A stretch of DNA of 54,622 nucleotides from Hydrogenophaga sp. (GTDB lineage Bacteria > Pseudomonadota > Gammaproteobacteria > Burkholderiales > Burkholderiaceae_C), in assembly GCF_028698005.1 (NCBI RefSeq), contig NZ_JAQVEJ010000002.1, positions 1-54,622 on the forward strand, read 5' to 3'. The notes below the pieces were generated by a model, which saw nothing but the letters and a program-made list of their open reading frames with translations, made no database searches and was not told the DNA's origin. A program made the translations under genes and the position numbers. Of this stretch, positions 1 to 54,622 are shown piece after piece; position 1 is the first letter of the stretch, and each line of letters begins with the position of its first letter.

Positions 1-51
1 CGTGGCCACCAGCAGAGCCGAAGCTGCCACCATCGCGGATTTCAGGTTCAT
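1..51 (-). CDS. N-terminal fragment of an exported protein (signal peptide MNLKSAMVAASALLVAT...), probably the next sox-cluster gene; truncated by window edge
   Basis: ATG at 51-49 on -, preceded by AAGGAGA SD; hydrophobic leader; lies directly downstream of soxD. Confidence 0.5.
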   Translation of the reverse strand, partial: MNLKSAMVAASALLVAT

Positions 52-131
52 GTTCACAGCCTAGTGTCTCCTTGGTTGTAAGGGTATCGGGGTTTACGAT
101 TGCTTGCTGATATGCAGATGTATTTGCCTAT

Positions 132-1229
132 TTATTTGGCGCCACCGGCGATCCATTCGGCGATGGTTCTGGCATCGGCCTCGCTGATCTGCGGCTGCGG
201 GGGCATCGGCACGGCACCGTAGAGGCCCGAACCACCCGACTGGATCTTGCCCACCAGATAGGGCACCAGGTCGGCCTTGCCCTGGTGTTTGGCCAGTACC
301 TCGTTGAAACCCGGGCCGACGATCTTGCTATTGATGCCATGGCAGGCCGTGCAGGCATTGCTGCCCAGCAGGGCCTTGGCATCCGCACGCCCGCCGGCGG
401 GTGCAGCGGCCACCACGGTGACCTTGGGTGGCGGCACGGAGCCCACCGGCGCCGATGGCGGTGGCTGGGTGGTGTCGGCACCCCGGATCGGGCCGATCAC
501 GCGGTTCTGCTCCTGGATGTTGCCGTGCGCATCGCGCGCGAATTCGGGCAGCGAGGACCTGACCTTGGGATCGACCGGGCAGTCCTTCATGCAGGCGACG
601 TTCTGCACATCACCCTTGCCGCTCACCTTCCACAGGGGCTCGTGGAACACCATGCCGTTGCGGTTGGGCATGCGCTTTTGCACCTCGGCGATGTTCTGGT
701 CGCTCAGAACGTAGTCCGGCGGCACCACATTCGCCAGGCTCAGGATGTAGGCCAGCACGCCGTAGACCTCGTCGGTCGAGAGCGTCTTGGGTGCATTCCA
801 GGGCATGGCGCGGTTGATGTAGTCCCACAGGGTCGACACCGTGGCCACCTTCATCATCGTGGTCTTCTGGGGAAAGGTCGAACCCAGTTCCAGATTCTTC
901 ACACGGCCCCGTTCGATGTCCGCCTGGGTGGTGCCACCCACGATCGGCGTGAACACCTCGTTGGATTCGCCAAAATCACCGTGACAGGCCGCGCATTTGC
1001 CGATCCACACTTCCTCGCCCATGCTCACCGAGCCGGAGCCCTTGGGCAGGCCCTTGAAGTCGGGGCGGACATCGATGTCCCAGGCTTTCACCTCTGCCGG
1101 GGTGGCATCGCGGCCAATGTCGTGCCAGGGCGTCGCCTGGGCCCATGCGGCCGGGCCTGCCGCCAGCGCAAAAAGCGTGGCGGCGCAAAGCCGGGCGACG
1201 GTGCGGCGGGGATAGGTCATCGTCATCAT
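132..1229 (-). CDS. soxD: Sulfite dehydrogenase (sulfane dehydrogenase) diheme cytochrome c subunit SoxD
   Basis: Signal peptide, two CxxCH motifs (KCAACH, ACTACH), SoxD-like sequence, overlaps soxC stop (TGATG). Confidence 0.9.
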   Translation of the reverse strand: MMTMTYPRRTVARLCAATLFALAAGPAAWAQATPWHDIGRDATPAEVKAWDIDVRPDFKGLPKGSGSVSMGEEVWIGKCAACHGDFGESNEVFTPIVGGTTQADIERGRVKNLELGSTFPQKTTMMKVATVSTLWDYINRAMPWNAPKTLSTDEVYGVLAYILSLANVVPPDYVLSDQNIAEVQKRMPNRNGMVFHEPLWKVSGKGDVQNVACMKDCPVDPKVRSSLPEFARDAHGNIQEQNRVIGPIRGADTTQPPPSAPVGSVPPPKVTVVAAAPAGGRADAKALLGSNACTACHGINSKIVGPGFNEVLAKHQGKADLVPYLVGKIQSGGSGLYGAVPMPPQPQISEADARTIAEWIAGGAK

Positions 1230-2578
1230 CAGTACACCTGCACGTTGGAGACTTCACCGTTCTCGGACACCAGCCAGCTCTGGATCGCGTTCTGGTGGTA
1301 GATGGAGCGGGTGCCGCGCACGGCCCGAAGCTGATTGATCTTGGGCTGCACATAGCCCGTGCTGTCGATGGCACGGCTTTGCAGCACGGCGGGCTTGCCG
1401 TCCCACACCCAGTCGATGTTGAAGCGGGTCAGCGCCTTCGGCAGGACCGGCCCCTCCAGGCGCGCGGTGCGCCAGTTGCGGCCGCCATCGACGCTCACAT
1501 CGACGCGCTTGATGGTGCCCCGGCCCGACCAGGCCAGACCGGTGACGTTGTAGTAGCCCTTGTCCAGCAGCATCTGGCCACCCGAGGGCGTGGTGATCAC
1601 GCTCTTGCACTCCTGGATACCGGTGTACTGGCGGTGCGTACCATCGGGCATGTGGTCGATGTAGTGCACGGCTTCGTCCTTGGTGGCCCACTTCTGGTCG
1701 CCCACCTCGATACGACGCAGGTACTTGACCCAGCTCACGCCCTGCACGCCCGGCACCACCAGGCGCAGCGGGTAACCGTTCTCGGGGCGCAACATCTCGC
1801 CATTCATGCCCCAGGCCACGATGCAGTCGTCCATGGCGCGTTCGATGTCAATGGTGCGCGTCATCGACGAGCCGTCGGCACCCTCGGCCAGCACGTAGCG
1901 GGCCTTCTTCTTGTCGTAGCCGCACATCTCCAGCAACGTCGACAGCAGGACCCCCGTGAATTCCGAACAGCTCACCATGCCGTGCGTGTACTGCACCGAG
2001 GGCAGGGCCACGTTGCCCCACTCGGGCGCCGAATTGGCGCCGCACTCGATGAAATGGATGCGCGAGACGCTGGGCAGGCGCATCAGGTCGTCCATGGTGA
2101 AGACGCGCTCGCGCTGGACCATGCCATTGATCATCAGCCGGTGCTTGGACGGATCGATGTCCCACCAGCCCTGGTGGTGACGCTCGAAGTGCAGGCCGCT
2201 GGGCGTGATGATGCCGAACAGGCCCTGCAGCGGCGTGAAGCTCACCGAGGCCTGGGGCACACGGGTCAGGCCCGGGCTCTGCCGGCGCTGCAGGTTGGAT
2301 TCCCATTTGCTGGGCTTGCCGTATGGGTCGGTGGCCACGGCCTGACCCAGGCCGGTGCTGTGCTCGGGCAGCCGGAGGATCACATCCTCGCCCTCATCGC
2401 CTGCCGCCAGGGCACGCGTGGTCGCCGCGGCCGAGGCAGCCACGCCGGCGCCCATGGCCAGGGCCTTGCCCATGAAGCGGCGGCGCGCCTTGCGCGCCTG
2501 TTCCAGTTGCTCCGCACTCAAATGGTTTTCGGGCGCCGGGAGGACACGCCCGATGACGTCGCTCAGGTCTTTGGACAC
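1229..2578 (-). CDS. soxC: Sulfite dehydrogenase molybdopterin subunit SoxC, Tat-exported
   Basis: RRRFMGKALAMG twin-arginine leader; RIHFIECGANSAPEW molybdopterin Cys motif; GTG start at 2578 with AAGGAA SD rather than the upstream ATG of the ORF track. Confidence 0.9.
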   Translation of the reverse strand: MSKDLSDVIGRVLPAPENHLSAEQLEQARKARRRFMGKALAMGAGVAASAAATTRALAAGDEGEDVILRLPEHSTGLGQAVATDPYGKPSKWESNLQRRQSPGLTRVPQASVSFTPLQGLFGIITPSGLHFERHHQGWWDIDPSKHRLMINGMVQRERVFTMDDLMRLPSVSRIHFIECGANSAPEWGNVALPSVQYTHGMVSCSEFTGVLLSTLLEMCGYDKKKARYVLAEGADGSSMTRTIDIERAMDDCIVAWGMNGEMLRPENGYPLRLVVPGVQGVSWVKYLRRIEVGDQKWATKDEAVHYIDHMPDGTHRQYTGIQECKSVITTPSGGQMLLDKGYYNVTGLAWSGRGTIKRVDVSVDGGRNWRTARLEGPVLPKALTRFNIDWVWDGKPAVLQSRAIDSTGYVQPKINQLRAVRGTRSIYHQNAIQSWLVSENGEVSNVQVY

Positions 2579-2691
2579 TTGCTGGTTTCCTTGTATTGGC
2601 CTTGGTGGGAGCCCGACGCCACGATGGCGAACCGCATCGGGAATGCCTGTCACGGCCATGGCTGGCGAATGGCACCGAAATATATCATTGA

Positions 2692-2713
2692 TTGCGCATA
2701 TACATATAAGCAA
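2692..2713. promoter_or_regulatory. Candidate operator palindrome TTGCgcATATacATATaaGCAA in soxC / cytochrome c divergent region
   Basis: 16 of 22 positions obey dyad symmetry, arranged as TTGC/ATAT blocks. Confidence 0.5.
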
Positions 2714-2907
2714 AAACCCTGAAGGCTCGAACGCTCCTTCGCGCAGGTTCCGCACCTGGGGGCTCATACCCTTAGGGGTTATTCCGGTATCTGGCGCTGC
2801 ACCAGCGGTGCTAGCATCAATCATCGAAGCATGCGCAATGACTGATCAATTAAGATGCTCGGTTCTGCTACAGTTTTTGCGTTTTTTCCACCACCACGAC
2901 GGAGACG

Positions 2908-3213
2908 ATGATGATCCGAACAAAGCAATGGCTGCTGGCCTGCACCCTGGGCGCCGCGGCCCTGGGTGCCCAGGCTCAGGTCAGCCAGGTCAAGGTATGG
3001 GCGGCCGCGTGCGCCAACTGCCACGGAACCGACGGCCGCGCCCAGCCGGGCATGGAGGCGCTCGCAGGCAAGGACAAGGACGACCTGCTGCAGAAACTGC
3101 TCGACTTCAAGTCCGGCCGCAAGCCCGCGACCATCATGCACCAGCTCTCCAAAGGCTACACCGACGAGCAGCTGACCCAGATCGCCGCCTACTTCGCCGG
3201 ACAGAAAAAATAA
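2908..3213 (+). CDS. Monoheme class I cytochrome c (flavocytochrome c cytochrome subunit-like)
   Basis: Signal peptide, CANCH motif, immediately upstream of fccB. Confidence 0.8.
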   Translation: MMIRTKQWLLACTLGAAALGAQAQVSQVKVWAAACANCHGTDGRAQPGMEALAGKDKDDLLQKLLDFKSGRKPATIMHQLSKGYTDEQLTQIAAYFAGQKK

Positions 3214-3230
3214 CCGTGAGGAGCCCCAAC

Positions 3231-4511
3231 ATGAAACGTCGTCAATTCGTTCAAACGCTCGGCGCCGGTTCGGCCGTCGCCGGGCTGGGTCTGCTCGGTG
3301 GCTGCGCCACGGGTGGCGGCAGTGGCGCCAAGGTGGTGGTCATCGGCGGCGGCTACGGTGGCGCCACGGCCGCCAAGTACGTGCGGATGTTCTCCGACTA
3401 CAGCATCGACGTGACCCTGGTCGAGCCGAACGCCGCCTTCGTGTCCTGCCCGATCTCCAACCTCGTGCTCCAGGGCAGCAAGACCATCACCGACATCACC
3501 ACGCCCTATGACAATCTGAGCAAACGCCATGGCGTGAAGGTGGTGCGCGACATGGCCGCCAGCATCGACCCCGAGAAGCGCATTGTCAAGCTGGCCGGCG
3601 GCGCCGAGCTGCCGTACGACCGCCTGATCCTCTCGCCCGGCATCGACTTCATGTGGGACACCCTGCCCGGCATGGCCAAGGAAGGCGCCAAGGACAAGGT
3701 GCTGCACGCGTGGAAGGCCGGCCCGCAGACCGTGGCGCTGCGCAAGCAGCTCGAAGCCATGCCCGATGGCGGCGTGTATGCGCTGTCGATCCCGCTGGCA
3801 CCCTATCGCTGCCCGCCCGGCCCTTACGAGCGCGCCTGCATGGTGGCCAACTACTTCAAGAAGGCCAAGCCCAAGAGCAAGGTCGTCATCTTCGACGCCA
3901 ACGACGACATCACCTCGAAGAAAGGCCTGTTCACCAAGGCCTGGAACGAGCACTACAAGGACATCATCGAGTACCGTCCGAAGCACAAGGTGGTGGATGT
4001 GGACGCGGCCACCAACACGCTGAAGTTCGAGTTCAACGACGACTTCAAGGCCAGCGTGGCCAACGTGCTGCCCACCATGCGCGCGGGTGACATTGCCGTC
4101 AAGACCGGCCTGGCCACCGCCAACGCGCGCTGGTGCGAGGTGGACTTCCTGACCTTCGAGGCCAAGGCCGCCAAGAACATCCACGTGCTCGGCGACTCGA
4201 TCCAGATCGCGCCGGCCATGCCCAAGTCGGGCCACATGGCCAACCAGCACGGCAAGACCTGCGCCGCGGCCGTGGTGTCGCTGCTGCAAGGCAAGGAGCC
4301 GCCGCAGTTGCCGATCTACGCCAACACCTGCTACAGCTTCGTCACGGAAGAGGACGTGGTGCACGTGTCGAGCGTGCACCGCTACGACGCCGAGAAGAAG
4401 ACCATGCTGCCGGTGCAGGGCGCGGGCGGGCTGTCCTCGGCCGCGAGCGAGCTGGAAGGACGCTACGCCCTGGCGTGGGCCCGCAACATCTGGGCAGATT
4501 CGCTGGCCTGA
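3231..4511 (+). CDS. fccB: Flavocytochrome c sulfide dehydrogenase flavoprotein subunit FccB/SoxF
   Basis: Tat leader MKRRQFVQTLG, VVVIGGGYGGATAAKY FAD-binding motif, conserved cysteines (SCPISNL, YRCPPGPYERAC); SD GAGGAG before ATG 3231. Confidence 0.88.
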   Translation: MKRRQFVQTLGAGSAVAGLGLLGGCATGGGSGAKVVVIGGGYGGATAAKYVRMFSDYSIDVTLVEPNAAFVSCPISNLVLQGSKTITDITTPYDNLSKRHGVKVVRDMAASIDPEKRIVKLAGGAELPYDRLILSPGIDFMWDTLPGMAKEGAKDKVLHAWKAGPQTVALRKQLEAMPDGGVYALSIPLAPYRCPPGPYERACMVANYFKKAKPKSKVVIFDANDDITSKKGLFTKAWNEHYKDIIEYRPKHKVVDVDAATNTLKFEFNDDFKASVANVLPTMRAGDIAVKTGLATANARWCEVDFLTFEAKAAKNIHVLGDSIQIAPAMPKSGHMANQHGKTCAAAVVSLLQGKEPPQLPIYANTCYSFVTEEDVVHVSSVHRYDAEKKTMLPVQGAGGLSSAASELEGRYALAWARNIWADSLA

Positions 4512-4520
4512 TGCCCGAAT

Positions 4521-4545
4521 GCCCCGGCCTGCGCCGGGGCTTTTT
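4521..4545 (+). terminator. Intrinsic terminator after fccB
   Basis: GCCCCGG-cctgcg-CCGGGGC hairpin followed by TTTTT. Confidence 0.85.
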
Positions 4546-4577
4546 CTGGATCACAAATATCAGTCCAGGATCATGCA

Positions 4578-5192
4578 ATGAATATTCATCCGGTGAACCT
4601 GAAGAAACCCCTTCTCATCGCGGCCGCCCTTTGCCTGGCCAGCAGCGTCTGGGCACAGGCCGACGAGGCGCGTGCGAAGAAGATCGCCAACGGCTCGTGC
4701 TTCCTGTGCCATGGTGCGCACGGCGAATCGACCAGCGAGATTTTCCCGCGTCTGGCCGGCCAGCACGCCGAATACATCGCCAAGCAGTTGACCGCTTTCC
4801 AGACCGGTCAGCGCAAGAGCACTGCCATGGCAGACATGGTGGCCAAGCTCACGCCCGACGAGATGCTCGCCCTGGGCCGGTACTACGAGCAGATGAAGAC
4901 AAGCCCGCAGGAGGCCAATGATCCGCCGCTGGCGGCCATGGGCAGTTACCTGTATCACAACGGCAACCGTTTCAGTGGCGTGCCGGCCTGCGTCAGTTGC
5001 CACGGCGTGACCGCCCTGGGATCGGCGACGCTGCCGCGTCTGGCGGGGCAGCTGTCGGGTTACATCCACACCCAACTCAAGAACTTCCACAAGCGCGAGC
5101 GCACCAACGACAACGCGGTGATGCATGCCGTGGTGGAGAAGATGACGGAGCTGGAAATGGCGGCCGTGGCCGAGTACGTCAGCAGCAAGTAA
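4578..5192 (+). CDS. Diheme cytochrome c4
   Basis: Signal peptide, two CxxCH motifs (CFLCH, CVSCH), about 200 aa, two homologous halves. Confidence 0.85.
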   Translation: MNIHPVNLKKPLLIAAALCLASSVWAQADEARAKKIANGSCFLCHGAHGESTSEIFPRLAGQHAEYIAKQLTAFQTGQRKSTAMADMVAKLTPDEMLALGRYYEQMKTSPQEANDPPLAAMGSYLYHNGNRFSGVPACVSCHGVTALGSATLPRLAGQLSGYIHTQLKNFHKRERTNDNAVMHAVVEKMTELEMAAVAEYVSSK

Positions 5193-5196
5193 CTAG

Positions 5197-5220
5197 CCCC
5201 CACGCTCCGCCGCTGTGGGG
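5197..5220. terminator. Hairpin between convergent cytochrome c4 and patatin-like genes
   Basis: CCCCAC ... GTGGGG stem in 31-bp convergent gap. Confidence 0.45.
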
Positions 5221-5223
5221 TGT

Positions 5224-6309
5224 TCAGAGGTCCTGGACTTGCCGCAGGTCTGGCCGCTCCAGCCAGTGCGCCCATTCGTCCGCCAGACGCTGCGCTTCGG
5301 CCACGGCCGTGTTCCAGACCCTGGCGCGGGCTTGCACGTCCTGGCCGTAACGCGAGAAGTCGGTGCGGTCGGGCAGCTTGCCGTTGGGCAGCTTGCGCAC
5401 CCAGTCGGGGCCGGGTGCCAGCAACACCATCCAGTCCAGCGCCGGGGTGGCGCGATGGCGGCGGCGCCAGGCCTTGTCCAGCCAACCGGGCACAACGGCA
5501 CGCTGGAAGTGCGGGTAAAGCACGATGGGGGCATCCTTGCGGTGCCGGTAGTGCAGGTGCAGGTGGTAGTCGGTGATCCCGCCATCCCAGTACATGCCGG
5601 ATGGCGCCCCCGCAATGTCACCCACCGGCCGCAGCACGAAGGGGATCGAGCAACTGGCCTGCAGGGCCTGCATGAAGTTGGCGTCGGTCAGCGGCACCTG
5701 CCGGGTGGGCAAGTCGGTCCCGTCGAAAGGCAGGGGGGCCCCGGCCGCGGAGAACACCACACGCTCCAGCCACCACCCCAGGGCCCGGCGGCTGACCGCA
5801 TTGGCCACATAGGCCCCCAGGTAGCCCAGCGGCATCCGCCAGCGCCCATCCCTGGCCAGCAGCCGCCTGCCGCGGGACGCGACGACATGCAACCGGTAGC
5901 GCGGGTGCGCCAGCACTTCGGCAGTACGGCCGCCGTAGAAGCGCCGCAGGTTGTCGGCAAAGCCGGCGCTGATCTGGTCTGCGCTCAGGCGGCGCTGACC
6001 GGGCGGCAACGCGATGTGCTGATGGATGTATTCACGCTCCAGGGCGGCCAGGGCATCGTCCGGTGCCTGCAGGCAGGCGGTGGCCATGCGCCAGGCACCG
6101 ATGGAGGCGCCCACCAGATCCACCGGCTGCACCGAGCCCGGCAGCCACTGGCCGAACAGAAACCGGTCCAGCGGCCCCAGCATCAGCCCTTTGGGCCCAC
6201 CGGCCGCCCCGGGCACCGTGCCGACGTGGGCCGGCGCCAGGCCGTGCTGTTCCAGGTGCCGGCGGGCTTGCGGGCCGGCATAGATACGAAGCGCTTGCAT
6301 GGCCGCCAT
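5224..6309 (-). CDS. Patatin-like phospholipase family protein
   Basis: GAAGGPKG oxyanion segment, GASIG nucleophile elbow, DGGITDYH catalytic Asp region. Confidence 0.8.
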   Translation of the reverse strand: MAAMQALRIYAGPQARRHLEQHGLAPAHVGTVPGAAGGPKGLMLGPLDRFLFGQWLPGSVQPVDLVGASIGAWRMATACLQAPDDALAALEREYIHQHIALPPGQRRLSADQISAGFADNLRRFYGGRTAEVLAHPRYRLHVVASRGRRLLARDGRWRMPLGYLGAYVANAVSRRALGWWLERVVFSAAGAPLPFDGTDLPTRQVPLTDANFMQALQASCSIPFVLRPVGDIAGAPSGMYWDGGITDYHLHLHYRHRKDAPIVLYPHFQRAVVPGWLDKAWRRRHRATPALDWMVLLAPGPDWVRKLPNGKLPDRTDFSRYGQDVQARARVWNTAVAEAQRLADEWAHWLERPDLRQVQDL

Positions 6310-6325
6310 CGTGACTGGCGTCCCG

Positions 6326-8698
6326 TCAGCGCTTGTTCAGCCCCTGCAGTTTGGCAAACGCCGAGGCCATGGCCGAGGCCGGCTGCTCGCCTGAGCGCCC
6401 GCTGCCTGGCTGGGCACCGCGCTGCCCGCCGCGCGGGGCTTCGTAGCGGGGACGCCCGTCGCGTCCTCCCTCGCGCCGCCCGGCCGGAGCATCGAGCTTC
6501 ATGCTCAGGCTGATGCGCTTGCGCGCCACGTCTACCTCCAGCACCTTGACCTTGACGATGTCGCCGGTCTTGACCACCTCGCGCGCGTCGTTGACGAACT
6601 TGTGGCTGAGCTGACTCACATGGATGAGGCCATCCTGGTGCACGCCCAGATCGACGAAGGCGCCGAACTGCGCGACGTTGGACACCGTGCCCTCAAGCAC
6701 CATGCCCTCCTTCAGGTCGGCAATGTCCTCGACGCCCTCGTTGAAGCGCGCCACCTGGAACTCGGGACGCGGATCGCGGCCGGGTTTTTCCAGTTCGGAG
6801 AGGATGTCCTTGACCGTGATGACCCCGAACCTCTCGTTGGCGAACAGCTCGGGACGCAGGGTCTTGAGCATGTCGGCCCGGCCCATGAGGCCACCCACCG
6901 GCTGGCCGGTGTGCTCGATGATGCGCTCGACCACGGGGTAGGTTTCGGGGTGCACGCCGGTCATGTCCAGCGGGTTGTCGCCGTCGCGGATGCGCAGGAA
7001 GCCGGCGGCCTGCTCGAAGGTCTTGGGCCCCAGGCCCGTCACTTCCAGCAGTTGCTGCCGGTTGCGGAAGGCCCCATGGGACTCGCGCCAGCGCACCACG
7101 GCCTTGGCCACGCTGGGCGACAAGCCCGACACGCGGGTGAGCAGCGGCACACTGGCGGTGTTCAGGTCCACGCCGACGCCGTTCACGCAGTCCTCGACCA
7201 CGGCGTCCAGCGTGCGCGCCAGCGCGCTCTGGTTCACGTCGTGCTGGTACTGGCCGACACCGATGCTCTTGGGATCGATCTTCACCAGCTCGGCCAGCGG
7301 ATCCTGCAGGCGGCGCGCGATCGACACGGCACCGCGCAGGCTCACGTCCACGTCGGGCATCTCCTGGGCCGCGTATTCGCTGGCCGAGTACACCGAAGCA
7401 CCGGCCTCGCTGACCACCACCTTCTTGACGCCCTCGATGCCGGCCCTGGCCAGCATCTTGAGCAGGTCGCCGGCGAGCTTGTCGGTCTCGCGGCTCGCCG
7501 TGCCATTGCCGATGGCGACCAGTTGCACGCCGTGCTTCTTGCACAGCACGCCCAGGGTATGCAGCGAACCTTCCCAGTCGCGGCGCGGCTCGTGCGGGTA
7601 CACGGTAGCCGTTTCCAGCAGCTTGCCGGTGGCGTCAACGACGGCCACCTTGACGCCGGTGCGGATGCCCGGGTCCAGCCCCATCACGGCCTTCTGGCCG
7701 GCCGGCGCGGCCAGCAGCAGGTCGCGCAGGTTGTCGGCGAACACCTTGATGGCCACGGCCTCGGCACCCTCGCGCAGACGGGCGAACAGGTCGCGCTCGG
7801 TGGACAGGCTGAGCTTGACGCGCCAGGTCCAGGCCACGCACTTGCGGATCAGGTCGTCGGCCGGCCGGCCCTGGTGGCTCCAGCCCAGGTGCACGGCGAT
7901 GCGACCCTCGGCCAGCGAGGGTTTGCCCGGCTCGGGCTCCACCGGCTGCACCAGCCGGGCATCGAGAATTTCCAGCGCCCGGCCCCGGAACACCGCCAGC
8001 GCGCGGTGCGAGGGCACGCGGCCGATCGGCTCGTCGTAGTCGAAGTAGTCGCGGAACTTGGCCACCTCGGGATCGTTCTCGTTCTTGCCGGCCACCAGCG
8101 AACTTTTGAGCAGGCCCTCGGACCACAGCCATTCCCGCAGGTTCTGCACCAGCGCGGCATCCTCGGCCCAGCGCTCGGACAGGATGTCGCGCACCCCGTC
8201 GAGCACCGCGTGCGGCGTGGAGAAATCGGCCCCCGGCTTGCCATCGTCCAGCACCTCGGGCGGACGGGTGAACGCGACCGCCTCGGCCAGCGGATCCAGC
8301 GTCGGGTCGGCGAACAGCCGGTCGGCCAGCGGCTCGATGCCAGCCTCGCGCGCGATCTGGCCCTTGGTACGGCGCTTGAGCTTGAAGGGCTGATAGATGT
8401 CCTCCAGCTCCTGCTTGGTGGGCGCCTGGGCGATGGCCAGGCGCAGGGCGTCGGTCAGCTTGCCCTGTTCGTCGATGGCCTTGAGCACGGCCTGGCGGCG
8501 ATCCTCCAGCTCGCGCAGGTAGCCCAGCCGGAACTCCAGTTCGCGCAACTGGGTATCGTCCAGCCCGCCGGTGACTTCCTTGCGGTAGCGGGCGATGAAG
8601 GGCACGGTGGCGCCCCCATCGAGCAGCTCCACGGCGGCCAGCACCTGCCGCTCCTGAATCCGGATTTCCTGCGCGATCTGCGCGATGATTTTCTGCAT
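6326..8698 (-). CDS. tex: Tex family RNA-binding transcription accessory protein
   Basis: Tex N-domain, YqgF-like MGLDPGIRTGVKVAVVD, helix-hairpin-helix and C-terminal S1 domain; start MQKIIAQ at 8698. Confidence 0.95.
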   Translation of the reverse strand: MQKIIAQIAQEIRIQERQVLAAVELLDGGATVPFIARYRKEVTGGLDDTQLRELEFRLGYLRELEDRRQAVLKAIDEQGKLTDALRLAIAQAPTKQELEDIYQPFKLKRRTKGQIAREAGIEPLADRLFADPTLDPLAEAVAFTRPPEVLDDGKPGADFSTPHAVLDGVRDILSERWAEDAALVQNLREWLWSEGLLKSSLVAGKNENDPEVAKFRDYFDYDEPIGRVPSHRALAVFRGRALEILDARLVQPVEPEPGKPSLAEGRIAVHLGWSHQGRPADDLIRKCVAWTWRVKLSLSTERDLFARLREGAEAVAIKVFADNLRDLLLAAPAGQKAVMGLDPGIRTGVKVAVVDATGKLLETATVYPHEPRRDWEGSLHTLGVLCKKHGVQLVAIGNGTASRETDKLAGDLLKMLARAGIEGVKKVVVSEAGASVYSASEYAAQEMPDVDVSLRGAVSIARRLQDPLAELVKIDPKSIGVGQYQHDVNQSALARTLDAVVEDCVNGVGVDLNTASVPLLTRVSGLSPSVAKAVVRWRESHGAFRNRQQLLEVTGLGPKTFEQAAGFLRIRDGDNPLDMTGVHPETYPVVERIIEHTGQPVGGLMGRADMLKTLRPELFANERFGVITVKDILSELEKPGRDPRPEFQVARFNEGVEDIADLKEGMVLEGTVSNVAQFGAFVDLGVHQDGLIHVSQLSHKFVNDAREVVKTGDIVKVKVLEVDVARKRISLSMKLDAPAGRREGGRDGRPRYEAPRGGQRGAQPGSGRSGEQPASAMASAFAKLQGLNKR

Positions 8699-8763
8699 GC
8701 GGTTGACTCGGGCGCTCCCGGGCGCCTGCTTCACGGAACAAGGCGGCCGAGTTTGCCACAGCC

Positions 8764-9870
8764 GTGGCCGCTACCATCGTTACCGATTCCTCACCCGAGC
8801 CGATGCAAGACGACCTGTTTGGCTGCCCGCCGCCACCCCCGACCCAGCCGCCCGGTCCGGCCCGCGCGCCGCGGCGCGCGGGCAGCGGGGTACAACCCGC
8901 CGCCCACGACGAGGCCTTGCATGCACTGGCCGCCGCCTTGCCGGCCCGGCTGCGCCTGGGCACCTCGTCCTGGAGTTACCCGGGCTGGGCCGGCATCGTC
9001 TGGGATGCGGCGCATGCCGAGAGCAGGCTGTCGCGAAGCGGGCTCACCGCCTACGCCCAGCACCCGCTGCTGCGCAGCGTCTGCATCGACCGGGGCTTCT
9101 ACCGCCCACTGACCGAGGCCGAGTTCGCGCGCCATGCCGCCCAGGTGCCCGACGATTTCCGCTTCGTCGTCAAGGCGCCGGCACTCGTGACCGATGCCCA
9201 GGTGCGTGGCGAGGATGGCAGGGGCCGCCAGACGAACCCGGCCTTTCTCGACCCGACGCTGGCGGTCCAGACCTTCGTCGCGCCCGCCCTGGCCGGCCTG
9301 GGCGACAAGGTGGGGGCACTGGTGTTCCAGATCAGTCCCCTGCCTTTCCTGCAGTTGCAGCGCCTGCCGCAGTTGCTGGAGCAGCTGCGCCTGATGCTCA
9401 AGGCCCTGCCCGACGTGCGCGGCAGCACGCCGGACGGCGTGGTCGCGGTGGAAGTGCGCGACCCCGAGTGGCTGCACCCGTCGGTGGCACCGGCACTCGC
9501 CAGCGTGCTGCGCGACGCCGGTGTCACCTATTGCCTGGGCCTGCACGCCAAGATGCCGCGCATGGCCGAACAGTTGCCGCTGCTGCGGGCACTCTGGCCC
9601 GGTCCGCTGGTCTGCCGCTGGAACCTCAACCCGCTGCACGGTGCCTACGGCTACGAGGATGCGCGACGCGACTACAGCCCGTACGACCGCATCCACGACA
9701 TCGACGAAGAAACCCGGGCCCTGATCGCGCGCACGGTGCGCGGTGTCACCGGCGCCGGACAGAATGCCTATGTGACGATCAGCAACAAGGCCGAAGGCTG
9801 CGCGCCACTGTCCGCCCGGGCCCTGGCCGAACGACTGGCCGGCCCCCCGGAGAGCGCACCCGGGCGCTGA
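8764..9870 (+). CDS. DUF72 domain-containing protein
   Basis: LRLGTSSWSYPGWAGIVW N-terminus and overall DUF72 (TIM-barrel-like) pattern; start could be ATG 8803. Confidence 0.8.
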   Translation: MAATIVTDSSPEPMQDDLFGCPPPPPTQPPGPARAPRRAGSGVQPAAHDEALHALAAALPARLRLGTSSWSYPGWAGIVWDAAHAESRLSRSGLTAYAQHPLLRSVCIDRGFYRPLTEAEFARHAAQVPDDFRFVVKAPALVTDAQVRGEDGRGRQTNPAFLDPTLAVQTFVAPALAGLGDKVGALVFQISPLPFLQLQRLPQLLEQLRLMLKALPDVRGSTPDGVVAVEVRDPEWLHPSVAPALASVLRDAGVTYCLGLHAKMPRMAEQLPLLRALWPGPLVCRWNLNPLHGAYGYEDARRDYSPYDRIHDIDEETRALIARTVRGVTGAGQNAYVTISNKAEGCAPLSARALAERLAGPPESAPGR

Positions 9871-9883
9871 TCTCCATCAGCGC
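9864..9883. terminator. Hairpin containing both convergent stop codons
   Basis: GCGCTGAT-ctcc-ATCAGCGC perfect 8-bp stem; TGA stops of both flanking genes lie in the arms. Confidence 0.45.
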
Positions 9884-11262
9884 GGAGGTGTCACGCGCAC
9901 GCGCAGCGTGCTGCTGACACCGGCCAGCAGGGCACAGCCGGCACCCAGCAACAGCGCGACGGTTTCGCCCTGGCCATCGTGCTGGTCCCACACCGCGTAG
10001 ATGGCCGCCAGCAACACCGCCCCCAGAGATTGCCCGGTGAGCCGTGCGGTGCCCACCGAACCGCTGGCAGCGCCGCTGCGGTGCAGCGGCGCCGAGGTGA
10101 CGATGGTGTGGTTGTTGGGCGTCTGGAACAGCGCAAAACCGCCACCGCACAGCGCCATGCGCCAGGCAACATCCCAGCCGGCAGGATGATCGGGCAGCAC
10201 GGCCAGCAGCAGCAGGCCCGTGGCAAACACGACCATGCCGATGCCGCCCAGCCAGCCATCGGCGTAGCGTCCGATCAGGCGCCCGACGACCGGTGCCATC
10301 ACCACCGCGGCCAGCGGCCAGGCCGTCATCAGCAGACCCGCCGACAGGTGGCTGCGGCCATGCACCTCCAGCAGCAGGAAGGGCAGCGACACGAAGGTCA
10401 ATGTCTGGGCACAGAACGCGCACAGCGACGCCGTCATGGACAGTGCGAAGACCGGGATGCGCAGCAGGTCCACCGGGAACATCGGCGCCGGCAGGTGCCA
10501 CTGGCGGCGCATGAGAACCCCACCGGCCAGCACACCAGCCCCCAGCAGCGTCAGCCCCAGGGGCACGTTGGCGCTCTCGCCGCGCCCCCCCAACTGGTCG
10601 GCGCCAATGAACACCAGCGTGAACATGATGGTGTTGAGCAGCACATCCAGCACCGAGAGTCCGGCCGCCGGATGCTCACGGGGCGGATTGAACGGCAGCG
10701 CCTGGCGCCCAAGCCAGAGCGTGAACAGGCCCAGAGGCACATTCAGTGCAAACAGCCAGGGCCAGTTGCCCACCGACAGGATGGCTGCCGCCACCGCGGG
10801 GCCGGCCATGGTCGAGGTCGCCACCACCACGGAATTGATGGCCATGCCACGGCCCAGCCGCGCGCGCGGGTAGATCAGCCGCACCATGGCAGTGTTCACG
10901 CTCATGATGCCGGCCGCACCCAGCCCCTGCAGCGCCCGCGCCCACGTGAGCGCCGTCAGCGAGGTGGCCATCATGGCCGCCGCCGAGGCCAGCACGAACA
11001 GTGCCATCCCCACCAGGTACACACGCCGGTAGCCGAAGCGGTCACCCAGCGAGGCCAGCGGCAGCAGCAGGACCAGCGAGGCGATCTGGTAGGCGTTGAC
11101 CACCCAGATCGTCTCCGAGGCGCCGGCGTTGAGTTCACGCGCAATGCCGGGCAGCGCCAGATTGACGATGCTGCCATCGAGCACGGCCACCGTCAGGCCC
11201 ATCATGATGACCAGCACGGCCCGCCAGCGCTGTGGCGGGGGCAGGCCGTCGCCGGCGGTCAA
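9877..11262 (-). CDS. MFS transporter, DHA2 (EmrB/QacA)-like drug exporter
   Basis: VAVLDGSIVNLALPGIARELN motif C-like region, many TM segments; likely TTG start at 11262 overlapping upstream stop (TTGA). Confidence 0.82.
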   Translation of the reverse strand: MTAGDGLPPPQRWRAVLVIMMGLTVAVLDGSIVNLALPGIARELNAGASETIWVVNAYQIASLVLLLPLASLGDRFGYRRVYLVGMALFVLASAAAMMATSLTALTWARALQGLGAAGIMSVNTAMVRLIYPRARLGRGMAINSVVVATSTMAGPAVAAAILSVGNWPWLFALNVPLGLFTLWLGRQALPFNPPREHPAAGLSVLDVLLNTIMFTLVFIGADQLGGRGESANVPLGLTLLGAGVLAGGVLMRRQWHLPAPMFPVDLLRIPVFALSMTASLCAFCAQTLTFVSLPFLLLEVHGRSHLSAGLLMTAWPLAAVVMAPVVGRLIGRYADGWLGGIGMVVFATGLLLLAVLPDHPAGWDVAWRMALCGGGFALFQTPNNHTIVTSAPLHRSGAASGSVGTARLTGQSLGAVLLAAIYAVWDQHDGQGETVALLLGAGCALLAGVSSTLRVRVTPPR

Positions 11263-12473
11263 CGGACCACCTCGGGCGCCGGGCCCGGTCGAGGCTGACC
11301 ACCCAGGGTGATCCAGGCCAGCGTCATGCTGGTCAGCGCACAGGTGGCCATGCCCGCCACCATGGGCAGAGGCTCGCCATTGGCAAACAGACCCACCACA
11401 CCCATGGCCACGGCACCGCACAGCATCTGCAGGGTTCCCATCAGGGCCGATGCCGTTCCCGCGATCGCGCCGTGCGCGTCCAGCGCCAGCACCGATGTCG
11501 TGGGGACCACCAGTCCCATGAAGGCACTGGAGACGAAAAACAGCACGATCAGCACCACCAGCCGGTCGCCACCGAGCAGATAGAAAGACAGCAGTGTCGC
11601 CATCAGCAGGCCCGAGGCGGTCGTGGCGAACTTCACCAGCCGGGGCAACCCGATGCGCCGACCCAGAGGGCTCGTGAACTGCGCGGCACCGATGAAGGCC
11701 ACCGAATTGAGCGAAAAGGCCAGGCTGTACTGCGTGGGTGTCAGGCCGTAGTGGTTGATCATCACGAAGGCCGAGCCTGCCAGGTACACAAAGAAGCCGG
11801 ACATGGTCGCGGCACCAATGAACACCAGGCCCAGGTAATGCGCATCGCGCAGCAGCAGCCCATAGCTGCGCAGCGCACCGCCCAGGCTGCTGCCCATGCG
11901 CAGTCCCTCGCTGCGCGTTTCGGCCACCGCACCGCGCAACATCAGCATGCCGGCCACGGCGGCCAGTGCAACCACCCAGAACACGCCACGCCAGCCGGTG
12001 ATCGCGATCACCACGCTGCCGGTCAGCGGGGCCAGGATGGGCGAAACGCTGAACACCAGCATCAGCAGCGACATCAGCCGCGCGGCTTCCGTGCCCGTGT
12101 GCAGGTCACGCACGATGGCCCTGGGAATGACCCCGCCAGCGGCCGCGCCCAGGCCCTGCAGGAAGCGCAGGGCGATCAGCATCTGGATGTCCGTGGCCAG
12201 TGCACAACCCACGCTGGCGAGCGTGAACAGGCCCAGACCGAAGTACAGCGGCGGCTTGCGCCCGACCATGTCGGAAACGGGACCATAGAGCAACTGGCCC
12301 AGGCCCAGCGAGATGAAGAACGCCGTCAGGCTCAGTTGCACGGTACCCACATCGGCCCTCAGGCTGCGCCCGATATCGGGCAGGGCCGGCAGGTACATGT
12401 CGATGGCAAACGGACCGATCGCGGACAGCAGACCCAGAACCAGGGCCAGGGAAAAGTGGCGGTGAATAGGCAT
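11259..12473 (-). CDS. Bcr/CflA family multidrug efflux MFS transporter
   Basis: PFAIDMYLPALPDIGRSL motif and GQLLYGPVSDMVGRKPPL. Confidence 0.88.
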   Translation of the reverse strand: MPIHRHFSLALVLGLLSAIGPFAIDMYLPALPDIGRSLRADVGTVQLSLTAFFISLGLGQLLYGPVSDMVGRKPPLYFGLGLFTLASVGCALATDIQMLIALRFLQGLGAAAGGVIPRAIVRDLHTGTEAARLMSLLMLVFSVSPILAPLTGSVVIAITGWRGVFWVVALAAVAGMLMLRGAVAETRSEGLRMGSSLGGALRSYGLLLRDAHYLGLVFIGAATMSGFFVYLAGSAFVMINHYGLTPTQYSLAFSLNSVAFIGAAQFTSPLGRRIGLPRLVKFATTASGLLMATLLSFYLLGGDRLVVLIVLFFVSSAFMGLVVPTTSVLALDAHGAIAGTASALMGTLQMLCGAVAMGVVGLFANGEPLPMVAGMATCALTSMTLAWITLGGQPRPGPAPEVVR

Positions 12474-12590
12474 CAGGCGATTGTCGCGCGCACCGCGCTG
12501 CATGGCGGCCGCACCTTGTCTTCAGCCTTCGTTGGCGCTAGGTTTTTGCGCGGGCATGGCCCACGCGATCCACACGTCCTGCCCGGTGTG

Positions 12591-13496
12591 TCAGGTGCCC
12601 CGCAACTGGGCCCGCAGGGCGGCGCCGATCTCGGGTCGCTCGGCGAAAGGATCGGGCGGGTTCACGCCCGCCACGATCGCATCGAAGCGTGCACGTGCGT
12701 TGCCCAGGGCCTGGGGGTGGCTGTAGATGTAGAAGCGGTCGTCCCGCATGGCATCGAACACCTTCTGCGCCACCTCGGCGGCGCTGATCTTGCCCGCGCT
12801 GACCGCCTTGTCGAGCATGGCCTGGCTGATGAGCTGGCTCTTCGTGGCCGGCTCGCCCGCCAGCTCGGCCGGCCTGTTGCGCTGGCTTTGGCCGATGCCG
12901 GTGGCGACAAAATAAGGGCACAGCACGCTCGCGCTCACCTGGTCGGTGACCAGCCGCAGATCCTGGTACAGCGTTTCGCTCAGGCTCACCACCGCGTGCT
13001 TGCTCACGTTGTACACGCCCATGTTCGGCGGCGTGAGCAGTCCCGCCATGCTGGCGGTGTTGACGATGTGCCCGCGGTAGGCCGGATCGGCCTGGGCGGC
13101 GGCGAGCATCATGGGCGTGAACAGCCGCACGCCGTGGATCACCCCCCAGACGTTGACGCCGAGCACCCACGCCCAGTCGCGCACCGAGTTTTCCCAGATC
13201 AGGCCACCGGAACCCACGCCCGCGTTGTTGAACACGACATGCGGCGCACCGAAACGCGCCTGCACCGCCTGCGCCAGCGCCTCCATCTGTGCGGCGTCGG
13301 ACACATCCACACACTGCGCGAGCACCGGTGCGCCGGCGGCCTGCATCTCGGCGGCCGCGGCATCGAGCGCGTCCTGCTGCACGTCCACCAGCACGAGGTT
13401 CATGCCCAGCCGCGCGCCAATGCGTGCGCATGCCAGACCGAAGCCGGAGCCGGCCCCGGTGAGCACCGCCGTCTTGCCCTTGAAATCCGAAATCAT
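12591..13496 (-). CDS. SDR family oxidoreductase
   Basis: TGAGSGFG cofactor motif, NNAG, YNVSK active site. Confidence 0.88.
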   Translation of the reverse strand: MISDFKGKTAVLTGAGSGFGLACARIGARLGMNLVLVDVQQDALDAAAAEMQAAGAPVLAQCVDVSDAAQMEALAQAVQARFGAPHVVFNNAGVGSGGLIWENSVRDWAWVLGVNVWGVIHGVRLFTPMMLAAAQADPAYRGHIVNTASMAGLLTPPNMGVYNVSKHAVVSLSETLYQDLRLVTDQVSASVLCPYFVATGIGQSQRNRPAELAGEPATKSQLISQAMLDKAVSAGKISAAEVAQKVFDAMRDDRFYIYSHPQALGNARARFDAIVAGVNPPDPFAERPEIGAALRAQLRGT

Positions 13497-13525
13497 GCCT
13501 GTGGTCTCCTCGGTGGTGGTCGCCT

Positions 13526-14017
13526 TCAGGGGCGGATCATCTCGATGTGCGGGATGCCATCCTCGACGTACGGCTTGTTGTCCGAGATGAAACCGTGCCG
13601 GTTGTAGAAAGCTTCGAGATGGGCCTGCGCACCGATGCGGATGGGTTGCACGCCCCAGAGCGCATGCAGCATGCGGATGGAGGTCGCCATGAGCGCATGG
13701 CCGAGTCCGCTGCCCCGCACCGACGGCGCCGTCGCCACCCGGCCGATGCTGGCCTCGGCAAACCCGCGCCCCGCCGGCACCAGCCGCGTCGAGGCCAGCA
13801 GCCTCACGCCACCCTCGCCGTCCGGCGCTTCGCCCAGCACATGCAGGCAACCGGCATCGAGCCCATCCAGGTCCAGGAACACGCAGCGCTGCTCGACCAC
13901 GAACACCTCCGAGCGCAATCGCAGCAGCCGGTACAGCGTATCGGCCGACATGGCATGAAAAGGCAGGCAGCGCCAGGCAAGCCCGGTACCGGCATCGTGA
14001 TCAGAAAGGCCGTTCAA
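13526..14017 (-). CDS. GNAT family N-acetyltransferase (ElaA-like)
   Basis: LYRLLRLRSEVFVVEQRC and GRVATAPSVRGSGLGHALM acetyl-CoA binding motif. Confidence 0.8.
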   Translation of the reverse strand: MNGLSDHDAGTGLAWRCLPFHAMSADTLYRLLRLRSEVFVVEQRCVFLDLDGLDAGCLHVLGEAPDGEGGVRLLASTRLVPAGRGFAEASIGRVATAPSVRGSGLGHALMATSIRMLHALWGVQPIRIGAQAHLEAFYNRHGFISDNKPYVEDGIPHIEMIRP

Positions 14018-14075
14018 AGGGGTCGTTCCCGGATTTCGTCGAAAGAATGCCGCTGCCGCCGATACACGATGTCAC

Positions 14076-15092
14076 TCAGATCAGCTTCACGAGCTGCTTG
14101 CCCAGGTTCCTGCCCTTGAGCAGACCCAGGAAGGCCTCGGGCGCCGATTCGATGCCCTGTGCGATGGTCTCGCGCGGCCGCAGCTTGCCCTGCGCCACCA
14201 GGCCACCCAGCTCGGCCAGCGCCTCGGGCCAGACTTCCATGTGCTCGCTGACGATGAAGCCCTCGAGCTTGAGCCGGCTGATGAGAATCAGCGACGGGTT
14301 GGTCATGGGCAGCGGCTGGCCGTCGTAACCGGCGATCATGCCGCACAGCGCGATGCGCCCGAAGGCGTTCATGCGCAGCATGACGGCGTCCATCACCATG
14401 CCGCCGACGTTTTCGAAATAGCCGTCGATGCCCTTGGGGCAGACATCCTTGAGTGCCTTGGCCAGCGAATACGCGTCCTTGTGCTGGCGGTAGTCCACAC
14501 AGGCGTCGTAGCCCAGTTCCTGCACCGCGTACTGGCACTTCTCGGGGCCACCGGCAATGCCCACCACGCGGCAGCCGCGCGCCTTGGCCAGCGCTGCAAA
14601 CGCGCTGCCGACCGCCCCCGTCGCGGCACTGACCACCACCGTGTCGCCCGCCTGGGGCGCGATGATCTTCACCAGGCCGTACCAGGCCGTGACACCCGGC
14701 ATGCCGACGGCGCCCAGGTAGTACGACAGCGGCACATGGGTGGTGTCCACCTTGCGCAGCGCGCCGGGCTGGCTGGCGTCGACCACGCTCCACTCCTGCC
14801 AGCCCCCCATGCCCACCACCTTGTCGCCGGGCTGGAACTTCGGGTGCCGCGACTCGACCACCTCGCCCACCGTGCCACCGATCATCACCTCGCCCAGCGG
14901 CTGGCATGCCGCATAGCTCTTGCTGTCGTTCATGCGCCCGCGCATGTAGGGATCGAGGCTGAGGAAATGGTGGCGCACCAGCACCTGGCCTTCCTGCAGG
15001 GCCGGGGTTTCGCTGCTCACGAGCTTGAAGTTGTCGGCGGTGGCCTCGCCCTGGGGGCGGTTGTCGAGCAGGATCTGGCGGTTGGTTGGCAT
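14076..15092 (-). CDS. NADP-dependent zinc-independent medium-chain oxidoreductase (CurA/leukotriene B4 dehydrogenase-like)
   Basis: MPTNRQILL start, VVSAATGAVGS nucleotide-binding motif, GYFENVGG. Confidence 0.87.
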   Translation of the reverse strand: MPTNRQILLDNRPQGEATADNFKLVSSETPALQEGQVLVRHHFLSLDPYMRGRMNDSKSYAACQPLGEVMIGGTVGEVVESRHPKFQPGDKVVGMGGWQEWSVVDASQPGALRKVDTTHVPLSYYLGAVGMPGVTAWYGLVKIIAPQAGDTVVVSAATGAVGSAFAALAKARGCRVVGIAGGPEKCQYAVQELGYDACVDYRQHKDAYSLAKALKDVCPKGIDGYFENVGGMVMDAVMLRMNAFGRIALCGMIAGYDGQPLPMTNPSLILISRLKLEGFIVSEHMEVWPEALAELGGLVAQGKLRPRETIAQGIESAPEAFLGLLKGRNLGKQLVKLI

Positions 15093-15122
15093 CGTTGGGC
15101 TCCGGTGGGTTCTACGGGATGT

Positions 15123-15551
15123 TCAGTCGGTCCTGATCGTATTGAGCGGCTGTGTCTTGCGTCCGCCGACCGGCAGCCGGGGCACGTACTTGAACGTGCC
15201 CGTGGCATGGGCACACAGGCGGCCCTGCGCGTCGACAATGCGGCCTTCGGTGAAAGCCATGGTGGCCGTGCGGTGCAGCAGCCGGCCCCGCGCCAGCAAC
15301 GCGCCCTGCGCGGGACGCATGAAGCTGGTCTTCATTTCGATGGTGACGCAGCCCATGCCCGGCTCGACGGAACGCGCCGCGTGGGCCATGGCCACGTCCA
15401 GCAGGGTCATGCTGGCACCGCCGTGCACCACGCTGAACGAGTTCTCGTGTTCGGGCCGGGGCGCGAAGGCGATCTCGGCCTCACCGCCCTCGAACTTCCG
15501 CAGCTCGAAGCCCAGCAGCTCGACGAAAGGAATGTGTACTTCAAAGTTCAT
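15123..15551 (-). CDS. PaaI family hotdog thioesterase
   Basis: SVVHGGASMTLLDVAMAHAA hotdog motif. Confidence 0.85.
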   Translation of the reverse strand: MNFEVHIPFVELLGFELRKFEGGEAEIAFAPRPEHENSFSVVHGGASMTLLDVAMAHAARSVEPGMGCVTIEMKTSFMRPAQGALLARGRLLHRTATMAFTEGRIVDAQGRLCAHATGTFKYVPRLPVGGRKTQPLNTIRTD

Positions 15552-15584
15552 GGGTGAACGATACAGCCTCGCGGGCCCGGCTGC

Positions 15585-16376
15585 TCACCCTCCGGTGATG
15601 ATCGACACGCCGCCATCGACGGCCAGCCACTGTCCGGTGATGTGCTTGCCGGCGTCCGAGGCGTAGAGCACGGTGATGCCCTTGAGGTCCTCGTCATCGC
15701 CCAGGCGCCCCAGCGGGGCGTGCGCGGCCAGTTGGTCCTCGCCCATGGCCGCCAGCGTGCCCTTGGTCATCTTGCTCGGGAAGAAGCCCGGGCAGATGGC
15801 GTTGACGCGGATGCCACGGTCGCCCCACTCCGCCGCCAGCGCACGGGTGAAGTTGATCACCGCGCCCTTGGAGGTGTTGTAGGCGATGGTGTTCATGCCC
15901 CGGGGGTTGCCACCGAGACCCGCGATGGACGCGGTGTTGATGATGCTGCCCCGCTGGCGCGGAATCATGCTGCCCTTGGCGATGAGCTGGCTGAGCAGGA
16001 AGTAGCTGCGCACGTTCAGGTTCAGCACCTTGTCCCAGGCCTCCAGCGGATGGTCTTCGGCCGGCGCGCCCCAGGCCGCGCCCGCGTTGTTGACCAGGAT
16101 GTCCACGTCCCCGACGCGCTCCAGCGTCTCGGCAGCCAGGCGCCGGATCTGGTCCTCGTGCTGGCAGTCGGCGGCGATCCAGCGCGCGTCGATGCCCGCC
16201 GCCTGCAGCTCGGCCGTCGCCTGCTCCAGATCCTCGGCCTTGCGCGAGCTGATGACGAGACGGGCACCGGCCTCCCCGAGGGCGTGCGCCATCTGCAGGC
16301 CCAGACCGCGCGAACCGCCGGTCACCAGGGCCGTCTTGCCCTTGAGGTCAAAAAGCTGCTGAATGGTACGGGTCAT
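15585..16376 (-). CDS. SDR family oxidoreductase (3-ketoacyl reductase-like)
   Basis: TGGSRGLG, NNAG, YNTSKGA, CPGFFPS. Confidence 0.88.
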   Translation of the reverse strand: MTRTIQQLFDLKGKTALVTGGSRGLGLQMAHALGEAGARLVISSRKAEDLEQATAELQAAGIDARWIAADCQHEDQIRRLAAETLERVGDVDILVNNAGAAWGAPAEDHPLEAWDKVLNLNVRSYFLLSQLIAKGSMIPRQRGSIINTASIAGLGGNPRGMNTIAYNTSKGAVINFTRALAAEWGDRGIRVNAICPGFFPSKMTKGTLAAMGEDQLAAHAPLGRLGDDEDLKGITVLYASDAGKHITGQWLAVDGGVSIITGG

Positions 16377-16399
16377 GTATGTCTCCTTGTCGATGGTGA

Positions 16400-18229
16400 T
16401 CAGAACGCATTCTCGGGCAGGGTGGCGCAGGTGAGGTCGCGCTCGCGCACCACCTTGAGCCAGGCGCCGATGCGTGGCAACTCATAGTGGAAGAAGTAGC
16501 GCGCGGCCGCCAGCCGTCCCTGGCGCGCGGGCGACGCCGGCAGCGCGATGGCCGCCAGCGCCACGTCGAGCCAGATCCAGGCCAGCACGGTGTGGCCGAA
16601 GGCCTGCATGTAGGGTACGGCATTGGCCAGCGCCGCCTGCGGATCGCCGGTGGCCCAGGCCGCCTGGGTCGCGGCGCCCACGTCCTGCAAGGCCTGCCCG
16701 AGCGCGTTGGCGCAGGCGGCCAGCTCGGGCACCTGGATGGCGCGCTCGATGGTGCGGTGGATGCGGCCGGCCAGCAACTGCAGTCCGCGGCCGCCCTCCA
16801 TCACCACCTTGCGGCCCAGCAGGTCCATCGCCTGGATACCGTGCGTGCCCTCGTGGATCATGTTCAGCCGGTTGTCGCGCCAGTACTGCTCGACCGGAAA
16901 GTCGCGCGTGTAACCATAACCGCCGTGGATCTGGATCGCCAGCGAATTGGCCTCCAGGCAGAACTCGCTGGGCCAGCTCTTGATGACGGGGGTGAGCACC
17001 TCCAGCAGCAGCCGCGCCTCATCGGCCGCCTCGGGCGTGCCCGTGCGCTGCTCGTCCACCAGCAGGGCACCGTACAGGCCCAGCGCCAGGGCGCCCTCGC
17101 AGTAGCTCTTCTGCGCCAGCAGCATGCGTTTGACGTCGGCGTGCTCGATGATGCGCACGGGCGGCGCACCCGCGTCCTTGCCGCCCATACCGAGCGGGCG
17201 GCCCTGCGGGCGGTTCTTCGCATAGTCGAGGCTGGCCTCGAACCCGGCATAGCCGAGCATCGTCGCCGCCATGCCGATGGCGATGCGCGCCTCGTTCATC
17301 ATGTGGAACATGCAGCGCAGGCCGTCGCCCGGGCGCCCCACGAGGTAACCGATGGCGCCGGCACCGCCGCGCACCGGGTAGCGGCCCTCACCGAAGTTGA
17401 GCAGCGTGTTGGTGGTGCCGCGCCAGCCCAGCTTGTGGTTCAGGCCCGCCAGCGCCACGTCGTTGCGCTCGCCGGTGAGCCGGCCCTCGGTGTCCACCAG
17501 GTGCTTGGGCACGATGAACAGCGATATGCCCCTGACGCCCGGCACCAGCCTGCCGTCGGCATCCGGGATCTTGGCCAGCACCAGGTGCACGATGTTCTCG
17601 GCCATCTCGTGGTCGCCCGAGGAGATCCACATCTTGTGGCCGTGCAGCCGGTAGCGTGGACCGAGCGGGTCGTCGGCCGATCCATCCCCGTCGGGCACGG
17701 CCCGCGTGGCCACATCGCTCAGGCTGGAGCCGGCCTGCGGTTCGGACAGGCACATGGTCCCGGTGAAACGCCCGTTGTATTCGTTGCGCGCGAACACCTG
17801 CCGCTGCCGTTCGGTGCCATGTGCCATCAGCAGGTTGGCATTGCCCGTGGTCAGCAGGTTGGCGCCGATGCTGACCGAGGCCTTGGCAAAGAAACTGTTG
17901 GCCGCGGACTCGACCACGAACGGCAACTGCATGCCACCCATGTCATAGTCCTGCGCCGCGCTGAGCATGCCCGACTCGGCGTAGGCCCGGCGGGCGTCGT
18001 GCGTCGCTTGCGGCAGGATCACCTTCTCGCCGTCGAACTGCGGCTCCTGGGTGTCCACGAGACGGTTGAAGGGCGCGAATTTTTCACGTGCGATGCGCTC
18101 GCAGGTGTCCAGCACCGCGCCAAAGGTCTCGCGCGAGTGGTCGGCGTAGCGTTCGCGCGCGGCGAGTGCCTCGGCCCGGAGCCAGTCGTGGAGCAGGAAG
18201 TCGAGGGTGGAGCGCAGGGATGTGGACAT
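16400..18229 (-). CDS. Acyl-CoA dehydrogenase (long form with C-terminal extension)
   Basis: MCLSEPQAGSSLSDV, KMWISSGDHE, QIHGGYGYTRDFPVEQYWRDNR; start MSTSLRSTL at 18229. Confidence 0.9.
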   Translation of the reverse strand: MSTSLRSTLDFLLHDWLRAEALAARERYADHSRETFGAVLDTCERIAREKFAPFNRLVDTQEPQFDGEKVILPQATHDARRAYAESGMLSAAQDYDMGGMQLPFVVESAANSFFAKASVSIGANLLTTGNANLLMAHGTERQRQVFARNEYNGRFTGTMCLSEPQAGSSLSDVATRAVPDGDGSADDPLGPRYRLHGHKMWISSGDHEMAENIVHLVLAKIPDADGRLVPGVRGISLFIVPKHLVDTEGRLTGERNDVALAGLNHKLGWRGTTNTLLNFGEGRYPVRGGAGAIGYLVGRPGDGLRCMFHMMNEARIAIGMAATMLGYAGFEASLDYAKNRPQGRPLGMGGKDAGAPPVRIIEHADVKRMLLAQKSYCEGALALGLYGALLVDEQRTGTPEAADEARLLLEVLTPVIKSWPSEFCLEANSLAIQIHGGYGYTRDFPVEQYWRDNRLNMIHEGTHGIQAMDLLGRKVVMEGGRGLQLLAGRIHRTIERAIQVPELAACANALGQALQDVGAATQAAWATGDPQAALANAVPYMQAFGHTVLAWIWLDVALAAIALPASPARQGRLAAARYFFHYELPRIGAWLKVVRERDLTCATLPENAF

Positions 18230-18331
18230 GCCGCAAATTATCAAAGCGCGCGCGCGTGCCCGCCTGTCCTTTGGGCGACGACCGCCGCACCTTTCCGGTG
18301 CGGATACCCGGGACAGGCCGCGGGTCAATTG

Positions 18332-18345
18332 GTTTGCATGCAAAC
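18332..18345. promoter_or_regulatory. Candidate MarR operator GTTTGCATGCAAAC
   Basis: Perfect 14-bp palindrome 52 bp upstream of the marR start, in divergent promoter. Confidence 0.6.
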
Positions 18346-18396
18346 AACTTGCCGCTGCCTGCGCACAATACCGGACCTGTCCCGCCAATCCCGACC

Positions 18397-18852
18397 ATGA
18401 CCACCACCGCCTCTGCCCCCCAGCACCGCCGCACGCGCTTCGGCCTGCTGGTGGGCAGCGTGTACCGCCAGTGGCGCCGGCAGATCGACATGGCCTTCAA
18501 GGACGAAGGTCTGAGTGATGCCACCCGTTCACCGCTGATCGCGCTGTACGACCACGGCGAACCCATGCGCCAGAAGGACCTCGCCCATGCGCTGTACCTG
18601 GATACCAGCTCGCTCGTGCGCGTGCTCGCTTACCTGCGCAAGAGTGGTCTGGTCGACTGGCAGCAGGACCCGCAGGACCGACGCGGCAAGCTCATCGCGC
18701 TCACGCCGCAGGGGCATGCCACGGTCACCAGCATCCTGGCGAAAAGCCTGGACATCGAACGCACGATCCTGGCGGACCTGACGCCCGAGGAGTTCGCCGC
18801 CACCCAGCGGGCGCTGCAGAAGATCTCGCAACGCTTCCAGGCCATGGGCTGA
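18397..18852 (+). CDS. MarR family transcriptional regulator
   Basis: wHTH pattern LYLDTSSLVRVLAYLRKSGLVDWQQDPQDRRGKLIALTPQG. Confidence 0.9.
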   Translation: MTTTASAPQHRRTRFGLLVGSVYRQWRRQIDMAFKDEGLSDATRSPLIALYDHGEPMRQKDLAHALYLDTSSLVRVLAYLRKSGLVDWQQDPQDRRGKLIALTPQGHATVTSILAKSLDIERTILADLTPEEFAATQRALQKISQRFQAMG

Positions 18853-18942
18853 CCGCATCCCCCCAGTCAGGCCCGACCCCCTCCTCTTCCTTTCTCCCCC
18901 TTCCCCCGCACCGTCTGCACCTGCGCAGATTGACCGCTAGCC

Positions 18943-20139
18943 ATGTCGTCCAGTTTCCGCTCCCTCGCCCTGCTGAGCTTTGCCATGACCGTGGGTGTGA
19001 TGGGCACGGCGCTCATCAGCCCGCTGTACGGGCTGTACCGGGAGGCATGGCAGCTGCAGACGATCGAGGTGTCGCTGATCTATGTGATCTACATGGCTGG
19101 CGCGTTGAGCGCCCTGCTGTTCTTCGGCCGCCTGCCGGACCTGCTGGGTTTCCGGCCCACCATGGTGTGGGCGCTCGCGGCGGCCTGGGTCGGCACGCTG
19201 ATCTCCATGCTGGCGTGGAATGCCGTGTCCCTGACGGTGGGCCGTTTCATCGTGGGTGCCTCGTCCAGCATGATCACCACCAGCGCCTCGCTGGGTTTCA
19301 CGCAGGTGGTGCCGCGCGAGAAGCGCGGCCGCATGGCCCTGCTCAGCAGCACGCTGATCGCCCTCGGCTTCGGCATCGGACCGCTGATCGGCGGCATCAT
19401 GGGCCAGTGGGTGCCCTGGCCCCTGGTCACCACCTACATCCCCTCGCTGGCACTGGCGCTGCTGGGCATCGTTGGCCTGCGCAAGATCCAACTGCCGCAG
19501 GGTGATGACGCCGTCGCCCACCGCCCGCTGGCCAAGGCCGACATCGTTCCCCGGCTCACCTGGCCCGGCGCCGCCGACTCCGGCGTGTTCGTGCTGACGT
19601 GCGCCATGCCCTTCGTGGCCTTCGGCGTGTTCGGCCTGTACGCCTCGATGCTGCCGCTGTTCCTCGACAAGATGGTGCCCTGGCATGGCCCCGTGGTCAG
19701 TGGCACGGCCGTGGCCCTGATCCTGTTCGTGTCGGCCACCTTCCAGCTCATGGTGCGCCGCCTGCCGGTGCGCTGGTGCGGGTTTGCCGGCCTGCTGGCA
19801 ATTGCCGCGAGCAACGCGCTGCTGATGGTCAACCTGGTGGCCACCTCGTCCACGCTGTTCTTTGCCGGCGTGCTGCTCACCGCGCTCGGTCACGCCCTGA
19901 CCATGCTCTCGGGCATGACCATGATCAACAAGGTCGCCTCCGACCACAACCGCTCGGGCCTGCTGTCCACCTACCTCGTCGTCGGCTATCTGGGATCCAT
20001 GCTGCCCATGCTCGGCATCGGCTGGATCGCCGACCGCTGGGGCATGAACGTGGCGCTGGGCTGCTTCTGCAGCAGCGTGGTGCTGGCCTGCATCGTGGTG
20101 GCCGTGCTGTTCAAGCGGCACCCGCGCACCGCACACTGA
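18943..20139 (+). CDS. MFS transporter
   Basis: 12-TM pattern, FFGRLPDLLGFRP and [20 protein letters not shown] motifs. Confidence 0.85.
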   Translation: MSSSFRSLALLSFAMTVGVMGTALISPLYGLYREAWQLQTIEVSLIYVIYMAGALSALLFFGRLPDLLGFRPTMVWALAAAWVGTLISMLAWNAVSLTVGRFIVGASSSMITTSASLGFTQVVPREKRGRMALLSSTLIALGFGIGPLIGGIMGQWVPWPLVTTYIPSLALALLGIVGLRKIQLPQGDDAVAHRPLAKADIVPRLTWPGAADSGVFVLTCAMPFVAFGVFGLYASMLPLFLDKMVPWHGPVVSGTAVALILFVSATFQLMVRRLPVRWCGFAGLLAIAASNALLMVNLVATSSTLFFAGVLLTALGHALTMLSGMTMINKVASDHNRSGLLSTYLVVGYLGSMLPMLGIGWIADRWGMNVALGCFCSSVVLACIVVAVLFKRHPRTAH

Positions 20140-20150
20140 TCCGGTCCGGC

Positions 20151-20193
20151 AAAAACAGAACGCCCCGCGCCGACCTGACGGTCCGGGCGGGGC
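20151..20193 (-). terminator. Terminator between convergent MFS gene and thiolase
   Basis: On -, GCCCCGC ... GCGGGGC stem followed by GTTCTGTTTTT. Confidence 0.55.
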
Positions 20194-20226
20194 ATTCCGG
20201 TGAAGGACTGCTGGTGGCCGCCGCGC

Positions 20227-21402
<1,176 letters not shown>

Positions 21403-21439
21403 GATGGGTTCCTCAAATCTTGGTGCGTGCGGTCATCGA

Positions 21440-23551
21440 TCAGAAGGTCTGGCCTTCGGCCGCGAGGCGGGCCAGCAGCGGCGCGGGCTCCCAGAACGGC
21501 GCATCGTCCAGCGGGTTGCGCTGGAAGCGCTTCATGGCCTGCACCACGTTGAACAGCCCCACCTCGTTCGCATAGTTCAGCGGGCCACCGCGGTGCACCG
21601 GGAAGCCGTAGCCGAAGATGTAGACCACGTCGATGTCGCTGGCCTTGTTGGCTATGCCCTCCTCCAGGATGTGGGCGGCCTCGTTGACCAGACTGAACAC
21701 CAGGCGCTGCACGATCTCCTCGTCGGAGATCTTGCGCGGCGTGATGCCCAGCGCCTGGCGGTGCGCCTCGATCATCTGCACCACCTCGGCATTCGGAATG
21801 GCGTCGCGCTTGCCCGGCACGTAGTCGTACCAGCCCTTGCCGACCTTCTGGCCGAAGCGCCCCTGCTCGCACAGCAGGTCGGCGGTCTTGCTGTACTTGA
21901 GTTCCGGGTATTCCTGATAACGGCGCTTGCGGATCGCCCAGCCGATGTCGTTGCCGGCCAGGTCGCCCATGCGGAACGGCCCCATGGCGAAACCGAACTT
22001 CTCGATCGCCTTGTCCACCTGCTCGGGCGTGCAGCCCTCGTCGAGCAGGAAGCCGGCCTGGCGCGAGTACTGCTCGATCATGCGGTTGCCGATGAAGCCG
22101 TCGCACACACCGGAGACCACGGCCACCTTCTTGATCTTCTTCGCGACGGCCATCACGGTGGCCATCACGTCCTTGGCCGTGGCCTCGCCGCGCACGACCT
22201 CCAGCAGTTTCATCACGTTGGCAGGACTGAAGAAGTGCAGGCCCACCACGTCCTGCGGCCGCCGGGTGAAGGCAGCGATCTTGTTCAGGTCCAGCGTCGA
22301 GGTGTTGGACGCCAGGATGGCGCCGGGCTTCATCACCTCGTCGAGCCGGCGGAACACGCTTTCCTTGACGCCCAGTTCCTCGAACACCGCCTCGATCACC
22401 AGGTCGGCGTCCTTGATGTCGTCGTAGCTCAGTGTGCTCGACAGCAGGGCCATGCGCTGCTCGTACTTGTCCTGCTTGAGCTTGCCTTTCCCGACCTGCG
22501 CCTCGTAGTTCTTGCGCATCACGCCAATGCCACGGTCCAGCGCCTCCTGGCTGGTTTCCAGGATCGTGACCGGGATGCCGGCATTGAGGAAGTTCATCGA
22601 AATGCCGCCACCCATGGTGCCGGCACCGATCACCGCGACCCGGCGGATCTCGCGCCGGGGCGTGTCGGCCGGCACGTCGGGAATCTTGCTGGCGGCACGC
22701 TCGGCCGTGAACAGGTGGCGCAGCGCGCGGCACTCCGGTGTCCACATCAGGTTGATGAAGATCTCGCGCTCGAAGCTCATGCCTTCGGCAAACTTCCTGC
22801 GCGTGGCCGCCTCCACCGCGTCCACGCACTTGAGGGGCGCCGGGAAGTTCTTCGCCATGCCCTTGACCATGTTGCGCGCGAACTGGAAGTAGGCATCGCC
22901 ATCCTTGTGCCGGCACGGCAGATCGCGCACCAGCGGGAAGGGCGTGCCGTCGGCAGCGTGCCGGGCGGCCACTTCGCGTGCCAGCGCCTGTGCCTCCTCC
23001 AGCAAAGACTCCACCGATGCGGCCATCCTGTCGAACAGCTTCTGGCCCGGCAGTTGCGCCAGCAGCTCGCTCTTGACCGGCTCGCCGCTGACGATCATGT
23101 TCAGCGCGGCCTCGACACCCAGCACGCGCGGCAGGCGCTGCGTGCCGCCGGCACCGGGGATCAGCCCCAGCTTGACCTCGGGCAGCGCGATGCTGGCGCC
23201 CGGCGCGGCAATGCGGTAGTGAGCGCCCAGCGCCAGCTCCAGGCCGCCGCCCATGGCCACACTGTGCACGGCGGCCACCACCGGCTTGGTGGTCTTTTCC
23301 ACCCGGGCAATGACCGACAGCAGGTTGGGCTCCTGGATCGACTTGGGCGTGCCGAATTCGCGGATATCGGCGCCACCGGAAAACGCCTTGCCGGAACCGG
23401 TCAGCACGATGGCCTTGACGGCCGGGTCCTCCTCGGCCTGCTCCAGGCCGGCGACGATCGCGCGGCGGGTGTCCAGCCCCAGGCCGTTGACCGGCGGGTT
23501 GTTCAAGGTGATGACGGCCACGTCACCGTGGACCTGGTACTCAGCGGTCAT
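21440..23551 (-). CDS. Bifunctional enoyl-CoA hydratase / 3-hydroxyacyl-CoA dehydrogenase (FadJ/FadB type)
   Basis: N-terminal crotonase domain plus [23 protein letters not shown] dehydrogenase domain. Confidence 0.93.
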
Positions 23552-23595
23552 GGAATTTCCTCGGTTTGAATCGGTGCAGGCACCGTTCGAAAAAA

Positions 23596-23609
23596 CGAAC
23601 GATCGTGCG
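23596..23609. promoter_or_regulatory. Candidate operator CGAACGATCGTGCG upstream of fadJ-like gene
   Basis: Near-perfect palindrome; close match to 31979-31992 upstream of the acyl-CoA synthetase. Confidence 0.6.
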
Positions 23610-23677
23610 ATTTTAGAAAAAATGTGCCTGGCGACAAGCGCCCATTGTCACGTACAGGTCAACGCCGCCAGAAGCGC

Positions 23678-24373
23678 TCAGACCTCCAGCCACTCCTTGC
23701 GAATGTAGGGGTCGGCCCGCAGGCTGTCAGGCGTGCCCTCGAACACGATACTGCCATGACCCATGACCAGCGCCCGGTCCGAGATGTTCATGGCAATCGT
23801 CAGCTTCTGCTCGATCAACAGCACCGAAATGCCCCGGGCCTTGAGCTTTTGCAGGTACTCACCCACCAGCTCGACGATCTTGGGCGCCAGGCCCTCCGTG
23901 GGTTCGTCGATGATGACCAGGTCCGGGTCGCCCATCAGCGTGCGGCACAGCGTGAGCATCTGCTGCTCACCGCCGGAGAGCACCCCGGCCTCGGTGTGCT
24001 GGCGCTCCTTCAGGCGCGGGAACATCGCGTACATGTCGTCGAAACCCCAGCGCGAGGCCTTGCCCCGGCCCTTCTGTCCCAGCATCAGGTTCTGGTGCAC
24101 CGTGAGCTTGGGAAAAATGTCCCGGCTTTCGGGCACATAGCCGATACCCAGGTGCGCCACCTCGAAGGGTTTGTGGCCGCGGATGTCGCGCCCCTTCCAG
24201 TCGATCACGCCCTCGCAGTCAACCAACCCCATGATCGCCTTGGCGGTGGTGGAACGACCCGAGCCATTGCGCCCGAGCAGGGCGACGATCTCCCCCTCGC
24301 GCACATCGAAGGTGACACCATGCAGCACATGGCTTTTGCCGTAATAGGCGTGCAGGTTGTGGATTCTCAGCAT
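23678..24373 (-). CDS. livF: Branched-chain amino acid-type ABC transporter ATP-binding protein LivF
   Basis: LSGGEQQ signature, VIIDEPTEGL Walker B; Walker A reads GRNGSGRST. Confidence 0.9.
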   Translation of the reverse strand: MLRIHNLHAYYGKSHVLHGVTFDVREGEIVALLGRNGSGRSTTAKAIMGLVDCEGVIDWKGRDIRGHKPFEVAHLGIGYVPESRDIFPKLTVHQNLMLGQKGRGKASRWGFDDMYAMFPRLKERQHTEAGVLSGGEQQMLTLCRTLMGDPDLVIIDEPTEGLAPKIVELVGEYLQKLKARGISVLLIEQKLTIAMNISDRALVMGHGSIVFEGTPDSLRADPYIRKEWLEV

Positions 24374-24384
24374 GCCGGTGCTCC

Positions 24385-25230
24385 TCAATGCCCTGCCCCG
24401 GCCGCCTGCTGCTCGGCCAGCACCGACCCCAGGTAGGCCTCCTGTACCTTCGGGTTGGCCCGCACGGCCTCGGGTGTGTCGAAGGCGATCACTTCGCCAT
24501 AGACCACCACCGCGATCTTGTCGGCCAGGCCGAACACCACACCCATGTCGTGTTCCACCGTCAGCAGCGTCTTGCCCTGCGTCACCTCCCGGATCAGGTC
24601 GATGAAGCGGCCGGTCTCGCTCCGGCTCATGCCCGCGGTCGGCTCGTCCAGCAGGACCACGCTGGCACCACCGGCGATGGTGATGCCGATCTCCAGCGCG
24701 CGCTGCTCGGCGTAGGTCAGGTTCATGGCCAGCGTGTCGCGCTTTTTCTCCAGCCGGATCATGCTCAGCAGTTCATCGGCCCGTTCGTTGACATCGTCCA
24801 TGCCGGCCAGAAAACGGAACAGCGTGTAGCGGTAGCCCAGGCTCCAGAGCACACCGCAGCGCAGGTTCTCGAACACGCTGAGCTTGGGAAAGATGTTGGT
24901 GATCTGGAAACTGCGCGAGAGCCCCAGGCGGTTGATCTCGTAGGGCTTCTTTCCGTCGATGCGGGTACCGTTGAGAACGACCTCGCCGCTGCTGGGTGCG
25001 AAGCGGCCCGAAATCAGGTTGAACAGGGTCGACTTGCCGGCGCCATTGGGTCCGATGATCGCCACCCGCTCGCCCGCGCGCACCGCCAGGTTGACGCCGC
25101 GGATGATCTCCGTCTTGCCGAAGCTCTTGCGCAGGTCGCGCAGCTCCAGCGCGAGCCTGCCCTGGGCGTCCGGGACGGTGGTCTGCCCATCGGCCACCGG
25201 GGCCGTGCGGAATGCGGTTGCTGCCGTCAT
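24385..25230 (-). CDS. livG: Branched-chain amino acid-type ABC transporter ATP-binding protein LivG
   Basis: GPNGAGKST Walker A, VLLDEPTAGM; start MTAATAF at 25230 (ATGA overlap with livM stop). Confidence 0.92.
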   Translation of the reverse strand: MTAATAFRTAPVADGQTTVPDAQGRLALELRDLRKSFGKTEIIRGVNLAVRAGERVAIIGPNGAGKSTLFNLISGRFAPSSGEVVLNGTRIDGKKPYEINRLGLSRSFQITNIFPKLSVFENLRCGVLWSLGYRYTLFRFLAGMDDVNERADELLSMIRLEKKRDTLAMNLTYAEQRALEIGITIAGGASVVLLDEPTAGMSRSETGRFIDLIREVTQGKTLLTVEHDMGVVFGLADKIAVVVYGEVIAFDTPEAVRANPKVQEAYLGSVLAEQQAAGAGH

Positions 25231-26522
25231 TGCGTCTCCCTGCGCTTGATTTCCTTCTCGATGTCGGCCTGGATATCCGACCACTGGACCATGAACTGCC
25301 GGCGTGCCAGCTCGAACACACCCAGGCAGGTCAGGGTCACGAACACCACGCCAAACCAGCTGCTGGCCGAGCGCACATTCATCGGTGCCCCCAGGTAGGT
25401 CACGACATCCCCCATGGCCGCATCGAGCTGCAGGTGGTAGATCATCTCGATCGCGGCCCCGGCGCCGAGCAGCACCAGCAGCGCCGACACGCCCAGGGCC
25501 AGGTAGGACACCCAGATCTCGCGCAGACGGCCGAACGCGGCGACGCGCAGGTTCATCATGATCAGGCTGGCGATCCCCCCCGGCGCGTACATCACCATGA
25601 ACAGAAAGATCAGCCCCAGGTACAGCAGCCAGGCCTTGGTCAGCTCGGACAACAGCACCGCGGCGAAGACCATGAGCACGCCGCCGATGATCGGCCCGAA
25701 AAAGAAGGTCGCGCCGCCCAGGAAGGTGAACAGCAGGTAGCCGCCCGAGCGCACCGTGCCCACGACTTCGGCGGTGACGATCTCGAAGTTGATGGCGCCC
25801 AGCCCGCCCGCGATGCCGGCGAAGAAGCCCGCAATCATGAACGCCAGGTAACGCACCATCTGCGTGTTGTAGCCGATGAACTCGACACGTTCGGGGTTGT
25901 CGCGCACGGCATTGAGCATGCGCCCCAGCGGCGTGCGGGTGAACGCGTACATCAGCGCCACGCTGACAAAGGTATAGACGGCGATCAGGTAGTACACCTG
26001 GATCGCCGGCCCGTAGGTGATGCCCATGAACGGCTCGCCGGCCATCCGGTCGGCCGACACCCCGGCCTCGCCACCGAAGAACTCCGAGAACATCAGCGAC
26101 ATCGCAAACACCAGCTCGGCCAGGCCCAGGGTGATCATTGCGAAGGGCGTACCGGCCTTCTTGGTCGTCACATACCCCAGCAACATGGCGAAGAACAGGC
26201 CGGCCACGCCACCCACCAGCGGAATCAGGCTGACCGGCACCGGCAGCTCGCCGTTGGACACCATGTTCAGCGCATGGATGGCCATGTACGAGCCCAGGCC
26301 CGAGTACACCGCGTGCCCGAAGCTGAGCATGCCCCCCTGCCCCAGCAGGATGTTGTAGGACAGGCAGGCGACGATGGCGATGCCCATCTGCGACAGCATG
26401 GTCACCGCCAGATTGCTGCCGAAGACCTTGGGTGCCACCAGCAGCAGCAGTGCAAACAGCGACCAGATGATCCAGCGGCCGACGTTCCAGGGTTTGAATT
26501 CGTAGTGTGTTGTCGTTGCCAT
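25227..26522 (-). CDS. livM: Branched-chain amino acid-type ABC transporter permease LivM
   Basis: Multi-TM, LSYNILLGQGGMLSFGHAVYSGLGSY motif. Confidence 0.92.
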   Translation of the reverse strand: MATTTHYEFKPWNVGRWIIWSLFALLLLVAPKVFGSNLAVTMLSQMGIAIVACLSYNILLGQGGMLSFGHAVYSGLGSYMAIHALNMVSNGELPVPVSLIPLVGGVAGLFFAMLLGYVTTKKAGTPFAMITLGLAELVFAMSLMFSEFFGGEAGVSADRMAGEPFMGITYGPAIQVYYLIAVYTFVSVALMYAFTRTPLGRMLNAVRDNPERVEFIGYNTQMVRYLAFMIAGFFAGIAGGLGAINFEIVTAEVVGTVRSGGYLLFTFLGGATFFFGPIIGGVLMVFAAVLLSELTKAWLLYLGLIFLFMVMYAPGGIASLIMMNLRVAAFGRLREIWVSYLALGVSALLVLLGAGAAIEMIYHLQLDAAMGDVVTYLGAPMNVRSASSWFGVVFVTLTCLGVFELARRQFMVQWSDIQADIEKEIKRRETQ

Positions 26523-26528
26523 GAGCGG

Positions 26529-27548
26529 TCATCCCTCCCGCGTGCCCAGCAGCCCCTTGGGCCGGAAGATCAGGATCAGCACCAGGAACAGGTACGGCAG
26601 GATCGGCGCCACCTGCGACAGCGTCAGCCGCAGCACCGGGTTGCTGGCCAGGCCCTCTGACAGCGGCACGCCCATCTGCTGCACGAGGCTCACGAACGAG
26701 TGGTCCAGCCCGACGGCGAAGGTCTGGATCACGCCGATCAGCAGGGACGCCAGGAAGGCGCCAGGCAGCGAGCCCATGCCGCCGACCACCACCACCACGA
26801 AGATCACGGACCCCACGGTGGCCGCCATGGCCGGCTCGGTCACGAAGGTGCTGCCGCCGATCACCCCGGCCAGCCCCGCCAGCGCCGTCCCCGCGCCGAA
26901 CACCAGCATGAACACGCGCGGCACGTTGTGGCCGAGCGACTCGACCATCTCGGGATGCGTCAGCGCCGCCTGGATCACCAGACCGATCCGGGTGCGCGTC
27001 AGCAGCAGCCACAGCGCCACCAGCATCAGCACCGCCACCAGCATCATGAAGCCGCGCGTGGCCGGAAATGGCGAACACAGCACCCCCTCGGCACCGCAGG
27101 CTGCCTGCGCGGCGCCCCAGACCAGCTCGAGCGAGTCATTGGCGTGGTGCACCAGCGTGAACGCCGGGCCGCGCAGCGCCTGCGGCGGCGGAAACTCCAC
27201 CGCCGTGCGCCCCCAGACAAGCTGCACCAGCTCCAGAACGATGTAGGACAGGCCGAACGTCACCAGCAGTTCGGGCACATGGCCGAACTTGTGGACCTTG
27301 CGCAGCGTCAGCCGCTCGAACAGAGCTCCCAGCGCCCCCACCACCAGCGGTGCCACCACCAGCGCGGGCCAGAACCCGATGTGCTTCGACACCGTGTAAC
27401 CGACATAGGCCCCCACCATATAGAAGCTGGCATGGGCGAAATTGAGGACCCCCATCATGCTGAAGATGAGGGTCAGCCCCGAGCTCAACATGAACAGCAG
27501 CAGTCCGTAGCTGACGCCGTTGAGCATGGAGATGATGAAAAACTCCAT
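26529..27548 (-). CDS. livH: Branched-chain amino acid-type ABC transporter permease LivH
   Basis: GVSYGLLLFMLSSGLTLIFSMMGVLNFAHASFYMVGAY motif. Confidence 0.92.
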   Translation of the reverse strand: MEFFIISMLNGVSYGLLLFMLSSGLTLIFSMMGVLNFAHASFYMVGAYVGYTVSKHIGFWPALVVAPLVVGALGALFERLTLRKVHKFGHVPELLVTFGLSYIVLELVQLVWGRTAVEFPPPQALRGPAFTLVHHANDSLELVWGAAQAACGAEGVLCSPFPATRGFMMLVAVLMLVALWLLLTRTRIGLVIQAALTHPEMVESLGHNVPRVFMLVFGAGTALAGLAGVIGGSTFVTEPAMAATVGSVIFVVVVVGGMGSLPGAFLASLLIGVIQTFAVGLDHSFVSLVQQMGVPLSEGLASNPVLRLTLSQVAPILPYLFLVLILIFRPKGLLGTREG

Positions 27549-27660
27549 GAACCGACCTTTCCCTGGCTGGCGAACCAGCCTTCGGCAAAAAAAATGACAC
27601 CGTGCCGGGGAACGATGTCATCCGCAGGGCAGGACGCACCCGCCCCTCGATACCCGCACC

Positions 27661-28893
27661 TCAGCCCGGGCGCTTCATCTGGCAACTGGTCGGGGTGCTG
27701 GAGACGTAGGAGGGGAACTCCTTCACCGGCGCCAGTGTCATGCCCGTATTTTCGGGGCTGTAGGGATACTTGGCATCGGCCTTCTGCCAGACCGTCAGGT
27801 ACAGCACCTGCTGCAACTGGTGGTCGGTCTTGCGCATCTCGACCTCGCCGTTGTAGTTGTTGACCTTCAGGCCTTCCATGGCCGCGGCGACCTTGACCGG
27901 ATCGGTGGACTTGGCCTTGGCCATGGCTTGCGTCAGCACGTTGTAGGCCGAGGGAACCGCGCCGGTGAACATGTCGTCGTTGTACTTGGCCTTGAAATCG
28001 GCCATCCACTTGCCCATCTGGCCGCCCATGTTGTAGTGCGAGTAGGCCACCTGGTACACGCGACCGGCTCCACCGGTACCGAGCGCGGTGGGGGTACCGG
28101 TCACACCGGTGTAGTAGGTGTAGAACTTGCCCTCGTAGCCGCCCTCGTTGGCCGCCTTGATCAGCAGCGCCAGGTCCGACCCCCAGTTGCCGGTGATCAC
28201 GGTGTCGGCACCCGATGCCTTGATCTTGGCAATGTAGGGAGCGAAATCGCGCACCTGGGCCAGGGGGTGCAGGTCTTCACCGGCGATCTGCACGTCAGGG
28301 CGCTTACGGGCCAGCGCTTCCTTGGCGAACTTGGCCACCTGGTGGCCATGCGAGTAGTTCTGGTTGAGCAGGTAGACCTTCTTGACGTCCTTCTGGTCCT
28401 TCATGAAGGTGGTCATGGCCTCGATCTTCATCGAGGTGTCGGCATCGAAGCGGAAGTGCCAGTAGCTGCACTTGCTGTTGGTGAAATCCGGGTCCACCGC
28501 AGCGTAATTCAGGAACAGCACTTCCTTGCCCGGGTTGCGCGCGTTGTGCTTGTTGATGGCGTCGATCAGCGCGCCCGCCACCGACGATCCGTTGCCCTGG
28601 GCGAAGTAACGCACGCCCTGGTCGAGCGCGGCATTGAAGGCGGTCAGGCTTTCGGCCGGGCTGAGCTTGTTGTCGAAGGCAACCAGCTCGAACTTCACCC
28701 CGGCGGGGTTGTTTTTGCTGAACTCGTCGGCAAAAAACTGCCAGCTGCGCATCTGGTTCTGGCCCAGCGGCCCCATCAGGCCGGTCTGCGGATCAATCAG
28801 CGCGATCTTGACCGTTTCACCCTTTTGCGCATAGGCAGCCGACAGGCTCATCGCCAGGGAGGCGACGGCGATGGTTTTCAAAGCAAGGCGCAT
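27661..28893 (-). CDS. ABC transporter substrate-binding protein (branched-chain amino acid type), Sec signal peptide
   Basis: MRLALKTIAVASLAMSLSAAYAQ leader, VKIALIDPQTGLMGPLGQNQ. Confidence 0.9.
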   Translation of the reverse strand: MRLALKTIAVASLAMSLSAAYAQKGETVKIALIDPQTGLMGPLGQNQMRSWQFFADEFSKNNPAGVKFELVAFDNKLSPAESLTAFNAALDQGVRYFAQGNGSSVAGALIDAINKHNARNPGKEVLFLNYAAVDPDFTNSKCSYWHFRFDADTSMKIEAMTTFMKDQKDVKKVYLLNQNYSHGHQVAKFAKEALARKRPDVQIAGEDLHPLAQVRDFAPYIAKIKASGADTVITGNWGSDLALLIKAANEGGYEGKFYTYYTGVTGTPTALGTGGAGRVYQVAYSHYNMGGQMGKWMADFKAKYNDDMFTGAVPSAYNVLTQAMAKAKSTDPVKVAAAMEGLKVNNYNGEVEMRKTDHQLQQVLYLTVWQKADAKYPYSPENTGMTLAPVKEFPSYVSSTPTSCQMKRPG

Positions 28894-29017
28894 GGTACAT
28901 GTCTCCTGTGTGGCGAAAGTGTCAGGGTACCCCGCACACGTGAGCCTGCCCTCAGGGAATGCCCTAGCACATATCACACAGGCGACTGGCGCTCGCACAT
29001 CGGTAGCGGTCACCGGG

Positions 29018-30262
29018 TCAGGGCCGCTCCATCTGGCAACCGGGTGCCGATGTCAGCGCGGCGGCGGGCAGGTGCTGCACGGGGACGAACGCGTAGCCGG
29101 TCCCTTCGGCACCGCTGCCCCCGACCTTCTGCCAGCGCGATATGTAAACGCCCTTCTGGAGCTGGTGGTCGACCGCCCGCATCGCCACCGGACCATCGAA
29201 GCCGCGGAAGATCATGCCCTCCAGCCGCGCCGCCACCACCGCGGAGTCGGTCGAGCCCGTCTGCGCCATGGCGTGCAGCAGCATCTGGATGCCGTCATAG
29301 GCCGCCATGATCACCAGATCCTCCCCGTAGGCCTGGCGAAATCCCCTGGCCAGGCGCTCCACCTCCTCCGGCCGGCTGCCATGGCTGGTGGACACCTGGT
29401 ACACCGGCAGACGTTCCCCGGAGGCGGCAAGCACCGTCGGCGCGCCGGCCAGGGCCGGGTAATAGGCGAAAACCGGCAGCCACAGCGCCTCGTCCTGCAT
29501 CGCCATCAGCAGCCGTCGCAGGTCGTCACCCCAGTTGCCGGTGACGACCGCCTGCGCCCCGGCATCGCGGATCCGGCGGACATGGCTGGTGAAATCCTTC
29601 AGCACGAATGGCGCGTGCAACACGTCACCGACGATCTGCACCGACCAGGGCAAGGCGAGGCTTTCCTGCTTGAAATAGCGCGCGAACTGCTTCCCGTGCG
29701 CGTAGTCCTGGTTGATCAGGAACACCCGCTCCAGGCCCGGCTGTGCGGCCATGTAGCGGGTCAGGGCACGCATCTTCATGGCCGTGTCGGCGTCGATGCG
29801 GAAATGCCAGTAGCTGCAGCGCTCGGCCGTCAGGGCCGGATCCATCGCCGCGTAGTTGATCAGCAGCACGGCGCGGTCGGGAAACCGGGCATTGTGGCGC
29901 TGGATGGCCGAGGACAGCGCCATGGCCGCCGCCGATCCGTTGCCCTGCACAACGTAGCGAAAGCCCTGGTCAATCGCCGCCTTCAGGGCGTTGATGCTTT
30001 CCTGCGGCGAGCCCTTGTTGTCGAAGCCGGCGACCAGGAAACGCACCCGGGCATCCGGCCCCGGCAGTTGCCGGGCCATGTACTGCCAGCTGCGCAGACT
30101 GTTGCGGCCGATGTCGGCCGACGGACCGGACAGCGGGTCGATGAAGGCCATGCGCACCAGCGCGGGTGCCGCCGGCCCCGCGCCGGCCGCGCCCAGCAGT
30201 CCATGGCCGCCGGCGGCCAGCAGGCCCGCCAGGGCATCGCGACGCGACCAGCCGCCCATCAC
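29018..30262 (-). CDS. ABC transporter substrate-binding protein, paralogue of 27661-28893, Tat-like leader
   Basis: WSRRDALAGLLAAGG leader; VRMAFIDPLSGPSADIGRNSLRSWQ aligned along full length with neighbouring SBP. Confidence 0.87.
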   Translation of the reverse strand: MMGGWSRRDALAGLLAAGGHGLLGAAGAGPAAPALVRMAFIDPLSGPSADIGRNSLRSWQYMARQLPGPDARVRFLVAGFDNKGSPQESINALKAAIDQGFRYVVQGNGSAAAMALSSAIQRHNARFPDRAVLLINYAAMDPALTAERCSYWHFRIDADTAMKMRALTRYMAAQPGLERVFLINQDYAHGKQFARYFKQESLALPWSVQIVGDVLHAPFVLKDFTSHVRRIRDAGAQAVVTGNWGDDLRRLLMAMQDEALWLPVFAYYPALAGAPTVLAASGERLPVYQVSTSHGSRPEEVERLARGFRQAYGEDLVIMAAYDGIQMLLHAMAQTGSTDSAVVAARLEGMIFRGFDGPVAMRAVDHQLQKGVYISRWQKVGGSGAEGTGYAFVPVQHLPAAALTSAPGCQMERP

Positions 30263-30275
30263 CCGGTACCGCCGG

Positions 30276-31919
30276 TCAGATGCCCGGCAGCCGGTAGTCG
30301 GCCAGTTGCTGGCGCAGGGTCATCTTCTGCATCTTGCCGGTGGCCCCCAGCGGAATGGCGTCGACGAACACCACATCGTCGGGAATCTGCCACTTGGCGA
30401 TCTTGCCCTCATAGAAGGCGAGCAACGCCTCGCGCGTGAGTTCGGCGCCGGGCTTCCTGACCACCGCCACGATGGGGCGCTCGTCCCACTTGGGATGCTT
30501 CATGCCGATGCAGGCCGCCATCGCCACCGCCGGGTGCGCCATGGCGATGTTCTCGATGTCGATGGAGCTGATCCATTCGCCGCCGGACTTGATCACGTCC
30601 TTGCTGCGGTCGGTGATCTGCATGAAGCCGTCGGCGTCGATGGTGGCCACGTCGCCGGTCGGGAACCAGCCCCGGCCGGCCTCGTCGTACTGCAGCGGAT
30701 CGCCGCCCTCGCCCTTGAAGTAGCTGGCAATGATCCACGGGCCGCGCACCAGCAGGTCGCCGAAGGTCTTGCCGTCCCAGGGCAGTTCCTTGCCCTCGCC
30801 ATCGACGATCTTCATGTCCACGCCGAAGATCGAGCGCCCCTGCTTGAGCCGGATCCCGTTCTGTTCCTCCGGGGACAGGGCCAGTTGCGCGTTCTTGAGC
30901 GTGCACACCGTGCCCAGCGGCGACATCTCGGTCATGCCCCAGGCGTGCAGAACCTCGACACCGCACCCGTCGCGGAAGGCCGAGATCATGGCCGGCGGGC
31001 AGGCCGCGCCGCCGATCACCGTGCGCTTGAGCGAGGAGAACGTCAACTGGTTGGACTGCACGTGGCCCAGCAGCATCTGCCACACCGTGGGGACGCCGGC
31101 GGCCATGGTCACCTGCTCGCCCTCGATCAGGTCGTAGACCGATTTGCCGTCCAGCGCCGGGCCCGGGAACACCAGCTTGCAGCCCACCGCCGCCGCCGAA
31201 TACGGCAGGCCCCAGGCATTGACATGGAACATGGGCACCACCGGCAGCACGGCATCGCGCGCCGAGCAGCCCAGCGCGTCGGGCAGCGCCGCACCGTAGG
31301 CGTGCAGCACGGTGGAGCGGTGCGAATACACGGCCCCCTTCGGGTTGCCGGTGGTGCCGCTGGTGTAGCACATGCTCGAGGCGGTGTTCTCGTCGAACTC
31401 GGGCCAGATGTAGGTGTCGCCGTAGGCCCCGATCCAGGTCTCGTAGCTCTGCAGCCCCGGGATGCCGCTGTCGGCGGGCAGCGCATCGGCGTCGCACAAG
31501 GCAACCCAGTGCTTGACGCCCGGGCATTTGCTCCAGACCGCCTGCACCAGCGGCAGGAACGTCATGTCAAAGCACAGCGCGCGGTCGTCGGCGTGGTTGA
31601 TGATCCACACCAGTTGTTCCGGGTGCAGGCGCGGGTTCAGGGTGTGCAGCACGCGCCCCGAGCCACTGACGCCGAAGTACAGCTCCAGGTGGCGGTAACC
31701 ATTCCAGGCCAGCGTGCCCACGCGTTCACCAAACCCCAGGTGCAAGGCATCCAGCGCATTGGCAATCTGGCGCGAGCGGCGGGATACGCTGCGCCAGGTC
31801 GCGCGATGGATGTCACCCTCGACCCGGCGCGAGACGATTTCCGTGCTCCCGTGATGGCGCTCGGCGTGGACGATGAGCGACGAAATCAGCAATGGCTGGC
31901 TTTGCATTTGTCCCTGCAT
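30276..31919 (-). CDS. Long-chain fatty acid--CoA ligase / acyl-CoA synthetase
   Basis: [21 protein letters not shown]-binding motif, [19 protein letters not shown]; start MQGQMQSQ at 31919. Confidence 0.93.
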
Positions 31920-31978
31920 GGGCGTATCTCCTGTCGATGAATGAAATGGGGTTGCCAGAGCGGACCCGACTGGAAAAA

Positions 31979-31992
31979 CGAACGACCGTTCG
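31979..31992. promoter_or_regulatory. Candidate operator CGAACGACCGTTCG upstream of acyl-CoA synthetase
   Basis: Palindrome with AAAAACGAACGA(C/T)CGT context shared with 23591-23609. Confidence 0.6.
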
Positions 31993-32150
31993 CTCCATAA
32001 CCCGACATCATGCACCAATCGGCCGCGCCTTCCCATCCGGATCGTCAAGGATGCGACGGATCGCCGCCCCCGGGGAGCCACCCCGTGGACAATAGCCAGG
32101 TGGCGTCGGCCCCGCCGGGGCGAACAGGTTCGGCCACGACAGGAGCCCCC

Positions 32151-32561
32151 ATGAGCGACTTTCCCATCCACAAGAGCGGCGCCGAATGGCGTGCCATTCT
32201 GGCGGCCAAGGGCGCCGAACCCGGTGCCTTCGACGTCACCCGCCGCGCCCATACCGAGCGCCCGTTCACCGGCCGGTACGAGCAGGTCTGGACCGGCGGC
32301 CGTTACCACTGCATCTGCTGCGGCAACCACCTGTTCGACGCCGGCACCAAGTTCGATGCCGGGTGCGGCTGGCCCAGTTTCTGGCAGGCCGTGCCGGGCG
32401 CCATCACCGAGATCGTGGACCGCAGCCACGGCATGGTGCGCACGGAAACGGTGTGCAGCCAGTGCGGCGCCCACCTGGGCCACGTGTTCGAAGACGGCCC
32501 GGCGCCCACCGGTTTGCGCTACTGCATGAACTCGGCCGCACTGGAGCAGCAACCCGAATGA
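32151..32561 (+). CDS. msrB: Peptide-methionine (R)-S-oxide reductase MsrB
   Basis: CxxC pairs (CICC, CSQCG), [16 protein letters not shown] catalytic region. Confidence 0.95.
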
Positions 32562-32770
32562 ACCCCGACCGCACCGACGAGCGGCTGACCCAGCTGGAGA
32601 TCAAGCTCAGCTACGCCGAAGACCTGCTCGATACGCTCAACACGCTGGTGGCGCAACAGCAGGAGCGCATCGACCTGCTGACGCGCGAACTCGTGGCGCT
32701 GCGGTACCAGCAGGACCAGGACCAGCCGACCTTCCGCAGCCTGCGCGACGAGCTGCCACCGCACTACTGA
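32558..32770 (+). CDS. slyX: SlyX family protein
   Basis: 70-aa coiled-coil, [27 protein letters not shown] and C-terminal LPPHY; ATGA overlap with msrB. Confidence 0.85.
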
Positions 32771-32789
32771 GGCTGGCCCCGGGATGCCT

Positions 32790-32897
32790 TCAGTCCGGCT
32801 GGTCAAGCATGTCGGCCAGTGCGCCAAACAGCCAGACCGCTCCCCCCACGGCCAGCAGGGAGAGCAAGGCCAGCGACAGATAGTCCCAGTGGTCCAT
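32790..32897 (-). CDS. Putative 35-aa single-pass membrane protein MDHWDYLSLALLSLLAVGGAVWLFGALADMLDQPD
   Basis: Strong SD GGAGGAGG 6 nt before ATG, hydrophobic helix with charged ends. Confidence 0.5.
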   Translation of the reverse strand: MDHWDYLSLALLSLLAVGGAVWLFGALADMLDQPD

Positions 32898-32926
32898 GAC
32901 GGGCCTCCTCCGGGCAGGATGGCTGT

Positions 32927-33331
32927 TCAGCGCGGGTCGCGCGCGGGCTCGGGGTCGATCTCGACCTCGAGCTGGCGAAGCACCCCGCCGCCTTCGACGC
33001 TGCCGCTGGAAACGCCTTCTCCGAGGGCCATGCGTTCGCACATGGCCCGATCGAGCGCGCCCTTGTGCACGGCACACCGGGCGATGGCATTGCGCTGGCG
33101 CTGGGCTTCGTCCACCCCGGCATCACGCAGGCCGCGCAGGGACTCCTGTCGCACGGCGCCGGCATCGCGCAGACAGGCCCTGCGCGAGTCCGCATCGACC
33201 TGTTCCAGACAGGCCCGGCGGTCGGCCTGGTAGCGCGCCTCGATCCCGGCACGGTCGTCCGCGGCCAGGGCGGAGGCCAGGGGCAACGCCCAGACCAGGG
33301 CACAAAGTGGTCGTGTCAGCGCGTTCATCAT
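32927..33331 (-). CDS. Small exported protein of unknown function
   Basis: Signal peptide MMNALTRPLCALVWALPLASALAA; Arg/Cys-rich helical mature part; overlapping frames excluded by leader and SD. Confidence 0.6.
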   Translation of the reverse strand: MMNALTRPLCALVWALPLASALAADDRAGIEARYQADRRACLEQVDADSRRACLRDAGAVRQESLRGLRDAGVDEAQRQRNAIARCAVHKGALDRAMCERMALGEGVSSGSVEGGGVLRQLEVEIDPEPARDPR

Positions 33332-33353
33332 CGTCGTGGTCCTCCTGCGATCG

Positions 33354-33396
33354 GGTCCGCGGCGGGCCTTTCCGGAGCGAAGCCCCGCCGCGGACC
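33354..33396. repeat. Long GC-rich inverted repeat upstream of 32927-33331
   Basis: Perfect 13-bp arms GGTCCGCGGCGGG / CCCGCCGCGGACC with 17-nt loop. Confidence 0.7.
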
Positions 33397-33460
33397 TCCG
33401 AACATGTCCCATCGTAGGATGGCTGCCCCCGGGTGGCCGTCCGACGGCGCCGCCGCGGCG

Positions 33461-33478
33461 TGTAGGACGAGGCCGACA
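33461..33478. promoter_or_regulatory. Candidate response-regulator site TGTAGGACGAGGCCGACA
   Basis: Near-identical to 36514-36531; dyad arms TGTMGG/CCGACA. Confidence 0.6.
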
Positions 33479-33488
33479 CCGCCGCCGG

Positions 33489-34841
33489 TCACACGGGCAG
33501 CACCGCCCGTACGGTGGTGCCCCGGGACGGCGACGAGCGGATGACCACATCACCGCCACAGGCACGGATTCGAAACCGCATACCCTGCAAACCATGCCCC
33601 CCGGACAGCAGCGTGGCGTCGACGTCGAAGCCCTTGCCATCGTCTTCGACCAGCACTTCCACCTGGTCGTGCAGGCGGCGCAGCACGACGCGCACGCGGC
33701 TGGCCTGCGCGTACTTGGCCACATTGGTCAGCGCTTCCTGCACCAGCCGGTACACCGCCAGCGCCCGCTCCGGCGCCAGCGTGACCTCGTCCACCACGGC
33801 ATCCACCGGCAGCTCGGCACGCTGGGAAAACTCGGCACACTGGATCTGCAGCGTGCGCCTGAGGCCCAGGTTCGACAGCGACGAAGGCCACAGGTCCTCG
33901 ATGATCCGGCGCTTGAGCGCGATGCCGGCATCCAGCGTCTGGCCCAGGTGATCCACCAGTTGCTGCTTGGTGCCGGTGTCGTCATGGATGCGCTTGCGAA
34001 TCCGCGCCAGATCGAGCTTGGCCGCGGTCAGCAGCCCGCCCAGTTCGTCGTGCAGCTCCCGCGCCAGGCGGGCGCGCTCGTCTTCGCGCACGCGCTCCAT
34101 GTGGCGCGCCAGCTCGATCGTCTCGGCGGTTCGCCGCACGACCTCTTCATCGAGCCGGTCGCGCTCGGCATGGAGCTGCAGCATCGCGACACGGCGCTCC
34201 GCCTCCCGGTTGCGGCTCAAGCGCATCAGGGACACGGCCCCGACCACGCACACGATCACCAGCACCCAGATACCCACCCGGCTGGCGCGCAACACCCGGT
34301 CGCGGTCCAGGCTGGTTTGCGTGTAGCCATGGCTCTCTTCCCGGATGACCTGCTCGGCCAGGGTGCTGATCTGCACCATCATCTCCCGCCCCATATCGGT
34401 CAGCGTCAGCTCGATCGCCCCGTCGCGATCACCGGCATCGAAACGCTCGAGAACGGTCCGCATCTCGGAGTGCTTCTGCCTGGCCAGCTCGACCAGCTGG
34501 GACAGCTTCTCGCGCAGGTGCTCGTTGCCAGCGGCGATGTGCTCCGCGCTGGCCAGGATCTGCTGGAAGCTGCGTTCCTGCTCCAGGTAGGGAGCCAGGT
34601 AGTCGTGGCGATCGGTCAGCATGTAGCCGCGCTCCGCACTCTCCATGAACAGCAGTGCCCGGCTCAGGTCACCAACGATCATCTGGGCCTCGATGCTGGC
34701 CTCCCGGTTCACGCTGATGCCCTGCTGCCGGTGGAACCCCAGCTCGCTCACGACCAGCACCAGCACGGCCAGCGAGATCGCCACCGGTCCGATGAACCGG
34801 CCCGAGGCCCACTTGGCCATGGCGTTCAGACTCCATTTCAT
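33489..34841 (-). CDS. Sensor histidine kinase with CHASE3-like sensor and HisKA_3/NarX-type kinase core
   Basis: N-terminal TM, ESAERGYMLT CHASE3 pattern, ERARLARELHDELG phospho-acceptor, VQEALTNVAKYA. Confidence 0.9.
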   Translation of the reverse strand: MKWSLNAMAKWASGRFIGPVAISLAVLVLVVSELGFHRQQGISVNREASIEAQMIVGDLSRALLFMESAERGYMLTDRHDYLAPYLEQERSFQQILASAEHIAAGNEHLREKLSQLVELARQKHSEMRTVLERFDAGDRDGAIELTLTDMGREMMVQISTLAEQVIREESHGYTQTSLDRDRVLRASRVGIWVLVIVCVVGAVSLMRLSRNREAERRVAMLQLHAERDRLDEEVVRRTAETIELARHMERVREDERARLARELHDELGGLLTAAKLDLARIRKRIHDDTGTKQQLVDHLGQTLDAGIALKRRIIEDLWPSSLSNLGLRRTLQIQCAEFSQRAELPVDAVVDEVTLAPERALAVYRLVQEALTNVAKYAQASRVRVVLRRLHDQVEVLVEDDGKGFDVDATLLSGGHGLQGMRFRIRACGGDVVIRSSPSRGTTVRAVLPV

Positions 34842-34892
34842 GTGCCCACCTTATACTGCTGCGACAAAGACACCCTCCCGTCAGGTGCCACC

Positions 34893-35525
34893 ATGATCCG
34901 CATCGGAATCGTCGACGATCACGCCATTGTCCGCACCGGGCTGTGCCAGTTCCTGTCCGAGCAGGTGGACCTGCGCGTGGCCGCCGAGGGCTGCACGGGC
35001 AAGGATGCGCTGGAGATCGCACGCCAGGGCGACATCGACGTCCTGCTGATGGACCTGTCCATGCCCGACCAGAATGGCGTCGACGCCCTGGCAGCCATCC
35101 GCGCGCGCTACCCGGACCTGCCCGTGCTGATTCTCAGTGGTTTCCCCGAAACCCACTACGCCACCACCTTGCTGCGCCTGGGCGCCAGCGGCTACCTGAA
35201 CAAGGAGTGCGATCCGGACGACATCGCCAGCGCCATCCGCACCGTGGCACTCGGGCGGCGCTACATCACGCCCCAGGTGGCCGAGCTGCTGGCCGACAGC
35301 GTGCTCGGCACCGGTGACCAGTTGCCGCACGAAAGCCTGAGCGAGCGTGAGCTGCAGGTGTTCCTGCGTCTGGCCCAGGGTGAAACCGTGGGCCACATCG
35401 CCGAGCAGATGTTCCTGAGCGTCAAGACGGTCAGCACCTACCGTTCCCGCGTGCTGGACAAGCTCTCGCTCAGCACCAACAGCGATCTGACCTATTACGC
35501 CCTGAAAAACGGGCTGATCCAGTAG
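34893..35525 (+). CDS. NarL/FixJ family response regulator
   Basis: Receiver VDDHAIVRTG / LLMDLSMPDQNG plus LuxR HTH LSERELQVFLRLAQGETVGHIAEQMFLSVKTVSTYRSRVLDKL. Confidence 0.93.
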   Translation: MIRIGIVDDHAIVRTGLCQFLSEQVDLRVAAEGCTGKDALEIARQGDIDVLLMDLSMPDQNGVDALAAIRARYPDLPVLILSGFPETHYATTLLRLGASGYLNKECDPDDIASAIRTVALGRRYITPQVAELLADSVLGTGDQLPHESLSERELQVFLRLAQGETVGHIAEQMFLSVKTVSTYRSRVLDKLSLSTNSDLTYYALKNGLIQ

Positions 35526-35571
35526 GCGCTGCCGACCGGGACCGGTACTCGGCACCGGTGGTGGCCGCCAG

Positions 35572-35955
35572 TCAGGCCGCCGCGAGATCGATGCAATAGC
35601 TGACCAGGGCATCGATATCGCGCGACTTGTCGAACACCCGGGCCGCGCCCAGTTGCAGGCACTCGGCACGGATCTCCGGCGTGGCGTAATTGGTCAGCAC
35701 CACCGACCGCAACCGCACGCCCTGCCCACCCAGTTGGCGCAGCACATCCAGGCCCGAGCCATCCTTGAGGAAGACATCGATGATCACCAGGTCGCAGCCG
35801 TTGGCGGCGAGCATGGCGTCCAGTTGATGCCGGGCCTCGCTGGCCGACTCGGCAAATCCCACGATCTCGACTGGCGCCAGGTCTTCCAGCGCCGCGACCA
35901 GGTTGAACCGGATGACCGGGCTGTCCTCAACGAGAAAAGTCTTCAGTTTGGGCAT
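35572..35955 (-). CDS. Single-domain response regulator (receiver only)
   Basis: FLVEDSPVIR, LVIIDVFLKDGSGLDVLR, VVLTNYAT, VFDKS conserved Lys. Confidence 0.82.
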   Translation of the reverse strand: MPKLKTFLVEDSPVIRFNLVAALEDLAPVEIVGFAESASEARHQLDAMLAANGCDLVIIDVFLKDGSGLDVLRQLGGQGVRLRSVVLTNYATPEIRAECLQLGAARVFDKSRDIDALVSYCIDLAAA

Positions 35956-36082
35956 CAATGGGGCTTGCTCGCTCTCGGTCCGCCGACCGCGGGCCGGCGG
36001 TTGCGGCAACGCGCCCATTCTAGGATTTTCGCCGCTGCCTGCGTGCAGGACGCCACTGACCAGCGGCAGGGGCCATGGATCG

Positions 36083-36409
36083 TCAGTTGCGCACGATGAT
36101 GTCATTGCGGACGTCCTTGACGCCTCGGATGTCCCGCGCCAGGCGCTCGGCCAGCATGCGCTCTTCGGCGCTCTTGGCAAAACCTGCCAGTTGCACCACG
36201 CCGTTGAGCGTTTCCACGCCGATGGCCATGGCGCTGACCGTCCGGTCTTCCGCGAACTTGGCCTTCACCCGGGTGGTGAGGGTGGCATCGTCGATGTAGG
36301 CACCGACGCTTTGCTGGTCGCGCACCACCGCACAGCCAGCCGTGGTGAACAGCGCGGCGCTCGCCATGGCAACGGCAACGAGGGCGCGGGAAACGGGCGT
36401 GGATTTCAT
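36083..36409 (-). CDS. BON domain-containing lipoprotein
   Basis: AGC lipobox; DDATLTTRVKAKFAED...VETLNGVVQLAGFAKSAEE BON pattern. Confidence 0.88.
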   Translation of the reverse strand: MKSTPVSRALVAVAMASAALFTTAGCAVVRDQQSVGAYIDDATLTTRVKAKFAEDRTVSAMAIGVETLNGVVQLAGFAKSAEERMLAERLARDIRGVKDVRNDIIVRN

Positions 36410-36513
36410 GAAATTCTCCTGAACGGTTGCGGTGAAGCCTGGCTGCCTTGCAGCAGCAGCTTCACTGTAGGTCCAGGGCAGCGGCCGCCCTGTCGGCGGG
36501 CAGCGCGCCGGCG

Positions 36514-36531
36514 TGTCGGACAAGGCCGACA
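36514..36531. promoter_or_regulatory. Candidate response-regulator site TGTCGGACAAGGCCGACA upstream of BON gene
   Basis: Perfect TGTCGG/CCGACA arms; paired with 33461-33478. Confidence 0.6.
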
Positions 36532-36556
36532 GGCGCCGCGTCATGCCGGGACGCGA

Positions 36557-37459
36557 TCAGTCGACCAGGCGCCGGATCTCCTGCATCCTGGCCTGCAGCC
36601 GTCGCTGGTGGTCCGGGCCCATGCGCAGCAGCATCCGCTGGCCGGCCGACAGCGATGCCAGGGCCGGGTCGGCGAACTCATAGCGCACCCAGGGGCGCAA
36701 CGAACGCACCGGCCCCTTGACCTCCACCAGTGTCACCGCCAGCGGTTCGTCGTGCACCGGGGTGGCGATGAGCAGGTCCAGCACCTGCACCAGGCGGTCG
36801 TTGAAATAGCGCCCCGGATAGCCCAGTTCCTCATAGGCCTGCTGGAACAGCGGGTACAGGCGGCGGTAGGCCTGGAACGCCCGCTCCACGTCCACCGACT
36901 CGATCATTCTCACCCAGGGCGCGTAGCGCCGGCTGTTGTCGGGGTGGATGGTTTCGATGCCGTCGGCGCGCTTGTCCGTGGTGAAGCGCCCCGGCGTCGG
37001 GTTGACCGGCCAGATCCGGGCCGGCGCCTGCGGGCGGCCGAGGTTGTCGACGGTCACCACGATGCGCCGTACCACGCCATCGAGCTGGAAGAAATCCAGC
37101 ACATCCCGGCGGCTGAGCAACTGGGCCAGTTGCTCGCGCATCAGGGGGTCGGCGTCGTCCAGGTTGTGCACCGGCGCAAGGGGCGGCTCATCGCCCGCCG
37201 CCTCGGGCCCGATGGGGTGCTCGGGACCGGCGGGCGGCGCGGCGGTGGCGGCGCCCTCGGCCGCCTCGTCAGCCGCCGGCACCTCAGCCACTTCCGGTGC
37301 GGTCACCGGCTCCGGCACCGGTGCGGGCGCCATCGCTCTTTGCAGGTAGGGCCAACCCCAGTAGGCGGCGACCAGCAGCAAGGCAGCCAGCGCGGCCATC
37401 AGGGTCATCGACGGTTCTGCAGCCGCTCGTGGGGGCAAGCCATGTGGTTCCTTGGACAT
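36557..37459 (-). CDS. DUF3014 domain-containing membrane-anchored protein
   Basis: Single TM near N-terminus, Ala/Pro linker, C-terminal DUF3014-like domain. Confidence 0.75.
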   Translation of the reverse strand: MSKEPHGLPPRAAAEPSMTLMAALAALLLVAAYWGWPYLQRAMAPAPVPEPVTAPEVAEVPAADEAAEGAATAAPPAGPEHPIGPEAAGDEPPLAPVHNLDDADPLMREQLAQLLSRRDVLDFFQLDGVVRRIVVTVDNLGRPQAPARIWPVNPTPGRFTTDKRADGIETIHPDNSRRYAPWVRMIESVDVERAFQAYRRLYPLFQQAYEELGYPGRYFNDRLVQVLDLLIATPVHDEPLAVTLVEVKGPVRSLRPWVRYEFADPALASLSAGQRMLLRMGPDHQRRLQARMQEIRRLVD

Positions 37460-37528
37460 ATGGCCATCATCCTAAACCCACACGCAGCGCCCGTCACGCC
37501 CGCCCATTTCATGCCATCATGCGCCGCT

Positions 37529-37936
37529 ATGTCCTCAACCGATTCACCTTCCCTCCTGACGCCCGCCGATGAACTGCGCATCGCCGGCTGGCATGCCCAC
37601 GTCTACTTCGACGCCCACACCCTGGCCCGGGCACGCGCCCTGTGCGAGGCGGCCGCCGCACGCTTTCCCCTGGTGATGGGCCGGGTCCACGAGCGGCCCG
37701 TCGGACCGCACCCGGACTGGAGCTGCCAGCTTTCCTTCGGCAACGACCTCGTCGCCGGGGTGATCCCCTGGCTGGCGCTGCACCGCGGCGGGCTGACCGT
37801 CTTCATCCATCCGAACACCGGCAATGCCCTGCGCGACCACCGCGACCACGCCATCTGGATGGGCGCCATCCGCCCCCTGGACTTGAGCGGCTTCAAGGGC
37901 TTTTCCGACCACGACAACCTGCCACAGCATCCATGA
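37529..37936 (+). CDS. DOPA 4,5-dioxygenase family protein
   Basis: WHAHVYFD, GRVHERPVGPHPDWSCQ, LTVFIHPNTG. Confidence 0.88.
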   Translation: MSSTDSPSLLTPADELRIAGWHAHVYFDAHTLARARALCEAAAARFPLVMGRVHERPVGPHPDWSCQLSFGNDLVAGVIPWLALHRGGLTVFIHPNTGNALRDHRDHAIWMGAIRPLDLSGFKGFSDHDNLPQHP

Positions 37937-38256
37937 ATTTTGCCGACCGTCTCGCCTCGCTGCCCGCCGTCGCCCACCTGAGCGCCCTGCACCTGACCGA
38001 TGAGGCCGGCCAGGTGGTGGCCACCATCGAGAACCGGCCCGGCCAGGCCGGTTCGCTCGCCGTCTACCACGCCCTGGCCGCCCGGCATGGCGGGCGCATC
38101 ACGCCCGCGGCTGCCGCGCTGGGGCTGGACTGGTATGCCGAACACACCCAGGACGCCCGCGCCCACCCCGGCAAACACCCCAACATCGACCGGCTGCTGG
38201 CCTGGGCCCAGGGCACGGCCAGCCATGGTGTGCAGTTGGTAGAGCGATCTGCATGA
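37933..38256 (+). CDS. DUF2322-like small conserved protein
   Basis: 107 aa, ATGA overlaps on both sides; family recognition tentative. Confidence 0.55.
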   Translation: MNFADRLASLPAVAHLSALHLTDEAGQVVATIENRPGQAGSLAVYHALAARHGGRITPAAAALGLDWYAEHTQDARAHPGKHPNIDRLLAWAQGTASHGVQLVERSA

Positions 38257-38888
38257 GCGATCTCGTCACCACACGAGCGGCCCTGCGCGCGCTGTACGAT
38301 CCGGTGCGCGAGCGCTCGGCCAAGAAGGAAATGCCCGAACTCGATGCGCACGCGACGCGGCTGATCGGGCTGGCGCCGTTTCTCGTCGTGGCCAGCGCCA
38401 ACACCGCTGGCGAGACCGACGCCTCGCCGCGTGGCGGCACCCCCGGTTTCGTGAAGGTGCTGGACCCGCATACGCTGGTACTGCCCGATTCACCCGGCAA
38501 CAACCGTCTGGACACGCTGGAGAACATCGTCAGCCACGGCGAACCGGGTGCCCCGGTGGGCCTGCTGTTCCTGGTCCCCGGCCTGGACGAGACCCTGCGC
38601 GTGAACGGCCGCGCCTGGTTGTCGGCCGACGAGGCCTTGCGCCAGATGGCCGCCGAGCCCCAGCGGATACCCAAGCTGGTGATGCGCGTGCAGGTGCAAA
38701 GCTGCTACCTGCACTGCGCCAAGTCGCTGATGCGCGCCAGGCTCTGGGACGCGTCGGCCCAGATCGACCGCGCCTCGCTGCCGAGCATGACCGAGATGAT
38801 GCGTGACCAGATCCGCCAGTTCCGCGGCGAGGAGGTCGCCGCGGAGACACAGGCCGAGGTCGTCGCGCGCAACCGCCAGATGCTCTGA
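38253..38888 (+). CDS. Pyridoxamine 5'-phosphate oxidase-like FMN-binding protein (MSMEG_1061-type)
   Basis: FLVVASANTAGETDASPRGGTPGFV and LPDSPGNNRLDTLENI motifs. Confidence 0.85.
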   Translation: MSDLVTTRAALRALYDPVRERSAKKEMPELDAHATRLIGLAPFLVVASANTAGETDASPRGGTPGFVKVLDPHTLVLPDSPGNNRLDTLENIVSHGEPGAPVGLLFLVPGLDETLRVNGRAWLSADEALRQMAAEPQRIPKLVMRVQVQSCYLHCAKSLMRARLWDASAQIDRASLPSMTEMMRDQIRQFRGEEVAAETQAEVVARNRQML

Positions 38889-38900
38889 CAACCGGGCTTT

Positions 38901-39668
38901 TCAGGCCGGCAAGGCAGGCGCCTGCACCAGCGACCGCAGGCGCCTGTCCGCTTCGGTATCGCGGCTTGGGCGCAGGTGGCGCTTGGCATCGAGGTAGTGC
39001 GTGCTGAACACATCCAGCCAGGTCGCCAGCAGTTCGCCGGCATGGGCTTCACCGGCCAGTGCCAGGCAGAACGCGGCCACCTCGGCGGTGCAGAAATGGT
39101 CCTCGCGCACCGAGCGCCGCAGGCGGTAGCCCGATGCCCGGCCGGGTTGCAGGCTGAGCACGTGGAAGCGCGCCAGGTAGGGGCTCTTGTTGAACATCTT
39201 GCGCGCCTCGGTCCAGGTGCCGTCCAGCAGGACGAACAGCGGCCGGCGGCCGGCCTGCGCCAGGGCATCGCCATCCACCTGGTCCGTCACCACCCGTGGC
39301 GGCGTCACGAACTCGCCCGGAAACACCACATAGGGCTGCCACTGCGGGTCGTCCAGCAGGGCCAGCAGCCGGTCATCGACACGCGTGCGTGACCAGGCAA
39401 ACGCCCAGGTGTCGGGCACGAGGTCGGCAATCAGCCAACCCGTGTTGCTCGGTTTGAGCGCCTCGATGTCGCCCATGAGCAGGCACATGCCGGCGCGGCT
39501 GTCCAGGGCCGGGGCCGGTCTCAGGTCGCAGATGCAGTGTGCCGGCGGCAGGCGGCACCGCGTGCAGCGCCCAGCGGCGCCGCCCCGCGCCACGAAGGGC
39601 TTGCTGCTGGCGGCCAGCCGCTCGGCCCGCAAGGCGGCCACCGCGTGGCCGTCGAAAGGTATGTCCAT
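38901..39668 (-). CDS. DTW domain-containing protein (tRNA-uridine aminocarboxypropyltransferase-like)
   Basis: N-terminal Cys cluster CTRCRLPPAHCIC and LLDGTWTEARKM DTW-type motif. Confidence 0.85.
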   Translation of the reverse strand: MDIPFDGHAVAALRAERLAASSKPFVARGGAAGRCTRCRLPPAHCICDLRPAPALDSRAGMCLLMGDIEALKPSNTGWLIADLVPDTWAFAWSRTRVDDRLLALLDDPQWQPYVVFPGEFVTPPRVVTDQVDGDALAQAGRRPLFVLLDGTWTEARKMFNKSPYLARFHVLSLQPGRASGYRLRRSVREDHFCTAEVAAFCLALAGEAHAGELLATWLDVFSTHYLDAKRHLRPSRDTEADRRLRSLVQAPALPA

Positions 39669-39761
39669 GCCGGGACTGTAGGCGATCTGGGTCGTCGGCC
39701 GGCCTGTCCCGGACATTCCCGGGACAATCAGGCTTCCACCCCCTGCCTGGAAGAGCCCCGC

Positions 39762-41276
39762 GTGAGCCCGCACGACACCCGCCCCCTGTTTGCCTTCGAC
39801 AACACCTACGCCCGCGACCTTGAAGACATGTCCGTGCCCTGGCAACCGGCTCGCTCGCCCGCGCCGCGCTGGCTGCAGTTCAACCGTGCCCTGGCGGCAG
39901 ATCTCGGCCTCGACGGCGATGCCCTCGCCTCCGACGCCGGGCTGGCCTGCCTGGCGGGCAACGCCATACCCGACGGCGCCCAGCCGGTTGCCCAGGCCTA
40001 TGCCGGCCACCAGTTCGGCGGCTTCTCGCCCCAGTTGGGCGATGGGCGTGCGCTGCTGCTGGGCGAGGTGATCGACCGCCACGGGCGGCGCCGCGACATC
40101 GCCTTCAAAGGCTCGGGGCGCACGCCGTTTTCGCGTGGTGGCGACGGCAAGGCCGCCGTGGGCCCCGTGCTGCGCGAATACCTGATGGGCGAGGCCATGC
40201 ACGCGCTGGGCATTCCGACCACGCGCGCGCTGGCGGCGGTGGCCACGGGCGAGACGATCTTCCGCGACCAGCCCCTGCACGGCGCCATCCTCACGCGCGT
40301 GGCCGCGAGCCACCTGCGCGTGGGCACCTTCCAGTTCTTCGCCGCGCGCGGCGACCATGAGCGTGTGCGGCGCCTGGCCGACTACGCCATCGCGCGCCAC
40401 GACCCCGAGCTGCGGGCACAGGACGGCCGCCACCTGGCGCTGCTGCGCGCCGTGTGCGAGCGCCAGGCCCGGCTGGTGGCGCAGTGGATGGGCGTGGGCT
40501 TCATCCACGGCGTGATGAACACCGACAACATGACCATCTCGGGCGAGACCATCGACTACGGTCCCTGCGCCTTCCTCGAGGCCTACGACCCGGCCACCGT
40601 GTTCAGCTCCATTGACCACCACGGCCGCTACGCCTTCGGCAACCAGCCGGGCATCGCGCAGTGGAACCTGGCCCGCCTGGCCGAGACGCTGCTGCCACTG
40701 ATCGACACCGACGAAGACACGGCCGTCGCGCGGGCCACCGAGGTGCTGGATGCCTTCGGCCCTGCCTTCGACCGCGAGTGGCTGCGCATCCACCGCCGCA
40801 AGATCGGCCTGCAGGGCAGCACCGGGACCGCCGGCAACGATGAGGCCGACCGGGCGCTGCTGAACGACTACCTGGCGCTGCTGCACCGCCACCACGTCGA
40901 TTTCACCCTCGGCTTCCGGCGCCTGTCGGACGCCCTGCGCTCGCCCGCGGTGAACCCGCTCGCGCCGCTGTTCGGCGCGGGTGGCGCCGAACTGGCGAGC
41001 TGGCTGGCCCGCTGGCGGCAGCGCCTGCAGGACCAGGGCACGCCGCCGGCCGACGTGGCCGATGCGATGGATGCGGCCAACCCGCTCTACATCCCGCGCA
41101 ACCACCTGGTCGAGAACGCGCTGGACGCTGCCACCGGGTCGATGGACCTGCGCCCGTTCGAGCGCCTGCTGGCGGTGGTCACGCGCCCCTACGACGAGCG
41201 CCCCGAGGACGCGCTGTGCGCCCTGCCCGGCAGCGCCGAGCAGACCGAGGGCTACCGGACCTTCTGCGGCACATGA
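39762..41276 (+). CDS. selO: SelO/YdiU family protein adenylyltransferase (pseudokinase)
   Basis: YAGHQFGGFSPQLGDGRA, FKGSGRTPFSRGGDGKAA, GVMNTDNMTISGETIDYGPCAFLEAYDP; GTG start at 39762. Confidence 0.93.
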   Translation: MSPHDTRPLFAFDNTYARDLEDMSVPWQPARSPAPRWLQFNRALAADLGLDGDALASDAGLACLAGNAIPDGAQPVAQAYAGHQFGGFSPQLGDGRALLLGEVIDRHGRRRDIAFKGSGRTPFSRGGDGKAAVGPVLREYLMGEAMHALGIPTTRALAAVATGETIFRDQPLHGAILTRVAASHLRVGTFQFFAARGDHERVRRLADYAIARHDPELRAQDGRHLALLRAVCERQARLVAQWMGVGFIHGVMNTDNMTISGETIDYGPCAFLEAYDPATVFSSIDHHGRYAFGNQPGIAQWNLARLAETLLPLIDTDEDTAVARATEVLDAFGPAFDREWLRIHRRKIGLQGSTGTAGNDEADRALLNDYLALLHRHHVDFTLGFRRLSDALRSPAVNPLAPLFGAGGAELASWLARWRQRLQDQGTPPADVADAMDAANPLYIPRNHLVENALDAATGSMDLRPFERLLAVVTRPYDERPEDALCALPGSAEQTEGYRTFCGT

Positions 41277-41343
41277 AACGAACGCCCCCGGCACCGCCGC
41301 GGGGCGCACCCCATCGGTACGTCGTCCGGTGGACACCCCACCC

Positions 41344-41373
41344 ATGTGTGACAAATCGAAAGAAGACACACAT
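41344..41373. repeat. Inverted repeat ATGTGTG-16 nt-CACACAT upstream of outer-membrane barrel gene
   Basis: Perfect 7-bp arms; 51 bp before ATG 41424. Confidence 0.5.
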
Positions 41374-41423
41374 TGCAGTACCCAATGCCGCCGCACCGGC
41401 ACACCGTCGATAGACTCCGGCCC

Positions 41424-41966
41424 ATGAACAAGCTCTCTTCGATCACCGCCCTCGCCAGCCTCTGTCTCGCATCCCTCGGCGCCCAGGCGCAGACCGTTTA
41501 CGGCGAACTGGGCTATGCCGCCATGTCCGCCAGGCTCAACGTCCCGCTGCTGGGCATCTCGGCCAAGGCCAGCCCGTCCATGGGCCGCGCCGTCATCGGC
41601 GTCTCACCCTTCGCCGGCCTGACCTTCGAAGGTCTGGCGGCCGGCCATCTGGCCGACGACCGGTTCCGCAGCAGCGGCAGCGAAATCCTCAACGGCCGCG
41701 CCAAGATCAACCAGATCCTGGGCCTGTACGTGGGCGGTCGCTTCGGGCTCGGTCCGGTCGAGCTCTACGGCCGCATCGGCCAGGCCCGCAGCGAATTGCA
41801 GTTCAAGGGGCTGGGCTCGACGCACGACAGCGACGTGTCCTACGGCGGTGGCCTGCGATTGATCCCGGGCAAGCACCTGACGTTCAGCGCCGACTACATG
41901 AACTACTACAACAAGGGCGGCGCGCGGCTCGAGGGCTACACCCTGAGTGTCGGCTACCGCTTCTGA
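41424..41966 (+). CDS. Outer membrane beta-barrel protein (OmpX/OmpA-like porin family)
   Basis: Signal peptide ending AQAQ, alternating amphipathic strands, C-terminal YTLSVGYRF (terminal F). Confidence 0.75.
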   Translation: MNKLSSITALASLCLASLGAQAQTVYGELGYAAMSARLNVPLLGISAKASPSMGRAVIGVSPFAGLTFEGLAAGHLADDRFRSSGSEILNGRAKINQILGLYVGGRFGLGPVELYGRIGQARSELQFKGLGSTHDSDVSYGGGLRLIPGKHLTFSADYMNYYNKGGARLEGYTLSVGYRF

Positions 41967-42089
41967 TCGGGCGGCACGCGGCCGCGACCGCGCTCCGCCC
42001 GTTGGCGGCGACCCACATCAGGGAAAACCCCTAAACTCGCCATCTGCTCTTGATTTGCAAACACTTTTCCCCAGATTCATGGGCAGACG

Positions 42090-42170
42090 GATACCTGTTC
42101 GACGCACCTATGCTGCAGCGCAGCATGCAATCGGGCTAACATCAGGTATCAAAGGCTTGGGCCTTTTTTC
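42090..42170 (+). ncRNA. Candidate structured RNA or leader ending in an intrinsic terminator
   Basis: GATACCTG (42090-42097) pairs with CAGGTATC (42143-42150), UUCGA/UCGGG helix, inner ATGCTGC-agc-GCAGCAT, then AAAGGC-ttgg-GCCTTTTTT. Confidence 0.5.
42151..42169 (+). terminator. Intrinsic terminator AAAGGC-TTGG-GCCTTTTTT
   Basis: 6-bp stem, tetraloop, run of T. Confidence 0.65.
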
Positions 42171-42217
42171 TGAATCCGGTCGCGGGCAGCACACGCGCTG
42201 GCCTGCCGCCCCCACAC

Positions 42218-43054
42218 ATGCGATACAAGCTTCTCACAGCCGAGCAGTATGCGCGTCGGCTGCGCCTGCTCATAGCCGAATCCGGCGTTCTGCATCGACG
42301 CGTGCAAAGCGTCGGTGGCCGTGCTGTCATCGGCTGGGGCTACAGTTTCCAGCGCAACAACAACAGCGCCATCTGGCGCGATGCCGGCATTGACCTGACG
42401 ACCGAAGGCTGGGCCCACCTGCGGCGCATCGACGAAGCGCCCACGGGTGCGCGCACGCTGCAGGCACTGGCTTTCGACAAGGTACTGACCGAAGCCGAAG
42501 CCAATCGCCTGCTGGTGGCCTCGTCGCGCGAACACGAAATTCATGCCAACCGGTTCGAGCTGCCGTACTCCGACGAGCGGCTGGCCCTGGTGTCACTGAC
42601 ATTCAGCCGCGGCACCCAGACCCTGACCGAAGCGCACCCGCTGATGGCAGCACTGGCCGCCGGCCACCGTGCCGAGGCCTGGTACCAGTTGCGCTACAAC
42701 TGCTGGGGCTACGCAGCCGATCTGGAAGCCGGCCTGCGCAAACGGCGCCTCATGGAGTCCACCGTGTTCGGCCTGTACGACGATCCCTCGCAGGTCGGCA
42801 TCGACGAAGCACGCCAGGTGGCCGAGATGATCGATCGCCACCGCGCCGAGATCAACCAGGTGGAGCAGCGCTTTGGCCAGACCCTGGCGGGCGTCGAGGG
42901 CCAGCGCGACCTGATCGCCCAGGCCAACCGTGACTACCCGGGCATCGTCAGCACCTGGGGCGAAGTGCCCACCATCCGCGAGGCACTGGCCCCCGCGCGC
43001 AATGCACTGATGGCCGCCGGCCTGGACATCGGTTTGTTCAACCCAGCACCGTAG
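42218..43054 (+). CDS. Lysozyme-like (GH24/T4-type fold) protein with divergent active site, cytoplasmic
   Basis: VIGWGYSF aligned to TIGxGH, LTEAEANRLL, DERLALVSLTFSRG, GLRKRRLMESTVF; no signal peptide; remote similarity by eye. Confidence 0.5.
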   Translation: MRYKLLTAEQYARRLRLLIAESGVLHRRVQSVGGRAVIGWGYSFQRNNNSAIWRDAGIDLTTEGWAHLRRIDEAPTGARTLQALAFDKVLTEAEANRLLVASSREHEIHANRFELPYSDERLALVSLTFSRGTQTLTEAHPLMAALAAGHRAEAWYQLRYNCWGYAADLEAGLRKRRLMESTVFGLYDDPSQVGIDEARQVAEMIDRHRAEINQVEQRFGQTLAGVEGQRDLIAQANRDYPGIVSTWGEVPTIREALAPARNALMAAGLDIGLFNPAP

Positions 43055-44339
43055 CCAGCTCCCGCATCGACGGCCGACGCGAGGGCACCGCGTCCAGACA
43101 GGCTTCGACCCAGGGCTGCAGGCGTGTGGCCCACGCCGCATCGGACGGCGCCAGGCGCTGCAGCAGCTCGTCCATCAGGCAGCCGAACGCCCGCACCTCC
43201 AGTGCCCGCAGGGCATCGGCCACGGGCGCTTGGCCGGTTGGCAGCACCGTGGCGGCGCCGAAGTCGCCCAGCACCGCCTCGCCCGAATCCGGTGAAACGT
43301 GGATGTTGTGCGCGTAGAAGTCGCCGTGCATGACGCTGCGGGCATGCAGGTGGGCGAGCGCGGCGGCCATCGCCCCGAGCCACCCACGCACGGCCTGTCC
43401 ATCGAACAACTGACCCGGGGCGTACACATCGCGCGTGCAGCTCTCGAAACTGGGCGGGCTGGCCAGGGCCACATGTCCGGCCGGCAGCAGGGGCATGAGC
43501 ACGCCCTGCATCCCGTCGGGATGGCCCTGCATCTGCGCCGCCGGCGTGACCAAGGCCGGATGATGGCCGGCGATCAGGCTGGCCCGCCATTCGTCCTCGG
43601 GCCGCCCATCGCTGGTCACCGCCCCCTTGAACAGTTTGAGTGCCCACGACCGCTGCCCGGTGCCCGCCTCGCGCACCCGGTAGATGTCACCCGAGGCCCC
43701 CCCGCCCAGACGGTCTTCCACCACCAGATGGTGCCAGGGCACCACCGGCAGCGCGGGTGTCTCCGGGCACGGCCAGCCCAGCGGATTGCCCGACAGGGCC
43801 AGCCAGCTCAGGCGTGGCAATTCGGTCAGCCAGGCAGGCAGTCGGGGCAGCGCATTGGCGGACAGCCGCAACAGCTCCAGCCGGCGGGCGTCGGCCAGAG
43901 AATCCGGCAGGGCCTGCAGGCGGTTGCCGGCCAGCATGAGTTTTTGCAGGGCCGCCCGCTCACCCAGAGCGACCGGCAGTTGCGTCAGCCGGTTGTCGGT
44001 CAGGATCAGCCAGCGCAGCCGGGCCGGCAGGGCCTGCGCCGGCACGACATCGATCCGGTTCGCCTTGAAGCCCACCATCTCCAGCGCAGGGCAGTCGCCC
44101 AGGCATTCGGGCAGATGGGTGAAATCGTTGTCCGAGCAGAAGATGATGCGCAGGCGCCGCAGGCGGCCGAGGTCGTCCGGCAGTTCCGACAGCCGGTTGC
44201 CGCTGAGGTTGAGCACCTCCAGGCTGTCGGCCAGTTCGAAGATCTCGCGCGGAAACCGGGTCAGGCCGGCCGAGAGATCCAGCCGGCGCGCGCCGGCCAA
44301 TTGTCCGGTGCGCAATTGTTCGAGTGTGTGCGTGGGCAT
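43038..44339 (-). CDS. Leucine-rich repeat protein fused to C-terminal Ser/Thr protein kinase-like domain
   Basis: About seven LxxLxLxxNxLxxLP repeats; LGGGASGDIYRV, WALKLFKG, VMHGDFYAHNIHV, LGDFGAA. Confidence 0.85.
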   Translation of the reverse strand: MPTHTLEQLRTGQLAGARRLDLSAGLTRFPREIFELADSLEVLNLSGNRLSELPDDLGRLRRLRIIFCSDNDFTHLPECLGDCPALEMVGFKANRIDVVPAQALPARLRWLILTDNRLTQLPVALGERAALQKLMLAGNRLQALPDSLADARRLELLRLSANALPRLPAWLTELPRLSWLALSGNPLGWPCPETPALPVVPWHHLVVEDRLGGGASGDIYRVREAGTGQRSWALKLFKGAVTSDGRPEDEWRASLIAGHHPALVTPAAQMQGHPDGMQGVLMPLLPAGHVALASPPSFESCTRDVYAPGQLFDGQAVRGWLGAMAAALAHLHARSVMHGDFYAHNIHVSPDSGEAVLGDFGAATVLPTGQAPVADALRALEVRAFGCLMDELLQRLAPSDAAWATRLQPWVEACLDAVPSRRPSMRELATVLG

Positions 44340-44475
44340 GCGGTCATTGTCGCCAATGCCCGCGCCGATGCCTGCCAGTTTGCAACGTTCTTTGCACGCA
44401 CATCGCTGCAGATTTACAAGCGGGACACGTCCGGGGCGCAACATGAAGGCTCACCAACACCCAGAGGAGTTCTCC

Positions 44476-44919
44476 ATGCAACGCCGACACCTGATCCGAA
44501 CGCTGGTCGTCACCGCGCTGGGCGGCACGGCCCTGTCTGCCATGGCACAAGGCCCGCACGGCGGACCGCCACCGCATCCGGGACCGAACCGTCGGCCCCC
44601 CGGACATGCGCCCCATCAACCGCCGCGTCCGCCGGCACAGATCCACCGTCCGGTGCCACCGCCACCCCCGCGCCATCCGCAGGCCGCTCCGGGACACCGG
44701 CCTCCACCGCCGCCCTACCACTACAACGCGCGTGGCCCCGAATTCCGCAAGGGTGCACGCCTGCCCGGGTACCTGCGCCACCAGAACTACTTCGTGACCG
44801 ACTACCGCATCCACCGGCTGCCGCCACCACCCGCCCGCCACCACTGGGTGCAGGTCGGCCCCGACTACGTGCTGGTGAACGGCTACGGCCTCATCATCAA
44901 CGTGGTGATCGGCCGCTGA
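44476..44919 (+). CDS. RcnB family periplasmic protein
   Basis: Signal peptide, His/Pro-rich region, GARLPGYLRHQNYFVTDYRIHRLPPPPARHHWVQVGPDYVLV. Confidence 0.82.
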   Translation: MQRRHLIRTLVVTALGGTALSAMAQGPHGGPPPHPGPNRRPPGHAPHQPPRPPAQIHRPVPPPPPRHPQAAPGHRPPPPPYHYNARGPEFRKGARLPGYLRHQNYFVTDYRIHRLPPPPARHHWVQVGPDYVLVNGYGLIINVVIGR

Positions 44920-44999
44920 GGCGGGCCACCCGGGGCAGGCCAGCCGGGTTCGTGGCAGCATGATGGCCCGAGACACATTCCTCTCAGACGACGTCACAC

Positions 45000-45584
45000 A
45001 TGAAAACGACCCGACTCCTTGCCCTGGCCCTCGCACTGGGCCTGGCCGCCTGCTCGCGCGATGCCGGTGAATCGGCCTCAGCCTCCGCGACGGCGCCATC
45101 CCAGGCCATTGCCCGTGCCGACGCCGTGGAGGCGGTGGCCGCCCGCGGCAGGGGTTTCACGGCCGGTGCGCTGATGAGCGCCCAGGTGGTCTATGTGCTG
45201 TTCGACCCGCAATGCCCGCACTGCGCGCACCTGTGGGAATCCTCCCAGCCCCTCATGGATCGCGCCCGCTTCGTCTGGCTGCCGGTGTCGCTGCTCGGCC
45301 CCAAGAGCCTGCCCCAGGGTGCGGCCATCCTGCAGGCGGCCTCGCCCGTCCAAGCCATGACGGCCCATGAGCAGTCACTGCTCTCGGGCGCCGGCGGCAC
45401 CTCGGCTTCGTCGAGCATCCCCGACGACATCGAGCAGGCCATCCGCGCCAACACCCAGTTGCTCAACGACCTGGGCGCCGATGCCGTGCCGTTCATCGTG
45501 ACGCGCCATCGCCAGAGCGGCGAGGTCGTGACGCAGGCCGGCTCGATGGGCACCGAGGCGCTGGCCAGGCTGATCGGCCTGTGA
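45000..45584 (+). CDS. DsbC/DsbG-like thioredoxin-fold lipoprotein
   Basis: AACS lipobox, VLFDPQCPHCAHLWE CxxC motif, DAVPFIVTRH cis-Pro loop. Confidence 0.82.
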   Translation: MKTTRLLALALALGLAACSRDAGESASASATAPSQAIARADAVEAVAARGRGFTAGALMSAQVVYVLFDPQCPHCAHLWESSQPLMDRARFVWLPVSLLGPKSLPQGAAILQAASPVQAMTAHEQSLLSGAGGTSASSSIPDDIEQAIRANTQLLNDLGADAVPFIVTRHRQSGEVVTQAGSMGTEALARLIGL

Positions 45585-45598
45585 CCGGTCGCCGGCGC

Positions 45599-46243
45599 TC
45601 AGATGCCGGTCTCGACCATGTGCAGGAGCCGGGCGCCCAGGGCCTGGCGCATCGCCACGGGCGCGTGTCGCAGCGGCCCGTCGATCATCAGCAGCGCCAT
45701 ACCGTGCACCGTTGACCAGGCCAGGAACTCGGCACCCGGTCGTCGCTCGGGTGGCAGCACGCCGGCCTTCACCATCTCGTCCAGTGCATAGCTCAGCAGC
45801 TCGAACGGGTTGAGCCCCTTCTCGGCCGTCCGCGCCGGGTCCGCCGGCATCTGGACGTCAAAGGCGCCGGACGCAAACGCGGTAAGGAACCAGCCCGTCT
45901 CGGCCTGCGCGAAGGACAGGTATCCCCGCCCCACCGCGGCCAGCATCGCCCGCGACCGGGCCGCCAGGTCCGGCTCCGCCTCCGCGCGCTTGAGCTCGCG
46001 CTCGATCACCTCGGCCAGCTTGCCCAGGGCCGCGGCGCGCACGGCCTCAAACAGCGCCTGGTGGCTGGAGAAGTGGCGGTACGCCGCGTTCGGCGCCACG
46101 CCGGCACGGCGCGTGGCCTCGCGCAGGACCACGGCCTTGGGGCCGCCCTCGCGCGCCAGCGCCAGACCGGCGTTGACCAGTGCGGCGCGCAGATCGCCGT
46201 GGTGGTAGGTCGATCGCGCCTGGGGACGGCGGGCCGTGGCCAT
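45599..46243 (-). CDS. TetR/AcrR family transcriptional regulator
   Basis: N-terminal HTH YHHGDLRAALVNAGLALAREGGPKAVVLREATRRAGVAPNAAYRHFSSHQALFEAV. Confidence 0.92.
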   Translation of the reverse strand: MATARRPQARSTYHHGDLRAALVNAGLALAREGGPKAVVLREATRRAGVAPNAAYRHFSSHQALFEAVRAAALGKLAEVIERELKRAEAEPDLAARSRAMLAAVGRGYLSFAQAETGWFLTAFASGAFDVQMPADPARTAEKGLNPFELLSYALDEMVKAGVLPPERRPGAEFLAWSTVHGMALLMIDGPLRHAPVAMRQALGARLLHMVETGI

Positions 46244-46294
46244 GGTGGGGATTCAGCGAGCGGAAAACAAAAAATTACGCCTCATCGGACAAAC

Positions 46295-46341
46295 GATGTG
46301 GACAGCGTCCATTTTAGCCCCTAGGATGTGTACATCGTCCA
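46295..46341. promoter_or_regulatory. Tandem operator candidates GATGTGGACAGCGTCCA and GATGTGTACATCGTCCA
   Basis: 17-bp repeats with 2 mismatches, 46295-46311 and 46325-46341, 30-bp spacing, between divergent tetR and VOC genes. Confidence 0.65.
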
Positions 46342-46359
46342 CAAGCATGGGGACCCACC

Positions 46360-46863
46360 ATGGCCCGGATCGTTTCGCGCATACAGCCCTGCCTGTGGTT
46401 CGACACCCAGGCGGAAGAAGCCGCCCGCTTCTATGTCAGCGTCTTTCCCCACTCGCGCATCCTCAGCGTGACGCACTACGGCGAAGCGGGCAAGGAAGAG
46501 CATGGCAAGCCAGCCGGCTCGGTCATGACGTTGTCCTTCACGCTCGACGGCCAGGACATGCTGGCCCTCAACGGCGGCCCGCACTTCAGCTTCACCCCCG
46601 CGGTGTCGCTGATGATCCACTGCGACAGCCAGGCCGAGATCGACCACTACTGGGATGCACTGACCGCCGGCGGCGACCCCGCCGCACAGCAGTGCGGCTG
46701 GCTCACCGACCGCTTTGGCCTGTCATGGCAGGTCACCCCGCGCGACTGGGAGCAAATGATGAACTCGCCCGACCACGCCGCGTCGCAGCGCGCCATGCAG
46801 GCACTCATGAAGATGAAGAAGCTCGACATCGCCGCGTTGCAGGCGGCCTATGACGGGCGCTGA
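46360..46863 (+). CDS. VOC family protein (PhnB / 3-demethylubiquinone methyltransferase-like)
   Basis: IQPCLWFDTQAEEAARFYVSVFPHSRI and LNGGPHFSFTPAVSLMI. Confidence 0.9.
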   Translation: MARIVSRIQPCLWFDTQAEEAARFYVSVFPHSRILSVTHYGEAGKEEHGKPAGSVMTLSFTLDGQDMLALNGGPHFSFTPAVSLMIHCDSQAEIDHYWDALTAGGDPAAQQCGWLTDRFGLSWQVTPRDWEQMMNSPDHAASQRAMQALMKMKKLDIAALQAAYDGR

Positions 46864-46891
46864 CCCACCCACCAACGGCAAGGAGACCCAC

Positions 46892-47314
46892 ATGGACATC
46901 ACCGTCGAAACCCGTGTCAAAGCCCCCGTGGCGCAGGCCTGGGCCGCCTGGAACGATCCGCGCGCCATCGAGCAGTGGAACGCCGCCTCGCCCGACTGGC
47001 ACACACCCCGCGCCAGTGTCGATCTGCGCGAGGGCGGCCGGCTCATGGCCCGCATGGAGGCGCGCGACGGCAGCGAAGGCTTCGACTTCGTGGCCACCTA
47101 CACCCGCATCGAACCCGGGCGGCTCGTCGAGTACACGATGGACGACGGGCGGCGGGTGCGTGTCGAGTTCCATCCCTCGGGCAGCGACACCACCGTGCGC
47201 GAGACCTTCGAGGCCGAGAACGTCTATCCCCCGGAGATGCAGCGCGAGGGCTGGCAGGCCATCCTCGACCACTTCGCCCGCTACGTCGAAGGCCGTGTCA
47301 CGGCCGGGACGTGA
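46892..47314 (+). CDS. SRPBCC (AHSA1-type) domain protein
   Basis: AWAAWNDPRAIEQWNAASPDWHTPRASVDLREGGRL and GWQAILDHFARYVE. Confidence 0.88.
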   Translation: MDITVETRVKAPVAQAWAAWNDPRAIEQWNAASPDWHTPRASVDLREGGRLMARMEARDGSEGFDFVATYTRIEPGRLVEYTMDDGRRVRVEFHPSGSDTTVRETFEAENVYPPEMQREGWQAILDHFARYVEGRVTAGT

Positions 47315-47333
47315 TCCTCTCCGGGAGCCAGCC

Positions 47334-47801
47334 ATGCGGCACGACGAGCGCACCCTGAGCACATCCCGCACCCTGCCCTTCACGCCACAGGCCATCTACG
47401 GTGCGTTCGCCGCGCCCGAGCTGCTGGCGCGCTGGTGGGGGCCTGCGGGCTTCACCAACACGTTCGAGACCTTCGAATTCCGGCCCGGTGGCCGCTGGAC
47501 GTTCGTCATGCACGGGCCGGACGGCACCGACTACGCCAACAGCAACCGCTTCGAATCACTGGAACCCGACCGGCGGGTCGTCGTCCGCCACGATGGCCAG
47601 CCCTTTTTCACGCTGACGATCAGCCTGACACCCGTCGGCGGCGGCACGCTGCTGGAGTGGGATCAGACCTTTGACGACGCCCAGACCGCAGACGCCGTCA
47701 GGCATCGCGTCGACCCGGCCAACGAGCAGAACCTCGACCGCCTGACCCGGGTCCTGAACGACACGATCACCACCCACCCCCCACCGGAGGCCACACCATG
47801 A
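47334..47801 (+). CDS. SRPBCC (AHSA1-type) domain protein
   Basis: IYGAFAAPELLARWWGPAGFTNTFETFEFRPGGRWTFVMHGPDG. Confidence 0.9.
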   Translation: MRHDERTLSTSRTLPFTPQAIYGAFAAPELLARWWGPAGFTNTFETFEFRPGGRWTFVMHGPDGTDYANSNRFESLEPDRRVVVRHDGQPFFTLTISLTPVGGGTLLEWDQTFDDAQTADAVRHRVDPANEQNLDRLTRVLNDTITTHPPPEATP

Positions 47802-48184
47802 AACCCAATCCCATCGTCTGGTTCGAAATCTACGTGCAGGACATGGCTCGCGCCCGCCGCTTCTACGAGACCGTGTTCCAGTGCACGCTGGAGCCGCTGG
47901 CCGCCCCCGAAGGCGAGGCCAGCAGCATGGACATGCTGAGCTTTCCCACGGAAATGAACGCCCCCGGCGCCGGCGGCATGCTGGTGCGCATGGAGGGCGT
48001 CCCGCCCGGCGGTGGCGGCACGCTGGTCTACTTCGGCTGTGAGGACTGCGCGGTGCAGCAATCCCGCGTGGAAGCGGCCGGCGGCCGGATCCACAAGCCC
48101 AAGTTCGCCATCGGCCCCTACGGTTTCTGCGCACTGGTCGTGGACACCGAGGGCAACTGCATCGGGCTGCATTCGATGGCCTGA
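47798..48184 (+). CDS. VOC family protein
   Basis: IVWFEIYVQDMARARRFYETVF; ATGA overlap with preceding gene. Confidence 0.9.
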   Translation: MKPNPIVWFEIYVQDMARARRFYETVFQCTLEPLAAPEGEASSMDMLSFPTEMNAPGAGGMLVRMEGVPPGGGGTLVYFGCEDCAVQQSRVEAAGGRIHKPKFAIGPYGFCALVVDTEGNCIGLHSMA

Positions 48185-48229
48185 GCGCCAGCACCCGTCC
48201 TTGAACCACCCCTTGCCGAGGAGAACCCC

Positions 48230-48676
48230 ATGTCCACCGGAACCGTGCGCCTACACCGCGTGCTGCGCACCACGCCCGACAACGTCTTCCGCGCCTTCAC
48301 CGATGGCGCGGCCATGGCCAAGTGGTTGCCGCCCTATGGTTTCGTCTGCCACGTGCACGAGCACGATGGCAAGGTTGGCGGCCGCTTCAGGATGTCGTTC
48401 GAAAACTTCTCGAACGGCCAGCGCCATTCGTTCGGCGGCGAGTACCTGGCGCTCAGGCCCGGTGAACTCGTCGAATACACCGACCGCTTCGACGACCCGA
48501 ACCTGCCCGGCGAGATGCACGTGAGCGTGAAGCTGCGCGCGGTCTCCTGCGGCACCGAGATCCACATCGAACAGTCCGGCATCCCCGAGCCCATCCCCAC
48601 CGAGGCCTGCTACCTCGGCTGGCAGGAGTCGCTCATGCAACTTGCCCACCTCGTCGAACCCGACATCACCGGATAA
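48230..48676 (+). CDS. SRPBCC (AHSA1-type) domain protein
   Basis: VFRAFTDGAAMAKWLPPYGFVCHVHEHDGKVGGRFRMSF. Confidence 0.88.
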   Translation: MSTGTVRLHRVLRTTPDNVFRAFTDGAAMAKWLPPYGFVCHVHEHDGKVGGRFRMSFENFSNGQRHSFGGEYLALRPGELVEYTDRFDDPNLPGEMHVSVKLRAVSCGTEIHIEQSGIPEPIPTEACYLGWQESLMQLAHLVEPDITG

Positions 48677-48686
48677 GGAGCCCCTC

Positions 48687-49061
48687 ATGCACTACGTCGA
48701 TGGATTCGTCTTGCCGGTGCCCCGCGGCAGACTCGATGAGTACCGCGCGATCGCGGACAACGCAGGCAAGGTCTGGCTGGAACACGGCGCCCTGCAGTAT
48801 TTCGAATGCGTGGCCAACGACGTGCAGCCCGGCAAGCTCACCTCGTTCCCGCAGTCCGTGCAGCTCAAGGACGACGAGGTGGTCGTGTTCGCGTGGATCG
48901 TCTACGCCTCGCGCGCCGAACGCGACCGCATCAACGCGCTGGTCATGCAGGACCCGCGCATCACCTGCACCAAACCCGAAGACATGCCCTTCGATGGCTC
49001 GCGCATGTTCTGGGGTGGTTTCACCGGGATGGTCGAATGGGGCTGGGGCAGCCCGTCGTAG
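48687..49061 (+). CDS. DUF1428 domain-containing protein
   Basis: YVDGFVLPVPRGRLDEYRAIA and MPFDGSRMFWGGF. Confidence 0.9.
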   Translation: MHYVDGFVLPVPRGRLDEYRAIADNAGKVWLEHGALQYFECVANDVQPGKLTSFPQSVQLKDDEVVVFAWIVYASRAERDRINALVMQDPRITCTKPEDMPFDGSRMFWGGFTGMVEWGWGSPS

Positions 49062-49186
49062 CGCACCCATCCACAGCCGGCGTGGTGACGTCACGGCCCT
49101 GCGGCAGTACCCATGTGCCTGCAGGCAGCCGGGGTGGCGGCGGATAATTCCTCCGTTCCACTTCGACACACAAGGACTTCACCACG

Positions 49187-49603
49187 ATGCGACTCCTTCA
49201 CACCATGCTGCGCGTGGGCAACCTGCAGCGCTCGATCGACTTCTACACCCAGGTGCTGGGCATGCAGTTGCTGCGCACCTCCGAGAACCCCGAGTACAAG
49301 TACTCGCTGGCCTTCCTGGGCTTCGACGGCGGCAACCCGGGCCAGGCCGAGATCGAGCTGACCTACAACTGGGGCACCGAGCAGTACGAGATGGGCACCG
49401 CCTACGGCCACATCGCCATCGGCGTGCCCGACGCCTACGCCGCCTGCGAGAAGATCAAGGCCGCGGGTGGCAACGTCACGCGCGAGGCCGGCCCGGTCAA
49501 GGGCGGCTCGACCGTCATTGCCTTCGTCACGGACCCGGACGGCTACAAGATCGAGCTCATCCAGCGCGACGACGATCAGGCGGGCGGCAAAGGCCTGCGC
49601 TGA
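49187..49603 (+). CDS. gloA: Lactoylglutathione lyase (glyoxalase I)
   Basis: [52 protein letters not shown]. Confidence 0.95.
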
Positions 49604-49622
49604 CCCCCACCGGCCTGCCGGT

Positions 49623-50183
49623 TCACCAACTGCGCACGGGCCCGGTGTCGATGTGAACGAACTGCTCGCGCGGGTAGTAGCCGACGCCGCCGGCGCGCAG
49701 TGACAGCGCCGCCGCGCGAAGATCGGTCAGCCGCGTGCCGGGCAGGCGCACATCCACGGCGCGTCCGTCCATGTGCAGGCTGCGTTTGGCCACGCCACCA
49801 CCGGGCGCGGCGCGCAGCATCTCGTTGGTGGCCGGTGAACGGTAGCCCGAGATGATCTCGAAGGGACGGGTGTTGCCCAGGACACGGTGGATCTGGTGCA
49901 ACAGGTCGTACAGGCGCGGGTCCATGCGGCCGATGTCGCCGCTCCGGTGATCGCGCAGAAACCCGCCCAGCTCACCCAGCGCCCACGGGTCGTACTCATG
50001 GCCGATGGCATACACCAGATCGATGTCTTCGTGCGTGTGGGTGTGATGGAGCGCCAGACGGCGCGGCGACGGTGCGGCCATGGCCCGTGCCACCGAGGGC
50101 GGCAGGGTTGCCGCGGCCACCGTCCCGGCGGCAGCCGACAGCCAGCGCCGGCGGGACATGCGCGCATGCTTCAGACCCGCCAT
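49623..50183 (-). CDS. DUF882 (YcbK/MepK-like, peptidase M15 fold) Tat-exported protein
   Basis: MSRRRWLSAAAG Tat leader, ISGYRSPATNEMLR, SLHMDGRAVDVRLPG metal-ligand pattern; start may be 50159. Confidence 0.87.
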   Translation of the reverse strand: MAGLKHARMSRRRWLSAAAGTVAAATLPPSVARAMAAPSPRRLALHHTHTHEDIDLVYAIGHEYDPWALGELGGFLRDHRSGDIGRMDPRLYDLLHQIHRVLGNTRPFEIISGYRSPATNEMLRAAPGGGVAKRSLHMDGRAVDVRLPGTRLTDLRAAALSLRAGGVGYYPREQFVHIDTGPVRSW

Positions 50184-51787
50184 GAAGACCCTCCATCCGT
50201 GGCCCTGGCCTTGCCGCGGCGCGCCTCCAGGGCGGCCCGCAACGTACGGTCGTGGCCGTAGATATCGTCAAAGAAATAGATCTCGCCATTTTTGACCAGG
50301 GTCGTGATGTACGTGATCACCACCGGCAAGGGTTCGCTCAGGCGCACGGTCTGCGACTGGCCCTTGCGCATGGCAGCGACGATGCGTTCCTCGGTCCAGT
50401 CGGGCATCTCCTGCATCACGAACAGGGCCAGGGCCAGGGGGTCTTCCACGCGGATACAGCCGTGGCTGAAATCGCGCTGGGCACGCTGGAACAGGCCGAC
50501 ACTGGGCGTGTGGTGCAGGAAGATGTGATCGCGGTTGGGAAACACGAACTTGATGTCGCCCAGCGCATTCTCGGGCCCCGGACGCTGACGCAGCAAGGCA
50601 CGCCCGGCCAGCACGTCGTCCAGCAGCGCATCGCTCACGCTGCGGTGCACCGCACCGTCACGCTGAACGATCTCGAACCCGAGGCGGTCAAGATAGCCCG
50701 GGTCGCGGCGCAGACGGGGCACGGTCTCGGCCGCCGCAATGGAGCGTGGCACGTTCCAGTAGGGGCTGAACTCGATGAAGCGCATGTCCTCGTCAAACAG
50801 CGGCGTGTCATGGCGCATGGCCTTGCCGACGATGACCCGCATCTCCGCCCTGACCTGGATGTCACGACCGGTCTGCTCGTAGGCCCGCAACACGAATTCG
50901 GGGATGTTCACCACCACCATCCGGCGGGCCTGCTGCAGCGGAAGCCAGCGCAGGCGCTCAAGCGCCAGCCCGATCTGCACGGCCCGTTCGTCGGGCGCCA
51001 CCGCCAGTTGCGCCAGGGTCTGGCGGCCCACCACCCCATCGACCTCCAGACCATGACGGCGCTGGAACCGTCGCACGGCCTCCACCAGGTCGTCGTCATA
51101 CCGGTCGGCCTGGCCCGTGGCGTGCCCGGGCTGGTAACGCAACGCCAGCGCCGCCGGCAGGTCACCCAGGGCCGCCAGCCGCCGGGCCAGCAGCGGGACC
51201 CCCGCGTACCGCGCGCCCGGATCCAGTTTGCCCGGACCGCGTGTACCGCGCGATGGCAGGGGCGGCAGGGCCTGTTGCCAGGCCTCGTGACCCTGCAGGC
51301 TGCGGTAGTGCCGCAGCGCCTGGCGAAGCTGCTGATACGGGTGCAAGGCCGGCTCGGCCCTGGCCACGGCCTGTGCCAGATCGCCGGCGGCCAGCGCCTG
51401 GCGCAATGCGCCTGGCGCATCGAACACCGCCTGGCGTGCCGGCCGGAACGCGGCCTGGACCTGCCGGGGGTTCACGCGGCCATGGCGAAGATGCTCCAGG
51501 TAGCGCACCATCGCGTCGGACAGGCGCTGGTCCAGCCGGGACACGGCTTCATCATCCAGGCCCGCCGCCACCTGCGCCGCCCGCCCGATCTCGGCCGCCA
51601 GGCTGTCCGCACCGTACTCCGCCGGATCCAGCCCTTGGGTGTCGGCAGCGCGCAGCAGTGAAACCGCCTCCAGCGCCTGGCCTGTGGGGCGCCCCGCATC
51701 GAACCATACCGGCTCCGCGGCGGCCAGGGCGGCACCCGCGGGCACCAGGCACCACAACAGGCCACAGCACCACAGCCACCGACGCAT
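50171..51787 (-). CDS. L,D-transpeptidase (YcbB/LdtD-like) with peptidoglycan-binding domain
   Basis: Signal peptide, FQRRHGLEVDGVVGRQTLAQL, HxxxS..SHGCIRVEDP YkuD active site. Confidence 0.92.
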   Translation of the reverse strand: MRRWLWCCGLLWCLVPAGAALAAAEPVWFDAGRPTGQALEAVSLLRAADTQGLDPAEYGADSLAAEIGRAAQVAAGLDDEAVSRLDQRLSDAMVRYLEHLRHGRVNPRQVQAAFRPARQAVFDAPGALRQALAAGDLAQAVARAEPALHPYQQLRQALRHYRSLQGHEAWQQALPPLPSRGTRGPGKLDPGARYAGVPLLARRLAALGDLPAALALRYQPGHATGQADRYDDDLVEAVRRFQRRHGLEVDGVVGRQTLAQLAVAPDERAVQIGLALERLRWLPLQQARRMVVVNIPEFVLRAYEQTGRDIQVRAEMRVIVGKAMRHDTPLFDEDMRFIEFSPYWNVPRSIAAAETVPRLRRDPGYLDRLGFEIVQRDGAVHRSVSDALLDDVLAGRALLRQRPGPENALGDIKFVFPNRDHIFLHHTPSVGLFQRAQRDFSHGCIRVEDPLALALFVMQEMPDWTEERIVAAMRKGQSQTVRLSEPLPVVITYITTLVKNGEIYFFDDIYGHDRTLRAALEARRGKARATDGGSSWRV

Positions 51788-51901
51788 CAGCACCCCCGCA
51801 CCCGGCCACACCACCGCTGCGGCGAGGCCCATCGGGCCTCACGCCCGCCAAACGCGACGAAGCCCGGTGGGGCCGGGCTGTGTGACAGGAAGCGCCCCCC
51901 T

Positions 51902-52456
51902 TCAGTCAACGATCTCGACTTCCACGCGCCGGGCCTGGGCATCGTCGCCGGAGCCGGTGGTCTGCTCGGGCTTGCTCATCACGATCGACGATTCGGCCAC
52001 CCCCACCGCCACCAGGGCATCGCGCAGGGCCAGGGCGCGCTTCTTGGCGAGTTCGGCGTTCATGGCCGGGTTGCCGGTGGCGTCGTGGAAGCCCGACAGC
52101 ACCAGCTTCTTGCCCGCCTTGGCCGCGGCAACGGCATCGCTCAGGGCCTCGGCAGCGCCCGGCGCCAGATCGGCCTTGCCGGAAGCAAAGTAGAACTTGA
52201 CCACGCCGTTTTCAACGACGATGCTGGCGTCGTCGTCATCGGCGGCGGCGCCCACCGGCGCAGCGACCGCCGCCTCCGTCGCGGGCGCCGCCGAGGCCTC
52301 GGCGGCAGGCGCCGGCGTGGCGGCCGCGGATGGGCCGGCACCGGCACGCGACTTCTGGATGCCTGTACCGACGGCCAGACCGATGGCCAGCAGAATGGCG
52401 GAAATCAGCACGACGGCAACGGCGCGGGTGTCCTGATCGTTATCTTGGGAAGACAT
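51902..52456 (-). CDS. OmpA-family C-terminal domain protein with N-terminal TM
   Basis: KFYFASGKADLAPGAAEALSDAV, LSGFHDATGNPAMNAELAKKRALALRDAL. Confidence 0.87.
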   Translation of the reverse strand: MSSQDNDQDTRAVAVVLISAILLAIGLAVGTGIQKSRAGAGPSAAATPAPAAEASAAPATEAAVAAPVGAAADDDDASIVVENGVVKFYFASGKADLAPGAAEALSDAVAAAKAGKKLVLSGFHDATGNPAMNAELAKKRALALRDALVAVGVAESSIVMSKPEQTTGSGDDAQARRVEVEIVD

Positions 52457-52575
52457 GGTGGAATGGCTCCGGAGGGTGGTGTCGGGTGTGTTGCCGGTCA
52501 ATGACCGGGCGGCTGGCGCCGCTGCGGGCGATGCGCAAGAATGGCGCGATCCGCACATGCAATCCTTGATTTTAG

Positions 52576-53226
52576 ATGGCCCGCCCTGATTCTGTCCCTG
52601 CGCCACCTGCCCCGCGCCCATTGCGTTACACCTCGTGGGAACCTGCCGAACGCAATGGCGCCGCCATGATGGCGCAGACCCTGGCGCAATGGCGGTCCTT
52701 CGGGCCCAAGGCCGACCTGTGGGTGTTCGGCTATGCCTCGCTGGTCTGGCGGCCCGAGTTTGAGGCGGCCGAACACCGCCCGGCCCGGGTCCACGGCTAC
52801 CACCGCTGCCTGCACATGTGGAGCCGCGTCAACCGTGGCACCGCCGATCGCCCCGGTCTGGTGTTCGCGCTCATGCATGGCGGCTGCTGCGACGGCGTGG
52901 CACTGCGCCTGCCCCACGACCAGGTCGAAGCCGCTATGCCCGCGCTGTGGGAGCGCGAGATGCCCAACCCGGTCTACGACCCCAAATGGCTGCTGTGCCA
53001 CACACCGCAAGGGCCGGTGCGGGGGCTGGCGTTCACGCTGTCCCGGCGCAGCCCCAACTACACCGGCCCCCTGAGCGATGCGCAGTACCGCGACATCTTC
53101 GCCCACGCGAAGGGGCGCTACGGCAGCACGCTGGACTACGCCCGCCAGACCTTGCACGGGCTGCGCTCCCACGGCATCGAAGACCACGCCCTGGCCCATC
53201 TGCTGCGCCTGGCCGATCATCTGTGA
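52576..53226 (+). CDS. ChaC-like gamma-glutamylcyclotransferase
   Basis: [36 protein letters not shown] and [13 protein letters not shown]. Confidence 0.9.
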
Positions 53227-53246
53227 CCCGCCCCTATACTGACACG

Positions 53247-53882
53247 ATGAACATCGCCGACCTCCGCAAGAGCTACGAAAAGGCCGAACTGAGCGAATCG
53301 GCCTCGCATGCCGACCCGCTCCGGCAGTTTGACCAGTGGCTGCAGGAAGCCATCCAGTCCGAGGTGCCCGAGCCCAATGCCATGACCGTGGCCACCGTCG
53401 GTGCCGACCTCAGACCCACCACCCGCGTGGTGCTCATCAAGGGCTATGACGAACGCGGCATCGTCTGGTACACCAACTACCAGAGCCAGAAGGGCCGCCA
53501 GTTGGCCGGCAACCCCTACGCCGCCCTGCAGTTCCACTGGGTGGAGCTGGAGCGCGTGGTGCGCATCGAAGGACTGGTGGAAAAGGTGAGCCCGGAGGAA
53601 AGCGACGCCTACTTCCACAGCCGCCCATTGGACAGCCGCATCGGCGCCTGGGCCAGCCCGCAGAGCGAGGTGATCGAGAGCCGGGCGGTGCTGGTGGCCA
53701 ATGCCGCCAAGTACGGCGCGCAGTTCCTCCTCAACCCTCCCCGCCCACCGCACTGGGGCGGCTACCGCCTCAAGCCCGACAACTGGCAGTTCTGGCAAGG
53801 CCGCAAGAGCCGCCTGCACGACCGACTGCGCTACGCCCTGCAGCCCGATGGCCGTTGGCTGCGCGAGCGCCTGGCGCCGTGA
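53247..53882 (+). CDS. pdxH: Pyridoxamine 5'-phosphate oxidase
   Basis: [42 protein letters not shown]-terminal [12 protein letters not shown]. Confidence 0.95.
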
Positions 53883-53886
53883 TCGC

Positions 53887-54622
53887 TCAGGGCACGGCGC
53901 TCGTCAGCACCTCCACCGGCAGGAACTGCAGCAGCGTGCCGCCCACGAAGCTCTGCACGTAGCTGACCACCGCGCGGCGGTACTTCTCGGACGTCACCTC
54001 GGCCAGCAGGTCGAGCCGGGCGACGATCTTGCCGAACTCGCGCTCGAAGCTCAGGTTGCGCCCCTGGGGGCCGATCTCGTCGGCCAGCAGCAGGGGGCGG
54101 CCGGCCGCGTCACGCCGCTGCGCCAGCAGCCAGACGGCGATCTCGACATTGCGCGCGGCGTTGTACACCGTCTGTGCATCGATCCCGTCGAGCAGGTGAA
54201 AGCTCGTCTTGCCGCCGTGCGAGGTGATGATCATGTCGGCCAGCGCATGGCAGAAGGCCGCGACACGGTCACCCTGGAACTCGGGCTGCAGCGCCAGCGC
54301 CTGGACATCGTGCCGCTCGCCGAGCGCGGGCCACGGCTGCCGGCTCTCGATCGACTCGCGCAGCGTTTGCAGGGCGGTCTCGCGGCTGGCGGCGCCGCCC
54401 TTGCGCCATTCTTTCGGATTGCGGCGGTACAGCTTGTCGGCCAGCAGGTGGATGCTGACCAGGTTGTCGCGCATGCCCAGCGTGGCCATGCGGTTCACGT
54501 CGGACTGGATCAGGTCCTGCGAGGTCATGGGTTCGGCCCTGACCTCGCCGCGGTCCGTGGGCGGGGCCGCGCAACCGGCCAGCGCCCGCAGCAGCGTGGC
54601 GGCGGCCATGGCCGTGAACGGG
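53887..54622 (-). CDS. Putative lipoprotein of unknown function; 5' end beyond window
   Basis: Open frame continues upstream (PFTAMAAATLLRALAGCAAPP), LAGC lipobox. Confidence 0.6.
   Translation of the reverse strand, partial: PFTAMAAATLLRALAGCAAPPTDRGEVRAEPMTSQDLIQSDVNRMATLGMRDNLVSIHLLADKLYRRNPKEWRKGGAASRETALQTLRESIESRQPWPALGERHDVQALALQPEFQGDRVAAFCHALADMIITSHGGKTSFHLLDGIDAQTVYNAARNVEIAVWLLAQRRDAAGRPLLLADEIGPQGRNLSFEREFGKIVARLDLLAEVTSEKYRRAVVSYVQSFVGGTLLQFLPVEVLTSAVP

Follow-up and report, generated by a model that had tools for sequence, protein, structure and literature searches.

The window, meaning the whole 54.6-kb stretch of DNA that was analysed, is one entire contig of a draft Hydrogenophaga genome (3.17 Mb, 281 contigs). 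A SelO gene is followed here by a gene for an outer-membrane beta-barrel protein and, after a gap of 251 nt, by a lysozyme-like gene, for which no Shine-Dalgarno sequence was seen before the ATG at 42218. An earlier note on this DNA had described the gap as A/T-rich and about 250 bp long; the length was right, but the gap has 61% GC overall, with 49% GC in the segment 42036-42100. The features discussed below are as follows.

41427-41966, + strand: upstream gene for the outer-membrane beta-barrel protein (PF13505, profile match)
42020-42030, + strand: AGGGAAAACCC, an instance of AGGGWAAACCC, probable operator or promoter-upstream element (from its enrichment; also in the G005 leader, L007:4570-4580)
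42050-42077, + strand: weak candidate sigma-70-like promoter TTGATT-16-CAGATT, predicted start near 42084 (PWM scan)
42090-42097, + strand: 5' arm of the outer stem, GATACCTG (direct reading and fold)
42104-42108, + strand: 5' side of the middle helix, GC-A-CC, partner 42133-42136 (minimum-energy fold)
42110-42126, + strand: inner hairpin ATGCTGC-AGC-GCAGCAT (direct reading and fold)
42134-42143, + strand: conserved 10-nt string GGCTAACATC (identical in the G005 leader, unique in its own genome)
42143-42150, + strand: 3' arm of the outer stem, CAGGTATC (direct reading and fold)
42151-42169, + strand: intrinsic terminator AAAGGC-TTGG-GCCTTTTTT, hairpin of -5.6 kcal/mol (direct reading, strict scan and fold)
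42218-43054, + strand: downstream lysozyme-like gene (PF00959, profile match)

The lysozyme-like gene is rare, being present in 4 of the 67 genomes of the genus, the window's included, and in three others among the 401 of the family sample. Its relatives are mainly found in the Xanthomonadaceae; no such leader was seen in front of the homologs inspected there and elsewhere, and the protein had no match among solved structures. A prophage origin found no support, as the gene was without a match in phage and viral-contig collections and BLASTN of the gap against phages and plasmids gave only short chance matches. Convergent with this gene, positions 43041-44444 on the minus strand encode a leucine-rich-repeat protein with a protein-kinase-like domain, whose similarity to type III effector leucine-rich-repeat models was below the cutoff and whose matches to defence-kinase models were weak.

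The nested stem and the terminator

The outer stem of 8 bp, the inner hairpin of 7 bp and the intrinsic terminator shape ending 48 nt before the ATG, all of which the earlier note had read from the letters, are present in the sequence and occur together in the minimum-energy fold of 42080-42175, where the inner hairpin is lengthened by a T-G pair (42109/42127). A further pairing proposed there, between TTCGA and TCGGG, is missing from this fold, which pairs 42104-42108 with 42133-42136 instead. The fold has an energy of -32.9 kcal/mol (z -2.34 relative to shuffles), that of 42090-42150 has -23.9 kcal/mol (z -3.85) and that of 42085-42170 has a z of -3.2, while the 90-nt tile from 42061 ranks 11th among the 1818 tiles folded in the window. 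Each structural piece by itself is common in the window, which holds 63 seven-bp hairpins and 186 eight-bp inverted repeats spaced by 20-80 nt; the combination is less so.

The terminator hairpin AAAGGC-TTGG-GCCTTT consists of 6 bp, three of them G-C, around a loop of 4 nt, and the U-tract TTTTTT at 42164-42169 lies directly at the stem, with three of its six T inside it. A strict scan for perfect stems of at least 6 bp with a T-tract returned three terminator-like sites for the window, each on the + strand; only the one at 42151 has an 8-bp stem ahead of it. A general consensus scan reported no terminator on the + strand, this one included, the likely reason being that half of the T-run is taken up by the stem; the scan's rule of 5 T in 8 bases, beginning 0-2 bases past the stem, is that of a tool and not a biological definition.

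The terminator is the first on the + strand after the stop codon of the outer-membrane-protein gene at 41966, from which it is 185 nt away. In G019, G086 and G072, the close orthologs of this gene have a strong terminator shortly past the stop (-19.0 kcal/mol in G019), which suggests that a terminator behind this gene is the norm in close relatives. Furthermore, the best + strand promoter candidate in the gap, TTGATT-16-CAGATT, has a PWM score of 4.89 and ranks about 150th in the window; the G005 leader has a TTGA at the corresponding position, and a stricter consensus scan of the gap gave no promoter. The PWM scan found no well-ranked candidate between the terminator and the ATG. Within the gap, no stretch of 6 nt or longer other than its own partner is complementary to the terminator arm, and the gap thus offers no indication of a classical antiterminator switch.

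The element has a single copy in its own genome, and the idea that GGCTAACATC could be a genome-wide repeat was rejected because it occurs there only once. BLASTN of the gap against 60 relatives found no copy, the lone 26-nt match being located inside a coding region and attributed to chance. The suspicion that no known RNA family is involved was borne out by Rfam, where nothing reached the gathering threshold and the search at E values up to 10 gave a single match, on the minus strand, to the Betaproteobacteria-1 RNA (RF02932; 12.9 bits where the gathering score is 49.4, E 2.8), which is at chance level. Searches of the literature by string and by topic gave nothing on the element among the results listed.

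A related leader in Hydrogenophaga G005

An orthologous lysozyme gene with a recognisable leader, and with 72% protein identity, was identified in just one other Hydrogenophaga, G005 (JAJPEW010000209.1), where SelO and the outer-membrane-protein gene are followed by two further genes and then by the leader, the lysozyme gene and the kinase gene. The two further genes, which judged by eye from their translations look like a phospholipase A1 gene and an acyltransferase gene, are missing from the window, where 41966-42218 was compared with L007:2440-4743. After the stop of the outer-membrane-protein gene, the window has a short match with the second gene's 3' end, possibly the trace of a deletion in its lineage.

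The two leaders have AGGGWAAACCC, TGCTCTTGA and GGCTAACATC in common at near-equal spacing, and GGCTAACATC is identical over all 10 nt and located 72-84 nt before the lysozyme ATG. Overall, the similarity of the gaps is modest, with the semi-global alignment score reached by 22 of 1000 shuffles and the local score by 126 of 1000. Around the motif, the G005 leader folds into a stem of 9 bp that has a single mismatch (z -3.3); shuffling of the 5' side alone gave a p of 0.0005 or 0.0055 for the two lengths shuffled, and a simpler test of 6-bp complementarity gave a p of 0.11. Comparison with a homologous region, as the earlier note had advised, was favourable in one respect, the presence of a stem at the conserved motif, and unfavourable in another, as the G005 leader contains neither the inner hairpin nor a hairpin with a U-tract. 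In a structure-led alignment of the two sequences by eye, one pair is changed on both sides (A-T to T-A), another is absent on both sides and a third is broken; in a sequence-led alignment of the same two sequences, the 5' arms fall in non-equivalent positions.

As a search aid, we used a covariance model, R1, whose input included an edited window sequence and an artificial bridging row. In the 67 Hydrogenophaga genomes, R1 recovered the window, G005 and one weak match in G002, which lies between other genes and was judged to be due to chance. At the family level, the threshold used misses the window's own copy, and that search has no bearing on the distribution of the element.

The string AGGGWAAACCC, located 60 bp upstream of the stem-loop element, has 11 copies in the window's genome compared with none for the reversed control, and 692 compared with 37 over the 67 genomes, an enrichment of about 19-fold with copies in every genome. 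At several loci it is located 22-47 nt before a -10-like hexamer, TANNAT. Across the genus it has the appearance of an operator or promoter element, seemingly one bound by a regulator.

A probable lineage-specific terminator and its alternatives

We favor the hypothesis, with a probability of roughly 0.55, that the element is an ordinary, lineage-specific intrinsic terminator, preceded directly by a stable nested stem. While the terminator shape is established, termination itself, the ends of the transcript and any effect on lysozyme expression are predicted from the sequence. The polymerase would enter from the side of the outer-membrane-protein gene, the likely source of the transcripts reaching the terminator, or from the weak promoter near 42050. 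The stem at 42090-42150 would form first, followed by the GC-containing terminator hairpin and the U-tract, and transcription would mostly halt near 42169, leaving a 3' end that is stable and structured. The lysozyme-like gene would then be expressed by read-through only, and the same terminator might possibly end a short transcript, about 86 nt long, that starts at the weak promoter. This hypothesis is consistent with the perfect hairpin and its T6 tract at one of only three such sites in 54.6 kb, with the first position on the + strand behind a gene whose close orthologs are also followed by a terminator, with the lack of a well-ranked promoter further downstream and with a terminator arm that has no alternative pairing. 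Against it speak the modest strength of the hairpin (-5.6 compared with -19.0 kcal/mol in G019), which the consensus scan did not report, the distance of 185 nt from the stop codon and the outer stem, which seems to be kept in some form in G005 and would be needless for a plain terminator.

The earlier note had proposed a small RNA or an attenuating leader, and both suggestions remain conjectural, with no strong promoter ahead, no antiterminator pairing and a G005 leader devoid of the terminator and the inner hairpin. A structured 5' leader, in which the fold at 42090-42150 with GGCTAACATC senses a signal and sets the passage of the polymerase at the terminator, is in our opinion unlikely. The terminator is placed between every plausible promoter and the lysozyme-like gene, and G005 keeps the three shared strings behind a different upstream neighbour, with a 9-bp stem of its own (p 0.0005-0.006 with the 5' side shuffled) and, in the structure-led alignment, a pair changed on both sides. 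However, G005 has neither the terminator nor the inner hairpin, no antiterminator pairing was found in the gap, the 5' arms are non-equivalent in the sequence-led alignment and the leader was found in 2 of the 67 genomes, the chance match in G002 aside.

More doubtful still is an independent small RNA, about 86 nt long (approximately 42084-42169), acting on other mRNAs. The start predicted for TTGATT-16-CAGATT, the end given by the terminator and the compact fold (z -3.2) would fit such a molecule, but its promoter is of low rank and is not seen by the stricter scan, Rfam has no match, the 60 relatives offer just the one short match in a coding gene and the terminator is not kept in G005. We give a similarly low probability to a new cis-acting structured RNA, in which the outer stem with GGCUAACAUC on its 3' side controls the rare Hydrogenophaga lysozyme-like gene and the terminator is an add-on in the window's lineage; the evidence for the upstream stem as a conserved regulatory RNA is thin. 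Least probable is that GGCTAACATC is conserved as DNA, as the -10 of a lysozyme promoter (TAACAT, start near 42149) with an incidental outer stem, since the exact identity over 10 nt at 72-84 nt before the ATG, and the similar strings GGCTAAAATC and CCCTAAAATC that follow AGGGWAAACCC at other loci, are met by the lack of a -35 match (CTGCAG/TGCAGC in the window), a PWM rank of 450 or worse and a start directly ahead of the terminator-like hairpin.

If the element is ordinary, it adds another intrinsic terminator to those known and mainly cautions that nested hairpins ahead of a U-tract should not be labelled as regulatory RNA until comparisons back them. Should the stem and GGCTAACATC prove to be a genuine leader, a bacterial cell-wall hydrolase would be under control at the RNA level. 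The AGGGWAAACCC element of the genus may be of greater importance than the terminator.

Three types of known systems resemble the element. Like the small RNAs derived from 3' ends or intergenic regions, it has a stable fold that ends in an intrinsic terminator, but its candidate promoter is weak and it is not conserved. Likewise, it shares with the terminator-type attenuators and riboswitch leaders a folded RNA directly ahead of a terminator before a gene on the same strand, but not an antiterminator pairing, a known family or a terminator conserved in orthologs. It differs from intrinsic terminators in the longer nested stem directly ahead, the distance of 48 nt to the next gene and the short, weak hairpin, and has in common with them a GC-containing hairpin with a 4-nt loop and an immediate U-tract, with a coding gene of the same strand upstream.
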